A stretch of DNA of 39,140 bases from Gemmatimonadota bacterium (GTDB taxonomy: Bacteria > Gemmatimonadota > Gemmatimonadetes > Longimicrobiales > Gaopeijiaceae): assembly GCA_029863525.1 (NCBI GenBank), contig JAOTVL010000016.1, positions 1-39,140 of the forward strand, written 5' to 3'. A program made the position numbers and the translations under genes. Under the pieces are notes generated by a model. It was not told the origin of the DNA and made no database searches. It saw nothing but the letters and a program-made list of their open reading frames with translations. Positions 1-39,140 of the stretch are shown here, one piece after another. Within the stretch, counting starts at the first letter, position 1. Each line of letters begins with the position of its first letter.

Positions 1-24
1 TACATCAACATCTCGATCTTCTAG
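1..24 (+). CDS. C-terminal end of an upstream gene, possibly a beta-barrel protein (partial)
   Basis: Frame 1 reads Tyr-Ile-Asn-Ile-Ser-Ile-Phe and then TAG at 22-24. A short alternating polar/hydrophobic strand with a terminal phenylalanine is the usual ending of outer-membrane beta-barrel proteins, and this genome region is rich in such proteins. Only seven codons are present, so both the frame and the assignment are tentative. Confidence 0.3.
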   Translation, partial: YINISIF

Positions 25-60
25 ACGGCAATCTCCGAGACGGGAATCTCCGCCGGGGGC

Positions 61-101
61 CATTCGCGAAAGAACGGGCGGGCCCCGAAGGACCCGCCCG
101 T
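61..101 (-). terminator. Rho-independent-type terminator of the leftward peptidase/barrel gene
   Basis: Bases 74-82 pair with 93-101 (nine G/C-rich pairs). After one mismatch there are two more pairs, closing on a loop that reads TTCG on the minus strand, a very stable tetraloop. On the minus strand the stem is followed by a T-rich run (TCTTTCG). It lies 23 bases beyond the stop codon of the leftward gene, as expected for its terminator. Confidence 0.6.
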
Positions 102-123
102 CGACGCCTCCGCTACGCGCCGT

Positions 124-3100
124 CTACCATCCGGGCGCGAGATTGAAGCCCCAGTGCCAGCCCTTGTCCGGGCGCTGGAACGGGTACGCGTAGTAGGTCT
201 CGAGAATCAGGAACCCGAGGACGTTCACCCGGGCCGAGAGACCCATGGACACCACCGGCACACGCGCCGTGGACGACGTGCTCCATTCGAGTACCGGATC
301 GTCCCCGATGAACGGGTTGTCCCAGGCGAGCCCCGCATCCGCGAACGCGACCAGCTCGGTCGGCAGGAAGGGGAAGTTGATCAGCCCGAGCTGCTCGACC
401 CCGATGAATGGAATGCGAGCTTCCACGCTGCCCACCGCCAGCCGGTTCCCGTACAGGCGATTCAGCGTCGGGCACGTGTTCGACGTCGTCGCGCCCGCGT
501 CACACTCCGCCGCGCTGAAGCTCTCCCACGCGTAGCCCCGGATGAACGTCTCATAGCCGAGGAATAGAGGATTGAAGAGTCCGAAGCCGTCGCGCACCGC
601 CTCATCCACCGTCAGCCCGTACCGGCCATAGTGCAGACCGCGCACGCCGATCGTGAGGTTCTTGTGCGGTGCGTAATAGCGACGGAAATCACCGATGATC
701 GTAGCGAAATTGGCGGTTCCGATCGTCTGCTCGACCTCGAACCGGTAGCGACCGCCTCGGATCGGTGAGACGAACCCGAAGAACGCGTTGTCGCCAACGA
801 GCGCGATGGACGTCTGTGCGAGGTTGACCGCATTCGGAGCGTCGAGCTGTTCGCGATCGAAGCCGATCGTCTGCCCGAACGCGTTCGTGTAGAACTTGTC
901 CAGCTCGATGTCGTAGCTGTAGCGATTCACCCCGAGCCCGAATTCCAACCGTTCGGTCGTCGAGAAGGGGTACTGGATCTGGCCCTGCGCGGTCGTGATG
1001 AAGATGCGCAGCCGCTGCAGACCGATGTAGGGTCCTGCGTCGTCCGATCCGAATACGTAGTTCCCGAGCAGGTAAGGAATCCGCCCGCCGCTCAGAATCC
1101 AGTTGATTCGGTTCGACTGATCGGCGTAGAACGCCTGGCCTCCGATGTCCTTGAACGTACCGTTCGCCTGCACGGCCACGCCTAGGATCTTGTTGCCGAG
1201 CATGTCGCTGAAGTACGCCGACGTGGCACCACCGATGTAGTTGCCGTAGCTGTCGGTCCCGACTCCCACCGTCGGCTGGCCGACGTAGTCGAGCGAGAGC
1301 CCCGCGGAGTAATCCTCGCCCTGTTCCGGCTCGTAGGTACCGCTCGGCAGGAGTCCGGTGTTCGGGTCCTCGAGGTAGGCGGCCACCCGACTGAATCGAT
1401 CGGGGCTGGCGGGCGCGAGGTACCGGCCGGGCTTGAACTCCTCGTCGTCGATCGCGACCACGACGCCTTCGTCGAGCGGGCGCGTATAGATGTGGAACTC
1501 CATCTCGTCGAAGACGGTGAACGCAGCCGTGCCGTTCGACGCGACCGAAAGCGCGGGCGAGAGGTACGTGTGCCCGCTGACGCCCGTCTTCAGATTCGTG
1601 ATTCGACGGACCGCGCCGTTGTCGAGATCGAGCTCGTAGATGTCGCTGACCCCGTCCTGATCGGAGATGAAGTACAGGCTCTCGCCGTCTCCGGAGAACT
1701 GAGGGTTGATGTGCTTCACGTTCCCGAAGACCGGCAGCACCCGCACCGCGCCCGTCTCGACGTCGATCGTCGAAATCTGGAACTGACTATAGGCGAGCGT
1801 CTCGAAGTTGGTCTCCGGCCCGCGGTCGGACGTGAACGCGATCGTCGAGCCGTCGGGGGACCAACTCGGCTGGAGATCGGCGAACTTGTCGTCCGTCAGC
1901 CGCGTGAGTGCGTCGGCCTCGAGGTCGTAGAGATAGAGGTCGGAAATGCCGCCACGGGTGCCGGAGAAGGCCATGTATCGACCGTCCGGCGACCAGGCCG
2001 GATTCGTGATGGCGGTCGGTCCGTTGTCGCGGTCCGAGAACGAAATCCGACGCTGAACCGCGCCGTTCTCAGAGCTGACGACGATGAGCTGGTTGTCCCC
2101 TTGGGCGACGACCACGTAGGCGAAGAACCTCGAGTCGGGCGACCACGTGCCCGACGAGTCGATGAAGCGCAACGCGTCGATGTGCGGGTCGGAGTTCGCG
2201 CTCGAGAGCTTCCGGATGATCTCACCGGTCTCAGCGTTCGCCATGTAGAGATCGACCGAGAAAAGGTCCTTCTCGGAAAGAAACGCGACGAAGCGTCCGT
2301 CGGGGCTGAGCGCGGGCGAGATGTTGACGCTTCCCGACCCGGTGCTGGGCGCCAGGATCAGCTTGCCCGCGTCGGCAGGATCCTGACGTCCCTCCATGAA
2401 CGGCAGGTACAGCTCCGCGACCGACTCCTTCCAACGGGCCGAGAGCGTGTCGGTCGGCATCGCGAGCACGCCCTGGATGGCGTTCTCGAAGCCGACCCTG
2501 AGGGCGCGTCGGTATACCTGCACGACCGCGTCGTCACCGTACGTTCCGCCGATGTACGCCCATAGGCCCTGACCAAACCGGTACGGGAAGAAGCGCGACT
2601 CACGCGTCATCTGCTTGATGGTCGGGAGGTCGTCGCGAAGGATCGCGTCGCGCATCCACATGGCGGTGAGCGGGTCTTCGCGCCCGACCGACATGTACTC
2701 GGCCATACCCTCGATCAGCCAGAGCGGGAGGGAGCCGAGACCGCGCAGCCCACCACCCCGGCGAGACTGGGCGATGTTGTATTGGAACGCGTGGACCAGC
2801 TCGTGGCCGAGCACGTGGTCGGTATCCCAGTACGAGCCGGTGAGGGGCATGATGACCCGGTTCTTCAGCGACTCGGTAACACCCCCGGTGCCTTCACCGA
2901 TGAAGCCGGACAGCGTGTTCGTCTGCTGGAAGTCCGGGTGGTCGGCGTACAGAATGACGGGTTTCCGCGTCTCGAAGTCGTGCTGGAAGGTCCGTGCGAG
3001 GCGCTCGTACCAACGCTCGCCCATGCGGACCGCGTCCATCACGGCTTCGTCCTCTTCGGGATAGTAATGCCAGTCGAAGTGATCGGATTCCAGGACTCGG

Positions 3101-3243
3101 AATTCGAAATCGTCGAACTGGACCTTGTTCCGCCCGAAGTACTGAGCGGCCGAGTCCAACGGAATGAAGGGCAGCGCGAGGGCACCGACCAACGCCGAGA
3201 ACACGACGCGGCGAAGGCTCGCTTTCGACAGGGACTTCTTCAT
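124..3243 (-). CDS. Exported gluzincin peptidase / TolB-like beta-propeller / Omp85-like barrel fusion
   Basis: This 1039-residue protein has three parts. After a signal peptide ending near SAAQ, residues about 40-300 hold a zinc peptidase (peptidase MA-like) with HELVH at 147-151 and a downstream WLIEGMAEY segment carrying the likely third ligand Glu. Residues about 310-620 are PD40/TolB-type beta-propeller repeats, recognisable by recurring SPDGR and WSPDG motifs. The remainder looks like the Omp85/bacterial surface antigen barrel, with an IRGY motif near residue 900, strands rich in aromatic residues and a terminal Trp. The ATG at 3243 was chosen because GAGG lies about eight bases upstream and a basic-hydrophobic signal follows directly; an upstream start would add ten residues. 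It probably sits in the outer membrane with a periplasmic or surface protease. The substrate is unknown. Confidence 0.85.
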   Translation of the reverse strand: MKKSLSKASLRRVVFSALVGALALPFIPLDSAAQYFGRNKVQFDDFEFRVLESDHFDWHYYPEEDEAVMDAVRMGERWYERLARTFQHDFETRKPVILYADHPDFQQTNTLSGFIGEGTGGVTESLKNRVIMPLTGSYWDTDHVLGHELVHAFQYNIAQSRRGGGLRGLGSLPLWLIEGMAEYMSVGREDPLTAMWMRDAILRDDLPTIKQMTRESRFFPYRFGQGLWAYIGGTYGDDAVVQVYRRALRVGFENAIQGVLAMPTDTLSARWKESVAELYLPFMEGRQDPADAGKLILAPSTGSGSVNISPALSPDGRFVAFLSEKDLFSVDLYMANAETGEIIRKLSSANSDPHIDALRFIDSSGTWSPDSRFFAYVVVAQGDNQLIVVSSENGAVQRRISFSDRDNGPTAITNPAWSPDGRYMAFSGTRGGISDLYLYDLEADALTRLTDDKFADLQPSWSPDGSTIAFTSDRGPETNFETLAYSQFQISTIDVETGAVRVLPVFGNVKHINPQFSGDGESLYFISDQDGVSDIYELDLDNGAVRRITNLKTGVSGHTYLSPALSVASNGTAAFTVFDEMEFHIYTRPLDEGVVVAIDDEEFKPGRYLAPASPDRFSRVAAYLEDPNTGLLPSGTYEPEQGEDYSAGLSLDYVGQPTVGVGTDSYGNYIGGATSAYFSDMLGNKILGVAVQANGTFKDIGGQAFYADQSNRINWILSGGRIPYLLGNYVFGSDDAGPYIGLQRLRIFITTAQGQIQYPFSTTERLEFGLGVNRYSYDIELDKFYTNAFGQTIGFDREQLDAPNAVNLAQTSIALVGDNAFFGFVSPIRGGRYRFEVEQTIGTANFATIIGDFRRYYAPHKNLTIGVRGLHYGRYGLTVDEAVRDGFGLFNPLFLGYETFIRGYAWESFSAAECDAGATTSNTCPTLNRLYGNRLAVGSVEARIPFIGVEQLGLINFPFLPTELVAFADAGLAWDNPFIGDDPVLEWSTSSTARVPVVSMGLSARVNVLGFLILETYYAYPFQRPDKGWHWGFNLAPGW

Positions 3244-3511
3244 CTCGACCTCAGCTATGAGTAGTGCCGCCACCCGATCCGTCTAGTAAGACGAACACGC
3301 GCCGAAGAGTTGCACATGGTGCGTCGAGTGCGTTCGAGCCGCACGTTCTCCAGCAGGTGATCCGGATCCTTACCTTCCTGCAACCCCCTCGGGAGGGGCT
3401 TGTGTTCCGTTTCGCGTTGACCCGTCCCCCCGAACCCCACGACATTGCGGTGTCCGATCTCCACCTGGACCCCGCGCGTTGACGGGTCGCACCCTCCAGC
3501 CCACGTACGAC
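3244..3511. promoter_or_regulatory. Divergent intergenic region
   Basis: This space separates the leftward peptidase/barrel gene from the rightward BNR lipoprotein operon, so it should hold promoters for both. I see no convincing -35/-10 pair. One hairpin is present: 3385-3389 (CCCCT) pairs with 3394-3398 (AGGGG) around a four-base loop. Its role is unknown. Confidence 0.3.
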
Positions 3512-4738
3512 ATGGACCGCTCTTGGCTTTCCGCTTCGTTGATCCTGTCCACCCTGGCGTGCGTCGGAGGCGGCGACCCGAGCCTGTATGTGGCGCAGAC
3601 GGTCGTCGAGTCTCCGGCGGGACCGGACAGCGGTGAGCCGTTCCTCGCGACCGACGGCGAGCGGGTCTACCTGAGTTGGCTCGAGGCCGCCGACGACGAC
3701 CATCACGAGTTGAAGATGGCCCGTTTGGAGAGCGACGGCTGGGGCGCGCCGACGATGATCGCTCGGAGCGATCGCTTCTTCGTGAACTGGGCGGACTTCC
3801 CGTCGCTGACCCCGGGCCCGGATGGAACGCTCTGGGCTCACTGGCTACAGCGAGGCGCAGCGGGGGGGTACGACTACGCGGTGCGGATCGCTCACTCCCG
3901 CGACGGCGGCAAGGCCTGGTCCGATCCTGTCACGCTGCACGAGGACGACTCACCCACCGAGCACGGATTCGTATCGACCTTCGTCCAGGACGATGGCGTC
4001 GGCTTCGTCTGGCTCGACGGTCGCCGGTACGCGGCGGGACCCGACGGCGAGCCAGCGTCCCAAGAGATGACGTTGCGGTATCGTTTCGTGGGGGTCGATG
4101 GGTCGATGCGGGCCGAGACGCTCCTCGACGGGCGGGTCTGTGACTGCTGTCAGACCTCGTCGGCGGTGACCTCGGAGGGACCGGTGGCGGTGTATCGAGA
4201 TCGCTCGCCCCACGAGATCCGCGACATCTACATCACGCGCCTCCGCGACGGCGCGTGGACGGAGGGCTCGCCCGTCCACGAAGACGGATGGGAGATCGGG
4301 GGCTGTCCGGTGAACGGGCCCGCGGTCGCAGCGCGCGGCACGGAAGTGGCCGTGGCCTGGTTCACCGGCGCGGGCAACGTCGCCCGAGTCAAAGTGGCGT
4401 TTTCACAAGACGCCGGCGCCACGTTCGGCGAGCCGATCGTGGTGGACGACGGGAACCCCGAGGGGCGCGTCGATCTTCTACTCGGTGAGGACGGTTCGGC
4501 CTATGTGAGTTGGCTTGAGCGGACGGGAGGTGAAGCCGCCGAGGTTCGGCTCCGGAGCGTCCGACCGGACGGTGGCGCGAGCGCGAGCGCTCCGTTGGTC
4601 CGCTCCTCCGCGGGCCGGCCCAGCGGCTTTCCTCGCATGGTGGCTCGGGGGGAGGGAGACGTGATTCTGGCGTGGACCGATCTGGAGGGTGCCGCCCCTC
4701 AGGTCCGCGTCGCGCGACTGGAGCTGGAAAACGAATGA
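3512..4738 (+). CDS. BNR/sialidase-fold lipoprotein with a CDCC cysteine motif
   Basis: This 408-residue exported lipoprotein starts with a hydrophobic signal and a lipobox STLAC, giving lipidation at Cys17. The body is made of beta-propeller blades with Asp-box-like turns (for example SRDGGKAW), as in exo-alpha-sialidase-like proteins. Two cysteine motifs stand out: CDCC at 210-213 and GCPVNGP, with Cys265. I recall both as conserved in a family of uncharacterised bacterial BNR proteins; a metal site or disulfides are possible. Sialidase catalytic residues are not evident, so enzyme activity should not be assumed. An in-frame TTG at 3479 is a possible earlier start, but the ATG at 3512 places the signal peptide correctly. 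The gene overlaps the TlpA-like gene by four bases (ATGA). Confidence 0.8.
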   Translation: MDRSWLSASLILSTLACVGGGDPSLYVAQTVVESPAGPDSGEPFLATDGERVYLSWLEAADDDHHELKMARLESDGWGAPTMIARSDRFFVNWADFPSLTPGPDGTLWAHWLQRGAAGGYDYAVRIAHSRDGGKAWSDPVTLHEDDSPTEHGFVSTFVQDDGVGFVWLDGRRYAAGPDGEPASQEMTLRYRFVGVDGSMRAETLLDGRVCDCCQTSSAVTSEGPVAVYRDRSPHEIRDIYITRLRDGAWTEGSPVHEDGWEIGGCPVNGPAVAARGTEVAVAWFTGAGNVARVKVAFSQDAGATFGEPIVVDDGNPEGRVDLLLGEDGSAYVSWLERTGGEAAEVRLRSVRPDGGASASAPLVRSSAGRPSGFPRMVARGEGDVILAWTDLEGAAPQVRVARLELENE

Positions 4739-5262
4739 AGACGGCATCGAGGAACCGGAGCCTGACCTGGCCTGCGCTCCTCGCGTTGGCCGCGGTCTCG
4801 GCCTGTGAGCTCGCCGAGAACGCCGGACCTCCGCAGATCGGGCGGCCTGCCCGTGAGTACAGCGCCGCCACCTTGGCTGGGGAGCAGGTCACGCTGGAGT
4901 CGATGCGTGGGCGTGTGGTCCTCCTCAACCTCTGGGCCACGTGGTGCACACCGTGTCGGATGGAGACGCCCTACCTCCAGTCCATCTACGAGGAGCGCAG
5001 GGACGAGGGCTTCGAGATCGTCGGCATCTCCATGGATACCGGCAACGCGGCGGACGACGTCGCGATGTTCGTCGACGAGTACGGGGTGAGCTACACGATC
5101 CTGCATGATCCACAGATGCGGGGCATGGAGCTGTACAGCGTGCTGGGCCTCCCCGCGACATTTCTGATCGACCGCGACGGCGTGCTGCGCTGGATGCGGT
5201 ACGGACCGATTCCCGAGGACGATCCGGAGTTTCTCGCGGCGCTCGAGGACGCCCTGTCTTGA
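4735..5262 (+). CDS. TlpA/ResA-like thioredoxin lipoprotein
   Basis: This 175-residue protein has a lipoprotein signal with lipobox VSAC (Cys24), so it is anchored in the cell envelope. The thioredoxin fold carries the WCTPC redox motif at 70-74 and the cis-proline segment GLPATF with Pro140. The length and insertions match the TlpA/ResA/AhpC-TSA group, which reduces disulfides in exported proteins or in cytochrome c maturation. The start ATG overlaps the stop of the cysteine-rich BNR lipoprotein gene, so the two are probably co-translated and TlpA may act on that neighbour. The last four bases overlap the next gene through TTGA. Confidence 0.9.
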   Translation: MKTASRNRSLTWPALLALAAVSACELAENAGPPQIGRPAREYSAATLAGEQVTLESMRGRVVLLNLWATWCTPCRMETPYLQSIYEERRDEGFEIVGISMDTGNAADDVAMFVDEYGVSYTILHDPQMRGMELYSVLGLPATFLIDRDGVLRWMRYGPIPEDDPEFLAALEDALS

Positions 5263-6374
5263 CGCATTCGGGCCCCGAAGTGGTCGATCCCGCTTCGGTC
5301 GAAACTCCGATCGGGTGCGTCGACCTCGAGCGGGCCCGGGCCAACGCGAAACGCGTGGTTGCCTACCTCGACCGCCATGGTCTGGGCTGGCGGCCGCACA
5401 TCAAGACGCACAAGTCGCGGCTCGTGGCCCGGATTCAACTCGATGCCGGAGCGCGCGGACTCACCGTTGCGACACTGCGGGAAGCCGAGGTCATGGGCTC
5501 GCTCACCGACGATCTGCTTCTCGCGTACCCGCCGGTCGGCGACGCCAAGCTGCAGCGCTTGCTGCGGCTGCCGGCTGAGATCGACCTGAAGGTCGCACTG
5601 GATTCAGTCGAGGTCCTCGAGCCCCTTGCTCGGGCGGCGGCACAGGCGGGCCGTACGATCGGCGTGCTCGTCGAACAGGACGTGGGTTTGGGCCGGGTCG
5701 GCCTCCAATCCGCGGAAGCGGTCGCGGACCTTGCCCGGCGAACGCGTGACCTACCGGGCGTCTCATTCCGTGGGATCATGTTCTATCCGGGTCATATCCG
5801 CATGGCCGAGTCGCAACAGGGGGCGCATATCGAAGGTGTTTCCTCCTCGGTTTCGAGAACGCTCGCGGCGCTTCGCTCCGACGCGCTCGAGCCGGAGATC
5901 GTATCGGGCGGATCGACGCCCACGCTCTGGAGGAGCCACGAAGTATCGGGCCTGACCGAGATCCGTTCCGGCTCGTGCATCTACAACGACCGGGAAGCGC
6001 TCGCGGTCGGTGTGGCCGACGCGGATGATCTCGCGTATACGGTGCTCGCGACCGTCGTCAGCACGGCGGTGCCGGGCCACGCCGTGGTCGATGCCGGCTC
6101 CAAGGCCGTCTCGAAGGAGGCGCGCGGCGACGGCGAGGGGTACGGCTTCCTTCTCGAGCATCCGGAAGTGGTCGTTGCGGGTCTCTCCGAGGAGCACGGC
6201 GTGCTGGACATCGGCGCTTCGGAGTGGCGACCCCGCATCGGCGAGCGGGTCCGCATCGTTCCGAACCACGTCTGCGTCTCGGTCAACCTCCAGGACCGAG
6301 TGCTGGCGATCGACGCCGGTCAATACCGCTGGATGGCTCTCGAGGGGAGGGGGCGAGGCGCGTGGGTCGACTGA
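5259..6374 (+). CDS. D-serine dehydratase / D-threonine aldolase-like PLP enzyme
   Basis: This fold-type III PLP enzyme of 371 residues has an alanine-racemase-type N-terminal barrel. The PLP lysine is most likely Lys49 in RPHIKTHK. Near the C-terminus, NHVC places His337 and Cys339 where this family binds a divalent metal. A His-x-Cys pair is, as I recall, characteristic of the zinc-dependent eukaryotic-type D-serine dehydratase, whereas D-threonine aldolases of Alcaligenes type use His-x-Asp. The likely reaction is therefore beta-elimination from a D-hydroxy amino acid, or a retro-aldol cleavage. The TTG at 5259 overlaps the upstream stop; a GTG at 5280 is an alternative start. A ridA gene in the same operon fits a dehydratase that releases 2-aminoacrylate. 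Confidence 0.8.
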   Translation: MTHSGPEVVDPASVETPIGCVDLERARANAKRVVAYLDRHGLGWRPHIKTHKSRLVARIQLDAGARGLTVATLREAEVMGSLTDDLLLAYPPVGDAKLQRLLRLPAEIDLKVALDSVEVLEPLARAAAQAGRTIGVLVEQDVGLGRVGLQSAEAVADLARRTRDLPGVSFRGIMFYPGHIRMAESQQGAHIEGVSSSVSRTLAALRSDALEPEIVSGGSTPTLWRSHEVSGLTEIRSGSCIYNDREALAVGVADADDLAYTVLATVVSTAVPGHAVVDAGSKAVSKEARGDGEGYGFLLEHPEVVVAGLSEEHGVLDIGASEWRPRIGERVRIVPNHVCVSVNLQDRVLAIDAGQYRWMALEGRGRGAWVD

Positions 6375-7351
6375 CGCTGGATCGGGCCGAGGCGCTCCTG
6401 GAGTCGATGCGGGCCGTCCGGGTGCTGGTGGTGGGCGATCTCATGCTCGACCGCTACGTCTCGGGCTCGGTGGACCGGATCTCACCCGAGGCGCCCGTCC
6501 CGGTCGTCTTGGTCGACACGGAGCGCTTCGCGATCGGGGGCGCGGGCAATGTCGCGGCCAACGTGACCGCGTTGGGCGCGTCGTGCTCGGTGGTCGGCTG
6601 CGTGGGGGACGACGAGGCCGGACGCACGATGCGAACTGAGCTCGAATCGCTGGGCGTGCATGTGCAGGGCGTCGTCACTGCCGCCCCGAGGCCGACCACG
6701 GTGAAGACGCGAGTCACGTCTCGGATGCAGCAGATCGTCCGTTTCGACCGCGAAGACGAATCGGACGTGCCCACGGAAGTGGCCGACCAGTTGGCTCGGC
6801 GAATCAGGGCACTCGCCCGCTCGTGTCGAGCGCTGGTCATGGAGGATTACAACAAGGGAGTTCTCGTCCCCTCGGTGATCGGCGCTGTCCTCAGCGCGGC
6901 GATCGAGGGTGAGCGCCCGACCGTGGTGGACCCCAAGCGACGGAATTTCTTCTCGTACGGCGGGGTGACGGTCTTCAAGCCGAACGCGAAGGAGCTGGCG
7001 GACGCGCTGGGCGAGTTCATCCACCCCGACGACCCCGTCTGGATGGAGTCGACCCGTCGTCGACTCGAATGTACGCATCTGCTCCTCACGCTCGGCGACC
7101 GAGGCATCGCGCTCCAGAGCGAGGACGACGGCCACCTGCGCGTGCCGACGGTCGCTCGATCCGTGTACGACGTCTCCGGTGCCGGCGACACCGTGACGGC
7201 CGTCGTCGGCACCACGCTCGCCGCAGGCGGATCCGCGCGCGAGGCGGCGGTGCTCGCCAATCATGCGGCCGCCGTGGGCGTGACGAAGTCCGGCGTCGCT
7301 ACCGTATCGCCCGAAGAAATCCTCGAACATCTCAGGAGCCACGATTCATGA
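6362..7351 (+). CDS. rfaE1: D-glycero-beta-D-manno-heptose-7-phosphate kinase (RfaE1 domain)
   Basis: This PfkB-family sugar kinase of 329 residues corresponds to the N-terminal half of HldE. It phosphorylates heptose 7-phosphate at C1 for ADP-heptose synthesis, which supplies the lipopolysaccharide inner core. Diagnostic segments are GDLMLDRY near 25-32, the GGAGN motif at 59-63, the VDPKRRNF segment near 189-196, and the PfkB signature with GAGD at 273-276, where the Asp is the catalytic base. The GTG at 6362 overlaps the upstream gene by 13 bases; a later ATG near 6408 would remove the first helix. The adenylyltransferase half is encoded separately at 30957, so the bifunctional HldE seen in Escherichia coli is split here. 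Confidence 0.9.
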   Translation: MGRLTLDRAEALLESMRAVRVLVVGDLMLDRYVSGSVDRISPEAPVPVVLVDTERFAIGGAGNVAANVTALGASCSVVGCVGDDEAGRTMRTELESLGVHVQGVVTAAPRPTTVKTRVTSRMQQIVRFDREDESDVPTEVADQLARRIRALARSCRALVMEDYNKGVLVPSVIGAVLSAAIEGERPTVVDPKRRNFFSYGGVTVFKPNAKELADALGEFIHPDDPVWMESTRRRLECTHLLLTLGDRGIALQSEDDGHLRVPTVARSVYDVSGAGDTVTAVVGTTLAAGGSAREAAVLANHAAAVGVTKSGVATVSPEEILEHLRSHDS

Positions 7352-7737
7352 GCGACCTCCGCTCCGTCCACACCGACCGGGCACCCGCCGCGATCGGCCC
7401 GTACTCCCAGGCGATCGTCGTCGACGACTGGGTGTTCTGTTCCGGACAGATCCCGCTCGATCCACGATCCGGAGAGATGCTGGAGGGCTCCGTCGCGGAA
7501 CAAACCGAGCTGGTCCTGAAGAACCTCAGGGCCGTGCTGGAAGCCGCTGGAGCCTCCATGCAATCCGTGGTCAAGACGACCGTATTTCTATCGGATATGA
7601 ACACCTTTTCCGAGATGAACGAGGTGTACGCGAAGCACTTCGGAGACCACCGTCCGGCGAGGGCCGCAGTGCAGGCCGCCGCGCTGCCGAAATTCTGCGA
7701 CGTGGAGATCGAATGCGTGGCTCGTCGAAGTGGCTGA
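7348..7737 (+). CDS. ridA: RidA family 2-iminobutanoate/2-iminopropanoate deaminase
   Basis: This 129-residue protein is full length for the YjgF/YER057c/UK114 family, whose trimers hydrolyse reactive enamines and imines released by PLP enzymes. Conserved features are AIGPYSQA near 15-22, the SGQIPLDP strand, and Arg105 in RPARAAVQ, equivalent to the carboxylate-binding Arg105 of the Escherichia coli enzyme. The ATG overlaps the rfaE1 stop codon (ATGA), so it is the last gene of the 3512-7737 operon. The PLP dehydratase-like gene two positions upstream is a plausible source of its 2-aminoacrylate-type substrate. Confidence 0.92.
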   Translation: MSDLRSVHTDRAPAAIGPYSQAIVVDDWVFCSGQIPLDPRSGEMLEGSVAEQTELVLKNLRAVLEAAGASMQSVVKTTVFLSDMNTFSEMNEVYAKHFGDHRPARAAVQAAALPKFCDVEIECVARRSG

Positions 7738-7750
7738 TACGCCCATGAAA

Positions 7751-7850
7751 CAGGGGCTCCCGGGATGTTGTGCGCGTGCCACAACCCCTGTACCTTCCGG
7801 GATCGGTGCAGGCCATCCTTTGCACCGGCGGGACGCCAAATCCGTCCCGC
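7751..7850 (+). promoter_or_regulatory. Hairpin-rich leader before the SusC/SusD genes
   Basis: Three inverted repeats occur in a row. GTTGTG 7767-7772 pairs with 7780-7785, enclosed by CAGGG 7751-7755 with 7786-7790. CGGTGCA 7804-7810 pairs perfectly with 7821-7827. GCGGGAC 7828-7834 pairs perfectly with 7844-7850. None is followed by a clear T-run. The first may end the ridA operon, and the last two abut exactly and may form a structured 5' leader for susC. No riboswitch class is recognised. Confidence 0.4.
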
Positions 7851-7905
7851 GAAGAAGGACCAAGGGTGATTCGCTCAAGTCCAACCCCAAGCTGGGAGGA
7901 CGAAC

Positions 7906-10900
7906 ATGACGTCTTCAACGTCAGAACGTCTCACATCCGGCATGCTGCGCGGCGCGGTGGTTCTTGCGCTCGCGCTCATGATCGGCTGGTCACCGGCACC
8001 GGCAGCAGCCCAGGCGACTGGAACGCTGGTCGGTACGGTGCGGGACGCTGCGACGCAGCGTCCGCTCGAGGCGGTCCAGGTCTACATCGGGGGTACCGGG
8101 ATCGGTGCCCTGACGAACGCCGCGGGTCGCTTCCTCTTGCTCAACGTGCCGGCAGGCGAGCACACGCTCGTGGCGGAGCTCGTCGGGTATCGCTCCGGCT
8201 CGCAGACCGTGACGGTCGCCGCCGGACAGTCGGTCGTGGCCGACTTCGGGCTGCAGCAGACCGCCATCACCCTGGACCAGATCGTGGTCACGGGTGCCGG
8301 CATCGCCACGGAGAAGCGTAAGCTCGGAAACACGATCGCTACGCTGGACGCGTCCTCGCTCGAGAACGCGCCGATCTCCGACTTCAGCCAGATGATCGCG
8401 GGCCGCGAGCCCGGCCTGGTCGCGCTTCCTTCCTCCGGTTACACCGGTGAGGGTGCACGAATCCGCATCCGTGGCTCCTCGAGCCTTTCACAGCTCAACG
8501 AGCCCATCATCTACGTCGACGGCATCCGGGTGAACCGGCAGGCCGTGGACGGGAACAACGGTCAGGGCAACCCGAGCCGTCTCGACGACATTCCGCCCGA
8601 GTCCATCGAGCGCGTCGAGATCCTCAAGGGCGCCGCGGCTGCCACGCTGTACGGCACCGAGGCCTCCAACGGCGTGATCCAGATCTTCACGAAGCGCGGT
8701 CGCGCGGGCGCGCCGAGCTTCTCGGCTCAGGCCGACTGGTCGGCCATCTCGGTTCCGACCAATCGCATGCTTCCCGTGGCCGACTACATCGGCCGCGACT
8801 GCGAGGAGGTCGATTGCACGGACCCCGGTGACGCCGCGACGCTCGCGGAGATCCAGGGCCGCATGCAGGACCGCTTCGGCGTCTCGCCGGGCCCGTTCGA
8901 GCCGTTCGAGGCCGACCTGATCCCCGAGATGCTGTCGACGGGCTTCAACCAGACGTATTCGGCCTCCGTCAACGGTGGTTCGGACGCGTTCCAGTACTTC
9001 GTCTCCGCCCGCATCGCGGACGAGGACGGCCCGTACAACCCGCAGCAGAACTTCCCGGTCGTGGAAGCGCTCGACGTCGAGACCGACACGAACCGTCGTG
9101 CGGCCTTCACGTCGAACTTCACGGTGATTCCGAACCAGAAGATCCGGATCGGCGTCAGCACGCTCTATTCGGACATGGAGCACCACACGCCGGACAACGG
9201 GAACAACATCTACGGAGTGTTCTCGTCGATTCTCATGACGCAGCTGCGCCGTGCCACGACGCAGTCCGAGACGGGCGAGGGTTCCAACTACTACGGGAAC
9301 CCGGCGTTCGCCACGACGCGTGAGAACATGTACCAGCAGAACTTCGTGAACGCCCAGCACTTCGCGGGCAGCGCGAACGTCGGCTTCACGCCGACGGACA
9401 ACTTCCGCCTCGACGGCACGTTCGGCATCGACTTCACGTCCGACGATGCGGTGGCGTTCCGCCCCTACAAGTGGGCTCTGGACGGCTTCTCCGGCTCGAC
9501 GCCGGATGGTAACCGCTCGGTTGAGGAGTACCGGAGCCGCGAGATCACGGCGGACCTCAAGGGCTCGCTGATCAGCAACTTCGGTGACAACATCGAGAAT
9601 ACCTTCCTGTTCGGTGGTCAGGGCTTCCTGCGTCAGAACCAGGAAGCGGGTGGATCCGGCTCGGTGTTCCCGGGCCCCGGCCTCGAGACCCTCTCGGCGC
9701 TCGCCAACGAGGGATCCTTCGAGAGCTGGACTCGGGTCACACAGCTCGGTGGGTACCTCCAGGACCAGGTCGGCATCAACGACTGGGTCTTTGTGACGCT
9801 GGGTGGTCGTTGGGACGCCAACTCGGCGTTCGGTGAGGACTTCTCGACCGCCTTCTACCCGAAGGCCTCGATCTCCATCGTGCCCAGTCAGGGACTGGAT
9901 TGGCAGAACGAGACCTTCTCGACGTTCCGCGTCCGTGGCGCGATCGGACAGTCCGGCCTGCAGCCGGACGCGTTCGCGAAATTCACGACGTACTCGCCCG
10001 CCCCCTCCGAGGAAGGCCCTGGCGTACAGCCGTCCAACTTGGGGAACGACGCCCTGCAGCCTGAGGTGTCGACGGAGTGGGAGATCGGTGCCGAGGTGGG
10101 TCTCTTCAACGACCGTTGGTCGGTCGACGCGACGTATTGGGACCGGACGGTCTCCGACGCGCTCGTGGCCCGCCAGTTCTCGGTGACCGGTGGCTTCACG
10201 GCCGAGCAGCTCGTCAACATCGGTGAGCTGGTCGGCAGTGGCTTCGAGGTCAGCCTCCGTGGTACCGCGCTCCAGAGGGAAGGCTTCTCGCTGAACGTGT
10301 TCGCGAACACGGCGTACCTCAGCGAGGAGATCACCAGCCTGGGTGGCGCTCCGCCGCTCAAGACGGGTGGCTCGTATCCGCGCTACCGGAACTTCCTCGT
10401 GGAAGGCTACACCCCGGGCGCATTCTTCGGGGCGACGACGGCCGACGTCCCGATTCCGTTGAACTTGGACGGTTCCTGCACGGTTCCGTCCGAGGCCGAC
10501 GCGCTGGCCTACTTCGCCACGCCGCGCAGCCCGAGCGACTTCAAGCCTCTGGCGCCGGCGAACTCCGACTTCGGTGAGCCGATTTCGGGGCAGTACTCTT
10601 CGAACAACTGCGGTGAGGGGCTCCTGCTGAGCTACCTCGGCAAGCCCACGCCCGACTTTGCGGGCTCGTTCGGCTTCAACATGTCGTTCGCGCAGAACTT
10701 CGAGCTGAACACGCTCTTCGAGTACAAGCAGGGCATCCAGAACCAGGACCTCTCGGGCATGTTCCGGCGGGCGAACGCGGTCATCGGCCGCAACACGCCG
10801 CGGGCTGCCGAGCTCGGCTCGATCATGGGTGATCCGACGTCGTCGGCGCAGCAGCGTCTCGATGCGGCGGTCGCCTGGGCCAACGAGATCGAGGGTCTGT

Positions 10901-11202
10901 CCCCGATGAGCGGCATGAACGGCGTCTACGATGCCGGCCTGATCCGCTTCCGTGAGCTGTCGCTCACGTATCGCATCCCCTCCGACATCGTCGAGGGCTG
11001 GGGCCTTTCGACCGCCACGCTGAACCTGGGTGCGCGGAACGTTCATATGTGGATCTTCGGTGACTACACCGGCATGGACCCGGAGACGAACGTCATCGGT
11101 CGCTGCAACGGGGGTCTGGACTGCAACTTCCTGAACTCGACGGAGGGTTGGTCCATCCCGATCCCGCGTCGGTTCACTCTCTCGACTCGCGTCACTTTCT
11201 AA
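7906..11202 (+). CDS. SusC/RagA-type TonB-dependent outer-membrane receptor
   Basis: This 1098-residue protein begins with a signal peptide ending at APAAAQ (about residue 36). A carboxypeptidase-regulatory-like (beta-sandwich) domain follows at about 38-120, then a TonB-box-like LDQIVVTGAG near 123-132. The plug domain has IRIRGSSSL and ends near residue 266 with NGVIQIFTKRG, a typical SusC signature. The rest is the beta-barrel, ending in Phe (RVTF). It should import a nutrient, using TonB, from the SusD-like lipoprotein encoded directly downstream. GGAGG sits seven bases before the ATG. No glycoside hydrolase, peptidase or anti-sigma gene adjoins the pair, so its ligand cannot be named. 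Confidence 0.95.
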   Translation: MTSSTSERLTSGMLRGAVVLALALMIGWSPAPAAAQATGTLVGTVRDAATQRPLEAVQVYIGGTGIGALTNAAGRFLLLNVPAGEHTLVAELVGYRSGSQTVTVAAGQSVVADFGLQQTAITLDQIVVTGAGIATEKRKLGNTIATLDASSLENAPISDFSQMIAGREPGLVALPSSGYTGEGARIRIRGSSSLSQLNEPIIYVDGIRVNRQAVDGNNGQGNPSRLDDIPPESIERVEILKGAAAATLYGTEASNGVIQIFTKRGRAGAPSFSAQADWSAISVPTNRMLPVADYIGRDCEEVDCTDPGDAATLAEIQGRMQDRFGVSPGPFEPFEADLIPEMLSTGFNQTYSASVNGGSDAFQYFVSARIADEDGPYNPQQNFPVVEALDVETDTNRRAAFTSNFTVIPNQKIRIGVSTLYSDMEHHTPDNGNNIYGVFSSILMTQLRRATTQSETGEGSNYYGNPAFATTRENMYQQNFVNAQHFAGSANVGFTPTDNFRLDGTFGIDFTSDDAVAFRPYKWALDGFSGSTPDGNRSVEEYRSREITADLKGSLISNFGDNIENTFLFGGQGFLRQNQEAGGSGSVFPGPGLETLSALANEGSFESWTRVTQLGGYLQDQVGINDWVFVTLGGRWDANSAFGEDFSTAFYPKASISIVPSQGLDWQNETFSTFRVRGAIGQSGLQPDAFAKFTTYSPAPSEEGPGVQPSNLGNDALQPEVSTEWEIGAEVGLFNDRWSVDATYWDRTVSDALVARQFSVTGGFTAEQLVNIGELVGSGFEVSLRGTALQREGFSLNVFANTAYLSEEITSLGGAPPLKTGGSYPRYRNFLVEGYTPGAFFGATTADVPIPLNLDGSCTVPSEADALAYFATPRSPSDFKPLAPANSDFGEPISGQYSSNNCGEGLLLSYLGKPTPDFAGSFGFNMSFAQNFELNTLFEYKQGIQNQDLSGMFRRANAVIGRNTPRAAELGSIMGDPTSSAQQRLDAAVAWANEIEGLSPMSGMNGVYDAGLIRFRELSLTYRIPSDIVEGWGLSTATLNLGARNVHMWIFGDYTGMDPETNVIGRCNGGLDCNFLNSTEGWSIPIPRRFTLSTRVTF

Positions 11203-11214
11203 GGGGATTTGATC

Positions 11215-12624
11215 ATGAAGAACCGAATCAAAGCTCCCTTGACGGCTGTCGCGGCCGCGTTGGTCCTCTCGGGGTGTAACCTCCTCGACGTGGACAACCC
11301 GAACAGCCTCGTGGAGGAGTCGATACGACTCGAGGCGGCAGCCAACGGCGTCGCCAACGGGTCTCTACAGTTGGTCAGCAATGCGATCTCCGACATTTGG
11401 GAAGGTCCCTCCGTCGTCGCGGACGAGCTCGATTGGATCGGCTCACGTGACGCGTGGGGCTCGCTCGATCAGGGCGCCATTGACGACCCGAACAACGAGT
11501 TCCTGGACTCCGCGTTCCCGACCTTGGGACGCGGGGTTTGGATGGCGCAGAACGCGGTCGAGATCCTCGCGGGTCACGTCGCGGAGAACCCCGGCGTCGA
11601 TTCGTTCGAGAAGGATTACGCGCGTTCGCTCATGTTCCGCGGCCTGATACTGATGGTCGTGGCGGAGTCGCAGCAGGACATGACCTTCTCCTACAAGATG
11701 ACGGACGGGCCTGCGGTCAGTTCCGGCGGCGCGGTCATCGGGAGCGAGGGCAACGAAATCCCTGTTGCGTCCATGGACGCCGTGATGGATGTCGCCATCA
11801 GCTCTCTGGTCGATGCGAAGACTCGCTTCGCAGCGCTCGGTGAAGACGACCTCGAGCTCAACGCCACCGCACTGCTGGTGCGGGCCGAGAGCTCCGAGGA
11901 GATCATGGGTGCCCGCAACTCAGTGGGTGGCGCCCTCGACTTTGCCGACGCCATTCCTTACGCCAATGAGCTCATCGCGGCGGCGTCGGGATCGGACTGG
12001 AAGTTCAATTTGAACTACTCCTCGGCGTCGAGCGGCTGCGACCTGTGTGGCAACATCAGCGACCGGAAGGAGAACCAGTTCGACCAGTCGCTGGTCACGT
12101 GGGACGCGTCGAACGACGTGGACGGCATCGCGCTGCAGGATCCGATTTCGGGTGGGGATGATCTCGCCCTGATCAACGCGATGGACCAGTTCCGCGGTGG
12201 AAGCTACCTGGACGCGGGAACGGCGTTCGTGCCGTTGACCGTGACTTCGGCCCGGTTGGCGCACGTCGTCGTGGCCGAGCATGAGCTGGCGAACGGCAAC
12301 GGAGGACCCGGTGGTGCCTTCGAGGCGGCGATCAACGCCCTTCGGGACATCGACGATTCCGACGCCGGGCACGACTTCACGTCTGGTGGTGCGGTAAGCG
12401 ACGTGGAAGCGCTCCAGCACAGCCGCAGGGTGAACACCCTGCTTCAGGGGCTGCGTCTGCAGGACATGTACCGTTGGGGCCTAGAGCCGGGTTCGGATTC
12501 AGCTCCGGACGCGCGCTGGCAGCCGGGTGCTACGGCGTCGACTTCGCCCGGCACCATGCTTCCGATCACCATCATCGAGATCCGTGCGAACTGCAATCTG
12601 AACGGACAGGGTTGCTCGGGCTGA
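11215..12624 (+). CDS. SusD/RagB-like outer-membrane lipoprotein
   Basis: This 469-residue lipoprotein has the lipobox VLSGC followed by NLLDVDNP, the usual SusD opening. Its helical TPR-like body includes SLMFRGLILM and, near the end, LLQGLRLQDMYRWG, both typical of the RagB/SusD family. It should cap the SusC channel and bind the ligand at the cell surface. Cysteine pairs occur in SGCDLCGN and in the last residues (NCNLNGQGC), so disulfides are likely. The ATG at 11215 was preferred over a TTG two codons earlier because AAGGGG lies at an ordinary distance upstream. It starts 12 bases after susC and ends before a strong terminator. Confidence 0.92.
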   Translation: MKNRIKAPLTAVAAALVLSGCNLLDVDNPNSLVEESIRLEAAANGVANGSLQLVSNAISDIWEGPSVVADELDWIGSRDAWGSLDQGAIDDPNNEFLDSAFPTLGRGVWMAQNAVEILAGHVAENPGVDSFEKDYARSLMFRGLILMVVAESQQDMTFSYKMTDGPAVSSGGAVIGSEGNEIPVASMDAVMDVAISSLVDAKTRFAALGEDDLELNATALLVRAESSEEIMGARNSVGGALDFADAIPYANELIAAASGSDWKFNLNYSSASSGCDLCGNISDRKENQFDQSLVTWDASNDVDGIALQDPISGGDDLALINAMDQFRGGSYLDAGTAFVPLTVTSARLAHVVVAEHELANGNGGPGGAFEAAINALRDIDDSDAGHDFTSGGAVSDVEALQHSRRVNTLLQGLRLQDMYRWGLEPGSDSAPDARWQPGATASTSPGTMLPITIIEIRANCNLNGQGCSG

Positions 12625-12667
12625 TGAGGGACCGGTAGCACGCCGGAAAAGCAGCAGTAAGGAAAGG

Positions 12668-12707
12668 GAGGCGCATCCGTACTAAGTGCGGGTGCGCCTC
12701 GCCTTTT
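12668..12707 (+). terminator. Rho-independent terminator after the SusC/SusD pair
   Basis: GAGGCGCA at 12668-12675 pairs perfectly with 12693-12700. The helix continues inward through a T-G wobble, three G/C pairs, another wobble and an A-T pair, giving about 14 pairs around a five-base loop. GCCTTTT follows at 12701-12707. This is the clearest terminator in the window and separates susCD from the small lipoprotein genes. Confidence 0.85.
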
Positions 12708-12734
12708 GGTACCGGGGTATTAGCTTCTTCGACT

Positions 12735-13172
12735 ATGAACAGACTCAAGACGGTATCGATCCTCACCGCAGCGCTGACCGCTCTGGGGGCGTGTCAGGTG
12801 TTCGAGGATCCGTCTCCGGAGCAGATCTCGATCCAACTGTCCGGCTCGAACGGGACCCAGGTCATGGCGATCTACTCTCAGATCTTCACGGCCGGCGTCG
12901 ACGAGGCGGGCGTGACGCTGGTCCAGGTCGCCGACGCCGATACGGTGTTTCAGGTCCTGCCGATCGACACGATCGTCGACATCGCGGCGAGTCGGCAGAT
13001 GTTCCTGCAGGTCGAGACCATGCCGAACGACACGGTCGACGTCGACGTCCAAATCCGCATCGACAGCCGCAGCGTGCTCAGCCGCTCGGGGCTCATCTTC
13101 CCTGGAATCCCGTGGCGCTACGTGTATCAGTTCAACCGACCGTTGACGCAATTCGTCGAGGTCGTGCTGTGA
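12735..13172 (+). CDS. Small lipoprotein of unknown function
   Basis: This 145-residue protein has a short signal with lipobox ALGAC, lipidated near residue 20. The mature part is rich in beta-strands, with repeated Asp-Thr-Val segments, and resembles an immunoglobulin-like or adhesin-type fold by composition only. No family is recognised. Its stop overlaps the GTG of the next lipoprotein gene (GTGA), so the two are expected to be made together. It lies just beyond the susD terminator, so it probably has its own promoter. Confidence 0.7.
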   Translation: MNRLKTVSILTAALTALGACQVFEDPSPEQISIQLSGSNGTQVMAIYSQIFTAGVDEAGVTLVQVADADTVFQVLPIDTIVDIAASRQMFLQVETMPNDTVDVDVQIRIDSRSVLSRSGLIFPGIPWRYVYQFNRPLTQFVEVVL

Positions 13173-13669
13173 TCCCGCGATGGGCAGCCCCACTGGCCGT
13201 CGCCGCTTCGCTGACGACGACCGCTTGTCACACGTACACGCCGGTGAATGCGGCCCCTCCGGGTTCGGCCGTTCGCGTCTTGATCCCGGTCCGCTCGGCG
13301 GCCGATGATCCCAACGCCGCTCCGCAAACGCGGGCGATCGAGGGTCGTGTGGTGCAGGGCGGGGACACGATCGTGCTCGCGACGACTACCCGTCAGGAGT
13401 ACGGAGCGTACCGGGAGATCATCCAATACGACACGCTTCGATTGGCGCCCGAGCAGCGCTACAGTGTGGAGGTGAAGGAATTCTCGTCGGCCAAGTCGAT
13501 CGGCCTCGGGGTCGGGCTGTCGGCGCTCGTGGTGGGAGTCGCGATCGCGGCGTTCGGCGGCGAGACGGGAGACGACGGTGGGATTCCACCGGATCCGCCG
13601 CCGCCCGCTCCCGCGATCGTGAGCTCGTCCCTGATTTCGGCCATTCTGGGACTACTGCGGGGGGGCTGA
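13169..13669 (+). CDS. Small lipoprotein with one C-terminal membrane segment, unknown function
   Basis: This 166-residue protein starts at a GTG overlapping the preceding stop. Its lipobox TTTAC gives a lipidated Cys near residue 20. The middle part (about 35-105) is predicted to be beta-rich. It is followed by a hydrophobic glycine/alanine-rich helix near 113-128 and a proline-rich stretch (PPDPPPPAP), then a short hydrophobic tail. A lipid anchor plus an internal hydrophobic segment is unusual. No known family is recognised. Translational coupling with the upstream lipoprotein suggests a joint role in the envelope. Confidence 0.7.
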   Translation: MIPRWAAPLAVAASLTTTACHTYTPVNAAPPGSAVRVLIPVRSAADDPNAAPQTRAIEGRVVQGGDTIVLATTTRQEYGAYREIIQYDTLRLAPEQRYSVEVKEFSSAKSIGLGVGLSALVVGVAIAAFGGETGDDGGIPPDPPPPAPAIVSSSLISAILGLLRGG

Positions 13670-13820
13670 CGGCTCCCGGGCTCGCTCGCTCTCGCGCCCG
13701 ACCGCCAGAAACCCGATTGACCCCCCTGGCTCGACGGGCTCTCTTCTACCGGTGCCGCCGCCGCGGACGTTTCGTCCGTCCCAGCCGGCGAGCAGCGTCG
13801 ACCCGAAATCCCCGATCCCC

Positions 13821-16800
13821 ATGATGCCCATGCGTACCGTTCTCCGCGTCCTGTTACGCGCTTCACTCGTACTCTCCGTCTCGTCCATCGGCGTCCCCTC
13901 GGACGCCGCTGCGCAGCAATACGACGAGGCGCTCTACGACATGCTCAGCTGGTCGAACGCGGGCATCGCCCGCGGTGGTCGATCGACCGCGGTGGCGGGC
14001 AGCGACGCTCGACCCCTCGAATACTATTTCGGGGCCACCGGTGGTGGGCTTTGGAAAACCACGGACGGGGGTAACAACTGGAGTCCGGTCACCGACGGCC
14101 AGATGACGAGCTCGTCGGTGGGCGCGGTCGCGGTCTGCGATGCGGACCCGGACGTTGTCTACATCGGGACCGGCGAGACACAGCTCCGCGGCAACGTCAT
14201 GCAGGGCGACGGCGTCTACAAGTCGACGGACGCGGGTGCGACATGGGAGCACCTGGGTCTCGTCGAGACGCAGAACATCGCCCGAATCCGGATTCATCCG
14301 GACGACTGCGACACGGCGTGGCTGGCCGCGTTCGGTCAGCATTCGGCCGAGAACCCCGAGCGGGGCGTGTACAAGACGACCGACGGGGGGGAGAGCTGGG
14401 ATCTCACGCTCTTCAAGAGCGCCAAGGCGGGCGCGACGGACCTCGTGCTCGACCCGAACGATCCCGACGTTCTCTACGCGACGATCTGGGAGGCGTGGCG
14501 CAAAAGCTGGGGCATGAGCTCGGGTGGCTTCGACTCCGGTCTGTGGAAGTCGACGGACGGAGGCGAGACGTGGACGGACATCACCGCGAGCCTCGGCCTC
14601 GAACCGGCGGGTCCCATCGGGAAGATGGGTGTGGCAGTATCGGGGGCGAACTCCGACCGCGTCTGGGTGCTCGTGGAGCACGATCCGGACGGAGGCGTCT
14701 ATCGCTCCGACGACGCCGCCCGGACGTGGGAGCACGTGAACGACGAGCGCAAGCTGCGCCAGCGCGCCTTCTACTACACGCGCATCTACGCCGATCCGCA
14801 GGACGAAGACGTCGTGTACGCCCTCAACACGGGCTTCTACCGGTCGACGGACGGGGGCCAGACCTTCCCTCAGTCGATTCGCGTCCCGCACGGTGACAAC
14901 CACGACCTGTGGATCGCGCCCTCGGACCCTGACCGCATGATCAACTCCAATGACGGCGGCGGGAACGTTTCGTTCAACGGCGGAGAGACGTGGACGGATC
15001 AGGATTACCCCACCTCGCAGTTCTATCGGGTCATCACGACGAGCCACGAGCCGTATCACATCTGCGGCGCCCAGCAGGACAACTCCACCGCGTGCACGCC
15101 CTCGGGCGGTTGGGGGCACCTCGCTGCGGGGAACAACTACTTCTACTCCGTCGGTGGATGCGAGAGCGGGTACATCGCGCCCCACCCGGTGGACACGGAC
15201 GTCTTCTACGCGGGCTGCTACGGCGGGTCGCTGTCCCGCTACGACCACGGCACCGGGCTCACCCGCTCGATCAACGTCTGGCCCGAGAACCCGATGGGGC
15301 AGTCGGCCGAGGATCTACGCGAACGGGTGCAGTGGACCTTCCCGATCGTCTTCGACAAGCACGATGCGGACATCTTGTACACGGGGACCCAGAAGGTCTG
15401 GAAGACGACCAGCGAGGGACAGAGCTGGACGCAGATCAGCCCGGACCTGACGCGCAACGACCCCTCGACCGTGGGACCGTCCGGTGGGCCGATCACCAAG
15501 GACCAGACCGGCGTGGAGACCTACGCCACCGTCTTCGCGATCGCGCCGTCGCCGCACGATCCGAACGTCATTTGGGCGGGCTCGGACGACGGGTACGTCC
15601 ATGTGACCCGGAACGCTCGCGCGGCGTCGCCGACCTGGGAGAACGTCACGCCGCCGGACGCGCCGGACTTCGTGCGCATCAACACCATCGAGGCGTCGCC
15701 GAACACACCGGGCAAGGCGTACGTCTCCGGCATTCGCTACCTGGTCGACAACGACCGTAGCCCCTACGTCTGGAAGACGGAGGACTACGGGGAGACGTGG
15801 ACCAAGATCGTCGACGGTATTCCCGAGGACGATTTCGTGCGGGCGGTACGGGAAGACCCGGCGCGGCCGGGGCTTCTGTACGGTGCTTCGGAGCGAACGG
15901 TCTATGTGTCCTGGAACGACGGCGCCTCGTGGCAGCCGCTCACGATGAACCTGCCGGTCACGCAGGTCTCCGACCTGGTCGTCGAGGACCACGACCTGGT
16001 GATTTCGACGCACGGCCGTTCGTTCTGGGTCATGCGGAGCATCGGACCCCTCCGTCAGTTGACTCCTCAGGTGGCGGCGGCCGACTTCTGGCTGTACGAC
16101 CCGAAAGACCCGGTACGCGGGTTCGACAACGCGGTCGACATCTACTACTACCTCGCCGAAGACGCCGAGAGCGTGACCGTCGACTTCATGGACATGAGCG
16201 GAGAGGTCCTCGCGACGTACGAGTCGGTGACGGAAGACGAAGAAGAGGACGAGGACGAAGAGGGAGGTGGCTTCTTCTTCGGGGGCGGCACGCCGACCCC
16301 ATCGACGACGGCCGGGGCGAACCGCATCCGCTGGAATCAGCGGCTCGAGGGGTGGACCGACTTCGAGGGGCGCATCTTCTGGGCCGCCGGCAATCAGGGA
16401 CCGGCGGTGCTGCCCGGCCGGTATCAGGTTCGCCTCACGGTCGACGGCGAGTCGATGACGCAGGACTTCGACATCAAGATGAACCCCAGAGCGGTCGCCG
16501 AGGGCGTGACGCTCGCCGATCTGCGCCAACGCTTCGAGCTCTCCCTCCGGATTCGGGACCGCGTGTCGGACGCCAACGAGGCGGTGATGCGCATCCGTTC
16601 GATCGAGGAGCAGATCGCCGACCGCCTGGAGCAGAGCGACGACGCGCGACTCCAGTCCCTGAGTCAGACGGTCGGGGCGCGGATGGACGAGGTCGAGGGC
16701 GAGATCTACCAGGTTCAGAACCAGTCGAACCAGGATCCGCTCAACTTCCCGATCAAGCTAAACAACAAGATCGCGGCGCTCCAGAACGCGGTCGAAGGCG

Positions 16801-16973
16801 CCGAGAGTCGACCCACCGACCAATCGTACGAGGTGTACGACGTCCTCTCGAGTCGCCTCGACGAGGAGCTCGAGCAGATGGAGCTGATCATCCAGCAGGA
16901 CATCGCGCGACTCAACGAGCTGCTCCGCGAGCTGGGGTTGGACCCGATCGACACCGAGCCGCCGATCACCTGA
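13821..16973 (+). CDS. Sortilin-like (VPS10-type) BNR-repeat exported protein
   Basis: This protein of about 1050 residues has a signal peptide cleaved near DAAAQQ. At least nine Asp-box (BNR) repeats follow, such as KTTDGGNNW, KSTDAGATW, KSTDGGETW and KTEDYGETW, indicating one or two large beta-propellers as in sortilin/VPS10-like and WD40/YVTN-like bacterial proteins. An acidic and then Gly/Phe-rich linker occurs near residues 802-825, followed by a beta domain and a coiled-coil-like C-terminal region of about 170 residues. Its function is unknown; this family is common as a large secreted protein beside SusC/SusD genes. The ATG at 13821 was chosen over the GTG at 13752 because it starts directly before the signal peptide. 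A 6-bp hairpin (13764-13778) lies in the likely untranslated leader. Confidence 0.85.
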   Translation: MMPMRTVLRVLLRASLVLSVSSIGVPSDAAAQQYDEALYDMLSWSNAGIARGGRSTAVAGSDARPLEYYFGATGGGLWKTTDGGNNWSPVTDGQMTSSSVGAVAVCDADPDVVYIGTGETQLRGNVMQGDGVYKSTDAGATWEHLGLVETQNIARIRIHPDDCDTAWLAAFGQHSAENPERGVYKTTDGGESWDLTLFKSAKAGATDLVLDPNDPDVLYATIWEAWRKSWGMSSGGFDSGLWKSTDGGETWTDITASLGLEPAGPIGKMGVAVSGANSDRVWVLVEHDPDGGVYRSDDAARTWEHVNDERKLRQRAFYYTRIYADPQDEDVVYALNTGFYRSTDGGQTFPQSIRVPHGDNHDLWIAPSDPDRMINSNDGGGNVSFNGGETWTDQDYPTSQFYRVITTSHEPYHICGAQQDNSTACTPSGGWGHLAAGNNYFYSVGGCESGYIAPHPVDTDVFYAGCYGGSLSRYDHGTGLTRSINVWPENPMGQSAEDLRERVQWTFPIVFDKHDADILYTGTQKVWKTTSEGQSWTQISPDLTRNDPSTVGPSGGPITKDQTGVETYATVFAIAPSPHDPNVIWAGSDDGYVHVTRNARAASPTWENVTPPDAPDFVRINTIEASPNTPGKAYVSGIRYLVDNDRSPYVWKTEDYGETWTKIVDGIPEDDFVRAVREDPARPGLLYGASERTVYVSWNDGASWQPLTMNLPVTQVSDLVVEDHDLVISTHGRSFWVMRSIGPLRQLTPQVAAADFWLYDPKDPVRGFDNAVDIYYYLAEDAESVTVDFMDMSGEVLATYESVTEDEEEDEDEEGGGFFFGGGTPTPSTTAGANRIRWNQRLEGWTDFEGRIFWAAGNQGPAVLPGRYQVRLTVDGESMTQDFDIKMNPRAVAEGVTLADLRQRFELSLRIRDRVSDANEAVMRIRSIEEQIADRLEQSDDARLQSLSQTVGARMDEVEGEIYQVQNQSNQDPLNFPIKLNNKIAALQNAVEGAESRPTDQSYEVYDVLSSRLDEELEQMELIIQQDIARLNELLRELGLDPIDTEPPIT

Positions 16974-17039
16974 GCTGGCAGAACGAGCCCGGACGGGCCG
17001 GAACGGTCCACCCATGGTGGCCTTGGTGAGGGGCTGAGG

Positions 17040-18413
17040 GTGCTGCCCAGGATCATCACCAGGCTCGTCGGCTGGGCGGTCGCGGTCTTTTACGACGTCG
17101 AGCGGACCGGACCCACCTTGCCGGCGGGTCCGGTCCTCGTGACGGCGAATCACCCCAACGCGCTCGTCGATCCGCTGGTGATCTTCCACACCGGTGGGAG
17201 AATCACGCGCCCCTTGGCCAAAGCGCCCCTCTTCGAGCAGCTGCTGGTGGGGACGGTCCTCAAAGGGCTGGGCGGGCTGCCGGTCTATCGTAAGGAGGAC
17301 GACCCGGCGCTCATGCACATGAACGACCGGACCTTCGACGCCGCCATCGCGGCGTTGCACGCGGGGGAGGCGGTCCAGATCTACCCGGAGGGGCAGAGCC
17401 ACTCCGAGCCCGCGCTCACCCGCATCCGGACGGGTGCGGCGCGCATCGCCCTCCTTGCCGAACAGAGGGCCGACTGGGGACTCGGGCTGCACATCCAACC
17501 CGTGGGGCTCACGTACACGAGAAAGCACCTCTTTCGGGGGTGTGCCATGGCGGCGTTCGGAGAACCTCTTTCCATCGCTCCGTACCGAGCCCGCTATCAA
17601 GAGGACGAGCGAGCCACGGTCAACGAGCTCACGGCCGAGATCCGCCGTCGCCTCGAAGCGTTGACGCTGAACTTCGAGCGGGCGGACGATCAGGCGCTCG
17701 TCGACGTCGCCGAACGGATCTGGACAAGAGGAAAGGGGCTCGCTCGGCCCCGGGAACGAGAGCCGATGGCGGACCGATTGCCGCGGCTGCAGCGCTTCGC
17801 GGAGGGTGTGCGCTGGCTCCGGCAGGTCGACGCGACCCGGCTCGACGCGCTCCGACACGACATCTCGCGCTACCTCAGCCTCATCGCGCTCTTGGGTGTA
17901 CGGGAGGGAGACGTGCCGTCGCGCTATCGCACGACGTCGGTCCTGCGCTACACCGTCGTGCAGCTGACCATGTTGCTCCTCGTTCTCCCGGTTGCGATCG
18001 TCGGCACGGTCTACTGGTTCGTCCCATTCCTGGCCACGCGGTGGATCGCACGACGATTCAAGCCCAAGCTGGACCAGGTCGCTACGTACAAGCTCGCGGT
18101 GGCGTCCCTGGCCTTTCCCACGTGGCTCATCGCGACGCTCCTGCTGGCGTTCTTCGCATCGGGCTGGACCATGGCACTCCTGCTCGCCCTCGCCCTCCCG
18201 GTGACCGGACTCGCCGCGGTCGCCTGGCGCGATCGACAGGAGGTCGTGCTCGAAGACGTCCGGGTCTTCCTGCGCGCGACCCGTCGCTCGACCTCTCGAG
18301 AGCGGCTCGCCGAGCTCAGGGCGCAGCTCGTACGAGAAATCGACGACATCGCCCGCCTGTGGCAGCAGGAGCGGCGGAGCCGACGGCAGATCGACGACGG
18401 AGTCGCCCGCTAG
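17040..18413 (+). CDS. PlsC-type 1-acyl-glycerol-phosphate acyltransferase family membrane protein
   Basis: The first 240 of 457 residues form an LPLAT domain. Block I is NHPNALVD at 37-44, in which His38 and Asp44 are five residues apart, not four as in the NHxxxxD form; I recall this longer spacing in some acyltransferase subfamilies. The later block is YPEGQSH at 115-121. The C-terminal half adds two or three hydrophobic helices (about 300-400) and a basic, coiled-coil-like tail. It probably acylates a phospholipid or lysolipid at the inner membrane. The start is GTG at 17040, preceded by purine-rich sequence. It stands between the sortilin-like gene and an outer-membrane protein gene, with gaps on both sides. 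Confidence 0.8.
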   Translation: MLPRIITRLVGWAVAVFYDVERTGPTLPAGPVLVTANHPNALVDPLVIFHTGGRITRPLAKAPLFEQLLVGTVLKGLGGLPVYRKEDDPALMHMNDRTFDAAIAALHAGEAVQIYPEGQSHSEPALTRIRTGAARIALLAEQRADWGLGLHIQPVGLTYTRKHLFRGCAMAAFGEPLSIAPYRARYQEDERATVNELTAEIRRRLEALTLNFERADDQALVDVAERIWTRGKGLARPREREPMADRLPRLQRFAEGVRWLRQVDATRLDALRHDISRYLSLIALLGVREGDVPSRYRTTSVLRYTVVQLTMLLLVLPVAIVGTVYWFVPFLATRWIARRFKPKLDQVATYKLAVASLAFPTWLIATLLLAFFASGWTMALLLALALPVTGLAAVAWRDRQEVVLEDVRVFLRATRRSTSRERLAELRAQLVREIDDIARLWQQERRSRRQIDDGVAR

Positions 18414-18427
18414 GGTCGTCTGGAACC

Positions 18428-18450
18428 CGCGGGGGCTGCCCCCGCGTTGT
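18428..18450 (+). terminator. Possible terminator hairpin after the acyltransferase gene
   Basis: CGCGGGGG at 18428-18435 pairs perfectly with 18439-18446 around a three-base loop, and is followed only by TTGT. The stem is strong, but the T-run is too short to be sure of termination. Confidence 0.4.
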
Positions 18451-18593
18451 AACCACGGCGGGGTGGACCCGTCGGACCCGATCGACGGAGGGGAGATGGG
18501 AACAGAACGCCGCGTCACATCGACGCGATGGACGGCCGGGACCCGGCGCGCGCGGCGTCATTTCCAGCCCGGAGGTGAGACATTCTTCGTCCA

Positions 18594-19469
18594 ATGAGTG
18601 CGCATCGGGCCGGCGCGGGCATGGTGGTAGCTGTGCTCTCGGCCCTCGCGGTGACCCCCGGCTCGCTCGAGGCCCAGTGGCCCGTGGGGCAGGGGGCGTT
18701 TTGGGCGAAGCTCTCGTTCTTCAGCCATCAAACCACGCAGGAGTTCCGCTCGAACGGCGACAAGCGCGATTATCTCGCCGACGATGCCGAGAGTCGGTCG
18801 CGGGCGGTTTTCTTCGATGCCCTGGTGGGTGCGACCGACCGTTTGGACGTCTGGGTCCAGGTGCCCTACTTCGACCTGAGCTTCGACGACGTCTCGAGCG
18901 CTCGGAACAGCACGGGGGTCGGTGATATCCGGGTTTCGGCGCGCTACAACCTCCTCCGCCTTCGCGGCGGCAGCATTCCCGTATCTGCCCGGCTCACGGC
19001 GAAGGTCCCGGTCGCGGACCTCACGGTCGATGCGGAGGTGATTCCAGTGGGGGAGGGGCAGTGGGACTACGAGGCGTGGCTCGAGTCGGGGATCTCTCTG
19101 TGGCCGCTCCCCCTCTATTCGGTGGCGTGGGTCGGCTACCGGTGGCGCACGCTCAACGACGAGACCACGCGTGAGCCGGGAGATGAATTCACGTTTCTGG
19201 CCGAATTCGGGGGGACGGAGCTGTTGGGTGGACTCGGGGCCAAGGCGGTGGTCGATGGGATCTTCGGGCGGGCCGGAACGATCCAGGGGATCCAACTGGG
19301 CCCCGACGATCGGCGACGGATCCTGTATGTCGCTCCGACGCTCCTGTACGGGTTTACACCTTCGACAATGCTTGAAGTCGGAGTACGTATCCCCATAATG
19401 GGAAGGAATTTCCCTGCTGGAGCGCCCTTCCAGATCGGCGTCTTCCACCAGGGGGCGCTGTTCGACTGA
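18594..19469 (+). CDS. Outer-membrane beta-barrel protein of transporter/phenol-degradation MetA type
   Basis: This 291-residue protein has a signal peptide ending near GSLEAQ, followed by amphipathic beta-strands throughout. Segments such as VWVQVPYF, GVGDIRVSARYNLL and PVSARLTAKVPV resemble the outer-membrane transporter family (MetA-pathway phenol degradation / FadL-like fold), in which GxGDxxxxxRY-type turns are common. The substrate is unknown. The ATG at 18594 is the only good start; a GGAGGTGAG element lies rather far upstream (about 14 bases), so initiation may be weak. No partner gene adjoins it. Confidence 0.65.
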   Translation: MSAHRAGAGMVVAVLSALAVTPGSLEAQWPVGQGAFWAKLSFFSHQTTQEFRSNGDKRDYLADDAESRSRAVFFDALVGATDRLDVWVQVPYFDLSFDDVSSARNSTGVGDIRVSARYNLLRLRGGSIPVSARLTAKVPVADLTVDAEVIPVGEGQWDYEAWLESGISLWPLPLYSVAWVGYRWRTLNDETTREPGDEFTFLAEFGGTELLGGLGAKAVVDGIFGRAGTIQGIQLGPDDRRRILYVAPTLLYGFTPSTMLEVGVRIPIMGRNFPAGAPFQIGVFHQGALFD

Positions 19470-19606
19470 CCAGGCGACGGATCGCCGTCGTGCCCTTGGC
19501 TCACGCGGGTGCCTCCTCTATCGTCCTGCGCCCCGCGCCGGGGCCGTTCGTCGTGAGCTCGGTAGCCCGATCCCGAGCCCGCGATCGATCGAAGGGTCGG
19601 CTCGAA

Positions 19607-19703
19607 GGGGGCGGAGGGAGACTGGTGTCTCCGGCGGTCTTCAAAACCGTGCAGCCCGGCTAGAACCCGGGTGGGTGGGTTCGATTCCCACACGCTCCCG
19701 CCA
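19607..19703 (+). tRNA. selC: tRNA-Sec, anticodon TCA
   Basis: The 97-base gene folds as a bacterial selenocysteine tRNA. The acceptor stem is 19607-19614 with 19692-19699 (seven pairs including one G-T, plus a terminal G-A mismatch). There is a two-base linker, then an extended six-pair D-stem (19617-19622 with 19627-19632) closing a four-base loop TGGT. The anticodon stem 19634-19638/19646-19650 carries the loop CTTCAAA with anticodon TCA at 19641-19643. The long variable arm has five pairs (19655-19659 with 19667-19671), and the T-arm is GTGGG-TTCGATT-CCCAC. Discriminator G19700 and an encoded CCA complete it. The element lengths match Escherichia coli selC segment by segment. It implies UGA recoding by SelA/SelB/SelD, none of which is in the window. 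Confidence 0.93.
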
Positions 19704-19720
19704 GCCCACGGGCCGACCGC

Positions 19721-20350
19721 TCAGCGCGGCAGCGGCACCCGTAGCGCCAGATCGACGGTGCCTCCAGGCCCTGGCCGAGCGTCCAGCTCGAGCGGGTCCG
19801 GGAACCGGGCGAGATGGGCCGAGACGTAGGCGTCGACGCCGCTGATCAGAAAGAAGAAGAGCCCGAGGGCCACCATGTCTTCCTGTTGCTCTTTTCGGGA
19901 ATCGAGCAGACCACGGAGCTCCGAGAGGTCGCGGTCGTCGTCCAGGCGCTGCTGGATCTCCTCGGGATCCGTCACGCCCTCCTTCGCGAGCCGGTCGAGA
20001 AGAACGCCTTCGCGGAAGCGCACCCGGTCCTGAGACTCACCCACCCGGACGCGCGTTCGCAGAGCGGTGTAGAGAATGGCGCCTTGGGCGGTGAAGTAGA
20101 ATCCGCCGCGCGTGTACGATCCAATCGCGGCGTGGCCCCAACCGGGGAAGACGAGTGCACGTCGAAACGCGGCACCCGGGGAGATCTCGAGGGGCGGGAG
20201 CGCTGCAGAAGTGGTGGGCGCGTTCGGTACGGGCCGCTCTTGCGCATCCAGGTCGGGGCGGGGGACCCCGAGCGCGATCACCACCAGCGCCGTCGCAAGC
20301 GGACCAACCGGGAACCGAGCCTTCGTCTTCCGGTGTGCTTTCCGTCTCAT
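19721..20350 (-). CDS. DUF5683 domain membrane-associated protein
   Basis: This 209-residue protein has a basic N-terminus and a hydrophobic signal/anchor (about 14-30) ending near LDAQ. The DUF5683 hallmark, a proline-glycine-tryptophan turn followed by glycines (FPGWGHAAIGSYTRGG), lies near 71-86. A helical hairpin with charged repeats follows (about 110-150), then a second hydrophobic helix (GLFFFLISGVDAYVSA). The function of DUF5683 is unknown. The ATG at 20350 overlaps the stop of the LpxH-like gene (ATGA), so the two leftward genes are coupled. A longer reading frame starting at 20581 would run inside the LpxH-like gene and is rejected. Confidence 0.75.
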   Translation of the reverse strand: MRRKAHRKTKARFPVGPLATALVVIALGVPRPDLDAQERPVPNAPTTSAALPPLEISPGAAFRRALVFPGWGHAAIGSYTRGGFYFTAQGAILYTALRTRVRVGESQDRVRFREGVLLDRLAKEGVTDPEEIQQRLDDDRDLSELRGLLDSRKEQQEDMVALGLFFFLISGVDAYVSAHLARFPDPLELDARPGPGGTVDLALRVPLPR

Positions 20351-21090
20351 CGATCCCGCCAGTCGAGCAGTTGGGGCGCCACGCCCGGCGCCAGGACTAC
20401 GTAGCTCTGATGGAACACCCAGTCTCCCGAGTTCACGTACCAGCGGCCCGATCCCACTTCTTTCGACATGGGCTGGTGGGTGTGACCCAGGAGCACGAGT
20501 TGGAGTTCCGGATCCTGCTCCAGCGCAGCCACCGCCCACGCCTCGAGCGCGGCGGAGCGCTCCCGTTGGCGTTCCCCCCATTGCTCCCAGCGATCCTCGG
20601 TGTTCGAGACTCCTCCGGCGATGCGGTCGCCGACCGAGACGGGCAGGAGCCCGAACGCGGTCCGCGTGACCCTGGATCGGAGCACGCGCTTCAGCACTCG
20701 GTACCCGTGATCGCCGTCACCCAAACCATCGCCATGGGCCAGAAAGGCCCGCCGACCGGCGATATCGCGGACCAGGGGCTCGGTCAGGAAGTCGACCCCG
20801 ACCGTGTCGCGCAGGTACCGGCCGCCCCACCAATCGTGGTTGCCTCCCACGAGCGTCACGGGAACACCGGACACGACGATGTCACGCAGGATCGCGAGTA
20901 CCTCGTCGTGTCCGCGCGTGGTGCCCCAGCGATACTCGAACCAGAAGTCGAAGAGGTCACCGTTGATGATGATCTCCGACGCCTCGCCCGCCGCGTGCGC
21001 GAGCCACGCCAGGAATGCGCGATGGTGAGCAGGCGGTGACGCGCCCAAATGGGCGTCGGAGGCGAGGAATACGGGTTTGATGTCAGGCAC
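20347..21090 (-). CDS. lpxH: UDP-2,3-diacylglucosamine diphosphatase (LpxH-like)
   Basis: This 247-residue calcineurin-like phosphoesterase has the metal-binding motifs of LpxH in order: SDAHLG (Asp12, His14), NGDLFDFWFEY (Asp45), GGNHDWW (Asn84, His85), HGDG (His119) and GHTHQP (His203, His205). The GDLFDxWxEY segment is typical of LpxH as opposed to general phosphatases. The enzyme would cleave UDP-2,3-diacylglucosamine to lipid X in lipid A synthesis at the inner membrane face. The length agrees with Escherichia coli LpxH (240). The closely related LpxH2 and UDP-hydrolase paralogues cannot be excluded by eye. It is the first gene of a leftward pair and diverges from the LolB-like gene. Confidence 0.82.
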   Translation of the reverse strand: MPDIKPVFLASDAHLGASPPAHHRAFLAWLAHAAGEASEIIINGDLFDFWFEYRWGTTRGHDEVLAILRDIVVSGVPVTLVGGNHDWWGGRYLRDTVGVDFLTEPLVRDIAGRRAFLAHGDGLGDGDHGYRVLKRVLRSRVTRTAFGLLPVSVGDRIAGGVSNTEDRWEQWGERQRERSAALEAWAVAALEQDPELQLVLLGHTHQPMSKEVGSGRWYVNSGDWVFHQSYVVLAPGVAPQLLDWRDR

Positions 21091-21140
21091 GCCCGAAGTT
21101 GCGGCGAACCGCCGATCGCTGGAAGGGGTAGGACCCGGCC

Positions 21141-21845
21141 ATGCTTCGACGACACTGCTCAGCCCGGCTCCGACCGGCGCTTGTCCTGCTTTCGGCCCTA
21201 TCGATCGCGAGTGGGTGCGGTCCCAAGCGCCTCGCTGTTCTCGGTCCGCTCGACCGCCCCGACTCGGTGGCCGAGTCGCTCGTGGCGAGATCGCGGCTCA
21301 CGGATCCGACGCGCATAGATTTCAGGTGGCGGCTCAACGAGTCCGGCTCTCGGGTGCGCGGGGTCGGCGTCGCGCGCGTCGAGCCGCCGTACAAGGCTCG
21401 ACTGGACCTCTTCCTCGACAACGGAGAGACGGTGATCGCCGCGGCCCTCGTCGAAGACGAATTGCGCCTGCCGCCGGGTGCTCCGGAGGACCTTCTGCCT
21501 CCGGTCGATCTCATGTGGGGCACGCTCGGCGTGTTCCGGCCGATCGAGGGCACGCGGCTGATCGCGGGCGAGCGCTTGGAGGCCGGGGCACGGAGGCTCC
21601 GCTACGCCCACGTCGACGGCCGTGAACTGGACTTCGAGTTGGCCGGAGACGCGCTTCGCTCGATCGAAGTCGTCATGGGAGGCTCCGCGCTGGAGTGGGT
21701 CCGACTCGAGCCGTCAGAGGACGGGCGTTACCCATACTCCGCGACCTACCGGAACCTGGTCGACTTCCGCGAGCTCGAGATCGAGCGGACCTCGGTGCGA
21801 ACGGTCGCGCCGTTCGACGCGGAGATCTGGGACCCGAGGGAGTAG
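21141..21845 (+). CDS. LolB/DUF4292-like outer-membrane lipoprotein
   Basis: This 234-residue protein has the lipobox SIASGC (lipidated Cys26). The mature region alternates strands in the way of the LolA/LolB convex beta-sheet: FRWRLNESG, ARLDLFLDNG, and a late AEIWDP. LolB-like proteins receive lipoproteins from LolA and insert them in the outer membrane; the DUF4292 group has the same fold without proof of that activity. Its stop lies directly before the ATG of the LptE-like gene, so both are likely part of outer-membrane assembly. It opens the long rightward array that runs to 34217. Confidence 0.6.
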   Translation: MLRRHCSARLRPALVLLSALSIASGCGPKRLAVLGPLDRPDSVAESLVARSRLTDPTRIDFRWRLNESGSRVRGVGVARVEPPYKARLDLFLDNGETVIAAALVEDELRLPPGAPEDLLPPVDLMWGTLGVFRPIEGTRLIAGERLEAGARRLRYAHVDGRELDFELAGDALRSIEVVMGGSALEWVRLEPSEDGRYPYSATYRNLVDFRELEIERTSVRTVAPFDAEIWDPRE

Positions 21846-22403
21846 ATGAACGGCCCCCGCAGGCTAGATTCCGACATGCCGTTGCGACACCCCACTCTCA
21901 GACGGACGATCTACGCCGCGGTCACGCTCGGGCTCCTTGCCCAGGCGGGCTGCCTCTATTCGTTCCGGGCGGGTTCGTTTCCGCCGCCGCACATCCAGAC
22001 GATCTCGATCGAGCCCTTCGAGAACGAGACCGCACGCTTCGAGCTTTCGGCGGAGCTGTACGACCAGCTCCTGCGCAACCTCCCGGGCGCCCTGGGTATC
22101 CGGACCGCGGGCGCCGACGTGGCAGACGCCGTGGTGCGCGGATCGATCAACCGTTACGACGTGGTCGCGCCCAACTACCGGGCCGGAGCCGCGGGTCAGC
22201 CGGCCCAGGTGCTCCAGCGCCAGGTCAACATCTCGGTGAGCGTCCAGATCGTCGACCTGGTCGAGAACGTGATCCTCTGGGAGTCGAACAACGTGACCGC
22301 GCTCGGGGAATTTCCGGAAGGGTCACCTGAGGATTCGGGCCGTCAGAGAGCCATCGAGCTCCTCGTTCAGGAGATTGTGGACGGAGCCCAGTCTAACTGG
22401 TAG
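21846..22403 (+). CDS. lptE: LptE-like LPS-assembly lipoprotein
   Basis: This 185-residue protein has a lipoprotein signal ending in AQAGC. CLYSFRAGSFPPPHIQTISIEPFENET is the family's typical opening (a Cys-Gly/Leu-Tyr-Ser-Phe start and a later PFENxT). A sheet and two helices follow, with a GSPEDSGRQRAIELL C-terminal helix. LptE (LptE/DUF4136-like fold) plugs the LptD channel that delivers lipopolysaccharide to the surface. Two starts are possible: ATG 21846, right after the upstream stop, and ATG 21876, which gives a more usual short signal. lptD is not in the window. Confidence 0.72.
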   Translation: MNGPRRLDSDMPLRHPTLRRTIYAAVTLGLLAQAGCLYSFRAGSFPPPHIQTISIEPFENETARFELSAELYDQLLRNLPGALGIRTAGADVADAVVRGSINRYDVVAPNYRAGAAGQPAQVLQRQVNISVSVQIVDLVENVILWESNNVTALGEFPEGSPEDSGRQRAIELLVQEIVDGAQSNW

Positions 22404-22475
22404 ATTCGGCCTCGCTTCCGCCCGGGGGTTGCGCCGACCTCCGGTCTCCACACGCCATCGCACGAAGGGGTAAGG

Positions 22476-22985
22476 GTGCTCCGAGCCTTCGGATTGGGCA
22501 CAGTACTCTTTGGATTCTGGTTGGCCCTGTCGGGCCACTATACGCCCTTGCTTCTCAGCTTCGGCGTAGGCTCGTGCATTCTCGTCGTCTATTTGGCCGA
22601 ACGCATGGACGTCGTCGATCACGAGGGTGTCCCGTATCACGCGACGCTTCGTCTCATCGCGTATCTGCCTTGGCTGCTCAAAGAGATCTTCCTGGCGAAC
22701 GTCGATGTGGCTCGAGTCATCCTCGACCCCAAGCTCCCGATCAGCCCCCGCATCGTCACGTTCCACGGCGGACAGCAGACGGACTTCGGCCGAGCGGTCT
22801 ACGCCAACTCGATCACGCTCACGCCGGGGACCATCACGACCGGGGTCGAGGGGCAGGATTACGAGATCCACGCGCTGCGTGCGGCCGATCTCGAGACGGG
22901 CGAGGAGCAGAGAATGGACGACAAATGCTGCTGGGTGGAGCAGGGGCGCTTCGGCGGCGGCCTCCTCGACACGGGCAACGCCTAG
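22476..22985 (+). CDS. mrpE: MrpE/MbhA-like cation antiporter subunit
   Basis: This 169-residue protein has two or three membrane helices (about 1-25 and 60-80) and a C-terminal cytoplasmic domain with the MrpE signature: NSITLTPGTIT near residues 109-119, followed by a HALRAADLE-type segment. In Mrp antiporters MrpE is a required small subunit, and in membrane-bound hydrogenase the equivalent is MbhA. It begins at a GTG behind purine-rich sequence after a 72-base gap, the largest gap in the array, so a promoter for the antiporter module may lie there. Its stop touches the next gene's ATG. Confidence 0.93.
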   Translation: MLRAFGLGTVLFGFWLALSGHYTPLLLSFGVGSCILVVYLAERMDVVDHEGVPYHATLRLIAYLPWLLKEIFLANVDVARVILDPKLPISPRIVTFHGGQQTDFGRAVYANSITLTPGTITTGVEGQDYEIHALRAADLETGEEQRMDDKCCWVEQGRFGGGLLDTGNA

Positions 22986-23270
22986 ATGTTCATCGTCGCC
23001 ACGGCAGGTATCCTCGTGTCGATGTCGATGGCGCTCGTGCGCGCACTCCTCGGCCCCACGGTCTACGACCGTGTCATGGCGGTGAACATCTTCGGGACGA
23101 AGACGGTGCTGCTCATCGCGGCGCTCGGCTTCCTCACGAACCGGCCCGAGTTCCTCGACCTCGCGCTCGTCTACGCCCTCATCAACTTCATCGGGACGAT
23201 CGCCGTCCTGAAGTTCTTCGAGTTCGGTGATCTCGGGCTGACCCGCCGGATCCAGCGAGGGGCCGATTGA
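22986..23270 (+). CDS. mrpF: MrpF/MbhB-like cation antiporter subunit
   Basis: This 94-residue protein of three membrane helices is typical of MrpF. The conserved loop LLGPTVYDRVMAVN (about 22-35) and the following FGTKTVLLI match the family. It directly follows mrpE without a gap and its stop overlaps mrpG. MrpF is a membrane subunit of the Na+(Li+,K+)/H+ antiporter complex, equivalent to MbhB. Confidence 0.93.
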   Translation: MFIVATAGILVSMSMALVRALLGPTVYDRVMAVNIFGTKTVLLIAALGFLTNRPEFLDLALVYALINFIGTIAVLKFFEFGDLGLTRRIQRGAD

Positions 23271-23614
23271 TGGACCTGGCCCTCGACGTGCTGAGCTGGG
23301 TCTCGATCGCGGGCGGCCTCTTCTTCATGCTCGTCGGTACCTTCGGGCTCTTGCGTCTCCCGGACGTCTACACCCGGCTGCACGCGGCGGGCATGACCGA
23401 CACCATGGGCGCCGGGCTCCTGCTGCTCGGCATGGCGCTCCAGACCGTACTCGGCATTCTGCACGGCGACACCCACTACTGGTCCGTTTTGGTGCGCCTC
23501 GTGCTGGTCTACCTGTTCCTATTGGCCACCAGCCCGATCGCGACCCACGCGCTCGCCCGCGCCGGCATCGCGGGCGGGGTCGAACCGTGGACGAACGAAG
23601 AGGTGGGTTCGTGA
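23270..23614 (+). CDS. mrpG: MrpG/MbhC-like cation antiporter subunit
   Basis: This 114-residue protein has three membrane helices. The MrpG signature RLPDVYTRLHAAGMTDTMGAG (split as RLPDVYTRLH and AAGMTDT) lies near 29-48. The ATG at 23270 overlaps the mrpF stop by one base; a TTG one codon earlier is possible. It ends inside the start of the next gene (GTGA). It is equivalent to MbhC in membrane-bound hydrogenase. Confidence 0.92.
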   Translation: MDLALDVLSWVSIAGGLFFMLVGTFGLLRLPDVYTRLHAAGMTDTMGAGLLLLGMALQTVLGILHGDTHYWSVLVRLVLVYLFLLATSPIATHALARAGIAGGVEPWTNEEVGS

Positions 23615-24279
23615 TCTCGCCCACCGAAGTCGTCGACATCGTCCTCCTGATCCTGCTCGCCGTCACGGGGGTCGCGGTCATTCGCACCCGTAACCTCTTC
23701 GCGGCGGTCATGCTCGCGGGAATCTACAGCCTCGTTTCGGCCGGCCTCTTCGTCGTCATGGACGCGGTCGACGTCGCCTTCACCGAGGCCGCGGTCGGGG
23801 CGGGCATCTCGACCGTGCTGATGCTCGGGACGCTCGCGTTGGTTGGCTACCAGGAGCACGAGCCTCGGCACACGCCCCTGCTTCCGCTCTTCGTGGTGGT
23901 GCTGACCGGGGGGATCCTGGTGTACGGGACGACCGACATGCCTCCGTTCGGGCACCCGGAGAACCCGGCACATCAGCACGTCGCCCCGCACTATCTGGAA
24001 GAGTCGGAGCACGAGGTCGGACACATCCCCAACGTCGTGACCTCCGTGCTGGCCTCCTATCGGGGCTACGACACGATGGGTGAGACCGCGGTGGTCTTCA
24101 CCGCCATGGTCGGTGTGCTCCTGCTGCTGTCGCGCGGGCCGCTGCCGCGCCGAGTGCACCACAATGGGCGTTGGATCACGGTTCGCCCCGGCACGACGCG
24201 AGAGGAGCTCGAAGCGCGGATGCTCGCCGAGTCGGGGGATGAGCCCGAGCCCGTGGACGGGGAGGGCGCGCGTGGATGA
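23611..24279 (+). CDS. MbhD-MbhE fusion (C-terminal part of MrpA as a separate protein)
   Basis: This 222-residue membrane protein joins two domains. Residues 1-80 match MbhD (DUF4040), with the helix-loop DVAFTEAAVGAGIST. Residues about 90-190 match MbhE, with VTSVLASYRGYDTMGET and a following helix. In canonical Mrp systems these domains form the C-terminal tail of the long MrpA subunit; in Pyrococcus membrane-bound hydrogenase they are the separate MbhD and MbhE. Here they are fused to each other but detached from the antiporter-like part. A His-rich linker (HPENPAHQHVAPHY) lies between the domains. The GTG at 23611 overlaps the mrpG stop, and the last eight bases overlap the MrpB-like gene. 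Confidence 0.88.
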   Translation: MISPTEVVDIVLLILLAVTGVAVIRTRNLFAAVMLAGIYSLVSAGLFVVMDAVDVAFTEAAVGAGISTVLMLGTLALVGYQEHEPRHTPLLPLFVVVLTGGILVYGTTDMPPFGHPENPAHQHVAPHYLEESEHEVGHIPNVVTSVLASYRGYDTMGETAVVFTAMVGVLLLLSRGPLPRRVHHNGRWITVRPGTTREELEARMLAESGDEPEPVDGEGARG

Positions 24280-24697
24280 CCGAGTGATTCTCCGGGTCGG
24301 AGCCAAGATCCTGATCCCCTTCATCCTGATCTTCGCCCTGTACGTCCAGTTCCACGGCGACTACGGCCCAGGAGGCGGCTTTCAGGCCGGCGTGATCTTC
24401 GCGGCCGCCTTCGTCCTGTACGCGTTGGTTTTCGGCCTCGGCAACGCCATCAAGGTGCTCCCGCCGAAGGCAGCGTACTTCTGCGGCGCGTTCGGAGTGC
24501 TTCTGTTCGTCGGCGTCGGATACGCCTCGATGGCGCTCGGGGGTGAGTTCCTCAACTACAGCGTCCTCGCGCACGACCCCACGCACGGCCAGCACTACGG
24601 AATCATCGGGGTGGAGCTCGGAGTGCTGATTACGGTCTTCGGCGTGATGGTGGCGCTCTTCTACGCCTTCGCAGGGCGTCGGAGGCTCGACAGGTGA
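24272..24697 (+). CDS. mrpB: MrpB/MbhF-like cation antiporter subunit
   Basis: This 141-residue protein has four membrane helices. The MrpB hallmark GDYGPGGGFQAGVI near residues 30-43 is complete, as is the later FLNYSVL segment. The GTG at 24272 overlaps the preceding gene by eight bases, and the stop overlaps the next GTG (GTGA). It is equivalent to MbhF and would sit beside the MrpA C-terminal domains, encoded immediately upstream. Confidence 0.92.
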   Translation: MDDRVILRVGAKILIPFILIFALYVQFHGDYGPGGGFQAGVIFAAAFVLYALVFGLGNAIKVLPPKAAYFCGAFGVLLFVGVGYASMALGGEFLNYSVLAHDPTHGQHYGIIGVELGVLITVFGVMVALFYAFAGRRRLDR

Positions 24698-25068
24698 TTG
24701 CGCTCGGCCTCTTCAACTATTGGGCGGTCATCGTGCTGATGATGGTCGGCTTCTACACGCTGATCGCGCGAGGCAACCTCGTGAAGAAGTTGATCGGGCT
24801 GAACATCTTCCAGACGTCGGTCATCCTGATGTACGTCTCGTTCGGGAAGGTGGAGGGCGGGACCGCGCCGATCCTGATCGAAGCGGCCGAGCACGGGGCC
24901 GAGGCCGCGGAGCCGATCCTGTACTCGAACCCGATCCCGCACGTCCTCATGCTGACCGCGATCGTGGTCGGCGTAGCGACGCTGGCGCTCGGGCTGAGCC
25001 TGGTCGTGCGCATCAAGGAAGCGTTCGGCACCGTCGAAGAAGACGAGATCCAGAGCGCGTCGCTGTGA
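24694..25068 (+). CDS. mrpC: MrpC/NuoK-like cation antiporter subunit
   Basis: This 124-residue protein has three membrane helices like NuoK and MrpC. The family segment NLVKKLIGLNIFQTSVIL lies near 28-45 and the PHVLMLTAIVVG helix near 82-93. A loop with GAEAAEPI separates the second and third helices. It starts at a GTG overlapping the mrpB stop. It is equivalent to MbhG. Confidence 0.92.
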   Translation: MIALGLFNYWAVIVLMMVGFYTLIARGNLVKKLIGLNIFQTSVILMYVSFGKVEGGTAPILIEAAEHGAEAAEPILYSNPIPHVLMLTAIVVGVATLALGLSLVVRIKEAFGTVEEDEIQSASL

Positions 25069-26540
25069 GCCAGAACCTCCCGGCGCTCCTCGTCGTCGTA
25101 CCCCTTCTGCTCGCGCCGCTCGCGGCCTTGAGCGGTCGGGCCAAGATCGCCTGGGGCATCGCGACCGCGGCATGCTGGTGGACGCTGTACGCGGCGATCT
25201 CGCTCCTGCTCCGTGTGCAGGAGAGCGGCGTCATACGCTACTCGCTCGGTGGATGGGAGCCGCCGTACGGCATCGAGTACCGCATCGATCTCGCGAGCGC
25301 CTTCGTGGCACTCATCGTCGCCGCCATCGGCGCGGTGACGATCCCCTACGCGGGCACGTCGATCGCCAAGGAGGTCTCCGAGGACCGGGCGCCGCTCTTC
25401 TACACGGCATGGATCCTGATGCTCGCGGGGCTCCTGGGCATTGCGATCACCGGGGACGTCTTCAACGTCTTCGTCTTCCTGGAGATTTCGTCGTTGTCGG
25501 CGTACTCGATGATCGCGCTCGGGCAGGACCGCCGTGCGCTCACGTCGACCTTCCAGTACCTGATCATGGGAAGCGTCGGGGCGACGTTCATCGTCATCGG
25601 TATCGGCCTGATGTACGTGATGACCGGCACGCTCAACATGGTCGATCTGGCCGAGCGATTGCCGATGGTCGAGAGCAACCGGACCATCCCGGTGGCGTTC
25701 ACCTTCCTCACGGTCGGCATCACGCTGAAGCTGGCGCTGTTCCCGCTCCATCTGTGGCTACCGAACGCGTACACCTACGCGCCGTCGGCCGTGACCGCGT
25801 TCATGGCGTCGACTTCCACCAAGGTGTCGGTCTACCTGCTCCTGCGCTTCTTCTTCACGATCTTCGGAGAGGTGTTCTCGTTCGAACAGATGCGGCTGAA
25901 CATGGTGCTCATGCCGCTCGCGTTGATCGCGATCCTCGCGATTTCGCTGGTGGCGATCTACGAGGTGAACGTGAAGCGCATGCTCGCGTTCTCGAGCGTA
26001 GCGCAGATCGGGTACATGGTGCTCGGGATCAGCTTCGGCACCGTGCTCGGTGTCACGGCGGGCATCATCCACCTCTTCAACCATGCCCTCATGAAGGGCG
26101 CCCTCTTCATGGCGATGGGCTGCGTGATGTACCGCATCGGCTCGGTCCAACTCGACAAGATGGCCGGCTTGGGCAAGGCGATGCCGTGGACCATGGCGGC
26201 CTTCGTGGGCGCCGGCCTCAGTCTCATCGGCGTTCCGCTCACGGTGGGCTTCGTCAGCAAATGGTACCTCGTGCAGGCCGCGCTTGCCGAGGGCCAATGG
26301 TTCGTCGCGGGCGTCGTCATGGTCGGCTCGCTGATGGCGCTGATCTACATCTGGAAGGTGGTCGAGGTCGCGTACTTCCAGGAGCCCGATCCGGACCACG
26401 AGATCATTGAAGCGCCTCTCTCGATGCTCATCCCGACCTGGGTACTCGTGATCGCGAGCTTTTGGTTCGGAATCGACGCCACCACCACGGCGACCGTCGC
26501 GACGCAGGCAGCGGAGACGCTGCTCGGGGCGATGCCATGA
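25065..26540 (+). CDS. mrpD: MrpD/MbhH-like antiporter subunit (first of three large ones)
   Basis: This 491-residue protein has about 14 membrane helices of the NuoL/M/N proton-translocating family (PF00361). The ion-path residues are all present: Glu140 in the fifth-helix segment FVFLEISSL, Lys222 in the KLALFPLH segment, Lys253 in STKVSVY, His340 in HLFNHALMKG, and Lys399 in FVSKW. The sequence PLHLWLPNAYTYAPSAVT places it closest to MrpD/MbhH. The GTG at 25065 overlaps the mrpC stop; the last four bases overlap the next gene (ATGA). Within the module it occupies the MbhH position of the mbh gene order. Confidence 0.93.
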   Translation: MSQNLPALLVVVPLLLAPLAALSGRAKIAWGIATAACWWTLYAAISLLLRVQESGVIRYSLGGWEPPYGIEYRIDLASAFVALIVAAIGAVTIPYAGTSIAKEVSEDRAPLFYTAWILMLAGLLGIAITGDVFNVFVFLEISSLSAYSMIALGQDRRALTSTFQYLIMGSVGATFIVIGIGLMYVMTGTLNMVDLAERLPMVESNRTIPVAFTFLTVGITLKLALFPLHLWLPNAYTYAPSAVTAFMASTSTKVSVYLLLRFFFTIFGEVFSFEQMRLNMVLMPLALIAILAISLVAIYEVNVKRMLAFSSVAQIGYMVLGISFGTVLGVTAGIIHLFNHALMKGALFMAMGCVMYRIGSVQLDKMAGLGKAMPWTMAAFVGAGLSLIGVPLTVGFVSKWYLVQAALAEGQWFVAGVVMVGSLMALIYIWKVVEVAYFQEPDPDHEIIEAPLSMLIPTWVLVIASFWFGIDATTTATVATQAAETLLGAMP

Positions 26541-28009
26541 GCGAGGGTTGGATCATCGGCCTCACGGTTCTGCTGCCCGTGATCGGGGCGATGGCGGTGC
26601 TCCTGCTGCGCAACGCGCCGAACGCCCGTGAGGCCGCGACGCTCGTCGCGGGCGGCGCCACCTTCTGGAACGTGTGGGGCCTGCTCCGACTGGTTCAGGA
26701 CGGTGCCCGCCCGCGTCTCGACCTGCTGGAGGTCGTGCCAGGTGTCCATCTCGCGTTCGAGGTGGAGCCACTCGGGATGGTCTTCGCGCTCGTCGCCTCG
26801 TTTCTGTGGCCGGTGACGTCGCTGTACGCGATCGGCTACATGCGGGGCCACCACGAGGAGAACCAGACGCGTTTCTACTTCTTCTTCGCCATAGCGATCG
26901 CCGGCGCGCTCGGCGTGGCGTTCAGCGCCAACCTCTTCACGCTTTTCGTCTTCTACGAGTTCTTGACCTTCTGCACGTTTCCGCTCGTCACGCACCACCA
27001 GACCGAGGAGGCGAAGCGGTCGGGGCGGATCTACCTGGGGATTCTCCTCACCACGTCGGTCGGTCTCCAGCTCGTGGCCATCATCGGGACGTGGGTCTTG
27101 GCGGGCACGCTCGACTTCCGGACCGGCGGGATCCTCGCCGGTACCGCGTCGACCGGCCTCCTGAGCGGGATCCTCGTGCTCTACGTGTACGGGGTCGGCA
27201 AGGCCGCGCTCATGCCGTTCCACCGTTGGCTGCCCGCCGCCATGGTCGCGCCCACGCCGGTCTCCGCGCTGCTTCACGCGGTTGCGGTCGTGAAGGCGGG
27301 CGTCTTCACGGTGCTCAAGATCGCGGTCTACGTGTTCGGCATCGACCTGCTTCAGACGCTCGCCACGACCAGTTGGCTCGCGTGGGCCGCGGCCGCGACG
27401 ATCATCCTCGGCTCGCTCGTCGCGTTTCAGAAGGACAACCTCAAGGCGCGCTTGGCGTACTCGACCATCAGCCAGCTCTCCTACATCGTGCTCGGTGCGA
27501 TGCTCGCGAACGACCTGGGCATTATCGGTGGTGGCATGCACATCGCCATGCACGCGTTCGGTAAGATCACGCTCTTCTTCGCGGCCGGAGCCATCATGGT
27601 CGCGGCGCACGAGAAGAAGATCAGCCGTATGCACGGGCTCGGGCGCACCATGCCGTTCACCTTCGGCGCCTTCTTCGTCGGCTCGCTCAGCATCATCGGT
27701 CTCCCACCCGCCGGTGGATCGTGGAGTAAGTGGTTCCTGGGGATGGGCACGCTGGAAGCGGATCAGTACGGCCTGCTCGCGGTGCTGATGTTGAGCTCCC
27801 TGCTCGGGCTCTACTACCTGATCGAGGTGCCGGTGAAGGCGTTCTTCTTCGCGCCGCCCGAGGACGCGCACCACGGCGAGGGCATCAAGGAAGCGCCGCT
27901 GCCTTCACTGATCGCGATCGGGATCACGGCGACCGCGACCGTCGCGTTCTTCGTCTGGCCGGATCTCTGGTACGACCTCATGACGATGGTCGTCGGGGGT
28001 GCGCCATGA
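26537..28009 (+). CDS. MrpA-N/NuoL-like antiporter subunit (second large one)
   Basis: This 490-residue member of the same PF00361 family resembles the N-terminal antiporter half of MrpA and NuoL more than MrpD. Its PFHRWLPAAMVAPTPVSALLHAVAVVKAG segment (split as PFHRWLPAAM and APTPVSALLH) is the MrpA/ND5 form. Key residues are Glu141 (VFYEFL), Lys222 (GVGKAAL), Lys253 (VVKAG) and Lys398 (SWSKW). With the separate MbhD-MbhE gene, it may supply what MrpA does in one chain. It overlaps its neighbours on both sides by four bases. Confidence 0.9.
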   Translation: MSEGWIIGLTVLLPVIGAMAVLLLRNAPNAREAATLVAGGATFWNVWGLLRLVQDGARPRLDLLEVVPGVHLAFEVEPLGMVFALVASFLWPVTSLYAIGYMRGHHEENQTRFYFFFAIAIAGALGVAFSANLFTLFVFYEFLTFCTFPLVTHHQTEEAKRSGRIYLGILLTTSVGLQLVAIIGTWVLAGTLDFRTGGILAGTASTGLLSGILVLYVYGVGKAALMPFHRWLPAAMVAPTPVSALLHAVAVVKAGVFTVLKIAVYVFGIDLLQTLATTSWLAWAAAATIILGSLVAFQKDNLKARLAYSTISQLSYIVLGAMLANDLGIIGGGMHIAMHAFGKITLFFAAGAIMVAAHEKKISRMHGLGRTMPFTFGAFFVGSLSIIGLPPAGGSWSKWFLGMGTLEADQYGLLAVLMLSSLLGLYYLIEVPVKAFFFAPPEDAHHGEGIKEAPLPSLIAIGITATATVAFFVWPDLWYDLMTMVVGGAP

Positions 28010-28332
28010 GCGGGCACGGCGGGCATGGTCGCCACGAAGTGAAAGAGCCGATCGGCTGGATGGACAAGCCCGACTCGGTGAAGCGGTTCTTCACGGTGTT
28101 CTACGTGATCTGCGGGCTGCTCTTCTTGGCCGAGCTCCTCCTGCTCGGCGTGGAGAATGCGCACCCGCATCCGCTCGAGGAGCGCATGCGCTTCTTCGTG
28201 TATCCGGTGTACGGCTTCCTCTCGTTCTGGTTCTTGGTTCTGCTCGCGCGGCCGATGCGGACTTTGTTGATCCGCTCCGAGGACTACTACGAGGGTGGCG
28301 GCGCGTACCGGGAGGAGGAGGCCGATGACTAG
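28006..28332 (+). CDS. Small two-helix membrane protein of the antiporter operon, unknown
   Basis: This 108-residue protein matches no family I can name. It has a His/Gly-rich N-terminus (residues 3-10), two hydrophobic helices at about 29-49 and 63-82, a His-Pro-His-Pro loop between them, and an acidic tail (EDYYEGGGAYREEEADD). The gene overlaps the preceding antiporter gene by four bases and the following one by eight, so it is almost certainly co-translated with them. Its position between two large antiporter-type subunits suggests an accessory subunit that bridges them or aids their assembly; this is inference only. Confidence 0.8.
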   Translation: MSGHGGHGRHEVKEPIGWMDKPDSVKRFFTVFYVICGLLFLAELLLLGVENAHPHPLEERMRFFVYPVYGFLSFWFLVLLARPMRTLLIRSEDYYEGGGAYREEEADD

Positions 28333-30106
28333 CCTTCCTCCCTTCGCGCTCTTCTTCGTGGGGGCGCTCGTCGTCGCCTTCACGAGGGGAACGGTGCGCA
28401 AGGCACTCGTGCTCGCGATTCCGCTCGTGGGCGGTCTTTCGCTCTGGTTCGGGACGGGCGCGGAGGTCTCGGCCTCGGGCGCGCAGGTCCTCCTGCAGAT
28501 CGATCTGCTCGGCTACACGCTCACGCCGTATCGGGCTGACAAGCTGAGCCTGCTCTTCGGGTATCTCTTCCATATCGCGGCCTTCCTCGGCTTCCTCTAC
28601 GCGCTGCATCTCGGGGACGGGACGCCCGACGGTTCCGTTGCGGCCGACGTGGGTGAAGACGACATCGTGGGCAACGAGACGGCCGGGCTGCAGCATGTTT
28701 CGGCCATGCTCTACGCGGGAAGCGCGCTGGGCGCGGTCTTCGCGGGCGACCTGATCACGCTCTTCGTCTTCTGGGAGCTGCTCGCGATCACCTCGGTCTT
28801 CCTGATCTGGGCGCGCGGATCGGACAAGTCGTACGCCACGGGCTTCCGCTATCTGATCATCCACGTGGTGTCGGGGGTCCTGCTCCTGTCGGGCGCGCTC
28901 ATGCTCGCCCACCAGACGGGCTCGATCGCCTTCGACGCCATCGGGTTGGAGGGCAACGGCCCCGCAGGGTGGATCCTCCTCATCGCGTTCGGCATCAAGG
29001 CGGGCTTCCCGCTCGCCCACAACTGGATCACGGAGGCATATCCCGAGAGCACGCCGACCGGCACGGTCTTCCTGAGCGCGTTCACGACCAAGGTCGCCGT
29101 GTATGCGCTGGCGCGTGGCTTCGCCGGGGCCGAGCCGCTCATCATCATCGGCACGGCGATGACGTTCTTCCCGATCTTCTATGCGGTGCTCGAGAACGAC
29201 CTGCGGAGGGTGCTCGGCTACTCGATGGTGAACCAGATCGGATTCATGGTCGCGGGCATCGGGATCGGCACGGGCATGGCCGTCAACGGGGCGGTGGCGC
29301 ACGCCTTCGCCGACGTGATCTTCAAGGGTCTCCTCTTCATGTCGATGGGGGCGGTCATGACCATGACCGGCCGCACCAAGGGCACCGATCTGGGCGGGCT
29401 GTACAAGACCATGCCGATCACAGCGACGCTGTGCATCTTCGGCGCCGCCGCGATTTCCGCCTTTCCGCTGTTCAGCGCGTTCGTGACGAAGTCGATGATC
29501 ATGGTCGCGGCAATCGAGGAGCATCACTACATCGCCTGGCTCTTCATGCTCTTCGCGTCGGCCGGCGTGCTCGAGCACGCCGGCATCAAGATCCCCTTCT
29601 TCTCGTTCTTCGCGCACGACTCGGGGATCCGCACGAAGGAGCCGCCGCGCAACATGCTCTTCGCCATGACGATCGGTGCGGTGCTCTGCGTCCTCATCGG
29701 GATGTTCCCCTCGCAGCTCTACGCGCTCCTGCCGATGGAGATGGACTACCACCCCTACGACACGCGTCACGTCGTGACCCAGCTCCAGCTCCTGTGCTTC
29801 GGTGCGCTGGGCTTCATCACGCTCATGAAGACCGGCGTCTATCCCGACGAGAAGCGCGCGGTCCACATCGATGCCGAGGTCGTGTACCGGAAGCTCGGCC
29901 CGTGGGTCGTGAACACCGTCGGGGGCGCTGTCGGTCGCGCCGATGCCTACGTCCGTGCGTCGGTCATGGAGTTCGTTCGCTCTGCGCTCGACGCCGCCGA
30001 CCGGTCCCACGGCAGGATGGGTCCGCTGGCCCGCTCGTGGCCGTCGGGGAGTATGGTCCTATGGGTCGCCATCCTGCTCGCGGCCTACCTCCTGTTCTAC
30101 CTCTAG
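28325..30106 (+). CDS. Third NuoL/M/N-type antiporter subunit with C-terminal extension
   Basis: This 593-residue protein of the PF00361 family is longer than the other two by about 100 residues. Ion-path residues are retained: Glu151 (VFWELL), Lys225 (FGIKAGF), Lys256 (FTTKVAVY) and Lys389 (FVTKS). In place of the usual HxWLPxA segment it has HNWITEAYPESTPTG, which I recall from a distinct 'subunit D' family in alphaproteobacterial Mrp-like operons. The extra C-terminal region includes an amphipathic stretch (KLGPWVVNTVGGAVG) and a last hydrophobic helix near 573-593, which may embrace a neighbouring subunit as the long helix of NuoL does. Eight bases overlap the small membrane protein gene. 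Confidence 0.88.
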   Translation: MTSLPPFALFFVGALVVAFTRGTVRKALVLAIPLVGGLSLWFGTGAEVSASGAQVLLQIDLLGYTLTPYRADKLSLLFGYLFHIAAFLGFLYALHLGDGTPDGSVAADVGEDDIVGNETAGLQHVSAMLYAGSALGAVFAGDLITLFVFWELLAITSVFLIWARGSDKSYATGFRYLIIHVVSGVLLLSGALMLAHQTGSIAFDAIGLEGNGPAGWILLIAFGIKAGFPLAHNWITEAYPESTPTGTVFLSAFTTKVAVYALARGFAGAEPLIIIGTAMTFFPIFYAVLENDLRRVLGYSMVNQIGFMVAGIGIGTGMAVNGAVAHAFADVIFKGLLFMSMGAVMTMTGRTKGTDLGGLYKTMPITATLCIFGAAAISAFPLFSAFVTKSMIMVAAIEEHHYIAWLFMLFASAGVLEHAGIKIPFFSFFAHDSGIRTKEPPRNMLFAMTIGAVLCVLIGMFPSQLYALLPMEMDYHPYDTRHVVTQLQLLCFGALGFITLMKTGVYPDEKRAVHIDAEVVYRKLGPWVVNTVGGAVGRADAYVRASVMEFVRSALDAADRSHGRMGPLARSWPSGSMVLWVAILLAAYLLFYL

Positions 30107-30113
30107 GCGTCCG

Positions 30114-30950
30114 ATGACCGCGCGGCTCGCCACCCATCCGGACGTTGCCGACCGCACGACGCAAGTGCTCGATCGGTTGGTGGCGGCCGGCGTCGACGTG
30201 GAGTTCGTGGGACACGACCCCCGCTCGGCGGGAACGCTCGCGGCATTGGAAGGCGGCGTCATCGACCTCGCGCTCGTCGGGATCGGTGCCTTGCGCGAAA
30301 GTCGCAGCGAGCACTTGACCACCGTCGCTGTTCTTCCGCGGGACGAAGTGCGTGACGTGCTCGTGACCCTTTCGGGGCGCGCCGCCCGGCTCTCCGACTT
30401 GCCGGCTGGTTCCCGCGTCGGTTTGGCGGGCCCACGCAGGGCGGCCTTCTTGGCGGCGCACCGCCCCGATGTCGAGGCGGTCGAACTCGATCGCGGTTCG
30501 TTCGAGGAGCCCCGCCTGCTCGGCGTCGACGCAGTCGTCATGAGCGCGCTCGACGCGCGCTACGCTGGGCTCGTCGACCAGACCGTGGAGGTGCTCGACC
30601 CACGGGCGTGGTTGCCGGAACCGGGCCAGGGTGCGCTGGCGCTCGTCGCCCGACACCCGATCGCCGAGGCGACGGCGCTCGACCACCTCCCGACCCGAAC
30701 CGCGCTGAGAGCGGAGTTGGCGCTGCTCGACGCGCTCGGTGTCGACCACTCGGCCACGCTGGGGTGTTTTGCTCAGCCGTCGGGTCGCTGGATCCGCCTC
30801 TGGGCTGCGGCCGCCAGCACGGATGGCCGCCGCTTGGTCCGGTCCGATCGGACGGGGCCGTTGGATGAGCCCGAGGGGCTGGGAAGTGCCGTGGCGCGGG
30901 AGCTCGCGGCACGAGGAGTCGGCCGGGTCCTGACCGCGACCATTCGCTGA
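30114..30950 (+). CDS. Degenerate hydroxymethylbilane synthase (HemC)-like protein
   Basis: This 278-residue protein aligns end to end with porphobilinogen deaminase: ARLATHP for the N-terminal LRIATR, DLPAGSRVG with PRR for the SLRR segment, WLPEPGQGALAL for PAVGQGALAI, and a matching C-terminal domain. Residues needed for activity are gone. The dipyrromethane-cofactor cysteine (Cys242 in Escherichia coli, in GGCQVPIG) aligns with His212 in GVDHSATLG; the only nearby cysteine, Cys218, sits where the usual residue is small. The HSxKDxP loop with catalytic Asp84 is VGIGALRE, and Arg11 is His8. A loop before the catalytic Asp is also shortened. Haem synthesis activity is therefore unlikely; a binding or regulatory role is possible. 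It follows the antiporter module by seven bases. Confidence 0.75.
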   Translation: MTARLATHPDVADRTTQVLDRLVAAGVDVEFVGHDPRSAGTLAALEGGVIDLALVGIGALRESRSEHLTTVAVLPRDEVRDVLVTLSGRAARLSDLPAGSRVGLAGPRRAAFLAAHRPDVEAVELDRGSFEEPRLLGVDAVVMSALDARYAGLVDQTVEVLDPRAWLPEPGQGALALVARHPIAEATALDHLPTRTALRAELALLDALGVDHSATLGCFAQPSGRWIRLWAAAASTDGRRLVRSDRTGPLDEPEGLGSAVARELAARGVGRVLTATIR

Positions 30951-30956
30951 GCCGTC

Positions 30957-31457
30957 ATGCATGGCCCTCATCCGCGCTCCCCGAGCAGCAAGTTCCTGGA
31001 CCGTTCGGTGCTCGTGGAGCGCTACGGTCGACCACGAGTCGGCACGGTCGTGTTCACCAACGGGGTGTTCGACATCCTTCACCGGGGGCACGCGACGTAT
31101 CTGTCTCGTGCTCGCTCCCTGGGCGACGCGCTGGTGGTGGCGGTCAACAGCGATGCGTCCGCGCGGACGCTCGGGAAGGGGCCTGGGCGGCCGCTCAACG
31201 ACGAGCTCGACCGCGTGTTGCTGGTGGCGGCGCTCGAATGCGTCGACGCGGTCTGCCTCTTCGACGAGCCGACGCCCGCGGAGCTCATCGACGAGCTCCT
31301 TCCGGACGTGCTCGTGAAGGGTGGCGACTACGCTCCGGAGAACGTGGTGGGTCGTGAGTCGGTCGTCGCGGCCGGCGGGCGCGTGGAGCTGATCGAGTTC
31401 GTCGACGGCTATTCGACCACGGACGTCATCGGACGGATCAGGAGCCTGGAGCCATGA
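30957..31457 (+). CDS. rfaE2: D-glycero-beta-D-manno-heptose 1-phosphate adenylyltransferase (RfaE2 domain)
   Basis: This 166-residue nucleotidyltransferase corresponds to the C-terminal half of Hld[13 protein letters not shown] near residues 34-45 contains the HxGH motif (His42, His45), VKGGDY lies near 122-127, and GYSTTDVI near 150-157 is the usual end. It adenylylates heptose 1-phosphate to give ADP-heptose for lipopolysaccharide. The kinase partner is at 6362-7351, so the two halves are distant here. It overlaps rph by four bases (ATGA). Confidence 0.92.
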
Positions 31458-32179
31458 GCGAGCGACACGACGGTCGACGACCGGACCAGGGGCGTCCCGT
31501 CTCGATCGAGACCGGCGTCTCTCCCTATGCGGAAGGGTCGTGCTTGATCGCGACCGGCGATACCCGGGTCCTCTGCACGGCGAGCGTGACCGAGGGCGTG
31601 CCCAAGTGGCGGGAGCGGAGCGGGGCGGGGTGGGTGACCGCGGAGTACGCCATGCTGCCCAGGGCCACGCACACGCGGACTGGCCGGGAACGGAACGGCC
31701 CGAGGGGACGCACTCAAGAGATCCAGCGGCTCATCGGTCGCTCGCTCCGCTCGGTAACGGACATGAGCGCCATCGGCCCGTACACCATCACGGTCGACTG
31801 CGACGTGGTGCAGGCCGATGGTGGGACGCGTACCGCATCCATCACCGGCGCGTTCGTCGCGGTCGCGCTGGCCGGCCGCTGGATGCTCTCGGAGGGTCTG
31901 GTCGATCGAACGTTCCTTCGGGAAAAGGTGGCCGCCGTGAGCGTCGGCCTCGTCGATGGCCTTCCGTGTCTCGACCTGGATTACGCCGAGGATTCGGCCG
32001 CCCAGGTCGACATGAACCTCGTCGCGACGGAGAGCGGTGGCCTGGTGGAGGTCCAGGGGACGGCGGAGGGCGATCCCTTCCCGCGTGCCGCGCTCGACGA
32101 GTTGATGGATCTGGGCATGGCCGGCATCGAGTCGCTCGTGGCGGCTCAGGCGCGCGCGCTCGCCGCCGCCGGCGCGTGA
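31454..32179 (+). CDS. rph: Ribonuclease PH
   Basis: This 241-residue phosphorolytic exoribonuclease trims tRNA 3' ends. The family segments are in order: [60 protein letters not shown] (split as [10 protein letters not shown] and TRTASITG), and the C-terminal EVQGTAEG. The encoded trimming enzyme is consistent with the CCA-containing tRNA-Sec elsewhere in the window, although the link is only general. rph followed by a RdgB/HAM1 gene is a widespread pairing. The ATG overlaps the rfaE2 stop. Confidence 0.95.
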
Positions 32180-32186
32180 GGTTGCG

Positions 32187-32843
32187 CTGAAGCTGCTCGT
32201 GGCCACCCGGAGCCCCGGGAAGATGCGCGAGATCCGACGGATTCTCTCGGACGTGCCCGGCCTCGAGGTGCTCGACCTCGACGACGCCGGGATCGGGTAC
32301 ACCTCGGAGGAGGACGATCTCGAGCCGTACGGCACCTTCGAGGAGAATGCGCTCTCCAAGGCACGCTATTTCCACGGGAGGTCTGGGCTCCCCACGGTGG
32401 CTGACGACTCCGGGATCGAGGTCGACGCGCTCGGTGGAGCGCCTGGGGTGCGGTCCAAACGCTTTGCGCCCGAAGCGGGGGATGACGGCGAGGGCCTCGA
32501 GGGTCAGGCGCTCGACGATGCCAACAACCGTTATCTCGTCGCGCGTCTGCAGGGCGTGGCGCCGGGGGACCGGACGGCGCGCTACGTGTGCGTCGCGATC
32601 CTCCTGGCCGACGACACCGCGCCGCTGACGATTCGCGGCGAGGCACCCGGGGTCATCGTGGACGAGGCCAGTGGGTCCGGAGGTTTCGGCTACGACCCGC
32701 ACGTGTTCGATCCGACGCTCGGGAAGACCTTCGCGCAGATGACCCCCGACGAGAAAGACGCGCGAAGCCATCGTGGGCACGCCTTCCGGTCGGTCGCCGA
32801 CGAGCTTCGCCGGCGCCTCGATCCGACACGGGTGGCGACGTGA
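32187..32843 (+). CDS. rdgB: RdgB/HAM1-type dITP/XTP pyrophosphatase
   Basis: This roughly 218-residue NTPase hydrolyses non-canonical purine nucleotides (dITP, XTP) to monophosphates. The family motifs are clear: SPGKMREI, TFEENALSKAR, LPTVADDSGIEVDALGGAPG (as ADDSGIEVDAL), GYDPHVFDP and SHRGHAF. The start is unusual. From a CTG at 32187 the protein begins MKLLVATRSPGK, the standard opening of the family, with GAGG five bases upstream. The GTG at 32199 would remove the first beta-strand (KLLV). CTG starts are rare, so this needs N-terminal data. Confidence 0.88.
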   Translation: MKLLVATRSPGKMREIRRILSDVPGLEVLDLDDAGIGYTSEEDDLEPYGTFEENALSKARYFHGRSGLPTVADDSGIEVDALGGAPGVRSKRFAPEAGDDGEGLEGQALDDANNRYLVARLQGVAPGDRTARYVCVAILLADDTAPLTIRGEAPGVIVDEASGSGGFGYDPHVFDPTLGKTFAQMTPDEKDARSHRGHAFRSVADELRRRLDPTRVAT

Positions 32844-32891
32844 GCGTCGATTCGTTCCAGAGCGGCGCGCGGGGGGGCGGGTGAGCGTCGA
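32840..32891 (+). repeat. Duplicated 11-bp start region flanking a G7 run
   Basis: GTGAGCGTCGA occurs at 32840-32850 and again at 32881-32891, 41 bases apart, with seven consecutive G bases at 32871-32877 between them. The first copy opens a 14-codon reading frame that ends at TGA 32882-32884, overlapping the GTG of the second copy. One extra G in the run would fuse this frame to the DUF971 gene. Confidence 0.5.
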
Positions 32892-33201
32892 CCCGAAGGT
32901 CGACCCCAGGGAGATCGGGCCCACCGAGGACGGCAGCAAGCTCCGGATCGAGTGGAAGGACGGAGTCGTTTCGGAGCTCCTGCCTCGAGCGCTACGCATC
33001 GCGTGCCCCTGCGCCGGGTGCGTCGACGAGATGACAGGCATCCGCACGCTTTCGCCGGAGGCCATTCGTGCCGACGTGTATCCGACCGCCATCCACTACG
33101 TCGGCCGATACGCGCTCCAGTTCGTCTGGAGCGATGGCCATTCGACAGGGATCTATACGTACGAGCTCCTCCGAGAGCTCGGAGAGAGGGAGGAATCATG
33201 A
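32881..33201 (+). CDS. DUF971 (GBBH-like N-terminal domain) protein
   Basis: This 106-residue single-domain protein carries the cysteine motif CPCAGC at 42-47 followed by VDEMTG, and the later IHYVGRYALQFVWSDGHSTG pattern (as YVGRYALQF and WSDGHSTGIY), which defines DUF971. The same domain forms the N-terminus of gamma-butyrobetaine hydroxylase and binds zinc there; stand-alone copies are common and their job is unsettled. The GTG at 32881 is the chosen start. A 4-base overlap links it to the following amidase gene. See the repeat at 32840 for a possible alternative N-terminus. Confidence 0.88.
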   Translation: MSVDPKVDPREIGPTEDGSKLRIEWKDGVVSELLPRALRIACPCAGCVDEMTGIRTLSPEAIRADVYPTAIHYVGRYALQFVWSDGHSTGIYTYELLRELGEREES

Positions 33202-34217
33202 GGGTCGCTGCCGTTGTCGGACTGCTCCTGTGCTCCGCGCTCCGCCCGACGGCGGTGGGCGCCCAGGAGGATCATCGATTGCCGCTCACGCCCGAGAACA
33301 TCCACTGGGGCTACTACGACGCGTCGATCCCGCCGGCGCTCACGATCCGGTCCGGAGACCGGGTGCACTTCGAGAACATGCTCGCGCGTGGGCTCGAGCG
33401 GCTTCGCGTGGCGGGGTTCGACGAGGCGCGCTTCACCGAGGCGATGCTCGAGGTCGAGCGGGCGGAAACCGTGCGCGTCGGCTCGCACCCCCTCAACGGA
33501 CCGATCTCCGTCGAAGGGGCGGAGCCCGGCGACGTGCTCGAGGTCCGCATCCTCGAGATCGGCTTCCTCACTCCGTACGGCGTCTCGGGCTTCTTACCCG
33601 GCGGGGGCACGCTCCCGGACGACTTTCCCTCGGCTGCGCTTCGCCGCTTCGAGGTCGATACCATCTCCGGCACGATCACCATGCAGGGCGTCCCCGACGT
33701 GACGATTCCCGCGCGCCCGTTCTTCGGCTCGATCGGGGTGGCTCCGCCGCTCCTCCGGGGTCGGATCAACAGCACCGCGCCCGGCTATCACGTGGGCAAT
33801 CTCGACAACAAGGAGCTCGTCGAGGGCTCGACCCTCTACCTGCCGGTGCACGCCAGGGGCGGCCTTCTCTCCATCGGGGACGGACACGCGGCGCAGGGTG
33901 ACGGCGAGGTGAGCGGCACGGCCATCGAGACGTCGCTCTACGGCACGATCCAGGTCGTGCTGCGCAAGGACCTCGAGCTCGCCTGGCCCCGAGCCGAGAC
34001 GGAAACGCACTACATCTCGATGGGGCTCCATCCCGACCTGGACGAGGCGGCGCGGCACGCGACGCGCGAGATGGTCGAATTCCTCGTGACCGAGCGGGGC
34101 ATGAGCCGCGATGACGCGTACGTCCTCTGCTCGGTGGCGCTCGACCTCCGCATCACGCAGCTCGTGGACGGCACGAAAGGCGTGCACGGGATGCTCGCAA
34201 AGGCCCTGTTCCGCTGA
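33198..34217 (+). CDS. Exported acetamidase/formamidase family protein
   Basis: This 339-residue protein begins with a signal peptide (about 1-23, ending TAVGAQ), so it is exported, which is less usual for this family. The FmdA/AmdA fold is recognised from the PLNGPISVEGAEPGDVLEVRIL strands (as PLNGPISVEGAEPGD), the HVGNLDNKEL segment, and GDGHAAQGDGEVSGTAIET (as GDGHAAQGDGEVSG), the family signature. It would hydrolyse a short amide to ammonia and an acid, but the substrate is unknown. GGAGG precedes the ATG, which overlaps the DUF971 stop. It ends the long array, facing the leftward NHL gene with only 50 bases between and no clear terminator. Confidence 0.85.
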   Translation: MRVAAVVGLLLCSALRPTAVGAQEDHRLPLTPENIHWGYYDASIPPALTIRSGDRVHFENMLARGLERLRVAGFDEARFTEAMLEVERAETVRVGSHPLNGPISVEGAEPGDVLEVRILEIGFLTPYGVSGFLPGGGTLPDDFPSAALRRFEVDTISGTITMQGVPDVTIPARPFFGSIGVAPPLLRGRINSTAPGYHVGNLDNKELVEGSTLYLPVHARGGLLSIGDGHAAQGDGEVSGTAIETSLYGTIQVVLRKDLELAWPRAETETHYISMGLHPDLDEAARHATREMVEFLVTERGMSRDDAYVLCSVALDLRITQLVDGTKGVHGMLAKALFR

Positions 34218-34267
34218 GGCGCAGGGCTCGACAGGGACCCCTCGACTCGCCGTCGAATGCTCGCGGC

Positions 34268-35401
34268 CTAGTTCGACCCTCCCACCTCGTACTTGGTGAA
34301 GGCGCCGCCCGCCCAGCTCAGTGAGTTGGGCCCCTCGGCAGCGTACACGTTTCCGTCGGCGTCGACGGCCACACCTTCGCCTGCCGCGCCCTGATAGAGC
34401 CTGGACTCACGCTCGAAGGGGGGGATGAAGCCCGTGATGACGTCTTCGTCCACGTGCCCGATCCGGATGCCGTTCAGCCAATTGGGATGGTTCAGCGGAC
34501 TCGACTCGGAGTCGATCGCGTAGACCATGTCGTCTTCGGTAATGAAGAGCCCGCTGATCCGGCCGTAGAGGTAGCGCGAGTCGAGATAGGTGCCGTCCTG
34601 ATCGAAGATCTCGATGCGGTGGTTGCCGCGGTCAGCGACCCAAAGGCGACCCTGCGAGTCCCACGCGAGGGCGTGCGGCGTGCGGAATTCGCCGTGACGC
34701 AGGCCGATTTGGCCCCAGGCAGTGATGAAGTTGCCCTCGCTGTCGAACTTCTGGATCCGGGCCGTGGCACCACGCTCCAGGCCGGCTGCGATGGCCTGAT
34801 TGGTGGTCATGCCCTGACCGTCGTGACCGTCCGACACGAAGATGCTTCCGTCCGGCGCCGTGATCACGTCGTTCGGCTGATTGAACTGGCCCGGCCCGTT
34901 CCCCGGTTCCCCCGCCGTACCGAGGCTCATGAGGAGCTCCCCGGTGGGGCTGAACTTGTGGACCTGATGGCCCTTGCCCTCGTCGTTTCCGCGGAAGTCG
35001 GTCGCCCAGACGTTGCCGTCCGCGTCGACGTGGAGCCCGTGCGGCGTGACGAAGAGGCCTGCGCCGAAGTTCTCGAGCACGGCGCCGGTGTTACGGTCGA
35101 ACTTGAAGATCGGGTCCACCAGCGTCCGGTCGCACCGATCGCCTGGCCCGCAGCGCTCGTAGGCCCAGATGTGACCGTCGGTCGGGTCGATGTCGATCCC
35201 AGCTGTGGTGCCCCACTCCCGTCCTTCAGGGAGCTCGCCCCAATTCCGAACGACGTTCGGGGTGGGGTTCGGCACGCCCGCTCCACTGATTGGATTACCG
35301 ACGTCCATCGTGGCGGTGGAATCGGACTCCATAGCGCACGCGCCCAACAGGACCGAGGAGCCGGCGAAGATCGTCGAGATCAGGATTCGGGACAACGACA
35401 T
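34268..35401 (-). CDS. NHL-repeat lipoprotein, peptidyl-alpha-hydroxyglycine lyase-like propeller
   Basis: This 377-residue lipoprotein has the signal SRILISTIFAGSSVLLGAC, with lipobox LLGAC. The mature part is a beta-propeller of NHL repeats: TPHGLHVDADGNVWATDF (as GLHVDADGNVWATD), QPNDVITAPDGSIFVSD, TPHALAWDSQGRLWVAD and GEGVAVDADGNVYAAEG. It resembles the PAL domain of peptidylglycine amidating enzymes, but its activity is not known. Two adjacent ATG codons exist at 35404 and 35401; GGAGG is one base before the first and four before the second, so the second fits better. It is divergent from the bactofilin gene. Confidence 0.82.
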   Translation of the reverse strand: MSLSRILISTIFAGSSVLLGACAMESDSTATMDVGNPISGAGVPNPTPNVVRNWGELPEGREWGTTAGIDIDPTDGHIWAYERCGPGDRCDRTLVDPIFKFDRNTGAVLENFGAGLFVTPHGLHVDADGNVWATDFRGNDEGKGHQVHKFSPTGELLMSLGTAGEPGNGPGQFNQPNDVITAPDGSIFVSDGHDGQGMTTNQAIAAGLERGATARIQKFDSEGNFITAWGQIGLRHGEFRTPHALAWDSQGRLWVADRGNHRIEIFDQDGTYLDSRYLYGRISGLFITEDDMVYAIDSESSPLNHPNWLNGIRIGHVDEDVITGFIPPFERESRLYQGAAGEGVAVDADGNVYAAEGPNSLSWAGGAFTKYEVGGSN

Positions 35402-35522
35402 CATGCCTCCCTGTGGAATCGACCGTCGAGCGGCGCTGCCGAGCCGCTGCGAGGATGCCAGTTTCGGTCCGCGGGGGCTTCCGCGCCAGTCGAGGGGCTC
35501 TGGCAAGCTTGTTGCATTCCTT

Positions 35523-35548
35523 TAGAGTCATCGAATAGAGTCATCGAA
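35523..35548. repeat. Perfect tandem repeat of 13 bp before the bactofilin gene
   Basis: TAGAGTCATCGAA occurs twice without a gap at 35523-35535 and 35536-35548. It lies in the divergent region between the NHL lipoprotein and bactofilin genes, 47 bases before the bactofilin ATG. The two copies would sit on nearly the same helix face, as for a dimeric regulator. This is a candidate operator; no promoter is certain, although TTG-containing sequence precedes it. Confidence 0.55.
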
Positions 35549-35595
35549 ACCGATGTCCGGCCCGGCACGGCCGACAGCTCAGCAGAGGGGGAATC

Positions 35596-36222
35596 ATGTG
35601 GAAGAAGGAAGAGGGGCAGGCCGGCCAGTCGACCGTGGCACCGACCGGGGAGCGCGTGACCTCGACGCCGCCCCCGAGGCAGGCGACCGGACGGGCCGTG
35701 ATCGGGCCCTCGATCCGCATCAAGGGAGACGTGACCGGAAGCGAGGACCTGCTCATTCAGGGTGAGGTCGACGGTTCGGTCAGCCTCTCCGAGCACGCCG
35801 TGGGCGTCGGTACGGAAGGCAAAGTCAAAGCGAACATCGTGGGCCGTCTGATCACGATCGAGGGCCGGGTCGAGGGCGATCTCACGGCCAGGGAGCAGAT
35901 CGTGCTCCGTGGCTCGGCTCACGTGATGGGCGACATCAAGGCGCCTCGTGTGGTCCTGGAGGACGGTGCCACCTTCCGTGGCCTCGTCGACATGGGTGCC
36001 GCTCCCCCGGCTCACGCGGAGCGGGCGACCAAGGGCAAGCCGGAAGAGAAGTCGAGCGGCAATGGAAGTGCGATCGGCGGGGCTTCGTCGCCCAGGACGG
36101 ACGAAACGAATGACGGCTCCATAGCCGCCGGCTCGGCGCAGAAGGCGTCGGCGTCCGGCTCGGACAAGGCGTCCGCATCGTCTTCGAAGCCGAGCGCTGG
36201 GTCCAAGTCCGCGACCCGGTGA
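35596..36222 (+). CDS. Bactofilin
   Basis: This 208-residue protein has a central beta-helix of about 100 residues (roughly 35-130): the repeated hydrophobic-glycine pattern IKGDVTGSEDLLIQGEVDGS (as GDVTGSEDLLIQGEVDGS), VKANIVGRLITIEGRVEGDL and HVMGDIKAPRVVLEDGA is the bactofilin signature. The N-terminal tail is polar. The C-terminal 70 residues are low-complexity (Ser/Ala/Lys-rich), as is usual for bactofilin tails. It would polymerise into a membrane-associated cytoskeleton affecting cell shape or polarity. GAGGGG lies shortly before the ATG. It overlaps the methyltransferase-like gene (GTGA). Confidence 0.9.
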   Translation: MWKKEEGQAGQSTVAPTGERVTSTPPPRQATGRAVIGPSIRIKGDVTGSEDLLIQGEVDGSVSLSEHAVGVGTEGKVKANIVGRLITIEGRVEGDLTAREQIVLRGSAHVMGDIKAPRVVLEDGATFRGLVDMGAAPPAHAERATKGKPEEKSSGNGSAIGGASSPRTDETNDGSIAAGSAQKASASGSDKASASSSKPSAGSKSATR

Positions 36223-36845
36223 ACTGGCTCGAACAATTTCGTGAACGGACGTCGAGACGAGGCACACCACCCCCGCGGCCGCCGGAAGAGGACGGCGTCT
36301 TCGAGCGGTCTTCTCCCGGCCTGGCGTCGTTTTTCGCAGGGCTGACCGAGGACGGGCGGCACTCGATTCTGGACCTCGGACCGGCGCAGAACTCGCATCT
36401 CGAGCTCCTGGGTCGGTACGGCCGCAGGATTCGCTTTGCCGGTCTCGTGCCGACGCCGCCGAGGGCGGAGGGCCTCATGCGCGCCTTACGGTCGATCGCG
36501 CCCGCGGGGGAGGGAGCCTATGACGCGGTGCTCGCCTGGGACGTCTTCGACCGCCTGAGCGAGACCGAGCGTCGCGCCGTGGCGACTCGTCTTGTCGAGC
36601 TCACGGCGGATGGCGCCCGGCTGTACACGGTGGTCGACTCGTCCGGCGTTCAGGTGAGCCGTCCTGTTCGCCTCACGCTGGCTGGGCCGGATCGGGTGCG
36701 GCGTGCGCCCGCGGGTGCGGTGACCGAGGCCGGGTCACCGTTCCTTCCGGCCCATGTCGAGCGGATGCTCGCGCCCTTCGAGGTCGTGCAGGCGATCTCC
36801 CTCAAGGGTGGGTTCCGCGAGTACGTCGCGATCAGGCGGGAGTGA
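36219..36845 (+). CDS. SAM-dependent methyltransferase-like protein
   Basis: This 208-residue protein has a Rossmann-like core: motif I is ILDLGPAQ near residues 49-56, with the glycine-rich turn partly altered, and a later AVLAWDVFDRLSETERR segment matches motif IV/post-motif helices. The N-terminus is polar with a Pro/Arg-rich stretch (TSRRGTPPPRPPEED). The substrate is unknown. The GTG start overlaps the bactofilin stop, so it is probably co-translated with the cytoskeletal protein; a modification link is only a guess. Confidence 0.6.
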   Translation: MNWLEQFRERTSRRGTPPPRPPEEDGVFERSSPGLASFFAGLTEDGRHSILDLGPAQNSHLELLGRYGRRIRFAGLVPTPPRAEGLMRALRSIAPAGEGAYDAVLAWDVFDRLSETERRAVATRLVELTADGARLYTVVDSSGVQVSRPVRLTLAGPDRVRRAPAGAVTEAGSPFLPAHVERMLAPFEVVQAISLKGGFREYVAIRRE

Positions 36846-37007
36846 CGATCCGCCTCTGCGAAGCATAATCGGATGTTGCTTCTCCGTCGGGACGGGCGTC
36901 GATTGTTCGTACGACCGATGGGTCATCGACGAGAGCGGCGCGCCCTGATATGGTGACGGCGCGGTCTCGACGGACCAAGCACCACCTCGCCAGGAGAGGC
37001 GCGTACG

Positions 37008-38375
37008 ATGAAGAAGCCGGAACGTCCGCAGTCTCGTCGCTCGTTCGTGGGGCACCTCGCGGCCGGCGCGCTCGCCGCCGGTGCGACGCCCGCCATCCTC
37101 TCGGCCGCCGGGCGCAAAGACGTACGAACGCTCGCGGCACGTCGGCACCAGTCGGCGAACGATCAGATCCAGCTCGCCGTGATCGGCGCGGGCGGCATGG
37201 GCATGGCGGACGTGGACACCGCGGTGCGCGTGCCCGGCGTGAAGTTGGTTGCGGCCGCCGACTGCTACGAAGGGCGCTTGGCGCGCGCCAAGGAGGTTCA
37301 CGGCGCGGATGTCTTCACGACGCGAGACTACCGCGAGATCCTCGCCCGGGACGATGTCGATGCGGTTATCGTCGGCACGCCCGATCATTGGCATCAGCAG
37401 ATTTCGATCGACGCGCTACGGGCCGGAAAGGCGGTGTACTGCGAAAAACCGATGGTTCACCGCATCGAGCAGGGAATGGACCTGGTGCGCGCGCAACAGG
37501 AGTCGGGCAAGACGTTTCAGGTGGGGAGCCAGGGCATGAGCTCGCTCGGCAACGAGAAGGCGAAGCAGCTTCTCGCGGAGGGCGCCATCGGCGAGTTGAA
37601 TTATGCCGAGGGGTTCTGGGCTCGAAACGACCCGATCGGTGCCTGGCAGTATGAGATCCCGGAGGACGCCTCCGAGGAGACCGTCGATTGGGACATGTTT
37701 CTCGGTTCGGCACCGACTCGTCCGTTCGACCCGCTCCGCGTCTTCCGTTGGAGGAACTACCGCGACTACGGGACGGGGGTGTCGGGCGACCTGTTCGTCC
37801 ACCTCTTCTCGAGCCTCCACTTCGTCGCCGACTCGAAAGGTCCACGAAAGATCATGGCCCAAGGCGGGCTGCGATACTGGAAGGACGGCCGCGAGGTCCC
37901 GGACGTGCTGCTCGGCATGTTCGACTATCCGGAGAGCGGTGCACATCCGCCGTTCAACCTCTCGCTGCGGGTCAACTTCGTCGACGGGACGTCCGGCAGC
38001 ACCTTCCTGCGGCTCGTGGGGAGTGAGGGCGCGATGGACGTCACCTGGACCGAGGTCGTCCTGCGTCGCAACAAGGTGGTGAGTCCCACAGACGTCTTCT
38101 TGCAGATGAAGGCCGACGAGATGGAGCAGGCGATGGGGCAGCGCGCAGAGATGCTACCGCCCGCCGAAACGGTGTACGTGGCGGAGGACGACTATTGGGG
38201 CGCCCACTACGACCACTTCATGAACTTCTTCCGGGGTGTCCGGGAGGGGTCTCCGGTGGCCGAGGATGCGGTCTTCGGCCTGCGTGCGGCCGCACCGGCG
38301 CTCGCATGCAACGACAGCTACTTCGAAGAAAAGGTCGTCGCGTGGGACCCCGAGACGATGCAGGTCGTGGCATGA
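37008..38375 (+). CDS. Tat-exported Gfo/Idh/MocA-family oxidoreductase
   Basis: This 455-residue protein has a twin-arginine signal (SRRSFVGHLAAGALAAGA, Arg10-Arg11), so it is folded before export and probably carries a bound NAD(P). The N-terminal Rossmann domain has GAGGMG at 60-65, and CEKPM near 145-149 holds the conserved Glu-Lys-Pro with Lys147. The C-terminal alpha/beta domain follows. Such exported members oxidise or isomerise sugars and sugar acids. CAGGAGAGG lies before the ATG. A 6-bp inverted repeat is in the 162-base gap upstream (36860-36865 with 36877-36882). The stop overlaps the DUF1080 gene. Confidence 0.9.
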   Translation: MKKPERPQSRRSFVGHLAAGALAAGATPAILSAAGRKDVRTLAARRHQSANDQIQLAVIGAGGMGMADVDTAVRVPGVKLVAAADCYEGRLARAKEVHGADVFTTRDYREILARDDVDAVIVGTPDHWHQQISIDALRAGKAVYCEKPMVHRIEQGMDLVRAQQESGKTFQVGSQGMSSLGNEKAKQLLAEGAIGELNYAEGFWARNDPIGAWQYEIPEDASEETVDWDMFLGSAPTRPFDPLRVFRWRNYRDYGTGVSGDLFVHLFSSLHFVADSKGPRKIMAQGGLRYWKDGREVPDVLLGMFDYPESGAHPPFNLSLRVNFVDGTSGSTFLRLVGSEGAMDVTWTEVVLRRNKVVSPTDVFLQMKADEMEQAMGQRAEMLPPAETVYVAEDDYWGAHYDHFMNFFRGVREGSPVAEDAVFGLRAAAPALACNDSYFEEKVVAWDPETMQVVA

Positions 38376-39140
38376 GCCGCGTCGATGCGCCTGGAGCTGT
38401 CGCGATGCCGATGCTGGCCGCGCTCGGGGTCGCGCTCTGCGGGCTCAGCGCGTGTGCGGACTCGAGCGGTGACTCGGCCCGGCGTTCCGCGCCGGCATCG
38501 GAGGTGGCGGCGTCCGCCCACAACACGCTCACGGCGGACGAGGTGGCCGCGGGTTGGATGCTGCTCTTCGACGGCACCTCGACCGCGGGCTGGCGCGGCT
38601 ACGGACGCGACGACTTCCCCTCGGAAGGGTGGGCCGTCGAGGAAGGCGAGTTGGTCAGTCTCTCATCGACAGGCGATATGGACGGAGGGGATATCATTAC
38701 CTCCGAGGAATTTACGGACTTCGAGCTCATGTTTGACTTCAAGGTAGAGTTCGAGTCGAATAGCGGCGTCTTCTACCGGGTCCGCGAGGCCGAGGGCAAG
38801 GCACTGTGGCAGGTCGCGCCCGAATACCAAGTGCTCGACGACACGGCCTACATCGAGATGGGGACCATGGACATGAACACCCATCTCACGGGGGACAACT
38901 ATGATCTCCACACCGCCGCCGTACGCCCCACGAATCCGGTCGGATCGTGGAACACGGGCCGAATCGTGGTCGAAGGGACGCACGTCGAGCACTGGCTCAA
39001 CGGGGAGCGCACGGTGGCATACGAGCTCTACAGCGATGATTGGGAGGCGCTGGTCGCCAAGAGCAAGTTCGGCGTCGAGGAACTCTACGCCCGGGCTCCC
39101 TCCGGCTCGATCGGCCTGCAGGACCACGGCACCCGGATCT
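38372..39140 (+). CDS. DUF1080 (3-keto-disaccharide hydrolase-like) lipoprotein, 3' partial
   Basis: 256 codons are present and the frame runs open to the window end, so the C-terminus is missing. A signal with lipobox GLSAC is followed by a low-complexity linker. The DUF1080 domain begins near residue 55 with WMLLFDGTSTAGWRGYG and continues through FTDFELMFDFKVEFESNSGVFYR (as DFELMFDFKVEFE), YQVLDD and HWLNGERTV. DUF1080 is a concanavalin-like sandwich, some of whose members hydrolyse 3-keto-disaccharides. The ATG overlaps the oxidoreductase stop (ATGA), which fits an oxidation-then-hydrolysis pair. Confidence 0.88.
   Translation, partial: MSRVDAPGAVAMPMLAALGVALCGLSACADSSGDSARRSAPASEVAASAHNTLTADEVAAGWMLLFDGTSTAGWRGYGRDDFPSEGWAVEEGELVSLSSTGDMDGGDIITSEEFTDFELMFDFKVEFESNSGVFYRVREAEGKALWQVAPEYQVLDDTAYIEMGTMDMNTHLTGDNYDLHTAAVRPTNPVGSWNTGRIVVEGTHVEHWLNGERTVAYELYSDDWEALVAKSKFGVEELYARAPSGSIGLQDHGTRI

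Follow-up and report, generated by a model that had tools for sequence, protein, structure and literature searches.

A selenocysteine tRNA gene of a Gemmatimonadota bacterium with a conserved G·A opposition in its acceptor stem, and the selenocysteine genes that accompany it

The segment at 19607-19703 of the window (the whole stretch of 39,140 nt that was analysed) is a genuine, ordinary bacterial tRNA-Sec gene, and comparative data indicate that it is almost certainly the organism's functional selC, which would serve a bacterial Sec system of tRNA charging, conversion and UGA decoding. This reading draws on the structure of the tRNA, the presence of the sel genes in the genome, UGA codons at conserved redox positions, and the fact that relatives keep the tRNA, the site where it lies and one of these codons. 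The window corresponds to one entire contig, C130, of a metagenome-assembled genome (MAG) that comprises 221 contigs and 3.62 Mb, with an estimated completeness of 83% and contamination of 2.9%. The gene is of a known kind, and the clade-specific G·A pair in its acceptor stem is the only point for specialist follow-up.

Identity and structure of the tRNA-Sec gene

ARAGORN, applied to the whole window, called a single tRNA, a tRNA-Sec with anticodon TCA. The Rfam covariance model RF01852 (model positions 1-91) aligned to 19607-19699 and scored 70.3 bits (E 1.5e-12), well over the gathering score of 47 bits. The identity proposed in the initial annotation was thus upheld, including by the covariance check suggested there. 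A genome-wide search gave no second match reaching the RF01852 cut-off.

Base reading bore out the hallmarks that had been listed, namely the UCA anticodon, an acceptor of eight positions, encoded CCA, a six-pair D-stem with a four-base loop, and a long variable arm. The gene shares the anticodon, the D-arm and variable-arm features, a score above the gathering score, G73 and, counted in positions, the 8/5 layout of acceptor and T stems with bacterial tRNA-Sec of RF01852; unlike these, its eighth acceptor pair is G-A and not Watson-Crick. The acceptor strands GGGGGCGG and ACGCUCCC form the pairs GC, GC, GC, GU, GC, CG and GC, followed by G-A at position 8. This innermost mismatch had already been noticed, and the G-U wobble at pair 4 had not. 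The anticodon stem (GCGGU/ACCGU) and the T-arm (GUGGG/CCCAC) each have five pairs, and the discriminator G (G73) is followed by the encoded CCA. The unconstrained minimum free energy fold of the RNA was the same cloverleaf with seven acceptor pairs (-47.5 kcal/mol); because this energy is by itself unexceptional (z -1.7), the weight for tRNA-Sec lies on the model match and on conservation. Another T-stem register, in which the A of the G·A would be paired, was ruled out because the base preceding the T-stem is G. Sigma-70 promoter and intrinsic terminator consensus sequences were searched for beside the gene, and neither was found.

With seven standard acceptor pairs and five T pairs, 12 in all, the tRNA resembles 7/5 tRNA-Sec, whose published 12-pair forms lack a base or have one bulged out and leave seven residues between the T-stem and G73 (PMC5330540). 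However, base reading and folding showed that it keeps eight positions on each acceptor strand in addition to the five T pairs, with G and A opposed at the eighth and no nucleotide missing or bulged.

Table 1. Features of the tRNA-Sec gene (window coordinates)
Feature	Position	Strand	Evidence
tRNA-Sec (selC), anticodon UCA, encoded CCA	19607..19703	+	ARAGORN; Rfam RF01852 70.3 bits; fold
Acceptor stem 5' strand, eighth base G faces A	19607..19614	+	base reading
D-arm: 6-bp stem GGAGAC/GUCUCC, loop UGGU	19617..19632	+	Rfam, base reading, fold
Anticodon UCA	19641..19643	+	ARAGORN position 35
Long variable arm CCCGG/CCGGG and outer G-U	19654..19672	+	Rfam, fold
3'-terminal segment of the tRNA-Sec gene	19692..19703	+	base reading

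Selenocysteine machinery and UGA-containing genes

Profile searches of the genome, as the initial annotation had proposed, recovered all three sel genes above their curated cut-offs: selA on contig C21 (529.5 bits, cut-off 267.9), selB on contig C175 (313.8 bits, cut-off 242.25) and selD on contig C55 (385.1 bits, cut-off 125). None lies on C130, so within this contig the statement that the tRNA gene is alone, with no sel genes nearby, also held. The selB product has GTPase, EF-Tu domain 2 and SelB beta-barrel domains; its C-terminal SECIS-binding part lies outside the visible sequence because the frame runs past the contig end.

The suggestion that some UGA codons are read as Sec is supported by the presence of selA, selB and selD and by in-frame UGA at catalytic positions of SelD, a peroxiredoxin-like protein and two AhpD-like proteins. 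This list, of at least four genes, is incomplete because it was drawn from targeted family searches. The single in-frame TGA of selD falls within SHGAGUACKLG, where SelD is known to carry Sec, and this motif, with U, was identical in 11 Gemmatimonadota relatives. About 2.6 kb upstream on the same strand, an AhpC/TSA (PF00578) gene (L133 1320-1984, contig C55) has an in-frame TGA in FYRGHWUPYCAQQ, at the catalytic site (WUPYC), and the TGA was found at the same codon in 13 orthologues from the genus and family. Listed selenoprotein families include PF00578 with UxxC and an AhpD type with CxxU (PMC13188914). The UPYC at the catalytic site likens this protein to the Prx-like thiol:disulfide oxidoreductase selenoproteins of that list (PF00578, UxxC); it differs from them in that a lipoprotein-type signal (LGGC) precedes the peroxiredoxin-like domain and in that it reached no NCBIfam cut-off. 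This peroxiredoxin-like lipoprotein is likely to be a selenoprotein, which standard annotation would cut short. Two CMD/AhpD-family genes, L206 (contig C202) and L207 (contig C98), encode CFYU at the CxxC site. One of them reached 124.9 bits with TIGR01926 and is similar to the CFYUT family NF041238, with a score under that family's cut-off; both likely encode selenoproteins. No in-frame TGA was seen in the genome's molybdopterin oxidoreductases (PF00384, formate dehydrogenase type) or in its DsbA-like proteins (PF01323).

Genes with an in-frame TGA followed by a SECIS hairpin had also been proposed as a check. The first part was borne out by the genes above, and for the SECIS part folding predicted hairpins downstream of the UGA in the peroxiredoxin-like and selD genes, in stretches that are also protein-coding. 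About 17 nt downstream of the peroxiredoxin-like UGA lies a stretch that can form a hairpin, CAGCUC-GGU-GAGCUG or a sequence close to it. Because this stretch encodes a conserved peptide, QLGEL, the conserved hairpin supports a SECIS but does not independently prove one.

In the proposed pathway, the selC transcript would be charged with serine by SerRS, SelA would convert the charged tRNA to Sec-tRNA with selenophosphate from SelD, itself a predicted selenoprotein, and SelB would carry the Sec-tRNA to UGA codons that have a SECIS hairpin after them. The predicted Sec products are SelD, a putatively secreted lipoprotein of peroxiredoxin/thiol oxidoreductase type (UxxC) and two AhpD-like, presumably peroxidase-related proteins (CxxU). 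Several redox genes of these genomes would be mis-annotated, either truncated or missed, unless UGA is taken as Sec.

The window was also scanned for ORFs of coding-like composition that continue through one or two in-frame TGA codons, and none of the four candidates obtained was a credible selenoprotein gene. The candidate at 5091-5708 (-) is partly antisense to the AhpC/TSA gene of the window, 9465-9821 (-) is antisense to a SusC-type gene, 31525-31845 (-) is antisense to another coding-like ORF, and 11209-12660 (+) merely adds 12 codons beyond an ordinary stop. This AhpC/TSA redoxin gene, at 4672-5262 (+), has no in-frame TGA and is thus a paralogue, without Sec, of the UGA-containing peroxiredoxin-like gene. 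The segment 7906-12624 (+) holds the SusC/RagA-type TonB-dependent receptor gene (411 bits, TIGR04056) and, after it, a 471-aa ORF where a SusD-like partner would be expected; this ORF had no Pfam match.

Genomic place and distribution in Gemmatimonadota

Within the genus, the tRNA-Sec gene is flanked by Vps10-like/acyltransferase genes on one side and by DUF5683/metallophosphoesterase/LptE/Mbh genes on the other, as seen in 11 relatives, in some of which a contig end interrupts the region; the right-hand neighbours are common to four other genera of the family. The tRNA itself was conserved across relatives, and the intergenic sequence on either side was not. In G017, a relative assembled as one contig, the tRNA-Sec gene (at 1,361,729) is about 540 kb from selA (at 823,199) and about 0.9 Mb from the peroxiredoxin-like gene; the former distance indicates that its standing alone is real in the clade. 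Judged by gene order, the tRNA-Sec gene stands alone by ancestry, in a place conserved in the family and away from the sel genes. In the window, the gene at 23587-24279 (+) belongs to a run of genes on one strand that probably forms an antiporter operon of Mrp/Mbh type; its product has MbhD/MbhE and cation/H+ antiporter (DUF4040) domains.

Out of a sample of 200 genomes of the phylum, about 148 had a strong tRNA-Sec match (best E under roughly 3e-10), which makes the gene common there; the weaker matches among the 200 are probably other tRNAs with long variable arms. When tRNA-Sec (at least 60 bits) and selA were compared in 39 genomes, both were present in 20, only the tRNA in 4, only selA in 5 and neither in 10 (Fisher p 0.002), and most of the discordant genomes were incomplete. 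Two Gemmatimonadota genomes each had two matches of at least 60 bits, about 4.8 kb apart in one (G159:C8 417202-422140) and on contigs C6 and C40 in the other (G071).

SelA and SelB have been reported in most symbiont bins of a sponge study whose bins came from various phyla, Gemmatimonadetes included (PMC5649159), and sel genes in about half of hadal sediment MAGs (PMC8938466). The literature found that joins Gemmatimonadota with selenocysteine consisted of few papers with incidental mentions and gave no detailed description; the present data document selenocysteine use for the phylum.

Alternative readings and the G·A opposition

Two alternatives would deny the organism selenocysteine insertion through this gene. 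The tRNA might be of another type that resembles tRNA-Sec and does not insert selenocysteine (a selC*-type tRNA-Cys or an allo-tRNA), and the G-A at the eighth acceptor pair does depart from the textbook 8+5 stem. However, the UCA anticodon, the full match to the tRNA-Sec model, G73 and the three sel genes argue against such a tRNA, which is already contradicted by the UGA at the Sec site of SelD and by the UGA-containing peroxiredoxin-like gene, and we consider it extremely improbable. It might also be that the window contig or the sel contigs are contaminants of the bin and that the organism does not use Sec, since the assembly is a MAG with some estimated contamination, the sel contigs are tied to the window by binning only, and the GC of the selB contig is slightly higher (0.689) than that of the others. 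Against this, the gene order round the tRNA is common to 11 genomes of the same genus, selA is present in most genomes of that genus, and the GC of the window agrees with that of the selA and selD contigs (0.663-0.667). The nearest named relatives of SelD, moreover, come from Gemmatimonadales/Gemmatimonadetes MAGs (74-77% identity), and by its relatives the genome is placed in Gemmatimonadota. Contamination as the explanation is thus hardly credible.

The third alternative, a decaying or pseudogenic tRNA-Sec in which the G-A mismatch is damage, could appeal to the one non-canonical acceptor pair and the one wobble. We compared the acceptor stem in 45 distinct Gemmatimonadota tRNA-Sec sequences. 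The eighth pair was G·A in 38, C-G in 3, U-A in 2 and G·G in 2; pairs 1-7 were always Watson-Crick or G·U, with pairs 4-6 varying among standard pairs, and the D-loop was UGGU in 43 of the 45. The retention of G·A in so many sequences shows that the eighth pair is not a defect. With this pair kept while pairs 4-6 change, the spacer unconserved and no other match in the genome at the family cut-off, decay is most unlikely, and a functional selC remains the preferred reading.

In 14 genomes of other phyla, which were fetched through SelD and in a few of which the register of the eighth pair is uncertain, this pair was C-G, A-U, U-A, G·G or A·G, and it was G·A in one Bacillota MAG. Occasional acceptor mismatches have been reported to leave the helix undisrupted, and the 8-bp acceptor to be the main SelB determinant (PMC7609411). 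The literature searched, the coverage of which was partial, yielded no account of a conserved G·A at this acceptor position. The G·A may be neutral. A more speculative reading, which we regard as rather unlikely, is that it is a selected, clade-wide purine-purine pair of Gemmatimonadota that replaces the eighth Watson-Crick pair and is read by a co-adapted SelA or SelB; if so, the '8-bp acceptor' rule would become one of seven pairs plus a stacked purine pair. In a small way, the conserved G·A is a natural experiment on whether SelA and SelB strictly require an acceptor of 8 bp. The tRNA-Sec of three Chloroflexota (L181, L183 and L184) has G-G at the eighth acceptor pair, another purine-purine opposition, which may be a parallel case.
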